Below are positions 1 to 64,000 of a DNA stretch of 64,000 nt, one piece after another. The translations under genes and the position numbers were made by a program. Source of the DNA: Bacteroidota bacterium (GTDB lineage Bacteria; Bacteroidota; Rhodothermia; JANXDC01); the NCBI GenBank assembly GCA_025059945.1, contig JANXDC010000012.1:1-64000 (forward strand), in the 5' to 3' direction. Position 1 is the first letter of the stretch. The number at the start of each line of letters is the position of its first letter. The notes beneath the pieces were generated by a model that made no database searches, had not been told where the DNA came from, and saw nothing but the letters and a program-made list of their open reading frames with translations.

Positions 1-1
1 G

Positions 2-952
2 ACGAATCGGGATCTGGCGGCTTTGTGTTATGCGTTTTTGGCCCGTTATGAGGCCGCGGTGGCGCGTTCGCCGCAGGAGCGGGCGCAAGTCAACTGGAAC
101 CAGATCCTGCAGTGGATCTCCCGAGCCGTGACGCGGGACTATTTCATCCAAGGCGATAATCAGCTTTGGTGGGCCGCTCTGCCCTTTTACGCGCCCCGAG
201 AGCGCACAGCTCGCGTGGACTACAAGGTCATAGGTCCCACCGACGGGTCAACGGGTTACTTAGATTGGCTGAGCAAGCCCGTAGAGCAGCGCACCGAATT
301 CATCTTGCAGCCCGTAGATCGCCGCGTGGGCACCGCGCTTAACGCCCGAGGAGGCCGGATCCAGTTCACCCTCGTGGGGCCCAGTCAGTGGCCCGCCGCG
401 CGCGGCACCTACAAGATGTCCCGCTACATTCACTCTCGCTACTTCTACTTTTTGCAGAACGGGGGGATCGGTCCCATGCCTTTCGTAACCGCGCGCGAGA
501 TGCGGCTGTTGCGGGCTGAGGGGCTGTTGCGGCTCAACCAGCGGCTTGAAGAGGTGGTGCAGATCATCAACGAGACGCGCGTCGAAAACGGCGGACTGGC
601 CCCCGCCGCGCTAAGCGATGGGGTGGGCACGCCAGCCGATGGCAATCCGCACAACATCGAACATGTGCGCCGAGGCCAAGTGCGCGATGGCTCCCTGTGG
701 GCTAAGCTCAAGTACGAATGGCGCCTAGAGAATTTTGTCGTAACCTCCGGGCTGGCCTACTTTACGCGGCGCGGCTGGGGTGAGCTCGTATCCGGTACGC
801 CGCTCCATTACCCCGTTCCCGCCAACGAGCTGGAGACGCTCAGGCTCGAGGTCTACACACACGGGGGCAATATCGGTGACGTGGCTCCGCGCGTGCAGGC
901 CAACGTGCCGTATGAGCCCGATCGGATGCGAGGTCCGATTTCCCATCAGTAG
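2..952 (+). CDS. SusD/RagB-like outer-membrane lipoprotein, C-terminal part (5' end outside window)
   Basis: The reading frame is open from the first bases, so the N-terminus and any lipobox lie upstream of the window; about 316 codons are visible. The C-terminal part reads like a SusD-family glycan or nutrient-binding protein: a helical stretch with MRLLRAEGLLRLNQ and INETRVENGG, then LKYEWRLEN, and near the end the family-typical LHYPVPANELETL. SusD proteins sit on the outer surface as lids for SusC TonB-dependent channels, so a susC gene probably lies just upstream. The substrate cannot be told. The gene ends at a strong terminator. The family call is fairly sure. Confidence 0.72.
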   Translation, partial: TNRDLAALCYAFLARYEAAVARSPQERAQVNWNQILQWISRAVTRDYFIQGDNQLWWAALPFYAPRERTARVDYKVIGPTDGSTGYLDWLSKPVEQRTEFILQPVDRRVGTALNARGGRIQFTLVGPSQWPAARGTYKMSRYIHSRYFYFLQNGGIGPMPFVTAREMRLLRAEGLLRLNQRLEEVVQIINETRVENGGLAPAALSDGVGTPADGNPHNIEHVRRGQVRDGSLWAKLKYEWRLENFVVTSGLAYFTRRGWGELVSGTPLHYPVPANELETLRLEVYTHGGNIGDVAPRVQANVPYEPDRMRGPISHQ

Positions 953-974
953 AAGTTCAAGCCCTCTGTCCAAG

Positions 975-999
975 AGCCCCCTGGAAAGGGGGCTTTTTT
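975..999 (+). terminator. Rho-independent terminator after the SusD-like gene
   Basis: An AGCCCCC / GGGGGCT stem with a short GGAA-type loop is followed directly by six T residues. It sits 22 bases after the stop codon and separates the SusD-like gene from the icd transcription unit. Confidence 0.85.
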
Positions 1000-1065
1000 C
1001 GTTTTGGGGAGGTCGGCTATCGGAAGGGGGTGCGACGCGGAATGCGCCATCCAGCCCCTTTCGGC

Positions 1066-1095
1066 TTGACTAGCCCCCAAAGGCCTCCGTATACT
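1066..1095 (+). promoter_or_regulatory. Sigma70-like promoter for icd
   Basis: TTGACT (1066-1071), an 18-base spacer and TATACT (1090-1095) resemble the E. coli sigma70 consensus. Transcription would start near 1102 and leave a leader of about 80 bases before icd. The leader has a small CCGAGG / CCTCGG hairpin but no riboswitch I recognise. Confidence 0.6.
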
Positions 1096-1183
1096 CGCCG
1101 GGCTCATCCACCGAGGCTTTGCCCCTCGGATGCTGAGAGATCCTCTGCAATATGCCGACAAGCCTCTGAAGGAGATAGGATCT

Positions 1184-2650
1184 ATGCCGTATGTCACCAC
1201 AGAATCCGGCAAGAAGCTCATTACCGTCATACCGGGCGACGGCGTCGGGCCCGAATGCATAGAGTCCGCTTTGCGCATCCTCGAGGCCGTCGGTGCTCCG
1301 ATCGCCTGGGAGGTGCGCGAAGCGGGGGCGAGCGTATTCCGTAGGGGCCTGGAGTCCGGCGTGCCGCCTGAGACCATCGAGTCCATCCGCAAAACGCGCG
1401 TTGTGCTCAAAGGGCCCTTGGAGACGCCTGTCGGATACGGGGAGAAAAGCGCCAACGTGACGTTGCGCAAGCTCTTTGAGACGTACGCCAACGTGCGCCC
1501 TGTGCGGGAGTTTCCCAACGTGCCAACCCCGTACAGCGGCCGGGGCATCGACCTAGTGGTCGTGCGCGAAAACGTAGAAGACCTCTACGCGGGCATCGAG
1601 CACATGCAGACCCCGGGGGTGGCGCAGACGCTAAAACTCATCTCCCGCAAGGGTTCGGAGAAGATCGTCCGCTTTGCCTTCGAACTCGCCCGTGCCGAGG
1701 GGCGCAAGCGCGTGCACTGCGCCACCAAGTCGAACATCATGAAACTCGCCGAGGGGATGCTCAAGCGCGTCTTCGAAGAGGTCGCGGCCGAGTATCCGGA
1801 CATCGAGGCGCATCACATCATCGTGGACAATTGCGCGCATCAGCTCGTAAAGCGTCCGGAGCAGTTCGAGGTCATCGTGACCACGAACATGAATGGGGAC
1901 ATCCTTTCGGATCTAACCTCCGCCCTGGTCGGCGGATTGGGCTTTGCCCCCTCGGCCAACATCGGTAATGAGGTTGCCATCTTCGAGGCCGTACACGGCT
2001 CAGCGCCCAAGTACGCGGGGCAGAACGTGATCAACCCGACGGCCGTGATCCTGTCTATGGTCATGATGCTGCGCTACCTGGAGGAGTTCGAGGCCGCCGC
2101 GACGATCGAAAACGCCGTCCTGTACACGCTCGAGGAGGGCAAAGTGCGCACGGGAGACGTGGTGGGCTACGATAAGGGGGCGAAAACGACCGAGTACACC
2201 GAGGCCATCATCGCCAACTTGGGCAGGCGGCCCCGCACGGCCCGCGTCCGAGAGTACCGGTCCATTCGGCTGCCCCAAGTCCCGGCCGATCCCGTGTCCG
2301 TGCGGCCCCGCACGCGCCGCGTCGTGGGCGTGGACGTGTTCGTGGAGACGGAGCTGTTGCCCGAGCCCCTGGGACAGCTCTTGGAGCAAGTGCTCGAAGG
2401 CTCGCCCTTCCGACTCAAGATGATATCCAACCGCGGCACCAAGGTCTATCCCCCCACGGGAGCCATCACGGACGTGGTGGACCACTACCGATGCCGGTTT
2501 CTGTTGCGCGACGGCTCCCAAGAGGTCACCGACTCGCAGATTCTGGAGCTTTTGGGGCGCATCGGCGGCCGGCTTCGCTGGATGCACCTGGAAAAACTAC
2601 AGGAATTCGACGGTTCGCCTGCCTTCACCAAGGCGCAGGGAGAGGATTAA
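1184..2650 (+). CDS. icd: NADP-dependent isocitrate dehydrogenase, Thermus type with C-terminal extension
   Basis: Oxidatively decarboxylates isocitrate to 2-oxoglutarate in the TCA cycle. The start is the ATG at 1184, preceded by GAAGGAG; the frame is open further upstream but without a better start. The protein has 488 residues. The N-terminal LITVIPGDGVGPE and the substrate loop KSANVTLRK (Ser89, Asn91) are typical. HGSAPKYAGQN carries the Lys-Tyr pair that favours NADP in E. coli Icd. About 125 extra residues after LGRRPRTARV match the C-terminal domain of Thermus thermophilus IDH rather than the shorter E. coli enzyme. The gene has its own promoter and a lipoprotein gene follows after 17 bases. 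Confidence 0.9.
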   Translation: MPYVTTESGKKLITVIPGDGVGPECIESALRILEAVGAPIAWEVREAGASVFRRGLESGVPPETIESIRKTRVVLKGPLETPVGYGEKSANVTLRKLFETYANVRPVREFPNVPTPYSGRGIDLVVVRENVEDLYAGIEHMQTPGVAQTLKLISRKGSEKIVRFAFELARAEGRKRVHCATKSNIMKLAEGMLKRVFEEVAAEYPDIEAHHIIVDNCAHQLVKRPEQFEVIVTTNMNGDILSDLTSALVGGLGFAPSANIGNEVAIFEAVHGSAPKYAGQNVINPTAVILSMVMMLRYLEEFEAAATIENAVLYTLEEGKVRTGDVVGYDKGAKTTEYTEAIIANLGRRPRTARVREYRSIRLPQVPADPVSVRPRTRRVVGVDVFVETELLPEPLGQLLEQVLEGSPFRLKMISNRGTKVYPPTGAITDVVDHYRCRFLLRDGSQEVTDSQILELLGRIGGRLRWMHLEKLQEFDGSPAFTKAQGED

Positions 2651-2667
2651 GGCGCAAACCGACCACT

Positions 2668-3216
2668 ATGCGGCGAAGTTGGCTTTGGCTCTGCGTTGGG
2701 CTCTGGGCGGGCTGTGGGACCCCCCACCTGCTCGAGGTGGATCGCTACGGGCCTCTACATCGGGACGTGACGCTGCGCGCGCGGCGCCAGGAGGCGCAAG
2801 TGCGCTTTGCAGACGGACGCCAATGGCGCCTTCGAGGCTTTCAGCTAACAGCCGATTCGCTTAAGCTACCCGACGGGCGCGCATATGCGCTGCGGGAGCT
2901 GGACTGGATCCGGTTTCGTAACGCGGCCCGGGGCTTCTGGAAGGGAGCCGCCGCAGGCGCCGGCGTGGGCTTGCTTCCCGCGATGGCTTTACTGGCGCAA
3001 CTGGCCCGCGACGGAAGCTGCGATGGCCCGGCTTGCGCCCTCCTGGCGCCGGCCGTCATAGTGGTGATCTTCGGAGGAGCCGCCCTGTCGATCGGAGGCG
3101 GCGCCCTGCTGGGGGGCTTTATCGGAGCCTGGATCGGAGACCCCGACACGTACTACGTGCGTTCACCGGGGCTAGAAGCCCCGCCCCGTGGGGTTCCCCC
3201 TCGGCAGGTTCCATAG
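2668..3216 (+). CDS. Predicted lipoprotein with glycine-rich hydrophobic segments
   Basis: A 182-residue protein starting at the ATG at 2668. The N-terminus MRRSWLWLCVGLWAGC has a lipobox-like LWAGC, so Cys16 is probably lipidated after signal peptidase II cleavage. The middle part repeats short beta-like units such as VRFADGRQWRLRGF and LKLPDGRAYALRELDWIRF. Two glycine/alanine-rich hydrophobic stretches follow (around residues 90-112 and 126-155), then a polar proline-rich tail. I do not recognise a named family. The layout (signal, small beta domain, Gly-zipper-like hydrophobic segment) resembles envelope proteins of unknown role. It lies between icd and a carboxylase gene and is probably co-transcribed with icd. 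Confidence 0.6.
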   Translation: MRRSWLWLCVGLWAGCGTPHLLEVDRYGPLHRDVTLRARRQEAQVRFADGRQWRLRGFQLTADSLKLPDGRAYALRELDWIRFRNAARGFWKGAAAGAGVGLLPAMALLAQLARDGSCDGPACALLAPAVIVVIFGGAALSIGGGALLGGFIGAWIGDPDTYYVRSPGLEAPPRGVPPRQVP

Positions 3217-3224
3217 AGGGAGCT

Positions 3225-3265
3225 CTACCCCTTTGCGCCTCTTTTTCGTTGCAAAGGCGGGGTAG
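3225..3265 (+). promoter_or_regulatory. Hairpin covering the ribosome-binding region of the carboxyltransferase gene
   Basis: CTACCCC plus TTTGC (3225-3236) can pair with GCAAA (3251-3255) and GGGGTAG (3259-3265), with a three-base bulge and a 14-base loop. The 3' arm contains the only purine-rich sequence before the ATG at 3270 and ends four bases from it. The structure could therefore mask translation initiation. No ligand-binding fold is recognised. Confidence 0.45.
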
Positions 3266-3269
3266 AAGT

Positions 3270-4925
3270 ATGTCCGCTTTAGGAACCGAGCTCAAACGCG
3301 ATCTGGAGGTGGAGATCCGCTTCGATCACCACCGCAACCGCTGGCGTATGCTGCAGGCGATCGCAGAACGCATCCGTCAAGGCGGCGGACAGAGGGCTAT
3401 CGACCGCGAGCATGCCCGAGGCAAGCTCACGGCTCGAGAGCGCATCCAACGCCTTATCGATCCGGGCACCTGGTTTATGGAGCTGGGCCTGTGGGCGGGA
3501 TACGGCATGTACGAGGATGAGGGCGGCTGCCCAGCGGGCGGCACCATCGTGGGGATCGGGCGCGTTTGCGGGCGTCTTTGCGTGATCGTGGCCAACGACG
3601 CCACCGTGAAGGCCGGGGCCTGGTTTCCGATCACGGCCAAAAAAAACCTGCGCGCCCAAGAGATCGCCATGGAAAACCGGCTGCCCATCATTTATCTGGT
3701 GGACTCCGCGGGCGTGTACCTGCCCATGCAGGATGAGGTTTTTCCCGATAAGGAGCACTTTGGGCGCATCTTCCGCAACAACGCCATTATGTCCAGCATG
3801 GGTATCCCGCAGATCGCGGCCATCATGGGGCCCTGCGTGGCCGGAGGGGCGTATCTGCCGATCATGAGCGACGAGGCCCTGATCGTAGACGGCACCGGCA
3901 GCGTCTTTTTAGCCGGACCGTATTTGGTAAAAGCCGCCATCGGAGAGGAGGTCGACGTCGAAACCCTGGGAGGCGCCACAACGCACTCCGAGATCAGCGG
4001 GGTAACGGACTACAGGGTGTCCAATGACGAGGCCTGCATCGCGCAGATCCGACGTCTCATCGACAAGCTAGGCCCCTTCCCTCGAGCGGGCCTCAATAGG
4101 ACCGAGCCCCGACCCCCCCGGTACGCGCCCGAGGAGATCGAGGGGCTTTTGCCTAAGGACCCCGCCCAGCCATACGATATGTACCAGGTGCTGGCCCGCA
4201 TTTTGGATGACTCGGAGCTGGAGGAGTACAAAGCCGGATACGGCAAGACGATCATCTGCGGATACGGCCGCATTGACGGATGGGCCGTGGGGATCGTGGC
4301 CAACCAGCGCGCGATCGTGCGCAACCGAAAGGGCGAAATGCAGATCGGCGGGGTGATCTACTCGGATTCGGCCGATAAGGCGGCCCGCTTCATTTTAAAC
4401 TGCAACCAGAAGCGCGTCCCGATTGTGTTCTTTCAGGATGTGACGGGCTTTATGGTTGGAACGCGCGCCGAACATGGGGGCATCATCAAGGACGGGGCCA
4501 AGATGGTCAACGCCGTGGCCAACTCGACCGTGCCCAAGTTCACGGTTATCGTGGGCAACTCCTTCGGCGCTGGCAACTACGCCATGTGCGGAAGGGCTTA
4601 CGATCCCAGGCTTATTTTCGCCTGGCCCACGGCGCAGATCGCCGTCATGGGAGGGGCGCAGGCGGCCAAGACGCTGCTGCAAATTCAGGTCTCCAAGCTG
4701 GAGCGGCAAGGACGCCTGTTAAGCGAGGCCGAGCGGGCGGAGCTGCTGCGTCAGATTCAGGAGCGCTACGAGCAGCAGATGCAGCCCACGTACGCGGCGG
4801 CGCGACTATGGGTAGATGAGCTGATCTCGCCAGCCCAAACCCGCCAGTACCTGTCGCTCGGCGTCGAAATGGCCGATCACAATCCGGAGATGCCGCGCTT
4901 TAATCCCGGGGTGATCCAAACTTAA
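3270..4925 (+). CDS. Acyl-CoA carboxylase carboxyltransferase (beta) subunit, MccB-like
   Basis: A 551-residue carboxyltransferase that moves CO2 from carboxybiotin to an acyl-CoA. It resembles the methylcrotonyl-/geranyl-CoA carboxylase beta branch: the run KKNLRAQEIAMENRLPIIY, then DEVFPDKEHFGRIF, GPCVAGGAYLPIMSDEA and, in the second half, the crotonase-like VVGN-type SFGAGNYAMCGRAYDPR. MCC beta subunits are usually near 535 residues, so the gene is full length. The start ATG at 3270 is chosen because the open frame upstream runs through the lipoprotein gene. The partner biotin carboxylase/BCCP subunit is not in the window, so the acyl substrate (methylcrotonyl-, propionyl- or other CoA) stays open. 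Confidence 0.82.
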   Translation: MSALGTELKRDLEVEIRFDHHRNRWRMLQAIAERIRQGGGQRAIDREHARGKLTARERIQRLIDPGTWFMELGLWAGYGMYEDEGGCPAGGTIVGIGRVCGRLCVIVANDATVKAGAWFPITAKKNLRAQEIAMENRLPIIYLVDSAGVYLPMQDEVFPDKEHFGRIFRNNAIMSSMGIPQIAAIMGPCVAGGAYLPIMSDEALIVDGTGSVFLAGPYLVKAAIGEEVDVETLGGATTHSEISGVTDYRVSNDEACIAQIRRLIDKLGPFPRAGLNRTEPRPPRYAPEEIEGLLPKDPAQPYDMYQVLARILDDSELEEYKAGYGKTIICGYGRIDGWAVGIVANQRAIVRNRKGEMQIGGVIYSDSADKAARFILNCNQKRVPIVFFQDVTGFMVGTRAEHGGIIKDGAKMVNAVANSTVPKFTVIVGNSFGAGNYAMCGRAYDPRLIFAWPTAQIAVMGGAQAAKTLLQIQVSKLERQGRLLSEAERAELLRQIQERYEQQMQPTYAAARLWVDELISPAQTRQYLSLGVEMADHNPEMPRFNPGVIQT

Positions 4926-5012
4926 GGGCGACCTGGGGCGGCGGGATGCCCTTGCGCCTAGGCTTTCCATGGCCCTAAACTCCGGTGCGCGCAACGAGCA
5001 GAGGGTCTATCG

Positions 5013-5492
5013 ATGGCGCAAGTTGTGCTGCGCGTAGTGGACGTGTACGTATACCGGATTCCGGATTCCGAACCGGAATACCTGCTGCTCAAGCGGGCCC
5101 CTGATCGTCCGTATGCAGGCACCTGGCGCATGATCGGAGGCAAGATCCGGGAGGGCGAATCCGCATGGCGCGCAGCGCTTCGGGAGCTAGCTGAGGAGAC
5201 GGCTCTAGAGCCACGCCGGTTCTGGAGCGTGCCCTCGGTGAACGCCTTCTACGAATGGGCTGAAGATCGGCTGAATCTTATCCCCGTATTCGCCGCTGAG
5301 GTGGCCCCCGAAGCCCGCGTGCGGCTCTCTTCGGAGCATGTCGACGCCCGCTGGTTTCGGCTTGAGGAGGCCGTGCGGCTCTTGGTATGGCCCGAACAGC
5401 GTCGGCTCATCCGGCTTGTTCACGAGCTCTTTGCCACCGGAGGGGCTCCAGAGGAGCTCTTCGAAATCCCCCTGGCCCTGGCCCTGGGCTGA
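5013..5492 (+). CDS. Nudix hydrolase
   Basis: A 159-residue Nudix protein that should cleave a nucleoside diphosphate linked to another group. The Nudix box runs from Gly43 to Leu65: GGKIREGES then RELAEETAL (Glu49, Arg57, Glu58, Glu61, Glu62). The usual Gly of REUxEExGU is Ala64, a mild change. The opening DVYVYRIPDSEPEYLLLKR is like dihydroneopterin-triphosphate or dATP pyrophosphohydrolases. It stands just ahead of queD and queE, enzymes of the GTP-derived pterin/deazapurine route, so a pterin or GTP-derived substrate is possible. That substrate is inference from context only. Confidence 0.8.
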   Translation: MAQVVLRVVDVYVYRIPDSEPEYLLLKRAPDRPYAGTWRMIGGKIREGESAWRAALRELAEETALEPRRFWSVPSVNAFYEWAEDRLNLIPVFAAEVAPEARVRLSSEHVDARWFRLEEAVRLLVWPEQRRLIRLVHELFATGGAPEELFEIPLALALG

Positions 5493-5573
5493 TTTGCCGA
5501 TCGGTCTCGGGCTTTTCTGTGCGGCACAAGAGTCCTGTTTGTGCGTAATTTTGCGTAAAGCCCCGAGTATGCT

Positions 5574-5963
5574 ATGCCCCGTTGGCGTCTCTATACAGAG
5601 TTCACCATAGAGGCCGCTCACAGCTTGCCGCAATACGAGGGGCCCTGTCGGCGGGTGCATGGGCATACGTATCGGGTGCGCATCGTGGCCGAGTCGGACC
5701 GCCTGCACCCGAGCCGATACCTGCCCACGCCGGACATGGTATGCGACTTTCGCGAGCTGCGCTGGGCCAAAGCCGACGTTGAGGCCGGAGGTCTGGATCA
5801 CGCCTATCTGAACGATATCCTAGAGGCCCCGCCCACGGCGGAGCGGATCGCCGAGTACTTGCATCGGGAGACGAAAAAACGTCTGCCTACGGGCGTTAAG
5901 CTCACGGTCACCGTTTGGGAGACGCCCACCAGCTGGTGCGAATACACCGATGAGGAGTCTTGA
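5574..5963 (+). CDS. queD: 6-carboxy-5,6,7,8-tetrahydropterin synthase (QueD)
   Basis: A 129-residue member of the 6-pyruvoyl-tetrahydropterin synthase family, which converts 7,8-dihydroneopterin triphosphate to 6-carboxytetrahydropterin, the second step toward queuosine. The zinc ligands His16, His29 and His31 (EAAHSLP and HGH) are visible. Cys25, four residues before HGH, is the catalytic cysteine, and DHAYLND holds the Asp-His pair. GPCRRVHGHTY matches the QueD rather than the folate-salvage PTPS-III motif. The gene overlaps queE by 14 bases, which supports the queuosine role. No clear Shine-Dalgarno precedes the ATG at 5574. Confidence 0.88.
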   Translation: MPRWRLYTEFTIEAAHSLPQYEGPCRRVHGHTYRVRIVAESDRLHPSRYLPTPDMVCDFRELRWAKADVEAGGLDHAYLNDILEAPPTAERIAEYLHRETKKRLPTGVKLTVTVWETPTSWCEYTDEES

Positions 5964-6594
5964 AGCGCCCGATCTTCTGGAGCCCGCCTTGGCATTAGAG
6001 GTCCGCTACTCTGTGGTGGAGCATTTTTACTCCCTTCAGGGGGAGGGCGCTTGGACGGGGCATGCGGCCTACTTTATTCGGCTGGCGGGCTGCGACGTGG
6101 GCTGCTGGTGGTGCGATACAAAGGCCTCCTGGGATGCGTCAGCGCATCCGACCGCGTCGGTCTCGGAACTGGTGGAGGCCGCCCAGAGGGCACCTACTCC
6201 GATTGTGGTGCTTACGGGCGGGGAGCCGCTCATGCACGATCTGGGCCCGCTTACACGCGCGCTGCGGGCCTCCGGAAAGCGCGTGCATCTGGAGACAAGC
6301 GGGGCTTATCCGCTTTCCGGTCACGTCGACTGGTTGACGCTCTCCCCCAAGAAGCGCAAGCCCCCTGTGCCGGAGATTTATCCACATGTGCGCGAACTCA
6401 AGGTGGTGGTGGTGAACGCAAGCGATTTTCGATGGGCCGAGGCCCATGCGGCCCGCTGTCCAGAGGGGACGCTGCTGTTTTTGCAGCCCGAGTGGGGCTC
6501 TCCGCACATGATCGAGCCGATCCTGCGCTATATCCAAGCCCACCCCCGGTGGCGTCTGAGCCTGCAAGTGCACAAGTATCTGAACATCCCATAA
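5950..6594 (+). CDS. queE: 7-carboxy-7-deazaguanine synthase (QueE), radical SAM
   Basis: A 214-residue radical SAM enzyme that contracts 6-carboxytetrahydropterin to 7-carboxy-7-deazaguanine in queuosine biosynthesis. It has the N-terminal EHFYSLQGEGAWTGHAAYFIRLAGC and the cluster-binding Cys48-x3-Cys52-x2-Cys55 (CDVGCWWC), followed by DTKASWD. VLTGGEPLMH is the SAM-binding GGE motif. It overlaps queD by 14 bases and is probably translated with it. QueC and QueF are not in the window. An unrelated LuxE-like gene follows after four bases, so the operon appears to continue. Confidence 0.9.
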   Translation: MRSLEAPDLLEPALALEVRYSVVEHFYSLQGEGAWTGHAAYFIRLAGCDVGCWWCDTKASWDASAHPTASVSELVEAAQRAPTPIVVLTGGEPLMHDLGPLTRALRASGKRVHLETSGAYPLSGHVDWLTLSPKKRKPPVPEIYPHVRELKVVVVNASDFRWAEAHAARCPEGTLLFLQPEWGSPHMIEPILRYIQAHPRWRLSLQVHKYLNIP

Positions 6595-6598
6595 AGTC

Positions 6599-7630
6599 GT
6601 GATCTGGCCCAAACCTGAGCTGCAAGAGGCGGCCGAGCGCTTTTGGGCTCGCTTTACTGACCCGGAGGCCGACTTCGAGGGTCTGGCCCTGGAGGCGTTT
6701 CGCCTGCAGGCCCAGGAAAACCCTGTGTACCGAGCGTATCTGAACGCCTTGGGGGTGCGGCCCAACCTCATCACCAGCTGGCGGCAAATCCCGCCCCTTC
6801 CTGTGGAAGCTTTTCGTCATGCTCCCGTCTGCATAGGCCCACCTGAGCGGGCCCAAGCGGTCTTCCAGAGTAGCGGCACCACCGCATCCGGTCGCAGCCG
6901 GCACTACGTGCAAGATCTGCGCTTCTACGATCGCTCCGCTTTGACGCACTTCGCTCAAGCCGTGGGCTCAGGACCCCTGGTGCTCGCCGCCTGGCTTCCC
7001 GGCTACGCGGAGCGCCCCGATGCCTCGTTGCTGTACATGGTCCGGCGCCTCATAGAGGCCTTCGGCCGGCAGGGCTCCGGCTTTGCGTATCCGAGCCTGG
7101 ATCGACTCCGAGGCGCCATCGAGGAAGCCGACCGCAGCGGGAGTTTGTTCGTGCTCTTCGGGGCGGCCTTTGGGCTGCTGGAGCTTTTGGAAACCCATGG
7201 GCCCGTTCCCCTTCCCCCCAAGAGCCTTGTTATCGAGACCGGCGGTATGAAGGGCCGCAGGCGGGAGCTGGAGCGAGGCGAGCTGCACGAGCTACTGGCC
7301 CGAGGTTTCGGGCTTGCGCGCCAGCAGGTGCTCTCTGAGTACGGCATGACGGAGCTGCTCAGCCAGGCTTATAGCCGCGGCGGGGAGGTCTTCTATCCTC
7401 CCAGCTGGATGCGCTTTCGGGTTGTCAGCCCCGAAGATCCCCTTGGTCCGGAGCTGCCCGAGGGCGAACCCGGAGCCCTGGTGCTGGTGGACCTGGCCAA
7501 TTACTGGAGCGTATGCGCGATCCAGACCCAGGACCTGGCCGTGCGCCGGGCTGAGGGCTTCGAGGTGATCGGGCGCTTAGAGGGCGCCCCCCTGCGAGGC
7601 TGTAACCTGTTGTTGGAGCGCGACCTGTGA
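6599..7630 (+). CDS. LuxE/PaaK-family acyl-activating protein
   Basis: A 343-residue protein with a GTG start four bases after queE. It has the signature of the ANL (AMP-forming) superfamily: FQSSGTTASG (residues 89-98) is the phosphate loop and EYGMTELLSQAYS (Tyr248 on) is the A5-type motif. ETGGMKGRRREL and IGRLEGAPLRGCNLLLE fit the short Bacteroidota LuxE-like proteins often called acyltransferases. In luminous bacteria LuxE activates fatty acid as acyl-AMP and passes it to the reductase LuxC. The next gene is LuxC-like and overlaps by four bases, so the two probably form an acyl reductase pair. No luciferase genes are present, so light production is not implied and the substrate is unknown. 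Confidence 0.75.
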   Translation: MIWPKPELQEAAERFWARFTDPEADFEGLALEAFRLQAQENPVYRAYLNALGVRPNLITSWRQIPPLPVEAFRHAPVCIGPPERAQAVFQSSGTTASGRSRHYVQDLRFYDRSALTHFAQAVGSGPLVLAAWLPGYAERPDASLLYMVRRLIEAFGRQGSGFAYPSLDRLRGAIEEADRSGSLFVLFGAAFGLLELLETHGPVPLPPKSLVIETGGMKGRRRELERGELHELLARGFGLARQQVLSEYGMTELLSQAYSRGGEVFYPPSWMRFRVVSPEDPLGPELPEGEPGALVLVDLANYWSVCAIQTQDLAVRRAEGFEVIGRLEGAPLRGCNLLLERDL

Positions 7631-8697
7631 GCGGAGCCCTCTGGGAGGCGCTTCTGGAGACGGTTCGCCTATGGCGCAACTCCTCCTATCCCGTGCGCCG
7701 CGCCGCCGAGGAGGCGGCCCTCCGAGAAAACCCGTTCTTTAGCCCGGAGACGATCCGCTACAGGTTGGATACGCGCCTGCATGATCTCGAACTTGAGGCG
7801 CTCCGGCGCTGGCTGGGACCTGAACTCGTTTCGGATCCCGCTCGGGTGCTGCTGTTGCATCCGGGCAACCTGCCCATGGTGGGACTGGAGGATCTGCTGG
7901 CCACGCTGCTTGTGGGTCATGAGGCCTGGTCGCGTCCTTCACGGCGGGATCGAGCCCTGCTTGTGGCCTTCTGCGAGGACTGGCGCCGGCGCTTTCCGGA
8001 GCTTCCGCTGCGCTGGGTCGAGGAGCTTGAGCCCGCAATGTCGTCGGTCGACGGCCTTATCGCCTCCGGATCCGATCAGACGGCCTCCTGGGTGCGCGCT
8101 CTCGCTCGGCGCGCGGGGCTTTCCCCCGAGCGTCTGCTTGTGCGCGGGCATCGGTTCGGCGTGGCCTGGTCTACGTCCGACTGGGATGAGGCGGATTTTC
8201 TCGGGCTGGCCCACGACGTCTGGCTATATGAAGGGCACGGCTGCAGAAGCGTCTCTCTTGTTTGGGCTCCGGCCGGGCTGGATCCCGAGCGGCTGTGGCG
8301 GGCTTACGCGGAGTTCCGACGCCGGTTCCCCCCCTCAGAAGCGCTTCTGAAGGAGCTGCGCTCGGAGCGGGCCCTGTACGAGGCGCTCAGGCCTTGGCTC
8401 GGTAAATCGTGGTCCGATCCGGGCGGGGTGCTATCCGTAGGTCCTCCGGAGCCGCTTAGGCCCGGGCACTTGCGCTGGGCGGTATACGAGAGCCCGCAAG
8501 AGGTGCTCGACTGGCTTGAGTGCCATCGGAGTCGTCTACAGGTGGTGATCGCCCGTTCGGAGCCGCCCCCGGGCTGGGAGGGCCTCTGGGCCCGACCCGG
8601 AGAGGCGCAATGCCCGGCCCTGGACTGGCGCCCAGACGGACGAGATACCGTGGCGTTTCTGCGGATGCTACGACCTCGCGCCCAACAGGCGGCCTAA
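7627..8697 (+). CDS. LuxC-like acyl-CoA reductase
   Basis: A 356-residue protein starting with GTG inside the stop of the LuxE-like gene (GTGA overlap). The stretch HPGNLPMVGLEDLLATLLVG and the later YEGHGCRSVSLVWAP match LuxC-type acyl-CoA reductases of the aldehyde dehydrogenase superfamily. Cys206 is the likely nucleophile that takes the acyl group before NAD(P)H reduction to an aldehyde. The protein is shorter than LuxC of Vibrio (about 480 residues), as is usual in Bacteroidota. Aldehyde or alcohol production for a lipid or cofactor is plausible, but the physiological product is not known from sequence. Confidence 0.72.
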   Translation: MSGALWEALLETVRLWRNSSYPVRRAAEEAALRENPFFSPETIRYRLDTRLHDLELEALRRWLGPELVSDPARVLLLHPGNLPMVGLEDLLATLLVGHEAWSRPSRRDRALLVAFCEDWRRRFPELPLRWVEELEPAMSSVDGLIASGSDQTASWVRALARRAGLSPERLLVRGHRFGVAWSTSDWDEADFLGLAHDVWLYEGHGCRSVSLVWAPAGLDPERLWRAYAEFRRRFPPSEALLKELRSERALYEALRPWLGKSWSDPGGVLSVGPPEPLRPGHLRWAVYESPQEVLDWLECHRSRLQVVIARSEPPPGWEGLWARPGEAQCPALDWRPDGRDTVAFLRMLRPRAQQAA

Positions 8698-8714
8698 GCT
8701 GGGGGCTCAGGCGC

Positions 8715-9530
8715 ATGCGGAGGAGAGCGCTAAGCTGGTGTGCCCTGCTGGTCTTGGGAGGCTTCGCTCAGCCCGGGGCGGCTCAGGGGGCGCACCAGGT
8801 CTGGGATCGGCTGCTTAGGCTTTACGTGCGCTCCGATGGAGCGGTGGATTACGAGGCCTTCCGAGCCGATACGGCCCTCCTGCGTCGCTACCTGGATCGG
8901 CTAGATCGCTTCTCCTTAAGTCGGGCCTCAACCGCGCAGCGGGCGGCCTATTGGATCAACTTCTGGAATGCGGCCACGGTTTACGCCGTGCTTTTGGATG
9001 CGCCCCGACGGTCAGTGCTGGAAGGCCACGGCCTACTGGGGTTGCACATACCCGGGTGGCGCTCCTTTTGGGATGCGCCCCGATTCAAGCGGCTGGGGCG
9101 ACCCATATCCCTTCGGTCCATCTACGATAGCTTGCGGGCCCTAGAGCGGGATCCGCGCTGGCTGTTTGCCCTGTATCGACCCGCCCGGGGAGGGCCGCCC
9201 CTCAGGCCCGAAGCCTATCGGGCTGAGCGCCTAGAGGAGCAGCTGGAGGACCAGGTGCGGCTTTTTTTGCGCCGCTACAACCGCATCCCGGATTCGCCCC
9301 GCACGATTCGGCTCTCGCGCCTTTTCGAATGGCACGCGGGGCTCTTCGCCCGGCAGGCGGGGTCCGTACAGCGCTGGCTTGCGCCGTATTTTGAGGGTTC
9401 TGTCGCCGCTCGACTGGCTTACGACGGCTACCGGATTCGCTACCTGCCTTACGATTGGAGTCTAGACCAACCCACCAGCCGGAGGGTTTCACATGACGCT
9501 GCGCGTAGGAGATCAGGCCCCCGACTTTGA
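8715..9530 (+). CDS. DUF547 family exported protein
   Basis: A 271-residue protein with an N-terminal signal peptide (MRRRALSWCALLVLGGFAQPGAAQG). The body shows the DUF547 features YWINFWNAATVYAVLL and LRSIYDSLRALERDPRWLFALYRPARGGPPLR, where the family often has a residue pattern like HFALVCASRSCPPL. DUF547 has no settled function; some members resemble transglutaminase/papain-like folds. The ATG at 8715 is chosen because it begins the signal peptide; the frame is open upstream inside the LuxC-like gene. The last 38 bases overlap bcp, so the C-terminus may be slightly extended compared with relatives. Confidence 0.65.
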   Translation: MRRRALSWCALLVLGGFAQPGAAQGAHQVWDRLLRLYVRSDGAVDYEAFRADTALLRRYLDRLDRFSLSRASTAQRAAYWINFWNAATVYAVLLDAPRRSVLEGHGLLGLHIPGWRSFWDAPRFKRLGRPISLRSIYDSLRALERDPRWLFALYRPARGGPPLRPEAYRAERLEEQLEDQVRLFLRRYNRIPDSPRTIRLSRLFEWHAGLFARQAGSVQRWLAPYFEGSVAARLAYDGYRIRYLPYDWSLDQPTSRRVSHDAARRRSGPRL

Positions 9531-9951
9531 GGCCTATGATCAGCACGGCCGCCCGGTGCGGCTGTCGGACTTTCGGGGCCGTAAAGTGGTTCTGTATTTC
9601 TACCCCAAGGACGGCACCCCGGGCTGCACCCAGGAGGCCTGCAGCCTGCGAGATCACCACGAGGAGCTTTTGCGCCGAGGCCTTGTGGTAATCGGGGTAA
9701 GCCCCGACGGGGTGGAAAGCCATCGCCGCTTTGCCGAAAAGCACGGGCTTCCCTTTTTGCTCTTATCTGATCCCGAAGGGAAAATCGCGCAACAGTACGG
9801 CGTCTGGGGGGAACGCTCCTTATATGGGCGCACGTTCATAGGGGTGCGGCGCACCACGTTCCTGATCGATGAGGAGGGCCGCATAGCGCACATCTTTCAG
9901 AAGGTGCGCACAAGTGCGCACGCCGAGCAGATCCTGGCCGTTTTGCCATGA
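9493..9951 (+). CDS. bcp: Thioredoxin-dependent peroxiredoxin, Bcp/PrxQ type
   Basis: A 152-residue peroxiredoxin that reduces hydrogen and organic hydroperoxides using thioredoxin. The peroxidatic Cys45 lies in YPKDGTPGCTQEAC and the resolving Cys50 is five residues on, the spacing of the atypical 2-Cys Bcp group. VGDQAPDFEAYDQHG and the SDPEGKIAQQYGVWG region are typical. The start ATG at 9493 is preceded by GGAGGG and lies within the end of the DUF547 gene. The next gene overlaps by four bases. Confidence 0.93.
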   Translation: MTLRVGDQAPDFEAYDQHGRPVRLSDFRGRKVVLYFYPKDGTPGCTQEACSLRDHHEELLRRGLVVIGVSPDGVESHRRFAEKHGLPFLLLSDPEGKIAQQYGVWGERSLYGRTFIGVRRTTFLIDEEGRIAHIFQKVRTSAHAEQILAVLP

Positions 9952-10568
9952 ACGCCGAGCGCCTGGGCCCCGCGTGGGTGCTGTGGATGCCCCTTGAGGA
10001 GGCCTCCGCGGGGTGGGGGGAGCTCTCGGAGCGCGAGCGTTTGCTATGCGGCGCGATCCGGCATCCGGATCGCGCCCGACAGTTCTGGGCCGGCCGATGC
10101 GTGGTGCGTCGGCTTTGGAGCTGGCTGGGCGGCCGCGATTCCATCGAGGTACTGGCGGATGCCGACGGGCGTCCGGTGCTTGTCTGCGCAGGCGATGCCC
10201 TTCAAGAATGGACCCTGAGCATCGCGCACACAAAGGGGCTTGTGGTGGCGGCCCTGCGTCGGGGCGGCTCGGTGGGCGTAGATGTGGAGGCCGACCGACC
10301 GGTGCCCCTTGAGCTGATGCGGCGGATCGCAGACGAAGCCGAGGCGGCGATTGCGCGCCGGTGGGCCCCCGAGGCGCCGGCTTTGGCCGTTTGGGTTCTG
10401 AAAGAGGCCGGTCTTAAGGCGCTCGGATCGGGTCTGCGCCGATCTCCGCGCAAGCTGCGCCTGCTTGAGGAAGCAGGCGCGCTTTTTCTGCACGGCTACG
10501 GGGTGCGCTTAAAGGCCCTGTTGCGGCGCCTGCCGGATCGATTTTGGTTGGCGCTGTCCTGGGATTAG
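9948..10568 (+). CDS. 4'-phosphopantetheinyl transferase, Sfp-like
   Basis: A 206-residue transferase that would move phosphopantetheine from CoA to a serine of an acyl or peptidyl carrier protein. The two Sfp-family motifs are present: GVDVE (Asp112, Glu114, magnesium ligands) and WVLKEAGLKALGSGL (Trp149, Lys152, Glu153, Lys157). SIAHTKGLVVAAL holds the histidine of the first motif. It is shorter than Sfp (224 residues) but complete. It is the last gene of the run containing the LuxE/LuxC-like pair, so the acyl carrier could be part of that pathway. A general AcpS-type role is equally possible. Confidence 0.82.
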   Translation: MNAERLGPAWVLWMPLEEASAGWGELSERERLLCGAIRHPDRARQFWAGRCVVRRLWSWLGGRDSIEVLADADGRPVLVCAGDALQEWTLSIAHTKGLVVAALRRGGSVGVDVEADRPVPLELMRRIADEAEAAIARRWAPEAPALAVWVLKEAGLKALGSGLRRSPRKLRLLEEAGALFLHGYGVRLKALLRRLPDRFWLALSWD

Positions 10569-10956
10569 GCCTTCGGACGGGCCTAAAGCCGCTGGCGCCC
10601 TCGTAAGCCTTGATTCCATTGCTATAGGAAGCTCAGAGGGTAACGTTCTTCCTCAGGAAAGTTCGGATACGGGCACCACAGGAGATCCCGGAAGGTCGAT
10701 CATAAGACGCCGAGGATCACGGGTATCCCGCAGCGCAGGGCGATATCGGTCCTTTGGCCCGAGCTCTGCTTTTTGGTGGAGGGCGATGCGGCGCCGTCTG
10801 AAGCACAGCGCGGTGTCGGTGGCGGCCCACAGGTATCGGCTGCGCACAAGCACAAGCAGACCGGTTCGCTTCCGCAGCCCACTAGCGTAGGAAGGCGACC
10901 TCAAGCCCCGCTTTCGCCAGAGTGGGCTGATCGCAGAGGGCAAGCCGCCGAGCCTA

Positions 10957-10969
10957 AAGGGTCGACTTT
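10957..10969 (+). repeat. Direct repeat AAGGGTCGACTTT, copy 1
   Basis: The 13 bases are identical to copy 2 at 11193-11205, 236 bases downstream. The core GTCGAC is palindromic. Flanks share GGGC and CCG blocks but do not align well. Confidence 0.5.
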
Positions 10970-11192
10970 CGGTTTCGGGTTTCGGCCACAGCAACCGAAC
11001 GCCTCTTGCAGAGCAGCTAACGTGTGCGAGTGCCACAGCGCGGATGAACGCAAAGAACGTAGGCCTTCATATGCAAGGCCGAAGTGCGCCGCTCCCGTTC
11101 GGGCATGCTCTGTTAAGTAGAGCCTGCGGCTGGCTTTTGAGCTCCTCCTAACCCCTGCTCCAATTTCCTGGGGGTATGGGCTTACCGGGCGC

Positions 11193-11205
11193 AAGGGTCG
11201 ACTTT
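11193..11205 (+). repeat. Direct repeat AAGGGTCGACTTT, copy 2
   Basis: Identical 13-base copy of the element at 10957-10969, also inside the gene-poor region. Confidence 0.5.
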
Positions 11206-11507
11206 TGGGGCCGGCGCTATCCCTGAAGGCGGGACCCGTAATGCGCACCCCTCTTCGTGCAAGGTTTCAGAGCTTCCCAGTACCGCATCCTGCATCCACG
11301 GAGCGCGATCCCCTAAAGAGAGGGTCATCCGCCTGCCCCCTCATGGCTCTGTTCAAGAAGCCGCTCCCTCGTAGGCTCTGCAGGGTATGCTCTCCGCTGC
11401 CGAGAGGGCGGCGCGCCAACAGATGCGCCCGTAGATAAAGCGGAAACATCCGGGCTCAAAGTGCCCCGGTCTGGCGCTCCGGTGCAAAGGCGTGTTAATT
11501 TACCCGG

Positions 11508-12209
11508 GTGCGAGCTTCGGTGACCTACATCGCCTGGGATCTTGAGACGTGTCCGCTTCCTGAGTCCCATCTCTCCGATCGTCATCTGGAGCGCCTGCGG
11601 CTTGAGATGCGCCGACACGGCCAGCGGGCTCCGGAGCTGGATGCAGACGCGTTGCGGCGCAGGGCGGCCAGCTTACATCCGCTGCTAGGTTGGATCGTGT
11701 GCATTTCGGTTATCCGCGCCCCTGATGACCCCGAAGCCCCCAACGAGCCGCGTTCGTATCTGGCCCCTCAGCCGGAGCTGGAGCGGGCGATGCTAGAGGC
11801 CTTCTGGGCGGATTTGGAGCGTTTTCCGGCGGATATGCCGATCCAATGGATCACGTTCAACGGCAAGCGTTTTGACGCGCCGTTTCTGCTGGCCCGTACC
11901 CTCTATCACGGCCTCAGGCCCACGCGGGCCGATCTGCTCACGAGGCACCGATACCGAAATCGCCCTCATTGCGACCTTTGGGCGCTGTTTGCGGATGCGT
12001 CCGTAAACGTAGACCTGGAGGATCTCTGCGCGCTTCTGGGCCTGCCTAGCCCCAAGGCCTATGGGCAGGGCGAGTCCGTCGAGGAGCTGCTGCGCACCGA
12101 GGGGATCGAGGCCGTACGGCGTTACTGCGAGGCCGACGTGCGGGCCACGCTGGCCTGCTTTGCTCGCATCCGGCGTTTGTACCCGAGCTTTGTGGAGGGC
12201 GGTGAGTAG
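11508..12209 (+). CDS. PolB-like DEDDy 3'-5' exonuclease
   Basis: A 233-residue protein with the three exonuclease motifs of DNA polymerase B-type proofreading domains: AWDLET (Asp11, Glu13), FNGKRFDAPFL (Asp123) and RRYCEADVRAT (Tyr206, Asp210). It should remove nucleotides from DNA or RNA 3' ends using two metal ions. It stands alone without a polymerase domain, like the stand-alone predicted exonucleases of many Bacteroidota and Cyanobacteria. The start is GTG at 11508; a second in-frame GTG at 11520 is equally possible and neither has a strong Shine-Dalgarno. Its role in repair is inferred. Confidence 0.78.
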   Translation: MRASVTYIAWDLETCPLPESHLSDRHLERLRLEMRRHGQRAPELDADALRRRAASLHPLLGWIVCISVIRAPDDPEAPNEPRSYLAPQPELERAMLEAFWADLERFPADMPIQWITFNGKRFDAPFLLARTLYHGLRPTRADLLTRHRYRNRPHCDLWALFADASVNVDLEDLCALLGLPSPKAYGQGESVEELLRTEGIEAVRRYCEADVRATLACFARIRRLYPSFVEGGE

Positions 12210-12239
12210 CTGGATGGCCCCTTAACGGAAAGCATCGCG

Positions 12240-13295
12240 ATGGCGGAAGGAAAGCGCTTCACCCCGATCGCCCAGATCGGGCTACCGGAGCTCATCGAGC
12301 GCTTGAAGAGGATGCTTCCGGCGGCAGAGGATCCGGTTCTGGTGCAAGGCATAGGTGACGACGCCGCTGTTTATCGCGTGCACCCGGGTCGGGTGCACCT
12401 GCTGAGCGCGGGGTTTTTGCTCGAAGGCGTGCACTTCGATCCGGCCCTTACACCTTTCGCGCACCTGGGGGCCAAGGTGATGGTTGGACCGGTAAGCAAC
12501 GTAGTCGCTATGAACGGCCGGCCCAGGTACGCGCTCGTCGCCATCGCCGTGCCCAATCAAGTCTCGGTTGAGATGCTGGAGGAGCTTTACCGGGGGCTCC
12601 AGCGCGCATGCGCCCTTTATGGGTGCGCGCTCGTCGGTGGCCAGACCGTTCCCTCCCCCCGGGGTTTGGAGTTGGCCATAACCGTCGTAGGAGAGGCGGC
12701 GGAGTCGGCTGTAACGTATCGGCGCGGGGCCTGTCCGGGCGACCTGGTCTGCGTCTCCGGGGACTTGGGGGGCGCGTATGCGGGGTTGCAAATCTTGTTG
12801 CGAGAAAAAGACCGCTACGAGGCCCATCCGGAACTGGGGCTTCCCGATTTGAGCCCGTATCGGTATGTGGTGGAGCGCCAGCTGGTCCCCTTGGCGCGGC
12901 TGGACGTGGTGGTCGCCTTCGAGATGGCCGGCGTGCTTCCCCGAGCGATGACGGACATCTCCCAGGGGCTGGCCGCGGCCCTGCACGCCCTGTGTCGGGC
13001 CAGTGGCGTGGGGGCCCGAATTCGGGCCAGCGCCATACCGATTGATCTCGCCACGCGCGCCGTGGCTGAGGAGCTCGATGACGATCCGGAGGTGTACGCC
13101 CTGTACGGGGGGGAGGACTACGAGCTGCTCTTTGCGTTAGCGGAGTCGGATTGGCCTACCCTTGAGGCGGTCACACAGGCTGTGACCGTGATCGGCCGTT
13201 TCACGGAGGCCTCCGAGGGGATCCAAATCGAGTACCCCGACGGACGGCTTACGGCGTTGGAGGCGCACGGATGGAAAGGCCCGAGCTCGGCGTAG
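12240..13295 (+). CDS. ThiL/AIR-synthase fold protein with altered metal-binding residues
   Basis: A 351-residue homologue of thiamine-monophosphate kinase. The GIGDDAAV motif (Asp40, Asp41), LLEGVHFD, YGGEDYELLF and the overall length match ThiL. Several otherwise conserved acidic sites differ. The Asp of the TTD-LxEGVHF motif is Gly58, the Asp of NxSDxxAMxG is Asn87, GGDT is GGQT (Gln135) and DISDGL is DISQGL (Gln242). In characterised ThiL these aspartates bind magnesium and ATP. The protein may therefore be an inactive or repurposed relative. The frame is intact and overlaps the next gene by 25 bases. True ThiL activity is doubtful. Confidence 0.72.
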   Translation: MAEGKRFTPIAQIGLPELIERLKRMLPAAEDPVLVQGIGDDAAVYRVHPGRVHLLSAGFLLEGVHFDPALTPFAHLGAKVMVGPVSNVVAMNGRPRYALVAIAVPNQVSVEMLEELYRGLQRACALYGCALVGGQTVPSPRGLELAITVVGEAAESAVTYRRGACPGDLVCVSGDLGGAYAGLQILLREKDRYEAHPELGLPDLSPYRYVVERQLVPLARLDVVVAFEMAGVLPRAMTDISQGLAAALHALCRASGVGARIRASAIPIDLATRAVAEELDDDPEVYALYGGEDYELLFALAESDWPTLEAVTQAVTVIGRFTEASEGIQIEYPDGRLTALEAHGWKGPSSA

Positions 13296-14299
13296 AGGCC
13301 GTTCGAGGGCGGCGCATCCGGACTGTGAGGGCTGAGTCGGTGTTGCTCGGCATGGCCGCCGTTTGGGGTACTACGTTCACGGCCGTCAAGGTGGGGCTTG
13401 CGTACGCTAGCCCACTTGTGTTTTTGGCTTTTCGCTTTCTCTTTGCCTTGGGGTTTCTTTCCCTCTGGGTACGCCCCTGGCGCATGCGTCTGGACCGCTC
13501 GGCCTGGGGCGCTGGGCTGCGGCTGGGCTTCTGGCTGGGCCTGGGCTTTGTGCTGCAAACAGCGGGGCTTTTGTGGACCACGGCTAGCATGTCCGCCTTC
13601 ATCACGGGCACCTCGACCGCCTTTACGCCCCTGCTGGAGCACCTGCTTGGACGCGGCCTTCCGGGCCCGAGGGCTTTTCTCGGCGTGGGCATGGCCCTTG
13701 CGGGCCTATACTGCCTCTCCCTATCCACCTGGCATATGAGCGAACAAGCGCTTGGGGGTTTCGTTCTGATAGGGTTGGGCTTGCTCTGGTTGGCCCGGGT
13801 CCACAAGCTCCCTATGCTAGGTGCCCTTTTGGTGGGTCTGGGCCTATGGGCTGTGCTGCGGGCCGAAGCCGTCTCCTTCGGCATAGGGGAGGGGCTTACG
13901 CTCGCCGCCGCGTTTGTCTGGGCCGTGTATATTGTGGAGCTGGATCACTATAGCGCCCGCGCACCGGCCGGGGCGCTTACGTGGATGCAATTAGCCGTGG
14001 TCGGGGCGATGGCCCTGTTGCTGTTGCCCTGGTTTCCGATTCGCCTGTATCCTCATCCCGCTCTGTGGGGTGGGCTCCTTTATCTGGCCCTAGTGGCTAC
14101 GGTGTTGACGACGTGGTTGCAGACGCGCTTTCAGCGACAGACCACCCCGACCCGTGCGGCGCTGATTTTCGCCACCGAGCCGCTTTTTGCCGCTCTGGTG
14201 GCTTTCCTGCTGCTCGGAGAACGCCTTGGATTGCATGCTTGGTTCGGTGGCGTGCTTATTGTTGGGGCCCTCATGGTTTCAGCCCGACCAGAGGCGTAG
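13271..14299 (+). CDS. DMT-superfamily (EamA) transporter
   Basis: A 342-residue inner-membrane protein with about ten hydrophobic segments arranged as two EamA repeats. The first begins with LLGMAAVWGTTFTAVKVGL and the second with GEGLTLAAAFVWAVYIVELD. The end GALMVSARPEA is a typical short cytoplasmic tail. EamA proteins export or import small metabolites such as amino acids. The start ATG at 13271 lies within the preceding ThiL-like gene (25-base overlap), so the two are probably translated together. The substrate is unknown. Confidence 0.85.
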   Translation: MERPELGVEAVRGRRIRTVRAESVLLGMAAVWGTTFTAVKVGLAYASPLVFLAFRFLFALGFLSLWVRPWRMRLDRSAWGAGLRLGFWLGLGFVLQTAGLLWTTASMSAFITGTSTAFTPLLEHLLGRGLPGPRAFLGVGMALAGLYCLSLSTWHMSEQALGGFVLIGLGLLWLARVHKLPMLGALLVGLGLWAVLRAEAVSFGIGEGLTLAAAFVWAVYIVELDHYSARAPAGALTWMQLAVVGAMALLLLPWFPIRLYPHPALWGGLLYLALVATVLTTWLQTRFQRQTTPTRAALIFATEPLFAALVAFLLLGERLGLHAWFGGVLIVGALMVSARPEA

Positions 14300-14356
14300 A
14301 ACATTTGGCTGAAAACGCCGTTAAATCGGCGGACGAAGTCATCGGCGATACGATCC

Positions 14357-16393
14357 ATGGCAAACGAGCCCCGCAACCCGTTTTCCTTTAACCGAGACCC
14401 TCGCTCCGATGAGCGGAGGCCGGGCAGGTTTCCGATCTGGATCTACGTGGCGATCTTCCTGGGCTTGCTCATCGCGCAGTTTTACTTTTTCACCCCCCGC
14501 GAACACAATACGATCCCCTATAGCCAATTCCGGGATTACGTGCGCAAGGGCTACGTAGAGCGCGTCGTGATCGTCAACGAGCGTATTGTGGAGGGACTCT
14601 TTACCGAAGCTGCCGTGCGGGAGGGGCTGGTGCGTCTGCCCAGCCCGCGATCTGGGCTTGTGCGGGAGACCGCCCAGCAGCGCCGCGCTTTCCGCACCAC
14701 AAGGCTGCCGGACGACGACCTGACCCAGCTCCTAGATGAGCATAAAATCACCTACTCCGTTCGCTACGAAGACAATTGGATGACGGGCTTGCTAACCTGG
14801 ATTCTGCCCCTGGTCATCTTGATCGCGCTATGGCTTTTCATCTTGCGCCGCATGAATCCGGGTCAGCAGGTGCTGAACATAGGCAAGAACAAGGCGATCC
14901 TCTTCGACCAAAACGCGGAAAACAAGGTCACCTTCAAGGATGTGGCCGGTCTGGATGAAGCCATCGAGGAGGTCAAGGAGATCGTTGAGTTTCTGAAAAA
15001 CCCCAAAAAGTTCACCAAGCTGGGCGGCAAGCTCCCCAAGGGCGTTCTGCTCGTCGGCCCCCCTGGCACGGGCAAGACGCTGCTGGCCAAGGCCGTGGCC
15101 GGGGAGGCGAACGTGCCCTTCTTCAGCATCTCCGGCTCAGACTTTGTCGAGATGTTTGTAGGTGTCGGCGCGGCCCGGGTGCGGGATCTCTTCCGACAAG
15201 CAAAGGAGAAGGCCCCCTGTATCATTTTCATCGATGAGATCGACGCCATCGGACGCAGCCGAGGCCGAGGCATCTGGATCGGCGCCAACGATGAGCGCGA
15301 AAACACGCTCAACCAGCTCCTGGTCGAAATGGACGGCTTTCACACGGATAAAGGCGTCATCATCATGGCCGCCACGAACCGCCCGGACATTCTGGATCCG
15401 GCCCTGCTGCGTCCCGGGCGTTTCGACCGGCAGATTCTGATCGACAAACCTGACCTGAAGGGTCGATACGACATCTTCCGCGTGCATACCCGGGGCCTGA
15501 TCCTGTCTCCGGAGGTCGACCTGTGGCGGCTGGCCGCGCAAACGCCGGGCTTCGCGGGGGCCGAGATCGCCAACGTCTGCAACGAGGCGGCCCTACTGGC
15601 CTCACGCCGCGGCAAGGAGGCCATCGAACAAGAGGACTTTCAGGATGCGATCGAACGCGTGATCGCGGGCCTGGAGAAGAAAAACAAGCTCATCAGCCCC
15701 GAGGAGCGCAAAATCGTCGCCTATCACGAAGCCGGGCATGCCGTTGTGAGCTGGTTCCTGGAGCACTCCGATCCGGTGCTCAAGGTCTCGATCGTCCCTC
15801 GAGGATTGGCCGCGCTGGGCTACACGCTGCAGACCCCTCTGGAGGATCGCTACCTCATGACCAAGGAGGAGCTCATGGATCGGATCTGCGCCCTGCTAGG
15901 CGGCCGCGTAGCCGAAGAGATCGTCTTCGGGCGCATCTCCACGGGCGCCTCCAATGACCTGGAGCGCATCACCAAAATGGCCTACGCCATGGTGACGGTC
16001 TACGGCATGAGCCAGGCCCTGGGGAACCTTTCGTTTATGGACTCCGAAAACCAAAACTTTCTCACGGGCCTGACGGTGGAGAGGCGCTACAGCGAAGAGA
16101 CCGCCCGGCTCATCGATCAAGAGGTCAAGCGCATCGTCGATGAGGCCTATCGGCGCACGCGGGAGCTGCTGGAGGCGAAGCGCGAGCTGCTGGAGCGCCT
16201 GGCTCAGGAGCTGCTTCAGCGGGAGGTGCTCGTGCAGGAGGACATCGAAAAGCTGCTCGGTCCCCGTCCTCACGCCAAGGCCCGCTCCGCCAACAACGTT
16301 CCAGACGGCGCGGCTCAGCGGCAGGAGCCGATCCCCTCAGATGAGGGAGCCCACGTAGAACCCTCCACCGGAAGCCTGCCGGCCCAAGCCTAG
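14357..16393 (+). CDS. ftsH: ATP-dependent zinc metalloprotease FtsH
   Basis: A 678-residue membrane-bound AAA+ protease that degrades misfolded membrane proteins and some regulators. Membrane segment one is at about residues 26-45, then a periplasmic loop to about 142, and segment two at about 143-163. The AAA module has Walker A GPPGTGKT at 234-241, Walker [12 protein letters not shown] and the arginine finger region RPGRFDRQ. The zinc site is HEAGH at 457-461. The C-terminal tail is long, charged and proline-rich, as is usual. An endonuclease/phosphatase-like gene follows after seven bases. Confidence 0.96.
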
Positions 16394-16400
16394 TCTGCGC

Positions 16401-17438
16401 ATGCGCATATTCCTGTACGGAGCCGCGCTCCTATGGGCAACCGGGGTGCTCGGGGCGTGGGCATCGCTTTACGTGCTGGATTCCCCCTCGTTTTGGGAAG
16501 CGCTCTGGGCGCTAAGCCTTCCCGCATGGGCCCTGTTGGGTTTGGGGCTCCTGCTGTGGGCCGCTCTGGCCCGTCGATGGGGGATAGCCGCGCTAGCGCT
16601 TCTCTGCGGCGCGGGCACTTTACTTCAGGCCGGTTGGCGACCTTGGGGACCGGAGGAGGTCCGCGATACCCAGGCCGCCTTTGGCGTGTTGAGCTGGAAC
16701 GTCCACGGCGCTGCTTCAGGGTTTGCTCCTGTGCTGGAGGCGATTCTGCGAGATGAGCCCGATCTGGTCCTGCTACAGGAGGTGCAAAACAGCGGCCCCG
16801 CGCTTATCGCGCAAGATCCCATCCGTTACGGAGACTTTCGGCATGCGCTGCGTGCGCACGGCTACCATGTGGCCTTCGCACCGGATCGGCAAGAGGCTTG
16901 GGCTAGCTACGGGTTACTTGTGGCCTCGCGCTGGCCTTTTGTGCGGGTGCGCCGGCTGAATCTGGGGGGACGACCCGGCTCCGGGCTCATGGCCGATGTG
17001 GCCGTTCAAGGGCGCATCGTGCGCCTGATCACGGTGCACCTCTACACGACCGGCTCAGAAAAGCCCTGGCGAGGAGCTTTTTCCTGGGACCGCTGGCGCA
17101 CTTGGCTGAGCCAAATGAGATATGGCTGGCGCGCGCGCGGCCGAGAGCTTGAGGAACTCTTGGCCATCGTCAACCGCTCCCCTTATCCGGTGCTGCTGGC
17201 CGGGGACTTCAACACCACTCCCTTTGACCGGTACTACGTGCGCCTGCGTCGGGTCTTGCGGGACGCGCATCGGACTGCGGGGTGGGGATGGGGAGGCACC
17301 TACAGCGCCGCAAAGCCCCTGTTGCGCATCGACTATCAGTGGTATACGGCGGGCCTTCGGCCCCTGACGCTGGAGGCGAAGCCCACCTGGGCCTCCGATC
17401 ACCGGCCCCTGCTGGGAAAGTGGACGCTCTGGCCCTGA
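16401..17438 (+). CDS. Membrane-anchored endonuclease/exonuclease/phosphatase (EEP) family protein
   Basis: A 345-residue protein with two or three N-terminal membrane segments (about residues 1-75) followed by an EEP domain. The catalytic motifs are LSWNVHG (Asn100), LLQEVQ (Glu127), GDFNTTPFD and ASDHRPL (Asp333, His334). The domain should face the periplasm. Relatives act on phosphodiesters, and the membrane-bound versions in Bacteroidota are of unknown substrate. The same layout appears in many Bacteroidota proteins. It closes the ftsH transcription unit and converges on menC after 36 bases. Confidence 0.82.
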   Translation: MRIFLYGAALLWATGVLGAWASLYVLDSPSFWEALWALSLPAWALLGLGLLLWAALARRWGIAALALLCGAGTLLQAGWRPWGPEEVRDTQAAFGVLSWNVHGAASGFAPVLEAILRDEPDLVLLQEVQNSGPALIAQDPIRYGDFRHALRAHGYHVAFAPDRQEAWASYGLLVASRWPFVRVRRLNLGGRPGSGLMADVAVQGRIVRLITVHLYTTGSEKPWRGAFSWDRWRTWLSQMRYGWRARGRELEELLAIVNRSPYPVLLAGDFNTTPFDRYYVRLRRVLRDAHRTAGWGWGGTYSAAKPLLRIDYQWYTAGLRPLTLEAKPTWASDHRPLLGKWTLWP

Positions 17439-17474
17439 TGCGCCCGATGGGGCACGGCCGTAGAAAGGCTCACC

Positions 17475-18584
17475 TTAACGCCTTAAGCGTTCTGCGCGCA
17501 CCTGATAGCGTAACAGCCTGTCCAGACGCACCGAGACCCCCAATCCAGGCCCTTGGGGCAAGCGCATCGTGCCATCCGGCTCCAGCTCAAAGGGCTCCGC
17601 GATAAGGTCCTCCTCGTAATAGCGCGATGAGGCCGAAAGATCCCCAGGCAGCGTAAAGCCCGGTAGAGCCGCGAGCGCCAGATTGGCGGCGCGCCCGAGG
17701 CCGGTCTCCAGCATACCTCCGCACCAGACAGGCACCCCACGGGCGCGGGCCCAATCATGAATGCGGCGGGCCTCGGTTAGCCCCCCCACGCGGCCGGCCT
17801 TGATGTTGATCACCCGGCAGGAGCCGAGCTCTAGCGCCCAGCGCGCATGCCGGGCGCTTTTGATCGATTCATCTAAGCAAACGGGCGTGCGCAGGCGCGC
17901 TTGCAGCCGGGCGTGCTCCAGCAGATCGTCTTCATTTAGGGGTTGTTCGATCAGGAGCAGATTCAGCTCCTCCATGGCCTCAAAGACCGGCGCGTCCTCA
18001 AGGCTGTAGGCTGCGTTGGCGTCGACCTGAAGGGGCAGTTCGGGAAACGCTTCGCGCACGGCGCGCACCTCCTGCAGATCGCGGCCCGGCTTGATCTTGA
18101 GCTTTACGCGGCGGTAGCCCTGAGCGACGAAGTGCTCCACGGCCCGAAGCAGCGCCTCGGTATCCGCCTGAATTCCGATCGAGACCCCCACGGGTACGCG
18201 CTCGCGCTCCGCGCCCAGCAGGCTCGCCAGAGAGCGACCTTGCCGCTTTCCCCACAGATCCCAGAGCGCCATCTCCAGCCCCGCCTTGGCCATAGGATGG
18301 CCTCGGATCCAGCCAAAGAGCCCACTTGCCTCCTCAGGCCCCTTCCAATCGTGTCGCAACGAAGCCGGAATTAGAAAATCGCGCAGCACATGCCAGGCGG
18401 TGCCGATCGTTTCATGCGAATAATCCGGAGCGCTTCCGGCCACGCACTCGCCCCATCCCTCCAGAGAGTCTGATTCCACGCGCACCAGGATCGCCTCGCG
18501 CTCCAAGATCCGGCCCGTTGACGTCTCGAAGGCCGCCCTAAGGGGCATCCGGATGTGATAAAGCGTAATGGCGTCGAGGTACAT
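17475..18584 (-). CDS. menC: o-Succinylbenzoate synthase / N-succinylamino-acid racemase (enolase superfamily)
   Basis: A 369-residue enolase-superfamily enzyme of the NSAR/OSBS group. The acid-base pair is Lys163-x-Lys165 (KLKIKPG) and Lys262 (IKAGRVGG). The metal ligands are Asp188, Glu213 (IEQPL) and Asp238 (LDES), nearly the numbering of the Amycolatopsis enzyme. WCGGMLETGLGRAANLALAALPGF is a group signature. In menaquinone synthesis the enzyme dehydrates SHCHC; many members also racemise N-succinylamino acids. The start at 18584 overlaps the upstream GNAT gene by 47 bases, a pairing that favours an amino-acid role. No other men gene is in the window. An activity choice cannot be made from sequence. 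Confidence 0.8.
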   Translation of the reverse strand: MYLDAITLYHIRMPLRAAFETSTGRILEREAILVRVESDSLEGWGECVAGSAPDYSHETIGTAWHVLRDFLIPASLRHDWKGPEEASGLFGWIRGHPMAKAGLEMALWDLWGKRQGRSLASLLGAERERVPVGVSIGIQADTEALLRAVEHFVAQGYRRVKLKIKPGRDLQEVRAVREAFPELPLQVDANAAYSLEDAPVFEAMEELNLLLIEQPLNEDDLLEHARLQARLRTPVCLDESIKSARHARWALELGSCRVINIKAGRVGGLTEARRIHDWARARGVPVWCGGMLETGLGRAANLALAALPGFTLPGDLSASSRYYEEDLIAEPFELEPDGTMRLPQGPGLGVSVRLDRLLRYQVRAERLRR

Positions 18585-19419
18585 CGAGCCGATCCTCGGG
18601 TTCCAAGATGTAGTAGCCCAGCGTTCTGTCAGGAGAGAGCACGTAATCCGTGATGGCCCATCCTCGGGCCAGGACCTCTTCGAAAACGGCGCGCAGGTGC
18701 ATGCGCCAGGCCCGGTCCCGTCCCGGATCCTGACCCCGAAAATCCCGCATGCGGGCCGGCAGGCAAACGGATATCCGCTCCGCTCGCTCGGGCCAACGCC
18801 AAGCAACCGGTTGGGGGACGGGGTGCTGCGCATCGATCTGGTTGATCGGCGGCGGGAGTTTTGGCGGGGGATCTAGGCCGGAAAGGCGAGCCTGCACGCG
18901 GGGCTGAGTGATCCACCACTCCACTTCGAGCCGATCCGTGGGCAGGTCGTAGTTGAGCGCGTCCCGGAGCGGGCCGTAAAGGTTGCGCCGGTATCGCCGC
19001 ACGATCCCCCCGAGCCGACGCAGGTTTAGATAGGCGTTGCGGCTCTCCAAGGGATCGAAGGTCCATGTGATCAGTTCTATACCCTGAGCGCGCACGAAGT
19101 CGCGTTGAAATCGTTTCAGCGCCAAGCCCACGTGCCCGTCTCGGTAGGCGGGAAGCACGCCGAGCATGTGGGAGCAGTGTTTAAGCCGCCATCCTCCCTC
19201 GGGCTTGGGCTCTAGGCCCGGAAAGCCGTAGACGAACCCAATGGGTTCTTGTCTTTCCGGCACAAAGGCCGCGGCCACGAGCCCTCCGTAGGCGGCCTGG
19301 ATAAGCAGCACGTGTCGGGGCACCACATCCAGCGCGGAGCCGGGCCAGATTTCGGCCTGCAGGGCCTCAATCCAGGCCATCTCCTCCGGGGTCGACAGCG
19401 CCCGCAGCGTATAGGCCAT
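18538..19419 (-). CDS. GNAT-superfamily acyltransferase (COG3375-like)
   Basis: A 293-residue protein from the ATG at 19419, with MAYTLRALSTPEEMAWIEALQAEIW at the N-terminus. HMLGVLPAYRDGHVGLALKRFQRDFV fits the GNAT acetyl-CoA binding motif A. ITWTFDPLESRNAYLNLRRLGGIVRRYRRNLYG follows. This layout matches predicted GNAT proteins often coded next to MenC/NSAR enzymes. In Geobacillus a GNAT protein N-succinylates D-amino acids for NSAR. The gene overlaps menC by 47 bases, supporting a joint job. The frame is open upstream beyond 19419, but the upstream residues are Arg/Lys rich and lie in the TonB gene region. Confidence 0.65.
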   Translation of the reverse strand: MAYTLRALSTPEEMAWIEALQAEIWPGSALDVVPRHVLLIQAAYGGLVAAAFVPERQEPIGFVYGFPGLEPKPEGGWRLKHCSHMLGVLPAYRDGHVGLALKRFQRDFVRAQGIELITWTFDPLESRNAYLNLRRLGGIVRRYRRNLYGPLRDALNYDLPTDRLEVEWWITQPRVQARLSGLDPPPKLPPPINQIDAQHPVPQPVAWRWPERAERISVCLPARMRDFRGQDPGRDRAWRMHLRAVFEEVLARGWAITDYVLSPDRTLGYYILEPEDRLDVPRRHYALSHPDAP

Positions 19420-20200
19420 GGCGCGAGCAAGTTGCGTTGGGCGCGTTTGGAACGCAAGCTCGGCGCGTTTGCGCATCTTGCGGAGAGCGCGTTTCTTACT
19501 GAACGTGGATCCGCGCACATACAGGCCCAGCACGACCCGCGATCTGGCCGCCTTGGCGCTTGTCTTGGCGCTTTTCTGGGCCATGGCGGAGCTGCCCAGC
19601 CCGCGGCGCACCTGGCAGCCGCCGCGCTGGATTCCCCCGCCGGGCTTTGAGGTGGTACCCGTTCCAGAGCCGCGTCCGATTCGAGTTTCCGCCTGGCCGC
19701 AGTTTGGGACCGAACCTCCGCCTCCAACCCGCTTCGAGCTCGTCCGGGAGCAAGACCAGGAGCCCCCCAGGCCCGCGCCCGAATCGCCCCAAGGGGATAC
19801 GGTGTTCGTGGTGGAGGTGTCGCACGAAGAGCACGCCGCGACCGGCCCGCCTCAAGAGGTATTCGTGGTGGTCGAAGAGATGCCCGAGCCCATAGGGGGG
19901 CTAGAGGGGATTGCGCGGCGGATTCGATATCCGATCGAGGCCCTGCGGCGGGGCGTAGAGGGCGAGGTGGTGCTCACCTTCACGGTCACGCCCACGGGCC
20001 GCGTAGAAGACATCCAGGTGCTTAAAGGGCTGGGATATGGGTGTACAGAGGAGGCGATTCGGGTGATCCGGGAGACGTTTTTCCGACCCGGACGCCAGCG
20101 TGGTGTACCCGTTCCGGTTCGGGTGCAGCTGCCCGTTCGGTTCCGCATCACACCCGCCGATACGCTACCCGGCTACCACGGGGCGGACCAAATGGGGTAG
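19418..20200 (+). CDS. TonB-family energy-transducing protein
   Basis: A 260-residue protein with one membrane segment (about residues 40-58, LAALALVLALFWAMAELP), a long proline- and glutamate-rich linker, and a TonB C-terminal domain: GVEGEVVLTFTVTPTGRVEDIQVLKGLGYGCTEEAIRVI then RFRITP. TonB passes proton-motive force from ExbB/ExbD to outer-membrane receptors such as the SusC protein in this window. The start is uncertain. ATG at 19418 shares the CCATGG site with the divergent GNAT gene, and later GTG or TTG codons (for example 19505) also leave the membrane segment intact. The 3' end overlaps the convergent gene by 28 bases. Confidence 0.78.
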   Translation: MARASCVGRVWNASSARLRILRRARFLLNVDPRTYRPSTTRDLAALALVLALFWAMAELPSPRRTWQPPRWIPPPGFEVVPVPEPRPIRVSAWPQFGTEPPPPTRFELVREQDQEPPRPAPESPQGDTVFVVEVSHEEHAATGPPQEVFVVVEEMPEPIGGLEGIARRIRYPIEALRRGVEGEVVLTFTVTPTGRVEDIQVLKGLGYGCTEEAIRVIRETFFRPGRQRGVPVPVRVQLPVRFRITPADTLPGYHGADQMG

Positions 20201-23010
20201 CCGCCCTCCCAGCGGCCTGTTTTGTCGTAAAGACGGTATAAGTATCCCAGGCGAACCTCCACGGGAATCACCCAGAGCGTTGCGCGCAGCGCCGCATATA
20301 GGCCCAACGAAGTGCGGCCTTCTCGCCAGGAGCGCCCCAGATCCGCAGGCCACAGCCGTCCGCCGTGCTCCAGAAGGCCGTACAGGAAAACGCGATCTAC
20401 GTAGATCGGAACCGTAAGCAGCCCGTTGTCTACGTACACAAGGGGCACGTAGTAGCGCAACCCGACTTTGTACAGGTGCCGCGCCCCGCGCACGTAATCG
20501 GTCCGGTATCCCAGGGGGATATACGGGGCCGCAGACCAAAAGAAGCGCCCCTCCTGCAGCAGCGCGCGCACGTAAAGCTGCGCTGTGTGATGTCGTCGCA
20601 TCCAGACGGACAGGAACCGCCGTATCTCAACCGAGGCCCAGCGCCCTGTTCGGGTGCCGGCTAAGTCGGCCTCCCCCAATAGGCTCAGCGCCCAGCCCGC
20701 ATTGGGCGTGATGTCTCGCGCCAAGGCGTGCACCCGATAGCGCGCCTCAACGCCCAGGCCCGCGGTAAGATAGGACCGCCAAGGCTCAGCCCGCTCCAGC
20801 GAGCGCACGCGCCGCCCGGCCAGGTAGGGCGCAAACGTCACTTGAGAGCTGTAAACCGTCTCAAGCCCCACCCGGGGCGCCAAGAAGCCCAGCCGGAAGC
20901 GCTCCTCCTGTTGCACCTCGCGCGTAGTCACAACGGGCAGGCTGGAGAGCTGGAGCTGCGGATACGGATACGGCCAGGCCAGGCCCATCCAGAACTCCCC
21001 CCAGGGCCGACCCCGCACGTAGCGCAGGTCCAGCGCATAAGCCCCCTGACGCAGGGGGTCGGCCCCCTCCAGGCGAAGCAGGCCCGTAAGGCCCAGGTTG
21101 ACGTCGCGTACGAGGGCGGGCAGCAGTAAGCGGGGCCGCAGCCAATACGCCCAGGCTCGATAGGGGCGAGCCGGAGGCTCTGGGGGGGCCTCCGAGGCTC
21201 CGTCATCGGCGGTCGCCCCCGCGTAAGCGTGCGGATCATCCGATCGGGGGGTGAGCGCAAGAGGGTCTGGCGCGATGGGCTCCGCCTGCAGGCTGTCTAT
21301 GGGCACCTCGGCCAGTTCAAAGCGACCGCGGCGGTAGTGCACGTACACCAGCCAGCGGCCGTCGGGGGATACGGCCGGCTCCATGGCCCCGTAGGCGGAG
21401 CGCGTTAGGCGCTCCAAACGCCGATCCGCGAGCCAGAGCCGGTACAGCTCCAGCTGCCCCTCTGGGTCGGCGGAAAAGTACAGCGCCCGTCCGTCCGGGG
21501 CCCAGGCCACGTCGTAGACGGCCCCTTGCGGAAAGCCTACAAGCCGCTCCAGTTGAGCCAGTTCCTCGCCACGCGGAACGGGGGCCCAGTACAGGTCCTG
21601 ACGGCCCTCCTGATGAAGCACAACGGCCACCTGGCGACCTTCGGGGTCGGGCACAAGGCGTTTGAAAAGCCAGGCCCGTTGGGGGCTTCGGGGCCGCCTC
21701 TGGCCCGTTTGCAGATCCAGTTCCATCCAGCGGTTATAAGGACCGCGCCCTTCTAGGTACCATAGACGGCCCTCGGGGGCCGGGACGGGGGCGCTGGCGC
21801 GCGCATTCCACGAAAGGCGTCGCAGAAGGCCACGTTTAAGGTCCAGCGCAAACAGCTCTGAGCGAACCCGATCCGCTCCCATGGGATCCGGCACGTAAGC
21901 AGAGGCCCAAAGCAGGGAGCCGTCGGGGCTTAAGCTGAACAGGAAGTCCTCTGTGGGCCGGAACGTAAAGAGCCGTTGAAGCCGACCCGTGCGCCGGTTT
22001 AGGCGAAAAAGGCCGGGTCGGTCGTTTACGCTTCCCCGATAGACGATGAGCGTGGAGTCATCGTAAAAGACCGGGTTGCGGTAGGACGTGTGGGGTTCCG
22101 AGGCGAGCAGGCGCGGCTCCTGAAGGGGACCGGATCGCCGCCGAAGCGAGTCCGACCACGCCCGCACTTCCCGCACGAGGTCGCGGTATAGGGCCTCGGG
22201 CCAGCGACCGGTTCCGGCCCAGAGCGCAGGGCCGAAGCCTAGAAACGGCAGGGCGTTGTAGAGGCGGATCGTGCGCACCCATGCCCGAGCTCCGTGATGA
22301 CGCAGCACGTAGTCGGCCAGCAAATACCCCCCCTGATAGGCCCGGTCAACAGGGGTGTAAGTCGAGCCCCGGCGCACCATCTGGGCGAGCGTCCAGGGCG
22401 GATCGTGGTCCATGAAAGCCCGATATTGCATACTAAAAAAACTATAGCGCCCTCTGCCCTCCGTGGGGGCCTGACCGGTTTCCACGCGCACGGCCATGCC
22501 CTCGGAGAAGCCGTCTGGCGTAGAGAGGTTCAGCAGCACGTTCAGGTCCGGGGTCAGCAGGCGCACTAGCCCACCTAGTCCGGGCAGGGTGGCTTGCTGC
22601 AGATGTATGGCGTGCAGCTGCTCGTGCTTGGCCAGTAGATGCAGCCAGGAGTCGTGACCAGGGGGCAGGGTTTTGCCCAGGAACGGGGAGGTGATGAGCT
22701 CCATCCGCAACGGGAAGGTGGCCACAAACCCGTTGCCCTGGTCGCTGTAGCCGTTTAGGATGACCGGGATCCGCTCCAGGCGCGGCCGGCCCAGCAGGGC
22801 CCAGGTGCTGTCGTGTTGCGCCTCAAGCAGGCGCATAAGGAAGCGGGCCTCGGCCTCAAGCCCCGCATGATAGATAAACCGGTAGCGCGGGGAATCCAGC
22901 GTCCACCACTTCAGCCCCGCCGGTCGGGGGGCTGGCCGGTAAAACCCCTGGGGCCAGGCGGCGGGGGAGGCCAGAAGGCCCAATGCAAGCAGCAGCGCGC
23001 AACGGCCCAT
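20173..23010 (-). CDS. Putative HExxH metalloprotease / PD40 propeller / beta-barrel fusion protein
   Basis: A 945-residue exported protein (signal peptide to about residue 20). Residues 25-200 carry KHEQLHAIH (His129, Glu130, His133) and GFSEGMAV (Glu170), the layout of gluzincin metallopeptidases such as the Peptidase-MA family. From about residue 300 to 600 come PD40/TolB-like blades (SPDGSLLWASAY, WAPDGRALYFSADPEG, SPDGRWLVYVHYR). A low-complexity linker leads to a 300-residue C-terminal part of alternating beta strands ending in an outer-membrane-like region. It starts two bases after the pckG stop and probably shares its transcript. The peptidase activity is inferred from motifs. Confidence 0.68.
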   Translation of the reverse strand: MGRCALLLALGLLASPAAWPQGFYRPAPRPAGLKWWTLDSPRYRFIYHAGLEAEARFLMRLLEAQHDSTWALLGRPRLERIPVILNGYSDQGNGFVATFPLRMELITSPFLGKTLPPGHDSWLHLLAKHEQLHAIHLQQATLPGLGGLVRLLTPDLNVLLNLSTPDGFSEGMAVRVETGQAPTEGRGRYSFFSMQYRAFMDHDPPWTLAQMVRRGSTYTPVDRAYQGGYLLADYVLRHHGARAWVRTIRLYNALPFLGFGPALWAGTGRWPEALYRDLVREVRAWSDSLRRRSGPLQEPRLLASEPHTSYRNPVFYDDSTLIVYRGSVNDRPGLFRLNRRTGRLQRLFTFRPTEDFLFSLSPDGSLLWASAYVPDPMGADRVRSELFALDLKRGLLRRLSWNARASAPVPAPEGRLWYLEGRGPYNRWMELDLQTGQRRPRSPQRAWLFKRLVPDPEGRQVAVVLHQEGRQDLYWAPVPRGEELAQLERLVGFPQGAVYDVAWAPDGRALYFSADPEGQLELYRLWLADRRLERLTRSAYGAMEPAVSPDGRWLVYVHYRRGRFELAEVPIDSLQAEPIAPDPLALTPRSDDPHAYAGATADDGASEAPPEPPARPYRAWAYWLRPRLLLPALVRDVNLGLTGLLRLEGADPLRQGAYALDLRYVRGRPWGEFWMGLAWPYPYPQLQLSSLPVVTTREVQQEERFRLGFLAPRVGLETVYSSQVTFAPYLAGRRVRSLERAEPWRSYLTAGLGVEARYRVHALARDITPNAGWALSLLGEADLAGTRTGRWASVEIRRFLSVWMRRHHTAQLYVRALLQEGRFFWSAAPYIPLGYRTDYVRGARHLYKVGLRYYVPLVYVDNGLLTVPIYVDRVFLYGLLEHGGRLWPADLGRSWREGRTSLGLYAALRATLWVIPVEVRLGYLYRLYDKTGRWEGGYPIWSAPW

Positions 23011-23012
23011 CG

Positions 23013-24929
23013 TTACGAGTTATAGGCCCCCAAAGGCTCCCATTTTTCCGGGGAGCGCCACAGGCTTGAAAGCAGAAGCTCCCGGATCATGATGAGTTCT
23101 TTCGGCAGCCGGTCATAAAGGCGGATGAAGAGCTCCTCGATATGCAGCATCTCCTGCTTCCACTGCTCCCGGTCGATGCGCATAAGCTCGTAGAAGCGCT
23201 CCGGACTGAATGCGAGCTCGCGCCAGTCGAAGTCTTCATAACGGGGCATCCAGCCGACGGGGCTTTCGATGGCGTAAGCCCGACCGTGAACGCGCTCTAC
23301 GATCCAGCGCAACACGCGCATGTTCTCTCCAAACCCCGGCCAAAGGAAGCGGCCTTGTTCGTCTTTGCGGAACCAGTTGACCCCGAAGATCCGGGGGGGA
23401 TTGGGCAGTTTACGTCCGAGCTCGATCCAATGCGTGAAGTATTCGCCCATGTGATAGCCGCAGAAGGGGAGCATTGCAAAGGGGTCGCGGCGCACGATGC
23501 CGACTTGCCCCGCCGCGGCGGCTGTGGTCTCCGATCCCATCGTGGCCGCCAGAAAGACGCCAAAGTTCCAGTTAAAGGCCTGATAAACGAGCGGAACCGT
23601 ATGAGAGCGCCGGCCGCCGAAGATGAAGGCGCTGATGGGCACGCCGTTGGGGTTTTCCCATTCCGGATCAACCGACGGGCATTGCCTAATGGGGGCTGTA
23701 AAGCGCGCATTCGGATGCGCGGCGGGCCGGCCGCAGTCGGGCGTCCAAGGCTGGCCCTGCCAGTCGATGAGCTCCGGGGGCGGCTCATCCGTCATGCCCT
23801 CCCACCAAACGTCGCCGTCGGGGGTGAGGGCGCAGTTGGTGAAGATCGTATTGGCCCGAATCGTCTCCATAGCGTTGGGGTTGGACTTATACGAAGTGCC
23901 AGGGGCCACGCCAAAGAACCCCGTCTCGGGGTTGATGGCGTACAGCCGGCCGTCGGGCCCGACGCGGATCCAGGCGATGTCGTCGCCGACCGTAGTCACC
24001 TTCCATCCCTCAAAGGCGGCAGGGGGGATGAGCATGGCGAAGTTCGTCTTGCCGCAGGCGCTGGGGAAGGCTGCGGCCACGTAGGTTTTTTCGCCTTGGG
24101 GGGACTCCACGCCCAAAATGAGCATGTGTTCGGCCAGCCAGCCTTCCTGACGCGCTAGATAAGAGGCGATGCGTAGCGAAAGGCACTTCTTACCCAGCAG
24201 CGCATTGCCGCCGTAGCCGCTTCCAAAGGACCAGATCGAGGGGTCCTCGGGGAAGTGCACGATGTACTTGTATTCCGGGTTGCAAGGCCAGGGCACGTCC
24301 CGCTGGCCCGGCTTCAGGGGCGCACCCACGGAATGCAGACAGGGCACAAAGAGACCCGTTTCGCCGAGCACCTCCAGCACGGCCCGTCCCATGCGGGTCA
24401 TGATGCGCATGTTGACCACGACGTATTCGGAATCCGTAAGCTGAACGCCGATAAGCGAGAAGGGCGACCCAATAGGGCCCATGCTGAAGGGGATCACATA
24501 AAGGGTGCGCCCCCGCATTGCGCCGCGGAAGAGCTCCTGCAGGGTTTGTTTCATCTCGTCGGGAGGCATCCAGTTGTTTGTAGGACCGGCGTCCTCCCGA
24601 CGGCGCGTGCAGATGAAGGTTCGGTCTTCGACGCGGGCCACATCGCTGGGATCGGAGCGGGCTAGAAAACTATTGGGGCGCTTTTCGGGGTTGAGCCGAA
24701 TGAAAGTCCCTTTTTCCACCAAGCGCTCGCACATCCATTGGTATTCGACCTCGGAGCCATCGCACCAATAAATGCGCTCTGGTTGACAGAGCGCAGCCAC
24801 CTCCTCGACCCAACCGATAAGACCCCGATGGCGCACATAATAAGGTATGCCGTCGTGCAGGCTACAGCGCCCATCTACTTGGACGAGATAGACGTGGCCC
24901 GTGGCCACGGTTTTATCGGCGGCTTGCAT
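23013..24929 (-). CDS. pckG: Phosphoenolpyruvate carboxykinase (GTP)
   Basis: A 638-residue GTP-type enzyme converting oxaloacetate to PEP, the entry step of gluconeogenesis. The phosphate loop [12 protein letters not shown] (Ala291-Thr295) has the reactive cysteine specific to [47 protein letters not shown] and [20 protein letters not shown] are family blocks. The ATG at 24929 is preferred over an upstream in-frame GTG at 24938, because AAAAGGAG ends eight bases before it and the GTG overlaps that site. A candidate promoter lies at 24988-25021. Confidence 0.96.
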
Positions 24930-24987
24930 CGGATGCACTCCTTTTGGGTTCTGGGTCTGCTCCCTGAAAGCAGGCCAAAGTCCACCA

Positions 24988-25021
24988 GAAAAGTAACGGC
25001 TCTCTGCCCGAAAAGGGCAAA
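24988..25021 (-). promoter_or_regulatory. Candidate Bacteroidota-type promoter for pckG
   Basis: On the minus strand, TTTGC (25021-25017) is followed about 20 bases later by TACTTTTC (24995-24988), close to the TTTG / TAnnTTTG promoter of Bacteroidota. The spacer includes a GCCC-TTTTC-GGGC hairpin. It sits about 60 bases ahead of the ATG. Confidence 0.4.
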
Positions 25022-25047
25022 CCGCGGGCTGGCCGTGCGGGCCGGCT

Positions 25048-25437
25048 TTAGCGGTTGCGGGTTCGCCGAGGGCGGGGTGTGGCGCTCATGAGTTCCTGGG
25101 TTTTCTGGCGGGGCACGGCCACGATGTGGTGAGAGCGCAGATGTTCAATCAGCAACAAAGGTGAGGGGATCTGCTGGCGGTCGTATTCCAGGGCCACGAC
25201 CTGACGATCCCGACATACGTTTACCTTGTACACCCCGCGGTAGCTGAGCAGGATCTGCCGGATGCGGTCCCAGGTGTCGGGGCGATCCACGATGAGCACA
25301 TCTAGCACGAGCACGGCGGTGGATTTGCGATCCAGGCGCCCTTCCTGCTGTTTTGGGCTCGCGGGCGCCACATGGGTCGAGTCCGCAGCCGCCAGGCCTG
25401 AAAAAAGAAGCGACAGCAGAAGCGCTCCGAAGTTCAT
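25048..25437 (-). CDS. Small exported protein with HMA-like fold, no CxxC
   Basis: A 129-residue protein with a signal peptide ([20 protein letters not shown]). Residues 41-105 follow the beta-alpha-beta-beta-alpha-beta order of heavy-metal-associated domains: [22 protein letters not shown], then [40 protein letters not shown]. The metal-binding CxxC loop is replaced by DRPDTW and the only cysteine of the mature domain is Cys75. It may bind something other than metal. The tail is Arg-rich. The start ATG overlaps the stop of the DUF5916 gene (ATGA), so the two are translationally coupled. Confidence 0.6.
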
Positions 25438-27950
25438 CGCATGAACAGGTAGTTGAGTTTGACCATGAACAAGTTAGCGGGCTCAAGCTGGAAGGTGTCC
25501 TGTAGGCTACGCCAGTCGCTTACGAAAAACGTCTGGCCGTTACCCTGTCGCTGTTGAGTCCATACGATGTACAAAACCGAACCGGGCCGAAATTCCCAGC
25601 GCAATACAGCGTTCAAATTGAAGTTGCGCCGGTAGAAGTCCTCCACTATGGGATAGCCCGGTACGGGCGCAAAACGATCCGGATCGAGCAGCACGCGGAA
25701 GGCCTCGTATCGACCTCGAGCCGTGAAAAGTTGGCTGTATAGCTGCAGGCTGAGCTCCCGCGTCAGCAGCACGCTTCCGCGGAGGCTGATGTCCACCTGT
25801 CGGGTTGTGCGATCGCTAAAGGTGCTCAAGTAATAACGGCCGTTTTGCACCTGCGGGAGGGCGGCCCCCAGGGCGGCCCGAAAGATCTGTTCCTGCTCTG
25901 CATCGGGGAAGGAAAGCCTGTAGCGGGTGCGACCGCTTTCGATGTGCCAGCCCGAACTGGGCTCATACACATACGTGGCATTGCGCACCCAGGCCTCGAC
26001 GCGATCAAGCCGGCCTAGCGACACCTCCGGTGAAAGCTCTAGGCGCGTGCCCAAGCGCAGGTTCAGATCCAGGCCCACTTCCCATTCCCGGCGCTGCTTC
26101 ATGTCCCGGCCGTGTGCGGCGCTAAGCTCCAGCTGAATCGGACGTCGGGGGTCTGTTCGCACCTCCGTGCGGACGCTCCAGCTCATGGGGGGGCGGTAGA
26201 GCCCATTACCCCGGCTTTCCCGGTCGTCGTAGCCTCGAAAGAGGTTGTTCAGACTCAGGTTCAGGTTGGCGTTCCAATAGTTGTGAAATTCCCCGTTCAG
26301 GTTTGTGTTAAGGTTACTGCCCAGGGGCCGGCGCGCGAAGTTCCACGAATTCCAAAAGAAAGCGCGCATGCTGGCCCGACGGAAGGGGCCGAAGGGTTGG
26401 TTGTTGTTGACCAGATGGCCTAGACCCAGGCTCAGGTTGATCAGATCAGGCCGCCGCAGCCGGCCCAGGTCATTGGGGTTGAAGTCGGGGGAGTACATGC
26501 GAAACCCGGAGAAAAAGGTCCACACTCCGGAGCGTTTATCAAAACCCGTATGCAGGGCATAGCCGGTCCGGCGTCCGCTTCCCACCTGACGATCCGTAAA
26601 CGCCGCAGCGCCCGTAAACTGATACCGGTTCTGCCAGAGCCGAAAATCCCAATCAAACCCACCCGCCACGTTATGTCGCCAGGATGCTCCCTGGCTTTGA
26701 GGCAGCTCAGCGTAGCTTGTGGCCATAACTCCCACATAGGCGTTTCCGAAGAGTTCTTGCTTGAGCCGAAGGGCGGCGTAGTTCTGAGCGGGCTTGAAGC
26801 GATTGCCTGTTACGGCTTCGATGAGGCCGAAGGAAAAACCACCGGCTGAACGGCCCGTGAGCTTAGCCGCCCCGATGATGGGGGCTTTGGAGCCGATGCG
26901 GCGCGTATACAACAGGGCGTCCCCCAACCCCCCGAAGGTGTAGTCGAAAATTTGCACCCCCTCCAGAAAGAAGGGGCGCCGCTCCGGAAAGAACGTTTCG
27001 AAGGTGGTCAGGTTCAGCTCGGCGGGATCGGATTCGACCTGGCCGAAATCGGGGTTGAGGGTCAGATCCAAGAGTATGTTGCTGGCCAAGCCCAGCTTCG
27101 CATCTACCCCTCCGTCGTAGCGCACATCCTGGGGCAGCCGGGTCGGGACGGCAGGCTGCGTCTGGAGTTTGGAAGAGGTATACGGCAGGAGCTGGGCGAT
27201 GCCTCTCGGCTCAATCTGGCGGATCCCCTCCAGTAGGCCGAAGTGCGAGACGTATCCGCGGACCGTACGGGGGACCATCACCCATTCGGAAACCTCAGCC
27301 TTGCGGGGGATCTGGCGCCGGAAGTTGATCCCCCATGTATGCTGCGCTAGCTTTGGGAAACGCAGCTGGCTGTAGGGGATGCGCATTTCAACGGCCCAGC
27401 CCCATTCGTGTAAGGCTACCTCCGCCTCCCAGACCGCATTCCAGCTGCGATCCATGCTGCCGAATCCGCCCGGGCCACGTCCCCCGCCCTGGCCGTCGTT
27501 GGTGATGATCCCGTCGGCGAGCGTGCCCGCGGCGTTGACGCCGAACACGTAAGCGGTGCGGCGGTCCAGGTAGCTGTCGATGGCCACGTAGAACCAGTCG
27601 GCTTGCACCCAATCGTCGCGACGACCCAGCCGGCGCACGATGCGAGCCGGTTCCTGATCGTATAGCCAGGCCGCTATGTAAAGGTTGTTGTCGTCGTAGA
27701 GCAAACGCACTTCGGTCCGCTCCGTGGCCGGAGCGCCCTCTACAGGCTCGTATTGAATAAAATCCGTGGTTGGGGGAGCCTCTTGCCAGATGGGCTCCTC
27801 CGGTTTGCCGTCGATGCGAGGCGCCGTGGCCGTGCGCACCGCCTGCACGGTCCGTTGGGAGGAGGCGGAGGCGTTTTGCTTGATGCGGTCTGCCTCGCCT
27901 GTTAGCAGAAGGGACAGGATGATTCCGTAGATGCCTTGAATGCTCATCAT
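25434..27950 (-). CDS. DUF5916 / CBM9-like exported outer-membrane protein
   Basis: A protein of 838 residues from the ATG at 27950. Residues about 40-240 form a carbohydrate-binding-family-9-like domain (APRIDGKPEEPIWQEAPP, then TEVRLLYDDNNLYIAAWLYDQEP). The rest is the DUF5916 region: LTLNPDFGQVESDPAELNLTTFETFFPERRPFFLEG, a strong family signature, and a long beta-barrel ending in VKLNYLFMR. The family is widespread in Bacteroidota and of unknown function. A longer frame reaches 27986, but a TACTTTTG box at 27976-27983 would put the transcript start downstream of that codon. No good Shine-Dalgarno is seen. Confidence 0.8.
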   Translation of the reverse strand: MMSIQGIYGIILSLLLTGEADRIKQNASASSQRTVQAVRTATAPRIDGKPEEPIWQEAPPTTDFIQYEPVEGAPATERTEVRLLYDDNNLYIAAWLYDQEPARIVRRLGRRDDWVQADWFYVAIDSYLDRRTAYVFGVNAAGTLADGIITNDGQGGGRGPGGFGSMDRSWNAVWEAEVALHEWGWAVEMRIPYSQLRFPKLAQHTWGINFRRQIPRKAEVSEWVMVPRTVRGYVSHFGLLEGIRQIEPRGIAQLLPYTSSKLQTQPAVPTRLPQDVRYDGGVDAKLGLASNILLDLTLNPDFGQVESDPAELNLTTFETFFPERRPFFLEGVQIFDYTFGGLGDALLYTRRIGSKAPIIGAAKLTGRSAGGFSFGLIEAVTGNRFKPAQNYAALRLKQELFGNAYVGVMATSYAELPQSQGASWRHNVAGGFDWDFRLWQNRYQFTGAAAFTDRQVGSGRRTGYALHTGFDKRSGVWTFFSGFRMYSPDFNPNDLGRLRRPDLINLSLGLGHLVNNNQPFGPFRRASMRAFFWNSWNFARRPLGSNLNTNLNGEFHNYWNANLNLSLNNLFRGYDDRESRGNGLYRPPMSWSVRTEVRTDPRRPIQLELSAAHGRDMKQRREWEVGLDLNLRLGTRLELSPEVSLGRLDRVEAWVRNATYVYEPSSGWHIESGRTRYRLSFPDAEQEQIFRAALGAALPQVQNGRYYLSTFSDRTTRQVDISLRGSVLLTRELSLQLYSQLFTARGRYEAFRVLLDPDRFAPVPGYPIVEDFYRRNFNLNAVLRWEFRPGSVLYIVWTQQRQGNGQTFFVSDWRSLQDTFQLEPANLFMVKLNYLFMR

Positions 27951-27975
27951 AGGGATCGCGTAGCTAAAGGGTGCA

Positions 27976-27983
27976 CAAAAGTA
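27976..27983 (-). promoter_or_regulatory. Candidate -7 box (TACTTTTG) for the DUF5916 gene
   Basis: The minus-strand TACTTTTG matches the Bacteroidota TAnnTTTG element exactly. No clear TTTG -33 box is found about 20 bases upstream, so the promoter is only half supported. It argues for translation from 27950. Confidence 0.4.
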
Positions 27984-28072
27984 CACGCGGAATTCGCCCC
28001 GTATACGCTCATCTTTTCGGGGGCGATCCCGAGTTACAACAAAATTGCAGCTCGAGCCTCAGAGGCGCAAAA

Positions 28073-28101
28073 AAGAGACTATAGCTACCGAGTCGTCTCT
28101 T
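28073..28101 (+). repeat. Inverted repeat in the DUF5916-susC intergenic region
   Basis: AAGAGAC (28073-28079) and GTCTCTT (28095-28101) form a perfect seven-base inverted repeat with a 15-base centre. It lies between the divergent genes and could be a regulator site or a stem. A second short stem CCTCC-GTTGC-GGAGG lies at 28121-28135. Confidence 0.35.
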
Positions 28102-28126
28102 GGTAAGCTTTTGCGAACAGCCTCCG

Positions 28127-28158
28127 TTGCGGAGGAGGCCATAAGGCCGTAGATTTTG
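28127..28158 (+). promoter_or_regulatory. Candidate Bacteroidota-type promoter for susC
   Basis: TTG (28127-28129), a 20-base spacer and TAGATTTTG (28150-28158) fit the TTG / TAnnTTTG pattern apart from one extra T. Transcription would give a leader of about 25 bases containing the GAGGAGGT ribosome-binding site. Confidence 0.4.
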
Positions 28159-28189
28159 CTTGGTGCGTAAGCGAGGAGGTTTTCCAGTC

Positions 28190-31100
28190 ATGCTACGGGT
28201 TGGGGTTGTCCTGAGCCTGCTGGGCCTGGTCGTGTCGACGGCTTGGGCGCAGACGGGATCGATTCGAGGCCGCGTTGTGGATGCCACCACAGGTGAGCCG
28301 CTTCCGGGCGTAAACGTGCTCTTGCGCGGCCTCGGGATAGGCGCTGCCACCGACATCGAGGGCCGTTATAGCTTAGAACGCGTCCCCCCTGGAGAACAGA
28401 CGCTGGAAGTGCGCTATGTGGGATACCGGACGCAGACGCGCACGCTGCGCGTCGCGGCCGGGCAAGTGATAACGGCTGATTTTCGGCTTGAGCCCACGGC
28501 CTTGGAGCTAGGCGAAATCGTCGTAACCGGCGCTGGGGGGCCGGTTGAGAAGCGTAAGCTCGGCAATACGATTGCCACGATCGACGTTGCCGCTCTGCGT
28601 GAGGCGCCGATCAAGTCGTTTTCCGACCTGCTGCAGGGTCGCGAGCCCGGCCTCATCGCGCTGCCTTCAAGCGGCATGACGGGTGAGGGCGCGCGCATCC
28701 GCATTCGGGGCTCGGCCTCCATGTCGCAGAGCAACGAGCCCGTGGTCTACGTCGACGGGGTGCGTGTGGACAATGGGGGCGGCTGGCCGGGTTTCGTCGG
28801 TACCGGCGGCGGGGGATCGCCTTCGCGCCTGGATGATATCAATCCGGAGGCCATCGAGCGCGTGGAAATCCTCAAGGGCGCCGCCGCGGCCACGCTCTAT
28901 GGAACCGAGGCCTCGCGGGGTGTCATCCAAATCTTTACGCGTAAGGGCGCCGTTGGCCCTCCTCGCTTGAGCGTGCAGTATCAGCAGGGGGCGCTTTTCC
29001 CCATCAAGCGTTTCCCCAAGCTGGTCGGTTTCGCCCGGACACAGGCCATCGCGGATACGATGAGCAAGTACTACGGCCGGACGATCCGGCCCTACGAGTT
29101 TGTGGCGGACGACTGGCCCAACCGGCTTTTCGAAACGGGTCGCACCTCGACTTTCTCCATGGCCCTATCCGGGGGTACGCCCGGGGTGACGTATTTCCTG
29201 AACGTGCGCATGCAGGACGAAGACGGCGTTATGACGGGCAAAAACCTGCCCTACCCGCCGGGCTTCGGGCCCCGGGCCAACGATCTGCTCCGCCGCATCC
29301 AGGCCACCTCCACCGTAAATGTCTTCCCCACGGATCGCTTCCAAGTGCGGGCCACAGCGGGCTATACGGATACGCGCTACGAGGTTCCGGACAACAGCAA
29401 CTCGATCTACGCGCCCCTATCGCGGGCCAACTTCAGCCGTCCGGATCTGGTGCGCTACAACAACCCGACGGGCGTATCGGCTTTCGCTACGGTGCCAGAG
29501 GGCTTCCAGCTGCAAATCGCCCAGAATGCCCGGCATTTCAACGGGAGCATTGGACTCAATTATCGGCCTCTGGAGGGACTGACAATAGACGGAACTTTCG
29601 GAGCTGATTATTCTGCCACCTTCTCGGAGGAGTTTTGGCCCTTCGGTTGGAATGTCAACCGCTACTCGGGCACGGACGTCGAGGGGCTGCGGGATGTATC
29701 CGATCGGAGCCGGCTGGAGCTCACCTTCGATCTAAAGGCCTCTTATCGGCGCCTGCTCACGCCCCAGCTCGAATCGCTGACGATCCTGGGCACCCAGAGC
29801 TTCCGCACGCAGACCCTTGTGCGCAGCGGCCGCGGCCGTCGCTTCCCCGGGCCCGGTTTTGAGGTGACGGGCGCCGGGGCCGAACGCGATGCTGCCGAGT
29901 TCTATGAGGAGGTCATCAACGCCGGCCTCTTCGGGCAGCAACAATTCGGCTGGGCTGACTTCGCCTTCCTCACCCTTGGAGGGCGCTACGACGCCAATAG
30001 CGCCTTCGGCTCCGAGTTCAAGGGTGTTTTCTATCCCAAGGCCTCGCTCTCGATCGTGCCCTCGGATGCGGCCTTCTGGCGGCCCCTGGGTCCGGTCTCC
30101 TCACTGCGCCTGCGCGCGGCCCTGGGCCGGTCAGGTCTGCAGCCCGGAGCCTTCGATGCGCTCACCACATTTGGGGCCCTAGCCTCTAACCGGGGACCTG
30201 GTGTAGTGCCCCTAAACCTGGGCAACCCCAAGCTGAAGCCCGAGGTTTCAACAGAATGGGAGCTGGGGCTGGATCTGGGCCTGTGGAACGATCGCTTCTC
30301 GATTCAAAGCACGTATTGGGACCGGACCGTGCGCGACGCCCTGGTGCCGCGGCAGTTCCCCGTCTCCGGGGGCTTTAGGGCTACGCAGCTAGACAACATC
30401 GGCAAGACCCGAGCTCGCGGGGTGGACCTGTCCCTGAACGCCGTATTGGAGCTAGGCCGACAAAGCCAGGCAAACCTATTCGCTACAGCCGCATACCTGT
30501 GGGAGCGCGTGATCTCCCTAGGCGGCGCCCCGCCCATCAAGGCCGGGGGAAGCTATCCGCGCTACCGCAATTTCGTCATCGAAGGCTATGCGCCAGGTGC
30601 GCACCTGGGACCCAAACTCCGCCCCGTTCCTGCGGGCCGCTACCCGATCGACACCAACCGAGACGGACAGCCCGATACACGTGAGGAGCTGCTCGCCTAC
30701 CTAGGAAGGCTTACGCCGACGACGGCCCGCCTGGACAACCTGAACGCCTTCGTACTGCTGCTCGATGAGGACGGAGACGGAGACTACCTGGACCATTATC
30801 TGGGCAAGCCGCTTCCGGACTGGCAGGGCACACTGGGTGCCAACCTCACGCTCCTGGCCAACTGGCGCCTCTCGGTGCTCTTTGAGTATCAGGCCGGCAA
30901 CTTCTACGTAAACAACCTCCTGTATGCGTTCCGACAGGCCAGCGCCGCCTATCGGAACCTGCCCGGCGTGGCCGAAGCGGAGCGCGACTTCATCACGGGC
31001 GGTGTGGACGCCAACTACCAACCTCAAAACAACCCCGAGGTGCGGCTTAAGGCCCTGGAGCGCTGGCTGTATGAGTTTCTGGACCTGTCGCCCTTCGATG

Positions 31101-31390
31101 GGCTCAATACGATCAAGCCGGCTGACTTTCTGCGCTGGCGCGAACTTTCGATCGCCTATACCGTTCCCGGCTCATGGGCAAGTCGCATCGGGGCGCGCAG
31201 CCTGTCTGTTTCTGTTGCGGTTCGTAACCTATGGCTCTGGACTCGCTACAATGGGCTAGATCCCGAAGTGAACGTCATCGGCCGTGGTTCAGGGGGCAAT
31301 ACGCGCGATGATAACTTCGTCATGGGCGTCGATTACGCGCTGCCGCCCCTTCCGCGCACGGTGCTGTTTACGGTTCGGCTGGGCTTCTAG
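28190..31390 (+). CDS. SusC/RagA-family TonB-dependent outer-membrane receptor
   Basis: A 1066-residue outer-membrane channel. The start ATG at 28190 follows GAGGAGGT by ten bases; an upstream GTG frame is rejected. The signal peptide (residues 1-20) is followed by a carboxypeptidase-D regulatory-like domain (GSIRGRVVDATTGEPLPGVNVLL) and the TonB-box-containing start of the plug, LGEIVVTGAGGP. The plug has the SusC motif VVYVDGVRVDNGGG and ILKGAAAATLYGTEASRGVI. The rest forms the barrel and ends in VLFTVRLGF with the terminal Phe needed for barrel assembly. It pairs with the SusD gene 17 bases downstream. The imported nutrient is unknown; no glycoside hydrolase is nearby. Confidence 0.93.
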   Translation: MLRVGVVLSLLGLVVSTAWAQTGSIRGRVVDATTGEPLPGVNVLLRGLGIGAATDIEGRYSLERVPPGEQTLEVRYVGYRTQTRTLRVAAGQVITADFRLEPTALELGEIVVTGAGGPVEKRKLGNTIATIDVAALREAPIKSFSDLLQGREPGLIALPSSGMTGEGARIRIRGSASMSQSNEPVVYVDGVRVDNGGGWPGFVGTGGGGSPSRLDDINPEAIERVEILKGAAAATLYGTEASRGVIQIFTRKGAVGPPRLSVQYQQGALFPIKRFPKLVGFARTQAIADTMSKYYGRTIRPYEFVADDWPNRLFETGRTSTFSMALSGGTPGVTYFLNVRMQDEDGVMTGKNLPYPPGFGPRANDLLRRIQATSTVNVFPTDRFQVRATAGYTDTRYEVPDNSNSIYAPLSRANFSRPDLVRYNNPTGVSAFATVPEGFQLQIAQNARHFNGSIGLNYRPLEGLTIDGTFGADYSATFSEEFWPFGWNVNRYSGTDVEGLRDVSDRSRLELTFDLKASYRRLLTPQLESLTILGTQSFRTQTLVRSGRGRRFPGPGFEVTGAGAERDAAEFYEEVINAGLFGQQQFGWADFAFLTLGGRYDANSAFGSEFKGVFYPKASLSIVPSDAAFWRPLGPVSSLRLRAALGRSGLQPGAFDALTTFGALASNRGPGVVPLNLGNPKLKPEVSTEWELGLDLGLWNDRFSIQSTYWDRTVRDALVPRQFPVSGGFRATQLDNIGKTRARGVDLSLNAVLELGRQSQANLFATAAYLWERVISLGGAPPIKAGGSYPRYRNFVIEGYAPGAHLGPKLRPVPAGRYPIDTNRDGQPDTREELLAYLGRLTPTTARLDNLNAFVLLLDEDGDGDYLDHYLGKPLPDWQGTLGANLTLLANWRLSVLFEYQAGNFYVNNLLYAFRQASAAYRNLPGVAEAERDFITGGVDANYQPQNNPEVRLKALERWLYEFLDLSPFDGLNTIKPADFLRWRELSIAYTVPGSWASRIGARSLSVSVAVRNLWLWTRYNGLDPEVNVIGRGSGGNTRDDNFVMGVDYALPPLPRTVLFTVRLGF

Positions 31391-31407
31391 GAGGGGAGGA
31401 ATCCGGT

Positions 31408-32685
31408 ATGCGACCTTGGGCTCTATTGGCGGTTGTGATGACGCTCGCAACAGGGTGTGACCTTACCGTCAATAATCCGAATAACCTTTTGGAGAGCGAG
31501 CTCGATAACCCGGCCGTTGCCACCTCTCTGGCTAATGGGGCCGAGGCTACGGTCACGCGCGCCCTGGGGGCGATGCTGGGCCCATATTCGACGGCCACCG
31601 ATGAGCTCACCTGGATCGGATCTCGTCAAGGCTGGCAAGAGCTCGACGAGGGCGGAGTGGATAACCCGTTGAACGAATTCTCGGACGCCGCCTTCCCTTA
31701 CGTGGCCGAGGCCCGTTGGACGGCTGACGAGGCCATCCGGAGGTTGGAGCGCTTTCAGGCGCAACGGCAGCTCGCCACGCCTGCCGATCTGGTCTGGGCC
31801 TATCTGATGGGCGCGATCATCTACACGGCGATCGCGGACATGTTCGACGACTTCGTGCTGGGTGACAGGCAAGAGCCCAAGCCCCCCGTGGGCAAAGCGA
31901 ACATGCCCACGCTCTACGACAAGGCCATCGAATACACGAGCAAGGCCTTAGCGCTAGCCCAGCAGCTCGGGAACCGCGACCTGCAGCGGGCCGCCCTGGC
32001 TTTGCGCGCTCGGGCTCGTTTCAGCAAAGCCCTCTGGACGAAAGCTCGCAACCCCGGATCTAGCCCGCTTGTGAGCGACGCCGGCGCCGATCAGGATGCG
32101 CAGGCTGCCTTGGCCCTCATAGGAAACGAGGACTACGCCTTCCGGCTCGTACTGAGCTCGGCCTCTCCTGCCCTGATCGATGGAAACGTAACCTTCACCT
32201 CGAACATCAACAGCCGTTTTGAGATCCGGGTGGGAAATAGCTACATCGTGCCTACGGCTGACAATCGGCGCGTGGCCAGTATCCGCCTGCGCGATCCGAT
32301 TGACAACGTGCCCGATCCCAAGCTTACGGCCGAGATCAACGCCCTTGTGGCGGGCGGCATCTACGGGACGATCACGGTCGCCTCGGCCCGGGAGATGCGC
32401 TTGATCTTGGCCGAATCCGCCCTGGCCAAAGGCGATGAGGCAGGCTTTCGCACGCACATCAACGCGATCCGGGCCTTGGACCGACTCAGCCCCTACACGG
32501 GACAGATCCCGGCCCTTACGCTGCTTCGGCACATGCGGCGCGTCAACCTCTTTCTGCAGGGCAGGAGGCTGGCCGATCATTATCGATTCGGCGAGCCCTC
32601 CCCCGAATGGACGGCTCGCGCCAAGCCCGGCGTTTTCTTCCCCATTACGATCATCGAGCGCCGGGCCAATCCGTACGTACGCTAA
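31408..32685 (+). CDS. SusD/RagB-family nutrient-binding lipoprotein
   Basis: A 425-residue surface lipoprotein, the lid partner of the SusC channel. The lipobox LATGC puts Cys17 at the mature N-terminus, followed by DLTVNNPNN, typical for SusD. Helical TPR-like repeats include WAYLMGAIIYTAIADMFDDFV and YDKAIEYTSKALALAQ. The C-terminal GVFFPITIIERRANPYV matches the family end FPIP...E..NP. A strong Shine-Dalgarno GGAGGGGAGG precedes the ATG. The substrate cannot be told from sequence, and the lack of nearby polysaccharide enzymes leaves peptides or other compounds open. Confidence 0.88.
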   Translation: MRPWALLAVVMTLATGCDLTVNNPNNLLESELDNPAVATSLANGAEATVTRALGAMLGPYSTATDELTWIGSRQGWQELDEGGVDNPLNEFSDAAFPYVAEARWTADEAIRRLERFQAQRQLATPADLVWAYLMGAIIYTAIADMFDDFVLGDRQEPKPPVGKANMPTLYDKAIEYTSKALALAQQLGNRDLQRAALALRARARFSKALWTKARNPGSSPLVSDAGADQDAQAALALIGNEDYAFRLVLSSASPALIDGNVTFTSNINSRFEIRVGNSYIVPTADNRRVASIRLRDPIDNVPDPKLTAEINALVAGGIYGTITVASAREMRLILAESALAKGDEAGFRTHINAIRALDRLSPYTGQIPALTLLRHMRRVNLFLQGRRLADHYRFGEPSPEWTARAKPGVFFPITIIERRANPYVR

Positions 32686-32790
32686 ATGGAGGGCTTCCGT
32701 GCGGCTCGGGTCGGCCTCCGTACCAGGTCAGGCCGGCCCGGGCTGCTGCGATTCGCGCATCCCGCTCTTCTTAAGTATGGGCATCACAGC

Positions 32791-33126
32791 ATGAACATAT
32801 CCTGGGAGGACTTCGCGAAAGTTGATCTGCGCGTCGGGCGCGTGATGCGCGTTGAGGCCTTTCCCGAGGCGCGCAAACCCGCCTACAAACTCTGGGTCGA
32901 TTTCGGCCCGGAGATCGGGGTCAAGACCTCCAGCGCGCAGATCACAGACCTCTACGGGCCTGAAGAGCTCCTAGGTCGACTCGTGGTGGGGGTCGTCAAC
33001 CTGCCCCCGAAGCAGATCGGGCCTTTTCGCTCCGAATGCCTGATTACCGGTTTCCCGGACGAATCCGGACGCGTGGTGCTTTGCGTGCCCGAGCGGGCTG
33101 TTCCCCTAGGAAGCCGGCTGTTTTGA
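32791..33126 (+). CDS. csaA: CsaA-like tRNA-binding-domain chaperone
   Basis: A 111-residue protein made of one tRNA-binding OB-fold domain, as in CsaA of Bacillus, which has chaperone activity and may aid secretion. The run [35 protein letters not shown] is a strong signature, followed by [19 protein letters not shown] and [17 protein letters not shown]. The length equals CsaA. The start ATG at 32791 (MNISWEDF) is chosen; the frame is open back to 32686 but the extra residues do not look like the family. No clear Shine-Dalgarno. Confidence 0.85.
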
Positions 33127-33193
33127 GGGCTCTTCGATCGGATCGGAGCGTGGGCAGCTGTAGACCCCGTGGCAGCGCGCGCAATCGCCCGCG

Positions 33194-33931
33194 ATGGGTT
33201 TGTCTTGGGTGCGAATAAGCCTCATCATCCCGGTACGAGACGAGGCGGCCTACGTGGAGCCGCTTCTGGAGGCCTTGGACCGCCCCTGGCGCCGTCGATG
33301 GGGCCTGGAGGTGATCGCGGTCGACGGCCAAAGTCGGGATGGGACGCCGGATCGGGTGCGTCCTCACGTGGAGCTGCTGCTTGAGCAGGACGGGCAGGAG
33401 CCGCCGACGATCGCCGCTGCCCGCAACGCGGGGGCGCGTCGAGCGCGTGGTGCGATCTTGTGGTTTCTCAACGCAGATGTGCGCCTCCCACAGGACCGAG
33501 ACGGTTTTCTTGCGGCCGCCTTGAAGGCCTTGCAGCGGCATGAGGCCGCCGTCGCTCCGGTTGAGGTGTGGCCGGAGGAGGCCTTTTGGCAAGATCGCCT
33601 GATCATGCGGTTTCTTGATGCGTACTATCGCCTGGCCAACCGCATGGGGTTGGGCACGGGCCGCGGGGAGTGCCACTTTGTGCGGCGAGATGCCTTCGAA
33701 GCCGTAGGCGGTTACAACGCCGCCTTGGCGGCGGGCGAGGACTTCGATTTGCTGCGCCGATTGCGACGCCGCGGCCCCATCGCCTGGCTCACGGGATGGG
33801 CCGTCTACGAATCCCCCCGCCGCTACCGGGCTTGGGGTTACGGCCGGGTGCTGGGTTGGTGGCTATTGAACTCCCTCTCCATCCTCCTGCGGGGGCGCTC
33901 CTTCTCCCGGAGCTGGGATCCGGTGCGGTAG
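33194..33931 (+). CDS. Family 2 glycosyltransferase (GT-A fold)
   Basis: A 245-residue glycosyltransferase. ISLIIPVRDEAAYVEPLLEAL and VIAVDGQSRDGTPD form the nucleotide-sugar binding N-terminus, and WFLNADVRLP stands where the DxD motif lies. GGYNAALAAGEDFDLLRRLRRRG holds the catalytic ED. It resembles the GT2 subgroup often encoded near other small housekeeping genes in Bacteroidota. ATG at 33194 or GTG at 33209 could start the protein. A membrane-near hydrophobic stretch (VLGWWLLNSLSILLRG) lies close to the C-terminus. The acceptor is unknown. Confidence 0.8.
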   Translation: MGLSWVRISLIIPVRDEAAYVEPLLEALDRPWRRRWGLEVIAVDGQSRDGTPDRVRPHVELLLEQDGQEPPTIAAARNAGARRARGAILWFLNADVRLPQDRDGFLAAALKALQRHEAAVAPVEVWPEEAFWQDRLIMRFLDAYYRLANRMGLGTGRGECHFVRRDAFEAVGGYNAALAAGEDFDLLRRLRRRGPIAWLTGWAVYESPRRYRAWGYGRVLGWWLLNSLSILLRGRSFSRSWDPVR

Positions 33932-34036
33932 CTTGGCGGGTTGCATGTTGGAAAAAACCGGCCCAACTTCTCTCGTGGAAACGCGCCCAGGCGGCGCTGC
34001 GTTACAGGCTTGAACCAAATTGGGGGTTTCGTTCTC

Positions 34037-35698
34037 ATGCGGCGATCTTGGTTTTGGGTGTCCCTGTCCGGAGCCCTCATCTTCGGGGTGCTGCTGGGCG
34101 CTCGAATCGCGCCCGTCATATCCGGCGACAACACTTTCGAGCAGCTGCGCAAATTCGAAGCCGCCTTCAGTCTGATTAAGCGCAACTATGTAGAGGATAT
34201 CGACTCGGCCCGGCTTATCGAGGGGGCCATCAACGGGATGTTGGAGCAGCTAGATCCCCATTCCGTGTACATCGACGCAGCCCGCATGCGCTCGGTGCGC
34301 GAAAGTTTTGAGGGCAGCTTCGAGGGTATTGGGGTGGAGTTCAACCTCCTGCCCGGGCCCGGAGGCCGGGATACGATCATCGTAATGTCCGTCATACCCG
34401 GAGGGCCCAGCGACAAGGTCGGGGTGCTGGCCGGAGACCGCATCGTGGCGATCAATGACTCAAGCGCGATCGGCTATAAACAAGAGGACGTCATCCGCAC
34501 CTTGCGCGGGCCCAAGGGCACGAAGGTCAAGATCACCGTACGTCGTCCGGGTCTGAGCAGGCTGCTGGAGTTCACGATTGAACGGGATCGGATTCCCTTG
34601 TTCACCTTAGATGCGGCCTACATGCTGGATCCCCAGACCGGCTACATCCGCATCAACCGCTTCGCTCGCACTACGCATCAGGAGTTTGTGGAGGCGCTTC
34701 GGGAGCTTAAGGCGCAGGGCATGCAGCGGCTTGTGCTTGATCTGCGCGACAATGCCGGCGGGTACCTGGATCAAGCCGTGGAGATCGCCGATGAATTGCT
34801 GCCCGCAGGCCGCAAGATCGTCTATACCCGCGGCCGGCTGCGGCAGTTCGAGCAGGAATTCCTCTCTCGGGGCGGTGGCCTCTACGAGTCCGGTCCTCTG
34901 ATCGTGCTCGTAAATGAAAACTCCGCCTCCGCCTCGGAGATTGTAGCAGGTGCCATACAGGACTGGGATCGAGGCCTGATCGTAGGCCGTCGTACCTTTG
35001 GCAAGGGGCTTGTGCAGCAACAATACGAGCTGCCCGACGGTTCGGCGATTCGGGTGACCATCTCGCGCTATTATACCCCCTCCGGGCGCCTCATCCAGCG
35101 CTCCTACCAAAACGGCAGGCAAGCCTATTACGAGGAGATCTATCATCGCGGTAACGCGCTGCTCGACGTAAAATCCTTCGCGGAGCACGTGCCGGATTCG
35201 TTGAAGTTCAAGACCGCCAAGGGTCGTCTTGTTTACGGCGGTGGTGGGATCCTGCCCGATTATGTGGTGCCCCAAGACACGGCCCGGCTCTTGGTCCAGG
35301 CCGATCTCCGCAACAGTCTATCCTATGAGGCCGCGCGCCGGATCGTAGATGAATCGGGTCCTGAGTTGCGCCGACAGTTTGAGCGCGATTTGCGCGCCTT
35401 TGTCGAGCGTTACCAAGTGACCGAGCGGGAGCTCCGCATCTACCGACGGATCGCAGCCGAGAAGGGCGTACAGATCGGGGGCTCCTCGGCCGATTCTGGT
35501 CCGGATAGCAGCCGGACGCGCTTCTCCGAGGCCGAATTTCAGGCCGCCCTTCCGATAATCAGCACCCGGATCAAGGCCTTCATCGCCCGCCAACTTTGGG
35601 GCGTAAGAGCCTGGTATCCGGTGATTCGGCCTCTGGATCGGGATCTGGCCGAGGCGATGCGGCTCTGGGATCAAGCCCGAGCCCTGGCCAGCAACTAG
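34037..35698 (+). CDS. Carboxyl-terminal processing protease (S41A family)
   Basis: A 553-residue protease with an N-terminal membrane anchor (residues 6-26), a PDZ domain (about 85-175, SVIPGGPSDKVGVLAGDRIVAIN) and the S41 core. The Ser-Lys dyad is Ser298 in VNENSASASE and Lys323 in FGKGLVQQQ; they are 25 residues apart as in E. coli Prc. Such proteases trim the C-termini of envelope proteins. A long helical C-terminal region follows. The start ATG at 34037 is followed by MRRSWFWVSLSGAL; the open frame begins at 33941 without a fitting N-terminus. Confidence 0.92.
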   Translation: MRRSWFWVSLSGALIFGVLLGARIAPVISGDNTFEQLRKFEAAFSLIKRNYVEDIDSARLIEGAINGMLEQLDPHSVYIDAARMRSVRESFEGSFEGIGVEFNLLPGPGGRDTIIVMSVIPGGPSDKVGVLAGDRIVAINDSSAIGYKQEDVIRTLRGPKGTKVKITVRRPGLSRLLEFTIERDRIPLFTLDAAYMLDPQTGYIRINRFARTTHQEFVEALRELKAQGMQRLVLDLRDNAGGYLDQAVEIADELLPAGRKIVYTRGRLRQFEQEFLSRGGGLYESGPLIVLVNENSASASEIVAGAIQDWDRGLIVGRRTFGKGLVQQQYELPDGSAIRVTISRYYTPSGRLIQRSYQNGRQAYYEEIYHRGNALLDVKSFAEHVPDSLKFKTAKGRLVYGGGGILPDYVVPQDTARLLVQADLRNSLSYEAARRIVDESGPELRRQFERDLRAFVERYQVTERELRIYRRIAAEKGVQIGGSSADSGPDSSRTRFSEAEFQAALPIISTRIKAFIARQLWGVRAWYPVIRPLDRDLAEAMRLWDQARALASN

Positions 35699-36021
35699 CC
35701 GCGCCACCGCCAGAGAAGGGCTGGTCAGGGAGGCGGGGGCTTTAGCACAACTTGCAACTTTTTTGTTCACCCCGCCTCGCGGGGAGGCGTGCTCTTTGGC
35801 GCTTGCGGTTCTAAATGTGGGTCATAAAAGCCGAAAAGGGGCGATTGGGGCTTATTTTTTAGCGGAAGCGCACTCTAAAAAGTCGTCTTCACAAAACCGG
35901 AGCCTTCTCCGCTCCGCGACCCGTAAGAAGGTGCGGACGTTGACAATCCGGATGAAAAGCGCTATAATGGGCCGCCCAAAGCGAAGCGACCGCTAAAAAA
36001 CCCAAAACGGAGGAGTTCTTC
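35699..36021 (+). other. Intergenic region with the exbB promoter
   Basis: This 323-base gap contains no gene. The early part has a CCCCGC / GCGGGG hairpin (around 35770) without a clear T-run, then AT-richer sequence. A consensus promoter and GGAGGAG ribosome-binding site for exbB lie at the 3' end. Confidence 0.6.
35940..35968 (+). promoter_or_regulatory. Perfect sigma70-consensus promoter of the exbB operon
   Basis: TTGACA (35940-35945), a 17-base spacer and TATAAT (35963-35968) match the E. coli consensus at all twelve positions. Transcription would start near 35975 and give a leader of about 45 bases with an AAACGGAGGAG ribosome-binding site. Confidence 0.8.
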
Positions 36022-36720
36022 ATGAACCTCACGCCGCTGTTGGTCCTGCTGCAGGGGACCGCCCAGGAAAGCACCATGAACATGCTGGTCCGGTACTTCA
36101 ACGAAGGAGGGGATTTTATGTGGCCCATCCTCGTCTGCTTGGTACTGGGCCTGGCGATCTTTCTAGAACGCCTCATCAGCTTGAACCTAGCCGACATCAA
36201 CACGCGCAAGTTCATTCTCAAAGTCAAGGACGCGCTCGAGCAGGGTGGGGTGGATGCCGCCTTGGAGGTCTGCGCCAAAACCCGAGGCCCGGTGGCGAGC
36301 ATCTTTCAGGCTGGTCTGCTGCGCAGCAACGAGGGCATCGAGGCCGTGGAAAAGGCCGTCATCTCCTACGGCGCCATTGAGATGAGCTTTTTGGAGCGGG
36401 GTCTAGTCTGGATCAGCCTCTTTATCTCGATCGCCCCGATGCTCGGTTTCCTGGGCACCGTGATCGGCATGGTGCAGGCTTTTGACGCCATCGAACGCGC
36501 CGGAGACATCTCCCCCTCCCTGGTGGCGGGCGGCATTAAGGTTGCGCTTCTGACCACGGTCTTCGGCTTGATCTCGGCCATCATTCTGCAGTTCGCCTAC
36601 AACTACTGCACCTCCAAAATCGATCGGATCGTCCTGGACATGGACGAGGCCTCTATTGAGCTCATCGACACGCTCGTGCTCATGCAGCAGGGCAAGGGCG
36701 TAAAAGAGGCCAAGGCCTAA
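36022..36720 (+). CDS. exbB: ExbB/TolQ/MotA proton channel protein
   Basis: A 232-residue inner-membrane subunit that, with ExbD, uses proton flow to energise TonB. Three membrane segments are visible: one near residues 33-50 (MWPILVCLVLGLAIFLERLI), and two after the cytoplasmic loop (FISIAPMLGFLGTVIGMVQAF and VALLTTVFGLISAIILQFAYNY). GLLRSNEGIEAVEKAV and MLGFLGTVIGM are ExbB motifs. The gene has its own consensus promoter and GGAGGAG. It is followed by a small gene and two exbD genes. Confidence 0.93.
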   Translation: MNLTPLLVLLQGTAQESTMNMLVRYFNEGGDFMWPILVCLVLGLAIFLERLISLNLADINTRKFILKVKDALEQGGVDAALEVCAKTRGPVASIFQAGLLRSNEGIEAVEKAVISYGAIEMSFLERGLVWISLFISIAPMLGFLGTVIGMVQAFDAIERAGDISPSLVAGGIKVALLTTVFGLISAIILQFAYNYCTSKIDRIVLDMDEASIELIDTLVLMQQGKGVKEAKA

Positions 36721-36732
36721 GGAGGGGTAGAC

Positions 36733-36993
36733 ATGGTACAAATCGCCATCTACGTGGCTTTGGCGCTGCTGGGGATCGTGGTCGTGAGCACGATCGCGAT
36801 GGGCCTCTGGAGTCTGAGTAAGCGCCCATTGAGCCCCATTAGCTTGGTGCCCTTGTTTTCGCCCTTCCTGCTCTTCGGGATTCTGCGCGGGATCGGCTAT
36901 GAGACGGTCTCAGCGGCCATCTTGACCTTTCTGGTGCTGCTGGCTATCGTAATTTTGACCATGTTGCTCTTCGGGATACGTCGGGCCTTCTAA
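36733..36993 (+). CDS. Small membrane protein in the exbB-exbD operon
   Basis: An 86-residue protein with two or three hydrophobic segments (about 4-26, 38-55 and 60-80), with polar links ERRP-like only at SKRP and RRAF. GGAGG precedes the ATG. I do not recognise a family. Its place between exbB and exbD suggests an accessory part of the TonB energiser complex. It is not an ExbB fragment. Confidence 0.6.
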   Translation: MVQIAIYVALALLGIVVVSTIAMGLWSLSKRPLSPISLVPLFSPFLLFGILRGIGYETVSAAILTFLVLLAIVILTMLLFGIRRAF

Positions 36994-37014
36994 AAACACA
37001 AGGGGGACCTAGGG

Positions 37015-37593
37015 ATGCCGCTAGGAGAACGCCGCAAGCGAACCGAGCCCGAGATTCCCTCGGCCTCGCTAGCGGATATCGCTTTTTTGTTGCTAATCTT
37101 TTTCCTTGTGGCCACTACGATCGATATCGACTCAGGTATCGGCATGGTGCTGCCCCCCAAGCTGGAGGAGAACCAGCAGCCGCCACCCATCAAAGAGCGC
37201 AATATGCTCAAGATCCTCATCAACGACCAGGGTCAGATCCTGGTTGAGGATCGGCCGATTGTATCGCTTCGGCAGATCCGGGATGAGGTCAAAAAGCACA
37301 TCATGAACAACGGCCAAGACCCCAACTACGCCGAATCCCCCGAGAAAGCGATCGTCTCGGTCAAAACGGCCCGCAACACCCCGTATCGGGTCTATATCGA
37401 TGTGCTCGATGAGGTGAAGCTGGCTTACCGTGAGGTGCGCGACATGGTCGCTCGCCAGCGTTTCGGGATGGATTATTTGACATATCGCAACCGTTTTGCC
37501 AAAGACGATCCGGAGAAGGATGAAATCCGCAAACTGATCCCACAGAAGATCTCTTTAGCCGAACCAGACCCCGGGACCGGGGGAGGGCAATAG
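37015..37593 (+). CDS. exbD: ExbD/TolR-family protein 1
   Basis: A 192-residue ExbD protein, longer than E. coli ExbD (141). The single N-terminal membrane helix is IPSASLADIAFLLLIFFLVA, where the Asp carries the proton. The periplasmic part contains LIN-type beta structure and a long charged extension (residues 60-185) with IKERNMLKILINDQGQILVEDRP. Together with exbB and the second exbD it forms an energiser for TonB. The two exbD copies probably form a heterodimer. Confidence 0.92.
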   Translation: MPLGERRKRTEPEIPSASLADIAFLLLIFFLVATTIDIDSGIGMVLPPKLEENQQPPPIKERNMLKILINDQGQILVEDRPIVSLRQIRDEVKKHIMNNGQDPNYAESPEKAIVSVKTARNTPYRVYIDVLDEVKLAYREVRDMVARQRFGMDYLTYRNRFAKDDPEKDEIRKLIPQKISLAEPDPGTGGGQ

Positions 37594-37602
37594 GAGGGCG
37601 AG

Positions 37603-38037
37603 ATGGCAACATTCAAGCGCAAAGCCCAGCTCAAACAGGCCATCCCCACGGCTTCGCTGCCGGACATCGTTTTTCTGCTGCTCATCTTCTTCATGGTCTC
37701 CACCAAACTGCGCGAGGTCAATCTGCTTGTAAGCTTGATCATGCCCCAGGCCGAGGAGATCGAGAAGATCGAGCAAAAGCGCCTTATTTCCTACATTTGG
37801 ATCGGCAAGGAAAAGGGCACCGGACAGTATCGCGTACAGATCGACGACGCGCTGGTGGAGATCCCGGAGATCCGGCATATCATGTACAAGAAGTTGCTTG
37901 AGGAACCCCGCCTGATCGTCTCGTTGCGCGTGGACCGCGACGCGCCCATGGGGCTTGTAACGGACGTGCAGCAAGAGCTGCGCGAGGCGGGCACGCTGCG
38001 AATCAACTACTCCACCAAGCGTCAGGCGGCCACGTAA
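37603..38037 (+). CDS. exbD: ExbD/TolR-family protein 2
   Basis: A 144-residue ExbD protein with the membrane helix IPTASLPDIVFLLLIFFMVS; its Asp is the proton carrier. The periplasmic part has SYIWIGKEKGTGQYRVQIDD and LIVSLRVDRDAPMGLVTDVQQELREAG, the usual ExbD C-terminal fold. It follows the first exbD by nine bases and ends at a strong terminator, so the operon stops here. Confidence 0.92.
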   Translation: MATFKRKAQLKQAIPTASLPDIVFLLLIFFMVSTKLREVNLLVSLIMPQAEEIEKIEQKRLISYIWIGKEKGTGQYRVQIDDALVEIPEIRHIMYKKLLEEPRLIVSLRVDRDAPMGLVTDVQQELREAGTLRINYSTKRQAAT

Positions 38038-38063
38038 AGGCGGCGTTGAGGAACGGAACCGTT

Positions 38064-38095
38064 AGGGCGAACCGGAGTGGGTTCGCCCTTTTTTT
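38064..38095 (+). terminator. Rho-independent terminator after the exb operon
   Basis: AGGGCGAACC (38064-38073) pairs with GGTTCGCCCT (38080-38089) over a six-base loop, followed by seven T residues. Confidence 0.9.
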
Positions 38096-38112
38096 CGTAT
38101 GTGTGAGGGGCT

Positions 38113-39483
38113 ATGTCGCATCTCGAGCTTTTGCCCATCCTACAGGAAGCTCTGCGGGAGCTCATGCGACGGTGGACGGAGGGGCTGCCCCCTGAGGCGG
38201 AGCATGCTAGCCTGGTGCCGACTGAGCCAGCCTCAGAGCTTTTACGGGAGCTCGCCTTGCGCTTGGCCGATTCTTATCCCTTTGGGCATCCGCATTATGC
38301 TGCGCAGATGCTCAAACCTCCCCACCCCATCGCGTGGGCGGCCTACGCGCTGGCGATGGTCGTTAACCCCAACAATCACGCCCTGGATGGAGGACCGGCC
38401 ACCACGTATCTGGAGCGGGAGGCGGTTGCGCAGCTGGCCCGTCTAGTGGATTGGCCCGAGTTTCTGGGCCATCTTACCGGAGGGGGCACGGTGGCGAACT
38501 TGGAGGCGCTCTTCATCGCCCGGGAGCTCCATCCGGAGCGCGCCGTGGCCGTCGGGGATAACGCCCACTACACGCATCGCCGCATGGCCCACCTGTTGGG
38601 CCTGCCGGTTGCGGCGATCCCCATGGGGGCTGACGGGACGATGGCTCTGGAGGCCCTAGAGGCGGCGCTCCGAACCGGGCGGATCGGAACCGTCGTCGCC
38701 ACGCTGGGCACGACCGGCATGGGGGCTTTGGATCCCATCCATGAGATCTTGAGGCTCGCCCGCCGCTATGGGGCTCGGGTGCATGTCGACGGCGCCTACG
38801 GGGGCTACTTTGCGCTGCTGGCCCGCCGGAACCCGCCCGAGGTGGATCCAGAGCCCTTTCGGGCCCTTGTGGAAGTGGACTCCTTTGTCGTGGACCCTCA
38901 CAAGCACGGCCTTCAGCCCTACGGATGCGGGGCCGTCCTGTTTCGCGATCCCAGCGTGGGCCGGTTTTATCGGCACGACTCCCCATATACGTACTTCACC
39001 TCTCGGGAGCTGCACCTAGGAGAGGTGAGCCTGGAGTGCTCCCGAGCCGGGGCCGCGGCCGCCGCCCTGTGGACCACGCTGCGGGCTTTTCCGCTGGAGC
39101 CCGATCGCGGCATGGGGCCTGTTTTGGCCGCTTGCCGTCGAGCTGCGCAAGCTTTTTACGAGAAGCTGGAACGCTCCGAGCGGCTGCGCCCTGTGCTTCG
39201 CCCCCAGTTGGATATCGTGCTATTCGGGCTGCGCCGAAAGGGAAGCGCCTCGGAGCTCAGCGCGGCTCATGAAGCTCTTTTTCAGAACGCCAGCCATAGG
39301 CGCCCTCCCGTCTATGTCGGATTGTACCGAGCGCCCAGCTTATGGCTGCGGATGCACTGGCCCGATTTAGAGCCCGATGCTCCGGAGACCCTCGTGCTGC
39401 GCGCCGTGCTCATGCGACCGGAGCAGGAGCAATGGATCGGCTCGCTGCTAAGGGCCCTGGAGGCCGCCGCGCCCGAGCTTTAG
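38113..39483 (+). CDS. PLP-dependent decarboxylase (group II family)
   Basis: A 456-residue fold-type I PLP enzyme of the aromatic-L-amino-acid/glutamate decarboxylase family. The PLP lysine is Lys264 in VVDPHKHGLQPYG. LTGGGTVANLEALFIARE and the THRRMAHLLGLP region are family blocks, and ARVHVDGAYGGYFA holds the Asp and Ala that hold the ring. Family enzymes decarboxylate Glu, Asp, diaminobutyrate, Tyr or other amino acids; the exact substrate is not clear. The gene lies alone behind the exb terminator and converges on slyD with a four-base overlap. Confidence 0.8.
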   Translation: MSHLELLPILQEALRELMRRWTEGLPPEAEHASLVPTEPASELLRELALRLADSYPFGHPHYAAQMLKPPHPIAWAAYALAMVVNPNNHALDGGPATTYLEREAVAQLARLVDWPEFLGHLTGGGTVANLEALFIARELHPERAVAVGDNAHYTHRRMAHLLGLPVAAIPMGADGTMALEALEAALRTGRIGTVVATLGTTGMGALDPIHEILRLARRYGARVHVDGAYGGYFALLARRNPPEVDPEPFRALVEVDSFVVDPHKHGLQPYGCGAVLFRDPSVGRFYRHDSPYTYFTSRELHLGEVSLECSRAGAAAAALWTTLRAFPLEPDRGMGPVLAACRRAAQAFYEKLERSERLRPVLRPQLDIVLFGLRRKGSASELSAAHEALFQNASHRRPPVYVGLYRAPSLWLRMHWPDLEPDAPETLVLRAVLMRPEQEQWIGSLLRALEAAAPEL

Positions 39484-39914
39484 GGTCCCTCAATGGCCAG
39501 AAGCTCGATCTCGAAGGTCAGTTCTTGTCCCGCCAGGGGATGGTTAGCGTCCAGCACTACGTACTGATCCGTAACCTCCAGCACCGTTACAAGGAAGCTC
39601 TGCGTCTGGGCTTGCAGTTGGAGCTGTTGCCCCGGGTATACCTGCAGATCCGGGGGTACCTGGGAGCGGGGCACGTGATAGATCAGATCCTCGTCATACG
39701 GCCCGTAGCCCTCTTCAGCGGGTATGGTGACCCGTTTTCGCTCCCCCACTGCCATTCCCAAAACAGCTCGTTCAAATCCGGGGATCACCTCCTGAGCGCC
39801 GAGTAGAAACTCCAGGGGAGGGCCGCCCAGGGAGGAGTCGAATATAGATCCGTCTTGTAGGGTGCCCGTATAGTGGACCCTCACGCGGTCTCCAAGCTGC
39901 GCAACATGGGCCAT
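39480..39914 (-). CDS. slyD: FKBP-type peptidyl-prolyl isomerase, SlyD-like
   Basis: A 144-residue cytoplasmic prolyl isomerase/chaperone. GDRVRVHYTGTLQDGSIFDSS and GAQEVIPGFERAVLGMAVGERKRV form the FKBP part, and LIYHVPRSQVPPDLQVYPGQQLQLQ is the insert-in-flap chaperone domain. ANHPLAGQELTFEIELLAIEG completes the FKBP fold. The His-rich metal-binding tail of E. coli SlyD is missing. AACAGGAG precedes the ATG. Confidence 0.93.
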   Translation of the reverse strand: MAHVAQLGDRVRVHYTGTLQDGSIFDSSLGGPPLEFLLGAQEVIPGFERAVLGMAVGERKRVTIPAEEGYGPYDEDLIYHVPRSQVPPDLQVYPGQQLQLQAQTQSFLVTVLEVTDQYVVLDANHPLAGQELTFEIELLAIEGP

Positions 39915-40029
39915 TGGGAAAGGCTCCTGTTTGGGTTAAGGGGTGATGCCGAAAGAAACGAAAAAAATCGCGATAAAGCGAGCTATGCGCTTTGTTTTGC
40001 AAAGGGAATATCCAATCGACCTGCCTTGG

Positions 40030-40059
40030 TTGCATTTTTCGGGGACCTTGTTCTATTGT
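40030..40059 (+). promoter_or_regulatory. Candidate promoter for the lytic transglycosylase gene
   Basis: TTGCAT (40030-40035), an 18-base spacer and TATTGT (40054-40059) resemble a sigma70 promoter about 40 bases ahead of the ATG. Confidence 0.35.
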
Positions 40060-40097
40060 TAGACGTTTCCGCCCAAGAAAAGCCAGGAGGTGCGCCC

Positions 40098-41942
40098 ATG
40101 CAACGTCAAAGGCTTCGGGGAGGTCTGTTTTTTGTGCTGCTTCTTACCACCACCGCCGCTGGGCAACGGCCGCTTTTCTTGCCCCTGAACACCGTCGCGC
40201 CCCCGCGGTCGGATACGGTGCGTACGCCCACGCCGGTCTGGAGTGATGCCGAAATCCAACTACGACTGGCTCACTTGTATCGGCTCTATGCCAACGTGCT
40301 TACCTATCGGGCCTCTGGCAACGTGGAGCAGGCGGAGCTGTTTCTGGAGCAAGCCATGGAGGCCCTGCGGCAGCTGGCCAAAGCTCCGGGCATCGAGCAG
40401 GACCGGCGCTTTGGCGAGGTGTACCGGGCGATCGTGGCGGAGTATGAGGACTACTACGGGCCGGATTCGCTGCTGGAACAGCGAGGGGATATCTACGCGC
40501 TCCGAGATGCGCTCTTTGAGGCGGTAGAAAACAACCTGCCCGCGGATTGGATCGAGACGTTGCGCATTCCAGAGGAGGGCATCTGGCGACGCTCCCAGGT
40601 ACCCCTGGAAATCAACTGGCAGGTAAAACAACACATCGCCTACCTGCTGCGTACCGCTAGCCGGCATCTAGAGCACTGGCTGGTGCGTATGCAGACGTAC
40701 TTTCCTATGATCGAACGTATCTTCGCCGAAGAAGGGGTGCCGGATGAGCTCAAGTACTTGGCCTTGATAGAGAGCGGGCTAAACGTACATGCCCGTTCCC
40801 GGGCTGGGGCCGTAGGGATGTGGCAGTTTATCCGCAGCACCGGTTTTCTATATGGGCTGCAAGTGGATCACTGGGTTGATGAGCGTCGAGACCCCGAAAA
40901 AGCCACGCGAGCGGCCGCTCGACATCTCAGGGATCTATACGCCACGTTTGGGGATTGGCATCTGGCGATCGCGGCCTACAACTCCGGCGTGGGCAACGTA
41001 CAACGGGCTATCCAGCGCGGCGGGGTGCGCAACTTCTGGGCCATTCAGCCTTTTCTGCCCCGGGAGACGCGCAACTACGTGCCCGCCTACATTGCGGCAG
41101 CTATACTATGCTCCCAGCCCGAAGCCTTCGGATTACGGGCCTCGGAGCGAGGGCCAGCCTTTCAATATGACTGGGTCCAGGTGGAAGCCCCCCTTCCGCT
41201 TACTATCCTAGCAGAATGCGCGGGAACAGACCTAGAGACCCTTCGCTGGCTCAATCCCGAGCTGTTGCGCGGTCGCGTTCCCCCAGGTCGCCTCAATTAC
41301 GCGCTTCGCATCCCCAGTGGTCGGGCCTCAGCCTTTCAACAGGCCTACGCGCAGCTACCGGAATCGCTTAAGCAGGCTATGCTTGTACACGTGGTGCAGC
41401 GCGGAGAAACCATCGGCCGACTGGCCCGGCAATACGGGGTCACGATTCGGGCCATTCGAGAGGCCAATGGATTGGAGCAGACAAGCCGGCTCAGCCCCGG
41501 ACAGCGGCTGCTGATCCCGGCTAGCTCCTCAGAGTCCCCGTTTCGATTGGCTTCCTGGGAGGTTAGCCCTGCCACAACAGCGTCCGCCCCAGAGTCCGCC
41601 CCAGAATCCCAGGTTCGCCACCACACGGTCCGGCGCGGAGAGACCCTCTCGGCAATCGCTCGGCGTTACGGGGTCTCCATAGCCCAGCTGCGTCAATGGA
41701 ATGGGCTTGCCTCCAACAGGCTGCGCGTGGGTCAACGCCTTCTGATCGCCCCCCCCGAGGAGCGTTCGCCCTCGGCTAGCCGGAGCTCCGGTCAGCTGGT
41801 TCGCTATCGCGTCCAAAGAGGCGACACGCTGCTGGAGATCGCCCGCCGCTACGGGGTCTCGGTCGAGCAGCTCAAAGAGTGGAACAGGTTGCGTGGCAAC
41901 CAGATCCGCGCCGGCCAGCTGCTGCGCATCTACCGCAGCTAA
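40098..41942 (+). CDS. mltD: Membrane-bound lytic murein transglycosylase D with three LysM domains
   Basis: A 614-residue exported enzyme that cleaves peptidoglycan between MurNAc and GlcNAc, forming 1,6-anhydro ends. The start ATG at 40098 follows AGGAGG by seven bases and begins the signal peptide (about residues 1-22). The SLT domain has the catalytic Glu225 in LALIESGLNVHARSRAGAVGMWQF, with AIAAYNSGVGNVQRA. Three LysM domains follow at about residues 430-473, 507-551 and 567-613, for peptidoglycan binding. E. coli MltD has two LysM units. A TPR lipoprotein gene follows 111 bases later. Confidence 0.92.
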   Translation: MQRQRLRGGLFFVLLLTTTAAGQRPLFLPLNTVAPPRSDTVRTPTPVWSDAEIQLRLAHLYRLYANVLTYRASGNVEQAELFLEQAMEALRQLAKAPGIEQDRRFGEVYRAIVAEYEDYYGPDSLLEQRGDIYALRDALFEAVENNLPADWIETLRIPEEGIWRRSQVPLEINWQVKQHIAYLLRTASRHLEHWLVRMQTYFPMIERIFAEEGVPDELKYLALIESGLNVHARSRAGAVGMWQFIRSTGFLYGLQVDHWVDERRDPEKATRAAARHLRDLYATFGDWHLAIAAYNSGVGNVQRAIQRGGVRNFWAIQPFLPRETRNYVPAYIAAAILCSQPEAFGLRASERGPAFQYDWVQVEAPLPLTILAECAGTDLETLRWLNPELLRGRVPPGRLNYALRIPSGRASAFQQAYAQLPESLKQAMLVHVVQRGETIGRLARQYGVTIRAIREANGLEQTSRLSPGQRLLIPASSSESPFRLASWEVSPATTASAPESAPESQVRHHTVRRGETLSAIARRYGVSIAQLRQWNGLASNRLRVGQRLLIAPPEERSPSASRSSGQLVRYRVQRGDTLLEIARRYGVSVEQLKEWNRLRGNQIRAGQLLRIYRS

Positions 41943-41979
41943 CGTCTCTGTAACGATTCCGTCGCGCCCCCGGGGCCGA

Positions 41980-42010
41980 TTGCTTCTGTCGGCTAAAGGG
42001 GCTACTTTTA
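41980..42010 (+). promoter_or_regulatory. Candidate Bacteroidota-type promoter for the TPR lipoprotein gene
   Basis: TTG (41980-41982), a 20-base spacer and TACTTTTA (42003-42010) fit TTG / TAnnTTTG except for the last base. The start codon is 44 bases downstream behind TAGGAGGAAA. Confidence 0.45.
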
Positions 42011-42053
42011 CTTGTTGCCGCATGAAAAGACCGCTTAGCGGTAGGAGGAAAGC

Positions 42054-43337
42054 GTGATACACCGCACATGGAGAGGCCTCGCGGCCCTGATGCTGGGGGG
42101 TCTCGTGCTTCTCGGATTCGGGGGCTGCTCCGGTGATCCCAACGTCGAAGGGGCCAAACTCAACCTGCGCCAACAGGATTATGCTAAGGCCCTTGAAAAC
42201 CTAGACAAGGCGCTCCAGAAAAACCCCCAAAACGCAGAGGCCTGGAGGCTTAAAGCGCAGACGCTAGTGGAATTGGCTCGGCGTGAGCAAGACTTCAACA
42301 AGCACTTCGAGCTCGCCACTCAGGCAAAGGAGGCGCTAGATAAAGCCAAGGAATTGATCCTTCAGGATCCCAAAGCCGCAGGGCTAAAACAGGAGGTCGA
42401 TAACCTCTACAAGATCGCCTGGGCCTACGAATTCAACCGGGCCGCGCAGGCCTTTCAGCGGGGCTCGGCAGACAACCGAGAACCCTTCATAGAGGCCGCG
42501 CAGGGCTTCGAGCTGGCCGCTATGTGGCAGCCAGACAGCACCGTCAACTACATCAACGCCGCCTATGCCTACATCAACGCGCAGCGGCCGGAGAAGGCCA
42601 TCGCCCCGCTGGAGAGGGCCCTCCAGAAGGGGGAGAAAGATCCCCAACTGCTCATGCTATTGGCTGAGCTGTATGTGACGGGGGGTCGTGTGGAGGATGC
42701 GATTCAGTTCTTAAAAGCCCAGCGGGAGCGTAATCCGGATAATGCGGATCTGCTCACGGCCCTGCTAAACGTTTACATCCGCGCCGATCGGGTGCACGAG
42801 GCCGTGGATCTCTTCGCCGACGCGGTGCGGCGTAATCCGCAAAACGCGGTCTACCGCTACAACTACGGCACACTCCTGCTGCAAATGGACCGTTACGAAG
42901 ACGCCATCCGCGAGCTATCTGAGGCCTTGCGCCTGGACCCGAACTACGAAAACGCTTACTATAACCTAGGGGCGGCTTACCAAAACCAGGCTGCGGAGCT
43001 CTTCCGGCAGGCCGAAGATCTGGAATCCGAGGCCCGAAACAAGCTGCGTGAGGAGCTGGCGAAACCGCGCCTGACGGAGCGACAGCGCCGAGCTGCCGAG
43101 CAGGCCTTTGATGAGCAGGCCAAAAAGGCCGAGGCGCTTCGGCAACAGGCGGATGAGCTGCTACGCAAGGCGCTGCCCTACCTGGAGCGGGCCCATCGAT
43201 TCAAGCCCGAAGATGAGGGCATCTGTTTAGCCTTATTCCGCGCCTACGCGCGGCTCAACATGCTTGACAAGGCTAAGGAGATGGCCAAGTGCGCCAAAGT
43301 GGACATCGAAAATCTGGAGGGGGGGCGCAATAATTAG
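42054..43337 (+). CDS. TPR-repeat lipoprotein
   Basis: A 427-residue protein with a GTG start behind TAGGAGGAAA. The lipobox LGFGGC places Cys25 at the lipidated end, followed by SGDPN. TPR units are visible at about residues 30-65 (QQDYAKALENLDKALQKNPQNAEAW), 165-190, 195-235 and 275-310 (EDAIRELSEALRLDPNYENAYYNLG). A charged coiled-coil-like stretch (about residues 320-375, rich in RQAEDLESEARNKL and AEALRQQADELL) interrupts before a last helical pair. It is probably a periplasmic scaffold in the outer membrane. The partner is unknown. Confidence 0.8.
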   Translation: MIHRTWRGLAALMLGGLVLLGFGGCSGDPNVEGAKLNLRQQDYAKALENLDKALQKNPQNAEAWRLKAQTLVELARREQDFNKHFELATQAKEALDKAKELILQDPKAAGLKQEVDNLYKIAWAYEFNRAAQAFQRGSADNREPFIEAAQGFELAAMWQPDSTVNYINAAYAYINAQRPEKAIAPLERALQKGEKDPQLLMLLAELYVTGGRVEDAIQFLKAQRERNPDNADLLTALLNVYIRADRVHEAVDLFADAVRRNPQNAVYRYNYGTLLLQMDRYEDAIRELSEALRLDPNYENAYYNLGAAYQNQAAELFRQAEDLESEARNKLREELAKPRLTERQRRAAEQAFDEQAKKAEALRQQADELLRKALPYLERAHRFKPEDEGICLALFRAYARLNMLDKAKEMAKCAKVDIENLEGGRNN

Positions 43338-43379
43338 GTGAGCCCCATAGGGTGCAGATCCCCTCGCTCTCATAACAGA

Positions 43380-43408
43380 CCCCGCATCCGCAGGATGCGG
43401 GGTTTTTT
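43380..43408 (+). terminator. Rho-independent terminator after the TPR gene
   Basis: CCCCGCATCC (43380-43389) pairs with GGATGCGGGG (43393-43402) across a three-base loop, followed by six T residues. Confidence 0.9.
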
Positions 43409-43416
43409 GCGGCCTT

Positions 43417-43445
43417 TTGAGTTCTCGCGCCAGGATCGATAAACT
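43417..43445 (+). promoter_or_regulatory. Candidate promoter for the Cys/Met PLP-enzyme gene
   Basis: TTGAGT (43417-43422), a 17-base spacer and TAAACT (43440-43445) follow the terminator directly and lie about 40 bases ahead of the ATG. Confidence 0.35.
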
Positions 43446-43485
43446 TCCTCGCGATCTCTCTGGCAATAGCAGAAGGAGTCCGGCT

Positions 43486-44631
43486 ATGCAATTCGCCACC
43501 AAGGCCGTGCACGCAGGGCAGCGTCCAGATCCCACGACGGGCGCCATCATGACCCCAATCTATCAGACTTCAACCTACGTCCAAGAGGCCCCCGGTGTGC
43601 ACAAGGGCTATGCATATGCGCGCGTAAGCAATCCCACGCGCACCGCACTGGAGGAAAACCTGGCCGCTTTGGAAGAGGCGCGTTTTGCGGCCGCCTTCGC
43701 CTCCGGCTGCGCCGCCATCGATGCCATCTTAAGGCAGCTCAATCCGGGCGATCACGTCATCGCCACCGATGACCTGTATGGGGGCACCTACCGGCTGTTT
43801 CGCACCGTTTACGAGCGCTTCGGTATCACGTTCGGCTTCGTGGACATGACCGACCCTGCGGCCTTAGAGGCCGCCTGGAGGCCCAATACGCGCCTAATCT
43901 GGGTGGAGACCCCTACAAATCCGCTTTTAAAACTCATCGATATCGCGGCCATCGCCCAGATCGCTCGCGCCCGTGGGGCTGTTGTCGTCGTGGACAACAC
44001 CTTCGCCACCCCCTACTTGCAGAATCCCCTGACGTTAGGGGCCGATCTTGTGGTGCATTCTGCTACGAAATACCTCGGGGGGCACTCCGACGTCATCGGA
44101 GGGGCCGTTATGACAAATGACGAGCGCTGGATCGAAGGCCTGCGCTTTCAGCAGAAGACCACGGGCGCCGTGCCTGGACCTATGGACTGTTTTCTTGTGC
44201 TGCGCGGCGTGAAGACGCTGCATGTGCGCATGGAGCGGCATTGCCAAAACGCGCAGCTTATCGCGGAATTCTTGGCCCATCACCCCAAAGTGGCCTCGGT
44301 GCGGTATCCGGGCCTGAGCTCCCATCCGCAACACGAGCTGGCGCGGCGTCAGATGCGCGGCTTTGGCGGTATGGTCTCTTTTACGCTCAGGGACGATAGC
44401 CTAGAGGCCGCCATCCGGGTGCTTTCGAGCACAAAGCTCTTCGCGTTGGCCGAAAGCCTAGGTGGGGTGGAATCGCTCATCGGACATCCGGCTACTATGA
44501 CGCATGCCGCGATTCCGCGCCAAGAGCGGATCCGGGCCGGGCTCACGGATTCCCTGATCCGGCTTTCGGTGGGCATCGAGGACGCAGAGGACCTCATCCG
44601 AGACCTGGATGAAGCCCTAAGCCGGGCCTAG
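43486..44631 (+). CDS. Cystathionine gamma-synthase / gamma-lyase family PLP enzyme
   Basis: A 381-residue trans-sulfuration enzyme. The PLP lysine is Lys195 in VVHSATKYLGGHSD. FATKAVHAGQRPDPTTGAIMTPIYQTSTY and GYAYARVSNPTRTALE are family blocks. AESLGGVESLIGHPATMTHAAIP, near the C-terminus, is common to gamma-synthase and gamma-lyase. Neighbours do not decide between synthesis of cystathionine and its breakdown. ATG at 43486 follows AAGGAG; a longer frame from 43417 has no support. Confidence 0.88.
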   Translation: MQFATKAVHAGQRPDPTTGAIMTPIYQTSTYVQEAPGVHKGYAYARVSNPTRTALEENLAALEEARFAAAFASGCAAIDAILRQLNPGDHVIATDDLYGGTYRLFRTVYERFGITFGFVDMTDPAALEAAWRPNTRLIWVETPTNPLLKLIDIAAIAQIARARGAVVVVDNTFATPYLQNPLTLGADLVVHSATKYLGGHSDVIGGAVMTNDERWIEGLRFQQKTTGAVPGPMDCFLVLRGVKTLHVRMERHCQNAQLIAEFLAHHPKVASVRYPGLSSHPQHELARRQMRGFGGMVSFTLRDDSLEAAIRVLSSTKLFALAESLGGVESLIGHPATMTHAAIPRQERIRAGLTDSLIRLSVGIEDAEDLIRDLDEALSRA

Positions 44632-44634
44632 AGC

Positions 44635-46191
44635 GTGGAGTTGCGCATAGAAGGGCTTTCCGTCGCGCTGCCCACAGCCGCAGGCTGGAAGTGGGTGCTG
44701 CGCGAAATTTGGCTACGCATCGGCCCGGGCGAACGCATAGGCCTTTGGGGCCCATCGGGAGGCGGCAAATCCCTGTTGCTGCGCGCCGCTTTAGGGCTTC
44801 TGCCCGAGGGCGCACGGTGGGAGGGAGAGGTGTACTGGGACGGTCGCCCGCTGCGCCTGCTTTCGGCCCGGGAGCGATGCGCTTGGTTGGGCCGCCGCAT
44901 TGGGGTGGTCTTTCAGGAGCCGCTTTGGACGCTCGATCCGGTTCGGCGCTGCGGGGCGCAGCTTGCCGAGCTTGTGCGGCTTTACAAGGGTCGGCTTTCG
45001 GGGGCACGCCTGCGCCAAGAGCTTTACAGGCGCCTGGCGGAGGCGGGACTGGAGGAGCCGGAGCGCATAGCGCGCCGCTATCCGCATGAGCTCTCCGGTG
45101 GCCAGCGGCAGCGCTTGAGCCTGGCTTTGGCGCTAGCCGGTGATCCGGAGCTGCTTGTGGCCGATGAGCCGACCACGGCCTTGGATGTGCTGGCGCGTGC
45201 GGCTTGGCTCAAGGCCGTCGGGGAGCTCGCCCGAGGACGGGCCATGAGCCTATGGGTGGTTTCGCACGATCCGGATGTGCTGCGTCGGTCCGTTGAGCGC
45301 GTTTGGCGCCTTGAGGAGGGAAGGCTCATTGAGGAGCGCCCGGCCCGAAAGTTGCCGACCGTGTTCACGGTCGAAGGCCGGCGGCCGGAGGAGCCCTGGC
45401 TTCCTCCTAAATATCCGTTATTGCAAGTGGAAAACCTACACGTTCTTTATCCCGCACATCGCGGCTCACCTGGAGCTGTGCACGCTGTGCGCGGGGTCAG
45501 CTTTAGTTTGGGCGCAGGCGAAATACTGCATCTTGTAGGGCGTTCCGGATGCGGCAAAAGCTCCCTATTGCGGGCCATTCCGCGCCTGATCGAGCCCTCC
45601 AAGGGAGAGGTGTGGCTGCGCGGATGTCCTGTGCGCGCTCTGGAGGGAGAGGCTTTGCGCGCTGCGCGGCGTCAGATGCCGATCGTTTTTCAGGATCCGT
45701 ACGCCTCTCTAAATCCGCGCCTTACGGTGTGCGAGCAGCTCCTGGATCCCATGCGCGCCGCCCGCATAGGGCGTTCCGAGCGGGAGCGCCTGGCTCGGGC
45801 CGAGGCCCTGCTTCTGAGCGTGGGCCTGGAGCCCGAGATGCTCAACCGCTATCCCGATGCCTTTTCCGGCGGCCAGCGCCAGCGCTTGGCCATCGCCCGG
45901 GCTTTGGCCACTGAGCCGCCTTTTTTGCTCTGCGATGAAGCCCTGAGTGCTTTGGATGCGGAGCTACAGGAGCAGTTTGTGGCCCTCTTCAGCAGGCTGC
46001 GGGCTGAGCGCAGGCTAAGCCTGCTTTTTGTCACGCATGATTTTCGGTTGGTGCGCGCCCTAGGCGGGCGCGTGGCCGTGATGGCCGATGGCGAACTGGT
46101 GGAGATGGGTCCGGTTGAGGCCCTATGCGCTCATCCCCGCCATCCGGAGACGCAGCGGCTTCTAGAGGCCGCTCGCTGGTTGGCCGCCTAG
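44635..46191 (+). CDS. Fused tandem ABC ATPase (OppD/OppF-like)
   Basis: A 518-residue protein with two complete nucleotide-binding domains. Domain one has Walker A GPSGGGKS (39-46), LSGGQRQRLSL and ADEPTTALD. Domain two has Walker A GRSGCGKS, FSGGQRQRLAIARAL and CDEALSALD. The layout and sequence (YPHELSGGQRQR, FQDPYASLNPRLTV) match peptide/nickel ABC transporter ATPases fused as in YejF. The permeases and binding protein are not in the window. The start is GTG at 44635, three bases after the preceding stop. Confidence 0.85.
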   Translation: MELRIEGLSVALPTAAGWKWVLREIWLRIGPGERIGLWGPSGGGKSLLLRAALGLLPEGARWEGEVYWDGRPLRLLSARERCAWLGRRIGVVFQEPLWTLDPVRRCGAQLAELVRLYKGRLSGARLRQELYRRLAEAGLEEPERIARRYPHELSGGQRQRLSLALALAGDPELLVADEPTTALDVLARAAWLKAVGELARGRAMSLWVVSHDPDVLRRSVERVWRLEEGRLIEERPARKLPTVFTVEGRRPEEPWLPPKYPLLQVENLHVLYPAHRGSPGAVHAVRGVSFSLGAGEILHLVGRSGCGKSSLLRAIPRLIEPSKGEVWLRGCPVRALEGEALRAARRQMPIVFQDPYASLNPRLTVCEQLLDPMRAARIGRSERERLARAEALLLSVGLEPEMLNRYPDAFSGGQRQRLAIARALATEPPFLLCDEALSALDAELQEQFVALFSRLRAERRLSLLFVTHDFRLVRALGGRVAVMADGELVEMGPVEALCAHPRHPETQRLLEAARWLAA

Positions 46192-46218
46192 TTCTAGCGC
46201 GGAAATGGCCTTGGGCGT

Positions 46219-46226
46219 TATTTTTG
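46219..46226 (+). promoter_or_regulatory. Candidate -7 box (TATTTTTG) ahead of valS
   Basis: TATTTTTG fits TAnnTTTG exactly, 68 bases ahead of the ATG. No clear -33 box is seen, so support is partial. Confidence 0.3.
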
Positions 46227-46293
46227 GAGGGCCGAAGATCAGGTTCATCGCCTCACTTCTTGGGCTCAATACCCCAGACAGCAGGAAACGCGC

Positions 46294-50524
<4,231 letters not shown>

Positions 50525-50536
50525 GAGATCCTGAGC

Positions 50537-51613
50537 GTGTCCGGTGCGCGCGTAGACCGAATCCAGGCCCTGCTGCAAGAGCGCGGAGCAGAGGCCGTTT
50601 TGCTCACGCATCTGCCCCACATCCGCTGGGCGGTGGGCTTTACGGGCTCTAACGCGCTGCTGTTGATAGGGCGCGCGGAGGCTCACTTTCTCTCTGACCG
50701 GCGCTACGAGACCCAAGCACGGGAGCAAGTCCGGGGGGCGTATGTGCACACCCCCGGTTACCAGCTTGTCGAATACCTGCTCGAGGCGGGTCTACTAGCC
50801 CCCTACCGGCAGGTGCTGCTTCAAAGCGAGCACCTGACGGTGGCGCAACTCGAGGAGCTGCGTGCTAAATTGCCTCAGGTGGAGTGGGTGCCCGTTTCGG
50901 GCTTGCTAGATCGGGAGACGGCCGTAAAAGATGCAGAGGAGCTAGATGCCATCCGGCAAGCCGTGGCGATCACGGATCGCGTCTTCTCGGAGATCCTGGA
51001 ATTTGTGCGGCCGGGGGTGACGGAGCGCGAGCTGGCCGCCGAGATCACCTACCGTCAGCTGCGCTATGGGGCCGACACGACGAGCTTTGAGCCCATCGTG
51101 GCCTCCGGACCCCGTTCGGCCCTACCCCATGCTCGCGCCTCGGATCGCATCTTGCGCCCGGGTGACGTCGTGGTACTGGACTTCGGCTGCGTCTACGGGG
51201 GCTATTGTTCCGACATGACCCGGACGGTTTCCGTGGGGCGGCCCGAGGATGCGGAGTTTGCGCGCGTCTACGAGATCGTACGCGAGGCGCAGATGCGCGC
51301 CTTGGAGGCGGCCCGAGCGGGGATGCAGAGCCGAGAGCTCGACGCTGTCGCGCGCCGCATTATCGAATCCCAGGGCTACGGATCTTACTTCGGCCATGGC
51401 CTGGGTCATGGCGTGGGCTTGGAGATACACGAGTACCCAAAGGTGTCGTTCTTAGCCGATTACGAGCTTCCGGCGGGCTCTGTGGTCACGATCGAACCCG
51501 GCATATACCTGCCCGGTCGCTTCGGGGTGCGCATAGAGGACATGGTCGTGCTTAGCGCAGACGGCGCGGAGGTGCTGACGCGCTCCCCCAAAGAGCTCCT
51601 GCAGGTCGGATGA
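50537..51613 (+). CDS. pepQ: Xaa-Pro aminopeptidase/dipeptidase (M24 family)
   Basis: A 358-residue metallopeptidase cleaving X-Pro bonds. The creatinase-like N-domain (residues 1-125) precedes the pita-bread catalytic domain. Its metal ligands are Asp215, Asp226, His291, Glu320 and Glu334 (VLDFGCVYGGYCSDMTRT, HGLGHGVGLEIHE, TIEPGIY, RIEDM). The length fits PepQ-like proteins of the Firmicutes/Bacteroidota type. The start is GTG at 50537, after AGGAGATC. The last bases overlap the glycosyltransferase gene by four (ATGA). Confidence 0.92.
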   Translation: MSGARVDRIQALLQERGAEAVLLTHLPHIRWAVGFTGSNALLLIGRAEAHFLSDRRYETQAREQVRGAYVHTPGYQLVEYLLEAGLLAPYRQVLLQSEHLTVAQLEELRAKLPQVEWVPVSGLLDRETAVKDAEELDAIRQAVAITDRVFSEILEFVRPGVTERELAAEITYRQLRYGADTTSFEPIVASGPRSALPHARASDRILRPGDVVVLDFGCVYGGYCSDMTRTVSVGRPEDAEFARVYEIVREAQMRALEAARAGMQSRELDAVARRIIESQGYGSYFGHGLGHGVGLEIHEYPKVSFLADYELPAGSVVTIEPGIYLPGRFGVRIEDMVVLSADGAEVLTRSPKELLQVG

Positions 51614-52935
51614 GCGCACCCGGATTGCTGGTCCTGGCCTACTACTTTCCCCCGATGGGCTTAAGTGGGGTGCAGCGGACGCTGAAGTTCGTCAAGTACT
51701 GGGCGGACTTCGGCTGGCGCCCTATAGTGATCACGGTCGAGCCCGGCGGCTATTTCGCCTTCGATGAGACGCTGCTCGAAGAGCTCGAGGGCCGCGCCGT
51801 GGAGGTGCGGCGCGTGCCCTCCTGGGATCCGACGCGTCTTTTCGGATCCCGCACCGTCGTGCAGATGCCGGAACGCCGTCGGGCGCGCTGGAGCCGCTGG
51901 AGCCAGTGGCTTTTTGTGCCGGATAACAAAATAGGCTGGCTATGGCCCGCTGAGCAGGAGGCCGAGGCGCTGATCCGACAGGGGAAGGTGGCGGCGATCT
52001 ACAGCACGGCCCCTCCTTATACGGCGCACTTGGTGGGGTTGCGCCTAAAGCGGCGCTTTCCGCACCTGCCCTGGGTGGCGGATTTCCGGGATGATTGGGT
52101 GGGCAACCCCCGTCACGTCTACCCCACCGCCTTGCATCGGGCCCTGCAGGAGCGCTTTGAGGCCGAGGTGCTGGCCTGGTCGGATCTGGTCTTTACGATT
52201 AACCGCCGCATCAAGGAGTCCCTGATCGCCCGGTATCCAGAAAGACGGCGTCTGGATTACGCCCGGATTCGGATCGTGCCGCAGGGTTTCGACCCTGAGG
52301 ATTTTCGCGTCGCACCGGAGGCGCGCACAGATGAGCGGTTTCAGCTGCTCTACACGGGGGCCTTTTACGACCGGCAGACCCCGGAGCCCTTTCTGCGCGC
52401 GCTCGCCCGCTGGCTGCAGGAGCATCCAGAGCGCCGCCAGCGCATCTGGGCGCGCTTTATCGGCCTCTGGCCCGCAGAGTATACGGAGCTCGTCGAGCGC
52501 CTGGGGCTTGCGGACGTGGCGCAGATCGAACCCTATCGGCCTCATCGGGAGGTGATAGCGGCTCAGCGCGCCGCGGATGTGCTGTGGTTGATCATCGGGC
52601 GTTACCCCGGGGCAGAGGCCATATCCACGGGCAAGCTTTACGAATACTTCGGCTCGGGCAAGCCGATTTTGGCCCTGCTTCCCCCCGAAGGCATAGCGGC
52701 GCGCGATTTAGCCCGCTACGGGGCGGCTGAGGTGGTCGATCCCGAAGACCTAGAGGGGGCTGTGCAGGCCCTGGAGCGGCTTTTCCTAGCCTGGGAGGCG
52801 GGCCGGCTGCCCAGCCCCGATCCCCGCTTGATCGCCGAGTTTGACCGCCGTCGATGGGCGGAGCGCACGGCCCGGTGGATGCTTGAGCTATTGCACGTCG
52901 AAGAGCAGGTCCATCCCGCGATGCGCTATGCTTAA
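51610..52935 (+). CDS. Glycosyltransferase, GT-B fold (family 4-like)
   Basis: A 441-residue protein with the layout of GT-B glycosyltransferases. LVLAYYFPPMGLSGVQRTLKFVKYWADFGWRPIVIT is the typical N-terminal opening. The region of VFTINRRIKESLIARYPERR and IRIVPQGFDPEDF leads into the C-domain. The family GT4 end is GKLYEYFGSGKPILALLPPEG (a YEYxxSGKP motif). It probably builds a cell-surface glycan. The start overlaps the pepQ stop, and coaE overlaps its 3' end by eight bases. Donor and acceptor are unknown. Confidence 0.85.
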   Translation: MSAPGLLVLAYYFPPMGLSGVQRTLKFVKYWADFGWRPIVITVEPGGYFAFDETLLEELEGRAVEVRRVPSWDPTRLFGSRTVVQMPERRRARWSRWSQWLFVPDNKIGWLWPAEQEAEALIRQGKVAAIYSTAPPYTAHLVGLRLKRRFPHLPWVADFRDDWVGNPRHVYPTALHRALQERFEAEVLAWSDLVFTINRRIKESLIARYPERRRLDYARIRIVPQGFDPEDFRVAPEARTDERFQLLYTGAFYDRQTPEPFLRALARWLQEHPERRQRIWARFIGLWPAEYTELVERLGLADVAQIEPYRPHREVIAAQRAADVLWLIIGRYPGAEAISTGKLYEYFGSGKPILALLPPEGIAARDLARYGAAEVVDPEDLEGAVQALERLFLAWEAGRLPSPDPRLIAEFDRRRWAERTARWMLELLHVEEQVHPAMRYA

Positions 52936-53563
52936 GGTGGGGCTTACGGGCGGGATCGGAAGCGGCAAATCCACCGTGGCCCAGTGGCTGGCCCAGGCGG
53001 GGGTGCCGGTGCTGGAAGCCGACCAGGTGGCGCGGGAGCTTCTGGAACGCGACCCCGAGCTGCGCGCTGCGCTCTGCGCTTGGCTGGGCCCGCGGGCCTA
53101 TGGCTCTGACGGTTCTTTGAACCGCGCCTGGATCGCGGAGCGGGTCTTCTCGGACCGGGAGGCCTTGGCCCGCCTCAACAGCTTGGTTCATCCCCGGGTG
53201 CTCGAGCGAGCGCGCGCTTGGATTCGGGAGCGCGCCCTGGAGGGCCAACGGATCGCCGTCGTAGTGGCTGCTCTCCTAGTGGAGTCGGGCCTGGCCCGGG
53301 AGCTTGACCGGCTTGTGGTCGTGGCCGCCGATGAGGCTGAGCGCATACGACGCGTCATGGTCCGGGACGGGGTTGATGAGGAGGCCGTGCGCGCGCGCAT
53401 GCGGCATCAGCGCCCACAGGAGGCCCTGATCCGAGAAGCCGATTACGTGCTCTGGAATACGGGTACGCTTCAAGCGCTACGGACCGCCACGGAACGGCTG
53501 CTGGCTTGGCTGCGGGCCCAGCTTTCGGATCAGGTCCGGGAGGCCGCCTCGGGCTCCTCCTGA
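52928..53563 (+). CDS. coaE: Dephospho-CoA kinase
   Basis: A 211-residue kinase for the last step of coenzyme A synthesis. The P-loop GGIGSGKS lies at 8-15, after MLKVGLT. VLEADQVARELLERDPEL, SDREALARLNSLVHPRVLERARAW and DRLVVVAADEAERIRRVMVRDGVDEEAVRARM match CoaE. The ATG at 52928 overlaps the preceding stop by eight bases; a longer frame is without family support. The 3' end overlaps convergent nhaA by 34 bases. Confidence 0.94.
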   Translation: MLKVGLTGGIGSGKSTVAQWLAQAGVPVLEADQVARELLERDPELRAALCAWLGPRAYGSDGSLNRAWIAERVFSDREALARLNSLVHPRVLERARAWIRERALEGQRIAVVVAALLVESGLARELDRLVVVAADEAERIRRVMVRDGVDEEAVRARMRHQRPQEALIREADYVLWNTGTLQALRTATERLLAWLRAQLSDQVREAASGSS

Positions 53564-54897
53564 GGGCGTTCCTCTTCCGAAACCGCCATCCGCCGCAGCA
53601 TCGCGTAGCCCATAAGCCCGCTTAGCAGGGAGGCGAGCAAAATCCCGAATTTGGATCGCTCCAGGAGCTCTCCTTCGCCGAAGGCCAGCCCGCTGATGAA
53701 AAGCGACATGGTAAAGCCGATCCCCGCCAGGCAGGAGGCCCCGTATAAGTAGCGCAGCACCTCGGGCTTCCAGGGAAGAAGCGTCAGGCCGGCGCGCACA
53801 AGCAGGGCACTAGAGCCGAAGATCCCGATCTGCTTGCCCAGGAAAAGCCCCAGCACGATACCCCAGGTGAGGCTGGAGTCCCAGGCCTCCTGAATCGCCT
53901 CTAGATTGATCGTGACGCCGGCGTTGGCGAAGGCGAAAAGGGGCATGATCCCAAAAGCCACATACGGATGCAGTTTGTGCTCCAGCCGGTGTAGCGGGGA
54001 TTCGGCGGCTACGATTACGTCTTCTAGCTGATTTAAGGCGGTCTCCCGCAGCTCTTTTTGCTCCTCGGCCGAGATCTCCGTAAGCGACTTGCGAAACAGC
54101 AGCACCCCTTCCTCGGCTAGCCGCAGCGCATCGGGCAGTTTGATCAGGCGCGTTGCGGGGACAGCGAAGCCCAGCAACACGCCGGCGATCGTGGCGTGCA
54201 CCCCGGACTTGAGCATGGCCACCCAAAGCACGAAGCCAAGCAATAGGTAAGGTCCGAGCGTGTGCACGTTGCGCAAGTTGAGCGCGACAAGGCCCGCCAA
54301 GCAGAGCGCGGCCACTCCGAGCGCTGACCAGTTAAGCGTGCTCGTGTAAAAGATCGCGATCACGAGCACCGCGATCAGGTCATCGACCACGGCTAACGAC
54401 AGCAGAAAGATCTTAAGCCAGCTGGGGATGCGTCGACCTAGAAGCGCTAGCACCCCGACGGCGAAGGCGATATCCGTGGCCATCGGAATAGCCCAGCCGC
54501 GTTCGTATGGCGTGCCGGCGTTGAGGCTCATAAACAGCAGCGCGGGCACGAGCGCCCCTCCCACGGCGGCCGTCACGGGCAGCATGGCCTGCCGGGGATT
54601 GGAAAGCTCCCCGAAGCGCAGCTCACGCTTGATCTCCAAGCCGATGAGCAGGAAGAAGATGGCCATGAGCCCGTCGTTGATCCAGAGCAGTAGGGGCTTA
54701 TCGATCAACACGGGCCCGAAGCCCAGGCGAATCGGCACGTGCAAAAGCGCCTGATAGGCGCCCGCTAGGGGGCTGTTGGCGGCGATCAAGGCCAAAACCG
54801 TGGCCAAGATCAGCAGAAGGCCCGAGGCCGCCTCATGCTCCAAAAATTCCTGAAGCGGCGAACGGGGGCGTTCCCCCTGACGGGTGAAAAGCAACAT
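53530..54897 (-). CDS. nhaA: Na+/H+ antiporter NhaA
   Basis: A 455-residue inner-membrane antiporter that pumps sodium out in exchange for protons. It has about twelve membrane helices and the key acidic residues: Asp142 in ATDIAFAVG and Asp172-Asp173 in LAVVDDLIAV, matching Asp133 and Asp163-Asp164 of E. coli. A longer loop (about 275-325, ISAEEQKELRETALNQLEDVIV) fits NhaA. The C-terminus is charged (EEERPQEEPEAASRT). The ATG at 54897 is used; the frame is open further upstream over the end of the MFS gene. The 3' end overlaps coaE. Confidence 0.94.
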   Translation of the reverse strand: MLLFTRQGERPRSPLQEFLEHEAASGLLLILATVLALIAANSPLAGAYQALLHVPIRLGFGPVLIDKPLLLWINDGLMAIFFLLIGLEIKRELRFGELSNPRQAMLPVTAAVGGALVPALLFMSLNAGTPYERGWAIPMATDIAFAVGVLALLGRRIPSWLKIFLLSLAVVDDLIAVLVIAIFYTSTLNWSALGVAALCLAGLVALNLRNVHTLGPYLLLGFVLWVAMLKSGVHATIAGVLLGFAVPATRLIKLPDALRLAEEGVLLFRKSLTEISAEEQKELRETALNQLEDVIVAAESPLHRLEHKLHPYVAFGIMPLFAFANAGVTINLEAIQEAWDSSLTWGIVLGLFLGKQIGIFGSSALLVRAGLTLLPWKPEVLRYLYGASCLAGIGFTMSLFISGLAFGEGELLERSKFGILLASLLSGLMGYAMLRRMAVSEEERPQEEPEAASRT

Positions 54898-54913
54898 CAC
54901 GCTTTGCCCATTA

Positions 54914-56230
<1,317 letters not shown>

Positions 56231-56233
56231 CGC

Positions 56234-58270
56234 TTAGCGCGACTCCAATCCGGCCGGAACGCCGGACAACTCCAGGGGAGGTAGCGTCCGCTGTCGGCGG
56301 AGCAGAAAGTGATCGAACCAGTCCATCATGCGCAGGCTATAATCCAGGCGGGCTGCGGAGCGCACCAGCCCATGTCCCTCGCCGGGGTAGAGCAGAAGCC
56401 GCACGGGGACCTCCGGCCGTCGCACCTTAAGATGCCGGTAAAGCTCCAGAGATTGGCTGGGATGTACGCGCGTATCTTCGGCCCCATGCAGGATCAACAG
56501 CGGCGTGCGGGCTTGATCTACGTGGTATATGGGGCTGCGGCGCAGGTAATCGAGCCACTTGCTGTCGCTTTCCCAGAAGCGCGTGCGCGAGTGCACCAGG
56601 TACAGCTCGTTCGGAATGTCGCTTGTGCCCCACTTAGAGAGGTTGTTGCTGATGCCCACGAACATCACACCGGCCGCAAACCGATCCGAGTAGCGCGTGC
56701 TCATCCAGGCCGTGGCGTATCCCCCGTAGGAGCCGCCCGTAACGCCCACGCGTGCCGGATCCACGATGCCTTGGGCGATGAGGTAATCGACTCCGTCGAC
56801 GATGTCGTCGAATTCCTTTCCGGCCAAGTCGGCTTGGCTGCTCATGGCGAAGGCCAGGCCTCGGCCCGTGGAGCCGCGATAGTTGGGATAGAAGACCGCA
56901 TAGCCACGCCCCGTGGCCATCTGGCCAGGCATGGAGTAAGTCGTCAGCCAGCCGTTGGAGTAGTGCGCCTCCGGACCGCCGTGCACGACTACGATAAGCG
57001 GCACCCTGCGACCGGGCTCGTAGCCTACGGGCAGCATCAAGATGCCCTCGATCTCGTAGGCGCCGTCGCGCGTTCGATATCGCACCACGCGCTGCTCGCC
57101 CAGGCGCACCTGGGCAAGCCAGGGGTTGTGCTCGGTAAGGCGTTCCGGCTGCGCCGTGCCCGGCCTCCAAAGGTAAAGCTCGCTGGGATGCCGAGCCGTG
57201 TTGCCCACCAGCGCCACTAGGCCACTAGAGGCGCGATCGAAGCTCATCCAATTGGCCAAGCCCGGCGCGACGAGGTAGCGAAAACCGCTTCCGTCGGCCC
57301 GGATCGTGGCGAGGGCCTTTTCTACTCCTACGCTTACGAGCACGTACAGAAGTTCGGGCTCAGCCCATAGGATCTGCTCGAACTGCCCCTCGAAGTCGCG
57401 CCACACGTTCCGGGGCCGGGCGCCCTCTTGGACCTCGACGATCATGAGCCGCCCATCGATGGGATCATGCAGGTGATCGGCGGCTTTGAGTGCCAGCCGG
57501 CGCCCGTCGGGGCTCCAGTGGATGGAGCCGATTTTGCCCTCATTGGCTATTTGAAGCAGGACCTGTCCGGTCTCGGCGTCGAATACGTGCACGCGCTGGG
57601 CCATGTACATGTCATCGACCAACGGCGTGGGGGCTACCGAGGCGGCTATTCGCCGGCCATCCGGGCTCCAGGCCAGAAGGTAATACGACCCCCTTACGGC
57701 CAACGGCACGGAGCGAGCCGAGCGCACATCGTGCACGAAGGCCAGGCGTTGCGGCTGGGCCTCTTCATAAAAGATCGGTCGCACGGGCAAGAGCGTTCCG
57801 GGTCCATCTATGCGCTCTGGCGCGATAAAGGCCAAGCGCTCCCCGTCAGGCGCCCACTGGTAATCCGATATGGCCGTCTCATGGCGCAGAAGGCGTCGGG
57901 GTTCGGCGCCCTCCCGCAGGGGGAGCTCATAGAGACTGCGCGGCTCGTTGGGCTCTATAGAGGCTAAGAACGTGACCGTGCCCGCGCCGGGTCGGAAGGC
58001 GATCGAAGAGACGTTGGCCTGCGTGAAGCTGCCGATCACCCGGCCGGCTCTCAGGTCCCACACGAACAGGTGTGTCGCCGCCGGGCGGTTTTCCCGCATC
58101 GGATCGGCGGGCACCGATACCCCATAGGCTATGTAGCGACCGTCGGGCGAAATGACCGCGGCGTTCACCATCTGGAGTCTAGCTACCTCAAGAGGCGAAA
58201 GGCCCCTTCGCTCTTGGGCCCATATCGAAAGCGGCAGCAAAGAGAGCAGGATCCATCGCCAAGCGCGCAT
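56234..58270 (-). CDS. S9 family prolyl oligopeptidase-type peptidase
   Basis: A 678-residue exported serine peptidase with a signal peptide (residues 1-18). Residues 30-420 form PD40/TolB-like blades (ISPDGRYIAYG, WAPDGERLAFIA, WSPDGRRIAAS). The C-terminal alpha/beta-hydrolase domain has the triad Ser514 (VTGGSYGGYA), Asp599 (HGAEDTRV) and His633 (GEGHG). These are features of the acylaminoacyl-peptidase/DPP-IV group. It should cut short peptides in the periplasm. The neighbours AbgT (amino-acyl/dipeptide-type carrier) and an MFS gene suggest peptide use. Confidence 0.92.
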   Translation of the reverse strand: MRAWRWILLSLLPLSIWAQERRGLSPLEVARLQMVNAAVISPDGRYIAYGVSVPADPMRENRPAATHLFVWDLRAGRVIGSFTQANVSSIAFRPGAGTVTFLASIEPNEPRSLYELPLREGAEPRRLLRHETAISDYQWAPDGERLAFIAPERIDGPGTLLPVRPIFYEEAQPQRLAFVHDVRSARSVPLAVRGSYYLLAWSPDGRRIAASVAPTPLVDDMYMAQRVHVFDAETGQVLLQIANEGKIGSIHWSPDGRRLALKAADHLHDPIDGRLMIVEVQEGARPRNVWRDFEGQFEQILWAEPELLYVLVSVGVEKALATIRADGSGFRYLVAPGLANWMSFDRASSGLVALVGNTARHPSELYLWRPGTAQPERLTEHNPWLAQVRLGEQRVVRYRTRDGAYEIEGILMLPVGYEPGRRVPLIVVVHGGPEAHYSNGWLTTYSMPGQMATGRGYAVFYPNYRGSTGRGLAFAMSSQADLAGKEFDDIVDGVDYLIAQGIVDPARVGVTGGSYGGYATAWMSTRYSDRFAAGVMFVGISNNLSKWGTSDIPNELYLVHSRTRFWESDSKWLDYLRRSPIYHVDQARTPLLILHGAEDTRVHPSQSLELYRHLKVRRPEVPVRLLLYPGEGHGLVRSAARLDYSLRMMDWFDHFLLRRQRTLPPLELSGVPAGLESR

Positions 58271-58286
58271 GGCGGTGTCCTCCGAG

Positions 58287-59807
58287 TTAGCGGCTGATTT
58301 CGTAACGCAGCGGGATATCCGGTCCGGGAGGGATGCCCAAAAAGACCCACAAGGCCAGCGTGGCCGTCATGGCCAGCAGGAAGGCGATCGAGTACGGCAG
58401 CATAAGGGCGATGAGCGTGCCGATGCCGGCGGAGCGCTCATAGCGCAGCGCGAAGGTCAGAATGAGCGGAAAGTAGGGCAGCAGGGGGGTGATGATGTTC
58501 GTGGCCGAATCGCCCACGCGATAGGCCATCTGCACCAGTTCCGGCGAGAAGCCCAGCAGCATGAACATGGGCACGAAGATGGGGGCCAGAAGGGCCCATT
58601 TGGCGCTGGCGCTGCCGATAAAGAGGTTGACGAAGGCCGTAACGAGGATCAAGCCCACAAGCAGGGGCACCTGACCCAGGCCCAAGCCTTTGAGGAGCTC
58701 AGCCCCCTTGATGGCCAAAATGGCGCCCAGGTTGGACCAGTTGAAGACGGCGATAAAGTGCGCCGCCGCGAAAGCGAGCACGATGTAGAGGGCCATATCG
58801 GACATGGCCTCAGCGGACATGCGCACGGCGTCGCGGTCGCTTCTGATGCGCCCGGTGGCGATGCCATAGGCCAGGCCGGGGATGAGAAAACAGAAGAACA
58901 TAATGGCCACGATGCTCCCGTAGAAGGGGGCTAGCGATCCGTCCTCGCCCCGAAGCGGCGCCCCCGGGGGCAGCACGAGCAAGCCCACGAGGGCCAGTAC
59001 GAGCAGAAGCGCCAGGCCGGCCCAACGCAGGCCCCGCCGCTCCTCAGGGCTGAGCGCGGCCGACAGCTCGGCCACCTCGGCCTGGCCTCGGTACGGGCCC
59101 AGACGAGGCTCTACGATCCATTCCGTGACGGCCATCCCGACAAGCGTCAGCAGCGGCGTTAAGGCGACGATGAAGTAGTAGTTGGCCGTCTCCCGTACCG
59201 TGTAGCGGGGATCGATCAATTGGGCTGCGGACTGCGTAAAGCCCGCTAGCAGTGGATCCAGGGAAGTCAGAAACAAGTTGGCCGAAAAAGCGCCCGAAAC
59301 ACCGGCGAAGGCCGCGGCCAGTCCGGCCAGGGGATGGCGCCCGGCGGCCCAGAAAACGAACGCGCCCAGGGGGATGACGACCACGTAGCCGGCGTCCACG
59401 GCCAGCGAGGACATGATGCCCACGAACACCACCGCTGCCGACAGCAGCTTGGCCGGCACGCGTCGGAGCACCCCCCGAAGGGCGGCCGCGATCAGGCCCG
59501 TTTTGTCGGCGATCCCGATGCCGAGCATGACCACAAGGACCAGGCCCAGAGGCGGAAAGCCCGCGAAGGTGCGCGGCATCTCCGTAAGCAGCCGGCGTAT
59601 AAGCTCAGCTGACAGGAGGTTTTGCGCGCGGATCATCTCACCCGTGCCCGGGTGCTTGGCCTCTACGCCCAGAGAGGCCAAGAGGGCCGATAGCCCCACG
59701 ACAAGGCCGATGAGGATCAGAAAAAGGCTTACCGGATCGGGCAGGGCGTTGCCGGTGCGTTCGATCCAGGCTAGCCAGCCTCTGGAACGCGGACGCGTAG
59801 GATTCAT
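58287..59807 (-). CDS. AbgT-family transporter
   Basis: A 506-residue inner-membrane carrier. NALPDPVSLFLILIGLVVGLSALLA, the VEAKHPGTGEMIRAQNLLSAELIRRL segment and GFPPLGLVLVVMLGIGIADKTGLI are typical for AbgT. MSSLAVDAGYVVVIPLGAFVF and SANLFLTSLDPLLAGFTQSAAQ follow. AbgT proteins import p-aminobenzoyl-glutamate in E. coli; others export sulfonamides. It precedes an S9 peptidase, spaced 16 bases. Confidence 0.92.
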   Translation of the reverse strand: MNPTRPRSRGWLAWIERTGNALPDPVSLFLILIGLVVGLSALLASLGVEAKHPGTGEMIRAQNLLSAELIRRLLTEMPRTFAGFPPLGLVLVVMLGIGIADKTGLIAAALRGVLRRVPAKLLSAAVVFVGIMSSLAVDAGYVVVIPLGAFVFWAAGRHPLAGLAAAFAGVSGAFSANLFLTSLDPLLAGFTQSAAQLIDPRYTVRETANYYFIVALTPLLTLVGMAVTEWIVEPRLGPYRGQAEVAELSAALSPEERRGLRWAGLALLLVLALVGLLVLPPGAPLRGEDGSLAPFYGSIVAIMFFCFLIPGLAYGIATGRIRSDRDAVRMSAEAMSDMALYIVLAFAAAHFIAVFNWSNLGAILAIKGAELLKGLGLGQVPLLVGLILVTAFVNLFIGSASAKWALLAPIFVPMFMLLGFSPELVQMAYRVGDSATNIITPLLPYFPLILTFALRYERSAGIGTLIALMLPYSIAFLLAMTATLALWVFLGIPPGPDIPLRYEISR

Positions 59808-59879
59808 GCCAGTCTCCGGTGTAAGCGGGTCGCGAAATGATACGGCCCCATCGAGTACGGCGCAACCTGGCCAAGCGAA

Positions 59880-60851
59880 TCAGAAGCGCCAGTGCAGGGT
59901 CAGCCGACCCGTCCAGCTATCCCGGGCCCCCGGGCTGAGTCGGGTGCGGTAGAAGTTGAGAATCAGGTTCACCTCGGGGGCTATCGTCCAATCTACGCCG
60001 GCGATGGCGTACTCCAGTCGGGATCGCCGCCCCTGTAGGGAGCGCTGCACGAGATCAGCCCGCGCCAGAATCGCGATCGGCTCGCTTATGCGGCGCGCCC
60101 CGAACAGGCTGATTCCCCAAAGGCGGTCATCCGGATCGCGGGGGCGCTCAAAGCGATGCGCAAACAGCTCCAGGCCCGCTCGCTGCAGGGCCCCCACGTA
60201 GCCCACGTATCCGGCCCATGTCCAGAGTCGCCTATCCTCTTGATAGCGCCCGTAGTCGGCGTAAAGCGTGAGCACGGGCCCGGACTGAGCTTGCCAGGCT
60301 AGGCGGCCGTATAGGCGCTTGAACTTGTCCTGCTCGTGTCGGACTCCATTGTTGTTGCCGAACATGAGCCAGTAGGAGAGCGCGCCCTTGGCGCCCAGGG
60401 GTCCACGAACAGACAGGCCGAAGTCCCGAGTGGAGGCGACGCGGTTGAAGTCTAAAATCGTGCGCTCTAGGCTCCTGTAACCCCAGCCCTCCTCCGGGGC
60501 CTCGAAGGCCGGCGTTGGGGAGATGCCCGCGATCAGCTGGTGCCGGCCTAGGGCAAAGCGCAGATATAGGTCCTTTACAAAAGGTCCGGGCCGGCCGTCG
60601 GTCGTAAAAGACCGATCGTCGACCTCCAACCGGACCCGTCCATCCAGGCTCGCCCGGGCGTTCCAGTCCGCCGTCAGATACAGGCGTCGGAACGCGAACC
60701 CGTTTTGACCCCGCTGCGCGCGCTCCGGGCTGGCCAGGATGTAGTAGTAGTCGGCATACCAGAGGCCGCTCCAGCGCAGGCGGCTTTGGGCTTTAAGGGG
60801 CGGGGCGCACAGCAGGAGCGCCCAGGCGACCAGGATCAAGCGAGCGAGCAT
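59880..60851 (-). CDS. Outer-membrane porin-like beta-barrel protein
   Basis: A 323-residue protein with a signal peptide (residues 1-21, ending PPLKAQ) and a body of alternating aromatic and charged beta strands. QNGFAFRRLYLTADWNARASLDGRVRLEVDD resembles the start of phosphate-selective porin O/P proteins, and the last strand WTGRLTLHWRF ends in Phe for barrel insertion. It is probably a 14-16 strand porin. The substrate is unknown. It stands alone, 72 bases after the AbgT gene start and 25 before mltG. Confidence 0.75.
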   Translation of the reverse strand: MLARLILVAWALLLCAPPLKAQSRLRWSGLWYADYYYILASPERAQRGQNGFAFRRLYLTADWNARASLDGRVRLEVDDRSFTTDGRPGPFVKDLYLRFALGRHQLIAGISPTPAFEAPEEGWGYRSLERTILDFNRVASTRDFGLSVRGPLGAKGALSYWLMFGNNNGVRHEQDKFKRLYGRLAWQAQSGPVLTLYADYGRYQEDRRLWTWAGYVGYVGALQRAGLELFAHRFERPRDPDDRLWGISLFGARRISEPIAILARADLVQRSLQGRRSRLEYAIAGVDWTIAPEVNLILNFYRTRLSPGARDSWTGRLTLHWRF

Positions 60852-60876
60852 GAGCTCCCCCTTTGGCTATAGGGTC

Positions 60877-61899
60877 TTACCTGTCTGCGGAGCGGGACTC
60901 CGCGCGTTGGGCTCGATAGCGCCGCACGGCCTGCAGGTGTTCGGCGTATGTGCGGGAGAAGGTGTGCGTGCCATCGCCGTTGGAGACGAAGAAGAAGTAC
61001 CGATGCTCCTCCGGATAAAGGGCGGCCAGGATCGAGGAGGGGCTGGGATTGGTGATGGGACCAGGGGGCAGGCCGGGGTATAGATACGTGTTATATGGGT
61101 GGATTACGCGATAGTCGCGCACCGAAAGCCGTTGATGCCGTTTGTTGAGCGCGTATTGCACCGTGGGGTCGGCCTGTAGGGGCCAACCTCGGCGAAGCCG
61201 GTTCCAATAGACCCCTGCGATGCGGGGCTGTTCTCGCTCTACTTGCGCCTCCCATTCGATGATGGAGGCCAAAGTGAGGACCTCCTCTTCGCGTAGACCC
61301 AGCGCATCGGCGCGTCGGCGCAGGGAATCGACGAAAAAGCTCCGAAACTGGGCCACACAGCGCCGGATAAGCGCCTCAGGCGAAGTCGTCCAGTACACGT
61401 TGTAGGTCTCCGGAAACAGATAGCCAAAGATGCGCGTCGTATCCAGCCCTAGGGAGGCGCAGAAGGCCGAATCCCGCAAGGCGCGCAAAAAATCTTCAGG
61501 CCGGAAGGCCAACTGCGCACCCAGAAGCGCCGCAAGTCGATCTTGGGTCATGCCAGGAGGGATGGTGACGTCGAGCGGCGTCTGCAGCCCCTTGCGCAAA
61601 AGCCCCAAAAGTTCCAGGTGCGTCAACGAGGAGCGCAGCACGTAGCGGCCCGGCTTGATCTGTCGGTCCCAGCCCGTAATGAGGGCGATCCAGCGGAAAG
61701 TTCGGGCCTCCCGTAAGATGCCTGCCCGATGGAGGCTGTCGACCACCGCCGCAAACGGTTGATCCGGATACACGTATATCACGCGCTCCTCGGGAAAGTC
61801 CGGTGTGGCGGGATGCAGAAGCAGGTATCCGATGCCGGCCCCGGAGGCGAGCAAGAGCAATAGCCCCACAAGCGCCCAATGCGCATGTCCTTTAGCCAT
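60877..61899 (-). CDS. mltG: Endolytic murein transglycosylase MltG
   Basis: A 340-residue inner-membrane enzyme that cuts nascent peptidoglycan glycan strands and sets their length. A single N-terminal membrane helix (residues 7-28) is followed by a LysM-like subdomain (VIYVYPDQPFAAVVDSLHRAG) and the YceG domain. The catalytic Glu215 stands in LASIIEWEAQVEREQPRIAGVYWNRL. QADPTVQYAL and YNTYLYPGLPPGPITNPS are family motifs. The start overlaps the chorismate mutase gene by eight bases. Confidence 0.94.
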   Translation of the reverse strand: MAKGHAHWALVGLLLLLASGAGIGYLLLHPATPDFPEERVIYVYPDQPFAAVVDSLHRAGILREARTFRWIALITGWDRQIKPGRYVLRSSLTHLELLGLLRKGLQTPLDVTIPPGMTQDRLAALLGAQLAFRPEDFLRALRDSAFCASLGLDTTRIFGYLFPETYNVYWTTSPEALIRRCVAQFRSFFVDSLRRRADALGLREEEVLTLASIIEWEAQVEREQPRIAGVYWNRLRRGWPLQADPTVQYALNKRHQRLSVRDYRVIHPYNTYLYPGLPPGPITNPSPSSILAALYPEEHRYFFFVSNGDGTHTFSRTYAEHLQAVRRYRAQRAESRSADR

Positions 61900-62206
61900 C
61901 GTGCGATTCCCGCTCTAGCCGACGCGACTCGTCGATGATGCGCTCATAGAGCCGGCGCACCGCCTCAGCCGAGAGGGGGCCCGGGTTATGTTGCACGACG
62001 TTGCGCATGACCTCGGCCTCCCGCTCCGGGGTGTACAGGGGCAGGCCTAGGCGTTTTTTCAGGGCCCCGATCTGGCAGGCGCAGCGGGCCCGCTCGTTGA
62101 GCAGCTGTAGGATTTCAAGGTCCAGCGCGTCGATGCGCCGACGCCAGTCCTCCATGGCTTGCCAAAGTGATTCGGGCGATTCCGAGCCAGACAGCGTAGA
62201 ATTCAT
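61892..62206 (-). CDS. Chorismate mutase, AroQ type
   Basis: A 104-residue all-helical mutase converting chorismate to prephenate, the entry to Phe and Tyr. The AroQ fold has WRRRIDALDLEILQLLNERARCACQIGALKKRLGLPLYTPEREAEVM, with the Arg, Lys and Glu of the active site in the expected order, then GPLSAEAVRRLYERIIDESRRLE. It is a single-domain form without fused prephenate dehydratase. It overlaps tsaD by four bases. Confidence 0.88.
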   Translation of the reverse strand: MNSTLSGSESPESLWQAMEDWRRRIDALDLEILQLLNERARCACQIGALKKRLGLPLYTPEREAEVMRNVVQHNPGPLSAEAVRRLYERIIDESRRLERESHDG

Positions 62207-63246
62207 AGCGGAACCGTGGCCTGAGGGGCTAAGGAAAGCGGGCTCTGATGGCCTTGACGCAACTTAAGGTAGCCGGCCATCGCGATCATGGCCGCGTTGT
62301 CCGTGCAAAAGGCCGGCCGGGGGACGTAAAGACGCCAGCTTCGTTCGGCCGCCACCTCCTGGAGCCGACGGCGCAGGGCGCGGTTGGCCGCCACGCCCCC
62401 GGAGAGCACCACATGACGGTCTCCGGTCCGTTCGGCCGCTCGCAAAAGGGGCTCCAGGAGGGCCTCGACGACGGCCGTCTGAAAGGATGCGGCCAGATCG
62501 GCCAGATGCTCTTGGCGAAGCCGGGTGCGCTCCGGATCCGGAAGACGCTTAAGGGCGTGAAGCACCGCGGTCTTAAGCCCGCTGAAGCTGTAATCCAGCG
62601 ACGGGCCCAGATTGGGCCGGGGAAGGCGCAGAAATCGCGGATCGCCTTCTGCCGCAAGCCGCTCGATCGCCGGTCCGCCGGGATATTCGAGCCCCAACAG
62701 CTTGGCCACCTTATCAAGGGCCTCCCCGGCCGCGTCGTCGCGCGTCTGACCTAAGGTGCGATGCCGAAAGGGGGCCTCAACGCGCACCAAAGCGGTATGC
62801 CCCCCGGAGACCACCAAGCACAAAAAGGGAAACGGCGGGGGCTCGGGCTCCAGAAAAATCGCGTAAATGTGCCCCTCTAGGTGGTGCACGCCCACAAGCG
62901 GAATCCCCAAAGCGGAGGCCAGAGCCTTGGCGAAGCTCGTCCCCACGAGCAAAGACCCGATCAGGCCAGGCCCGTAGGTGACGGCTACGGCCGTCAGATC
63001 CGCCTTGCGGATTTGGGCCTCCGCAAGAGCGCGTTCAACCACGGGCACGATCCGGCGCAGGTGCGCCCGGGAGGCCAGCTCCGGCACCACTCCGCCGTAG
63101 GGGCGATGGTCGAGCTGAGAGCTCACCACGTGCGCGGCCAACCGGCCCTCGATGAGCACGGCCGCGGCCGTCTCGTCGCAGGAGCTTTCGATGCCCAAGA
63201 TCACCCGATCCGGGGCGACGTCGTGGGCTTGACTTACCGAGAACAT
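62203..63246 (-). CDS. tsaD: tRNA N6-adenosine threonylcarbamoyltransferase TsaD
   Basis: A 347-residue ASKHA-fold enzyme that attaches the threonylcarbamoyl group to A37 of ANN-decoding tRNAs. VILGIESSCDETAAAV is the nucleotide-binding start and HHLEGH (His122, His126) holds the metal ligands. YGPGLIGSLLVG and LVVSGGHTALV are typical. The ATG at 63246 is preferred over the longer frame starting at 63285. It overlaps chorismate mutase by four bases. A TACTTTTA promoter-like box lies upstream. Confidence 0.96.
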   Translation of the reverse strand: MFSVSQAHDVAPDRVILGIESSCDETAAAVLIEGRLAAHVVSSQLDHRPYGGVVPELASRAHLRRIVPVVERALAEAQIRKADLTAVAVTYGPGLIGSLLVGTSFAKALASALGIPLVGVHHLEGHIYAIFLEPEPPPFPFLCLVVSGGHTALVRVEAPFRHRTLGQTRDDAAGEALDKVAKLLGLEYPGGPAIERLAAEGDPRFLRLPRPNLGPSLDYSFSGLKTAVLHALKRLPDPERTRLRQEHLADLAASFQTAVVEALLEPLLRAAERTGDRHVVLSGGVAANRALRRRLQEVAAERSWRLYVPRPAFCTDNAAMIAMAGYLKLRQGHQSPLSLAPQATVPL

Positions 63247-63257
63247 TTTTCTATACT
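63229..63257 (+). promoter_or_regulatory. Sigma70-like promoter for the small exported protein gene
   Basis: TTGACT (63229-63234), a 17-base spacer and TATACT (63252-63257) stand 45 bases before the ATG at 63302. The -35 lies inside the start of tsaD on the other strand. Confidence 0.6.
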
Positions 63258-63264
63258 GTCGACG

Positions 63265-63296
63265 TAAAAGTACAGGCCAAACCAAGCGTGGAGCAA
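63265..63296 (-). promoter_or_regulatory. Candidate Bacteroidota-type promoter for tsaD
   Basis: On the minus strand, TTG (63296-63294) is followed by a 21-base spacer and TACTTTTA (63272-63265), close to the TAnnTTTG consensus, about 19 bases before the tsaD start. It lies next to the divergent sigma70-like promoter. Confidence 0.4.
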
Positions 63297-63301
63297 AACC
63301 G

Positions 63302-63802
63302 ATGCGGCGGTTCTGTGGAATGGTGCTCCTGCTCCTGTGGTTGAGCTTGAACGTGCAGACGGCTCAGGCTCAGTTGCGTGCCCACCTGCCCGCAGCGTCA
63401 GGGGTGCGCCTGTTCCAACCCACTTGGCTAAGCCCGGAGCGCTTCCAGATGCGCCACAGCTACGAGTTGTCCGTCTCCTCCCTCGGCGGACAAGCCCTGG
63501 CGCTGGGCCTGTACACGAACACACTGCTCTGGTATCCGACCGAGAAACTGAGCGCGCGCCTGGATATAGGGCTGCTGCACACTCCCTTCGGGACCGGCGC
63601 CTTCCAGGGGGTCTTCGGAGGTCGTCAGTCGTATGCGCGGCTGTTCCTGCAGGGCGCAGAACTCACCTACCGCCCCTCGGAACAGACGCTTTTGCGTTTG
63701 AGCCTACAGCAATTCCCCGGTCCGATGGGGTGGAGCTGGTATAGCCCGTATTATTACGGATACTGGCCGGATTGGGGCCGGGAGCCGTGGTTGCGTAACT
63801 GA
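63302..63802 (+). CDS. Small exported protein, possibly a beta-structured outer-membrane protein
   Basis: A 166-residue protein with a signal peptide (MRRFCGMVLLLLWLSLNVQTAQAQ). The body has beta-like strands of alternating aromatic and polar residues (SYELSVSSLGGQALALGLYTNTLLWYPTEKLSARLDIGLLH), followed by ELTYRPSEQTLLRLSLQQF. The C-terminus is rich in Tyr, Trp and Pro (WSWYSPYYYGYWPDW). I do not recognise a family. It has its own promoter and a strong terminator, so it is a single-gene unit. Confidence 0.6.
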   Translation: MRRFCGMVLLLLWLSLNVQTAQAQLRAHLPAASGVRLFQPTWLSPERFQMRHSYELSVSSLGGQALALGLYTNTLLWYPTEKLSARLDIGLLHTPFGTGAFQGVFGGRQSYARLFLQGAELTYRPSEQTLLRLSLQQFPGPMGWSWYSPYYYGYWPDWGREPWLRN

Positions 63803-63823
63803 GCTGTTGAAAATGACATCGCC

Positions 63824-63864
63824 CGCGGCCCGGCCCGAACAAAAGCCGGGCCGCGTTGTTTTTT
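63824..63864 (+). terminator. Rho-independent terminator after the small exported protein
   Basis: CGCGGCCCGGC (63824-63834) pairs with GCCGGGCCGCG (63845-63855) over a ten-base loop, followed by a TTGTTTTTT run. Confidence 0.88.
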
Positions 63865-63903
63865 GCCCCGACGGGCTCACACGGTGTACCTTGACAATAG
63901 CCC

Positions 63904-64000
63904 ATGTCCGGTCGACCTCGGATTGCATGGCTCTGGGACGGCGCCATCTTGCTACTGGGCGCGCTGCTGATCCTTTTGCTCTACGCGGCGCTCGCCCGTC
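63904..64000 (+). CDS. Start of a membrane-anchored protein (3' end outside window)
   Basis: Only 32 codons are visible: MSGRPRIAWLWDGAILLLGA then a hydrophobic stretch LLILLLYAALAR. This is an N-terminal cytoplasmic tag plus one membrane helix with positive residues before it, as in many anchored periplasmic proteins. The identity cannot be told. ATG at 63904 has no strong Shine-Dalgarno. Confidence 0.45.
   Translation, partial: MSGRPRIAWLWDGAILLLGALLILLLYAALAR

Follow-up and report, generated by a model that had tools for sequence, protein, structure and literature searches.

A ThiL-derived, probably non-catalytic protein linked to ftsH in a TPK-carrying lineage of the Bacteroidota

The stretch of DNA analysed here (64,000 nucleotides, hereafter the window) encodes a protein that is derived from ThiL and in which several residues of the active site have been replaced. 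We consider it probable (about 0.75), on the basis of gene and genome sequences, that this protein, which we denote ThiL*, is a conserved pseudoenzyme, that is, a protein that would be functional without being catalytic; and we hold it to be highly probable that ThiL* is not the ThMP kinase of the organism and that thiamine diphosphate (ThDP) is formed through TPK. Both the loss of kinase activity and the flow of ThDP through TPK are what we infer; a new role of ThiL*, structural or regulatory and tied to FtsH, whose gene is co-located and perhaps co-transcribed, is speculative. ThiL* would then constitute a new, pseudoenzyme branch of ThiL. It would also offer a clean setting for the transition from essential enzyme to pseudoenzyme, with a graded loss of residues over relatives, a replacement pathway within that lineage, and a single genome that is without the replacement TPK and encodes a canonical ThiL in addition to the pseudo one. 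Because they score above the curated thiL cut-off, ThiL* genes will probably be annotated as ThMP kinases, and such naming would give wrong thiamine pathways for the Balneolaceae and their relatives. A limited literature search returned nothing relevant on a ThiL pseudoenzyme or on a thiL-ftsH linkage in Balneola; other reports may exist.

Replaced residues and their distribution among relatives

ThiL* scores 259.8 bits against the TIGR01379 thiL model, above the curated cut-off of 184.15, and stays below all of the NCBIfam equivalog cut-offs of selD (72 of 125 bits), HypE (41 of 252) and PurM (21 of 236). Within the PDB, the AlphaFold2 model of the protein (37 sequences; pLDDT 91.7, pTM 0.89) matches most closely the structure of AaThiL bound to ADP and TPP (3c9u; TM 0.92 by target, rmsd 2.4). 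The first-pass annotation, made from the sequence of the window, had called the protein a ThiL homologue, with which the score and the predicted fold agree. It had also read Gly58, Asn87, Gln135 and Gln242 in an intact frame where ThiL has aspartates, which is exact both by the codons and by mapping onto PaThiL (Table 1).

Table 1. Features of the ThiL* locus in the window. Paired values are entropies in ThiL* and in canonical ThiL.
Feature	Position	Strand	Remarks
Predicted 3'-5' exonuclease (PF10108), upstream of ThiL*	11508..12209	+	Order same in congener
ThiL-derived protein ThiL*	12240..13295	+	351 aa, intact frame, TIGR01379 match
Codon 41, kept Asp in GIGDD (PaThiL D30)	12360..12362	+	
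Codon 58 GGG, Gly for Asp in TTD (PaThiL D47)	12411..12413	+	Thr in congener
Codon 87 AAC, Asn for Asp in VSD (PaThiL D75)	12498..12500	+	Asn in congener
Codon 135 CAG, Gln for Asp in GGDT (PaThiL D122; Asn in Aquifex ThiL)	12642..12644	+	Gln in congener
Residues 172-190 (VSGDLGGAYAGLQILLREK), C-terminal-domain block	12753..12809	+	More conserved in ThiL*: 0.48 vs 1.07
Residues 202-220 (PDL..Y..V.RQL.P.AR)	12843..12899	+	More conserved in ThiL*: 0.99 vs 1.63
Codon 239, kept first Asp in DIS (PaThiL D211)	12954..12956	+	
Codon 242 CAG, Gln for second Asp in DISDGL (PaThiL D214)	12963..12965	+	Thr in congener
Residues 264-284 (around AIPIDL.TR.VAEE.DDDPE)	13029..13091	+	Strongest constraint gain in ThiL*: 0.89 vs 1.98
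EamA-type transporter between ThiL* and ftsH	13271..14299	+	Pfam EamA; in congener too
ftsH	14357..16393	+	Pfam Peptidase_M41/AAA; linked to ThiL* in all subfamily families

In PaThiL, D30, D47, D75 and D211 are strictly conserved metal ligands, D122 binds Mg at the ATP, and D214 bridges the phosphate of ThMP via a metal (PMC13254938). The assignment of the lost residues to the metal and nucleotide site of ThiL is thus correct, D47 and D75 being ligands and D122 and D214 being residues of the site. Aligned to PaThiL, ThiL* keeps two of the four strict metal ligands (Asp41 and Asp239) and has lost the other two (Gly58 and Asn87), and in its SDGL loop Gln242 stands for D214 and Ala250 for H222; the His at position 250 appears to correspond to PaThiL H222, a neighbour of D214 close to the metals (PMC13254938). 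Also gone are Glu15, Phe16, Asn84 and His250, which are invariant or nearly so in canonical ThiL. One of the four replaced positions, that of the GGD motif, varies naturally in an active ThiL, and because the equivalent of D122 is Asn in Aquifex ThiL (PMC13254938), Gln135 is by itself not disqualifying.

Relatives were taken from 60 genomes of the class, a sample that, as judged against named loci, appears to comprise Rhodothermus-like and Balneolaceae genomes, and from further genomes beyond these 60. The ThiL* lineage consists of the families f1 (the window's own), f2, f4 (Balneolaceae), f15 and f16. Shared residues, which the first-pass annotation had taken as the mark of a conserved subfamily, were indeed found. 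The single congener examined (a one-contig genome) encodes a protein that is 78% identical and has no Asp at any of the four positions, and the loss of Asp242 marks a wider subfamily. Because the congener agrees at positions 87 and 135 and carries non-Asp residues at 58 and 242, sequencing error is excluded; with the loss at 242 being lineage-wide, an error of whatever origin, be it sequencing, assembly or annotation, has a negligible probability. All four aspartates are kept in 79/79 ThiLs of named Bacteroidota and in 29/29 canonical (sister-lineage) sequences of the class, so that the losses are far beyond chance.

Asp242 is absent from all 31 members of f1, f2 and f4, which have Gln, Lys or Thr instead, three further genomes, from f15 and f16, have Lys or Gln at this position, and the residue is missing from every clearly alignable member of the lineage. 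Of the four aspartates, the whole subfamily has lost only this one. At position 58, Glu stands in every f2 member and in several of f4 (in Balneolaceae, often); Asn87 and Gln135 are limited to f1 and peculiar to the genus of the window. The subfamily is delimited by the loss of Asp242, Glu15, Phe16, Asn84 and His250, all of which are gone from the protein of the window and from f1, f2 and f4 as a whole, with rare exceptions in f4 and none at Asp242. Since the Balneolaceae members mostly retain the equivalents of PaThiL D30, D47, D75, D122 and D211, their ThiL* may be a kinase with an altered substrate.

In the protein tree f1 is placed, weakly (support 78-87), beside the canonical Rhodothermales, and a topology with all ThiL* as one clade is not rejected (p-AU 0.47). 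The synteny that is common to the ThiL* families favours a single origin; the losses may also have occurred twice, in parallel. Residues that had been considered specific to ThiL* (R188/E189 and N106) are also present in other Bacteroidota and are therefore no evidence for one origin.

Gene neighbourhood and selective constraint

The linkage to ftsH was found in 18/18 ThiL* genomes with enough flanking sequence, and ftsH was encountered near none of the canonical thiL loci, among them 0/49 loci of named Bacteroidota with flanks of about 8 kb. The order is thiL*-eamA-ftsH in f1, the eamA gene occupying this interval in f1 only, and its listed start overlaps the end of ThiL* and may lie later; in f2 and f4 it is ExbB-ExbD-ExbD-thiL*-ftsH (the Exb names were given by reading of the sequences), and the ftsH linkage is also present in f15 and f16. 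No TPP riboswitch was found near ThiL*, neither in the window nor around the gene of the congener. At 7627-8697 the window contains a weak match to LuxC acyl-CoA reductase (27.7 bits); in the congener, too, a homologue precedes ThiL*.

Over the whole protein, mean identity is 0.53 in ThiL* and 0.51 in canonical ThiL, and the entropy is 1.55 and 1.50 bits, respectively. The catalytic blocks are all more variable in ThiL* (e.g. residues 237-252, entropy 1.69 vs 0.65 in canonical ThiL), and blocks of the C-terminal domain are more conserved (Table 1). The ratio dN/dS was about 0.02-0.11 in those ThiL* pairs with usable dS, as against 0.01-0.18 in canonical pairs, many pairs being saturated. The low dN/dS together with the shift of the conserved blocks implies that ThiL* is under selection and that the kinase site is not what is selected for. 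The earlier reading of four coordinated changes as the sign of a pseudoenzyme or a new activity, and not of decay, is upheld in so far as the altered protein is shared by five families, under purifying selection and with a synteny of its own; the changes were not simultaneous, and in that respect the reading has to be amended.

Supply of thiamine diphosphate

A search of the window's genome recovered no other copy of ThiL, and none is present in the one-contig genome of the congener; the weaker matches in the former, PurM and PurL, were ruled out as additional ThiLs by reading their sequences. The first-pass annotation had reasoned that a sole ThiL of this kind would require ThDP to be made in another way, and the genome indeed contains a TPK operon that looks intact and is preceded by a TPP riboswitch. 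TPK (PF04263) occurs in 31/31 genomes of f1, f2 and f4 and in 0/29 of the remaining genomes of the class, and it is present in f15 and f16 and absent from f17 and f18; the correlation with ThiL* amounts to one, or at most two, evolutionary events and not to 60 independent ones.

The TPK of the window's genome scores 124 bits against TIGR01378 (cut-off 76.4) and has the motifs GDMDS and DQETND. Its operon (L063) encodes a TonB receptor, TPK and an SSF transporter, and a salvage operon (L062) has the order thiM-thiE-thiD-tenA-HAD-like gene-TonB receptor; both are located behind a TPP riboswitch and both are also found in the congener. ThiC is absent from the window's genome and ThiE is present, as it is in f1, for which reason ThMP should be made in f1; the window's genome is predicted to make it by salvage. 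Given the operons for ThMP salvage and TPK, and no second ThiL, it is very likely that the organism obtains its ThDP from thiamine by means of TPK. The presence of TPK alone does not force the loss of ThiL, since both TPK (Tnr3) and ThiL have been described in B. thetaiotaomicron (PMC5613172). In the TPK operon (L063:5558-10026) the TonB receptor is accompanied by a sodium:solute symporter family protein in place of PnuT, which suggests that the latter protein is a putative thiamine transporter.

The HAD-like gene lies directly behind tenA in the two f1 genomes (L062:10684-11550; L064:5416-6255, minus strand) and was seen only in f1. The encoded protein has no Pfam or NCBIfam match, carries the four HAD motifs (Asp8, Thr127, Lys183 and Asp207/208), with DWSGT (D-x-S) as motif I, and the best PDB matches of its predicted model are, weakly, HAD enzymes. 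By its position it is a candidate ThMP phosphatase. In plants, the TenA-HAD protein TH2/PALE1 is a ThMP phosphatase (PMC7868968), which the position behind tenA in L062 and L064 resembles; the difference is that the genes are separate here, that motif I reads DWSGT and that the protein is a phosphatase candidate only. A comparable route is known from S. aureus, which has no ThiL and in which ThMP made by ThiE is dephosphorylated and then converted by TPK (PMC2766623). The two have in common that tenA, thiM, thiD and thiE form one operon, that tpk belongs to a separate operon and that a functional ThiL is apparently lacking, and they differ in that here an altered ThiL protein is retained, the phosphatase candidate is HAD-like and not a GTPase, and TPK is accompanied by a TonB receptor and an SSF transporter.

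Two small-genome Balneolaceae, G314 (L196) and G377 (L197), represent a natural experiment. Their ThiL* lies beside ftsH and is devoid of GDD, VSD, GGD and DIS, that is, of any ThiL motif of the N-terminal domain, with the frames intact and the C-domain blocks kept. TPK is present in G314 and absent from G377, and the latter encodes a 674-aa ThiE-ThiL fusion (L195, G377:C113), which includes a masked stretch and the ThiL part of which has all motifs. Taken at face value, G377 would indicate that ThiL* is no substitute for ThiL once TPK is gone; the assembly of G377 is a draft, and the contig with the fusion could be a contamination.

Possible functions of ThiL*

Compared with ThiL itself (TIGR01379; 3C9R-3C9U, 5CC8, 8YKS/8YKU), ThiL* has the same fold, GIGDD loop, first Asp of DIS, GGED motif and length, and it differs by the lack of the four metal/phosphate aspartates and of Glu15, Phe16, Asn84 and His250, by the altered constraint on the C-domain, by the ftsH neighbour and by the TPK of its lineage. 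The retained fold and much of the retained frame, the presence of Asp40/41 and Asp239, a score beyond the thiL cut-off, the formation of ThMP in f1 by way of ThiE and the fact that Aquifex ThiL functions with Asn at the GGD position could all be taken to mean that ThiL* is still a ThMP kinase, the metal site of which was rebuilt with other ligands or a substitute (e.g. Lys/Gln at 242). We regard this as quite unlikely, because f1 is without two of the four strict metal ligands and has lost D122 and D214 besides, because TPK occurs in every ThiL* family, and because G377, in which TPK is missing, encodes a canonical ThiL separately and the ThiL* of G314 and G377 is left without any motif. A catalytic neo-enzyme, performing a phosphotransfer or ATP-dependent reaction in the manner of PurM, HypE or SelD on a different substrate, is unlikely as well. 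The superfamily does span several ATP-dependent reactions (the Foldseek matches of the ThiL* model also include HypE, SelD and AIRS), most members retain Asp40/41/239, and the C-domain has gained constraint; however, the lost residues have not been replaced by other conserved acidic or nucleophilic ones, and G314 and G377 keep only the C-domain blocks and none of the remaining nucleotide-loop residues. That ThiL* is a functionless and slowly decaying relic, as the relaxed catalytic blocks and the redundancy of ThiL beside TPK might suggest, is very unlikely in view of the low dN/dS, the tightened C-domain blocks, the intact frames in all families of the lineage and the conserved ftsH linkage.

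A conserved, non-catalytic ThiL* probably arose as follows. TPK in the ancestor(s) of the lineage would have made ThiL dispensable, with thiamine coming from uptake or salvage and the ThMP product of ThiE being dephosphorylated to thiamine, from which TPK would form ThDP. The site for metal, ATP and the ThMP phosphate would then have decayed, initially by the loss of Asp242 together with Glu15, Phe16, Asn84 and His250 and later by that of Asp58, Asp87 and Asp135, and the folded protein would have been retained for another function via the surfaces of its C-terminal domain (residues about 172-220 and 264-298). A more specific and tentative proposal, to which we assign a low probability, is that the arrival of TPK freed a lineage-wide pseudoenzyme, made from an essential vitamin kinase, to serve FtsH or a coupled process as partner or regulator through its C-terminal domain. 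The FtsH role is suggested by the linkage, and adjacency is no proof of a functional tie.

A paralogue from the PurM-like superfamily, selenophosphate synthetase 1 (SEPHS1), likewise appears to have abandoned the parental reaction and yet to have been kept. It differs from ThiL* in its substrate and in the residues that were lost, and ThiL* is the sole ThiL copy of its genome and not a duplicate.

Second canonical ThiLs that had been supposed in Balneolaceae with ThiE turned out to be SelD or a HypE-like protein, and among these genomes extra canonical copies occur only in G026 and G377. In four Balneolaceae a HypE/AIRS-like protein adjoins thiE (L074:7975-9072, L079:7529-8611, L080:6463-7557 and L081:7918-9018); the L081 copy scores 63 bits of 184 for thiL and 54 bits of 252 for HypE, and the protein is possibly a non-orthologous thiamine enzyme.
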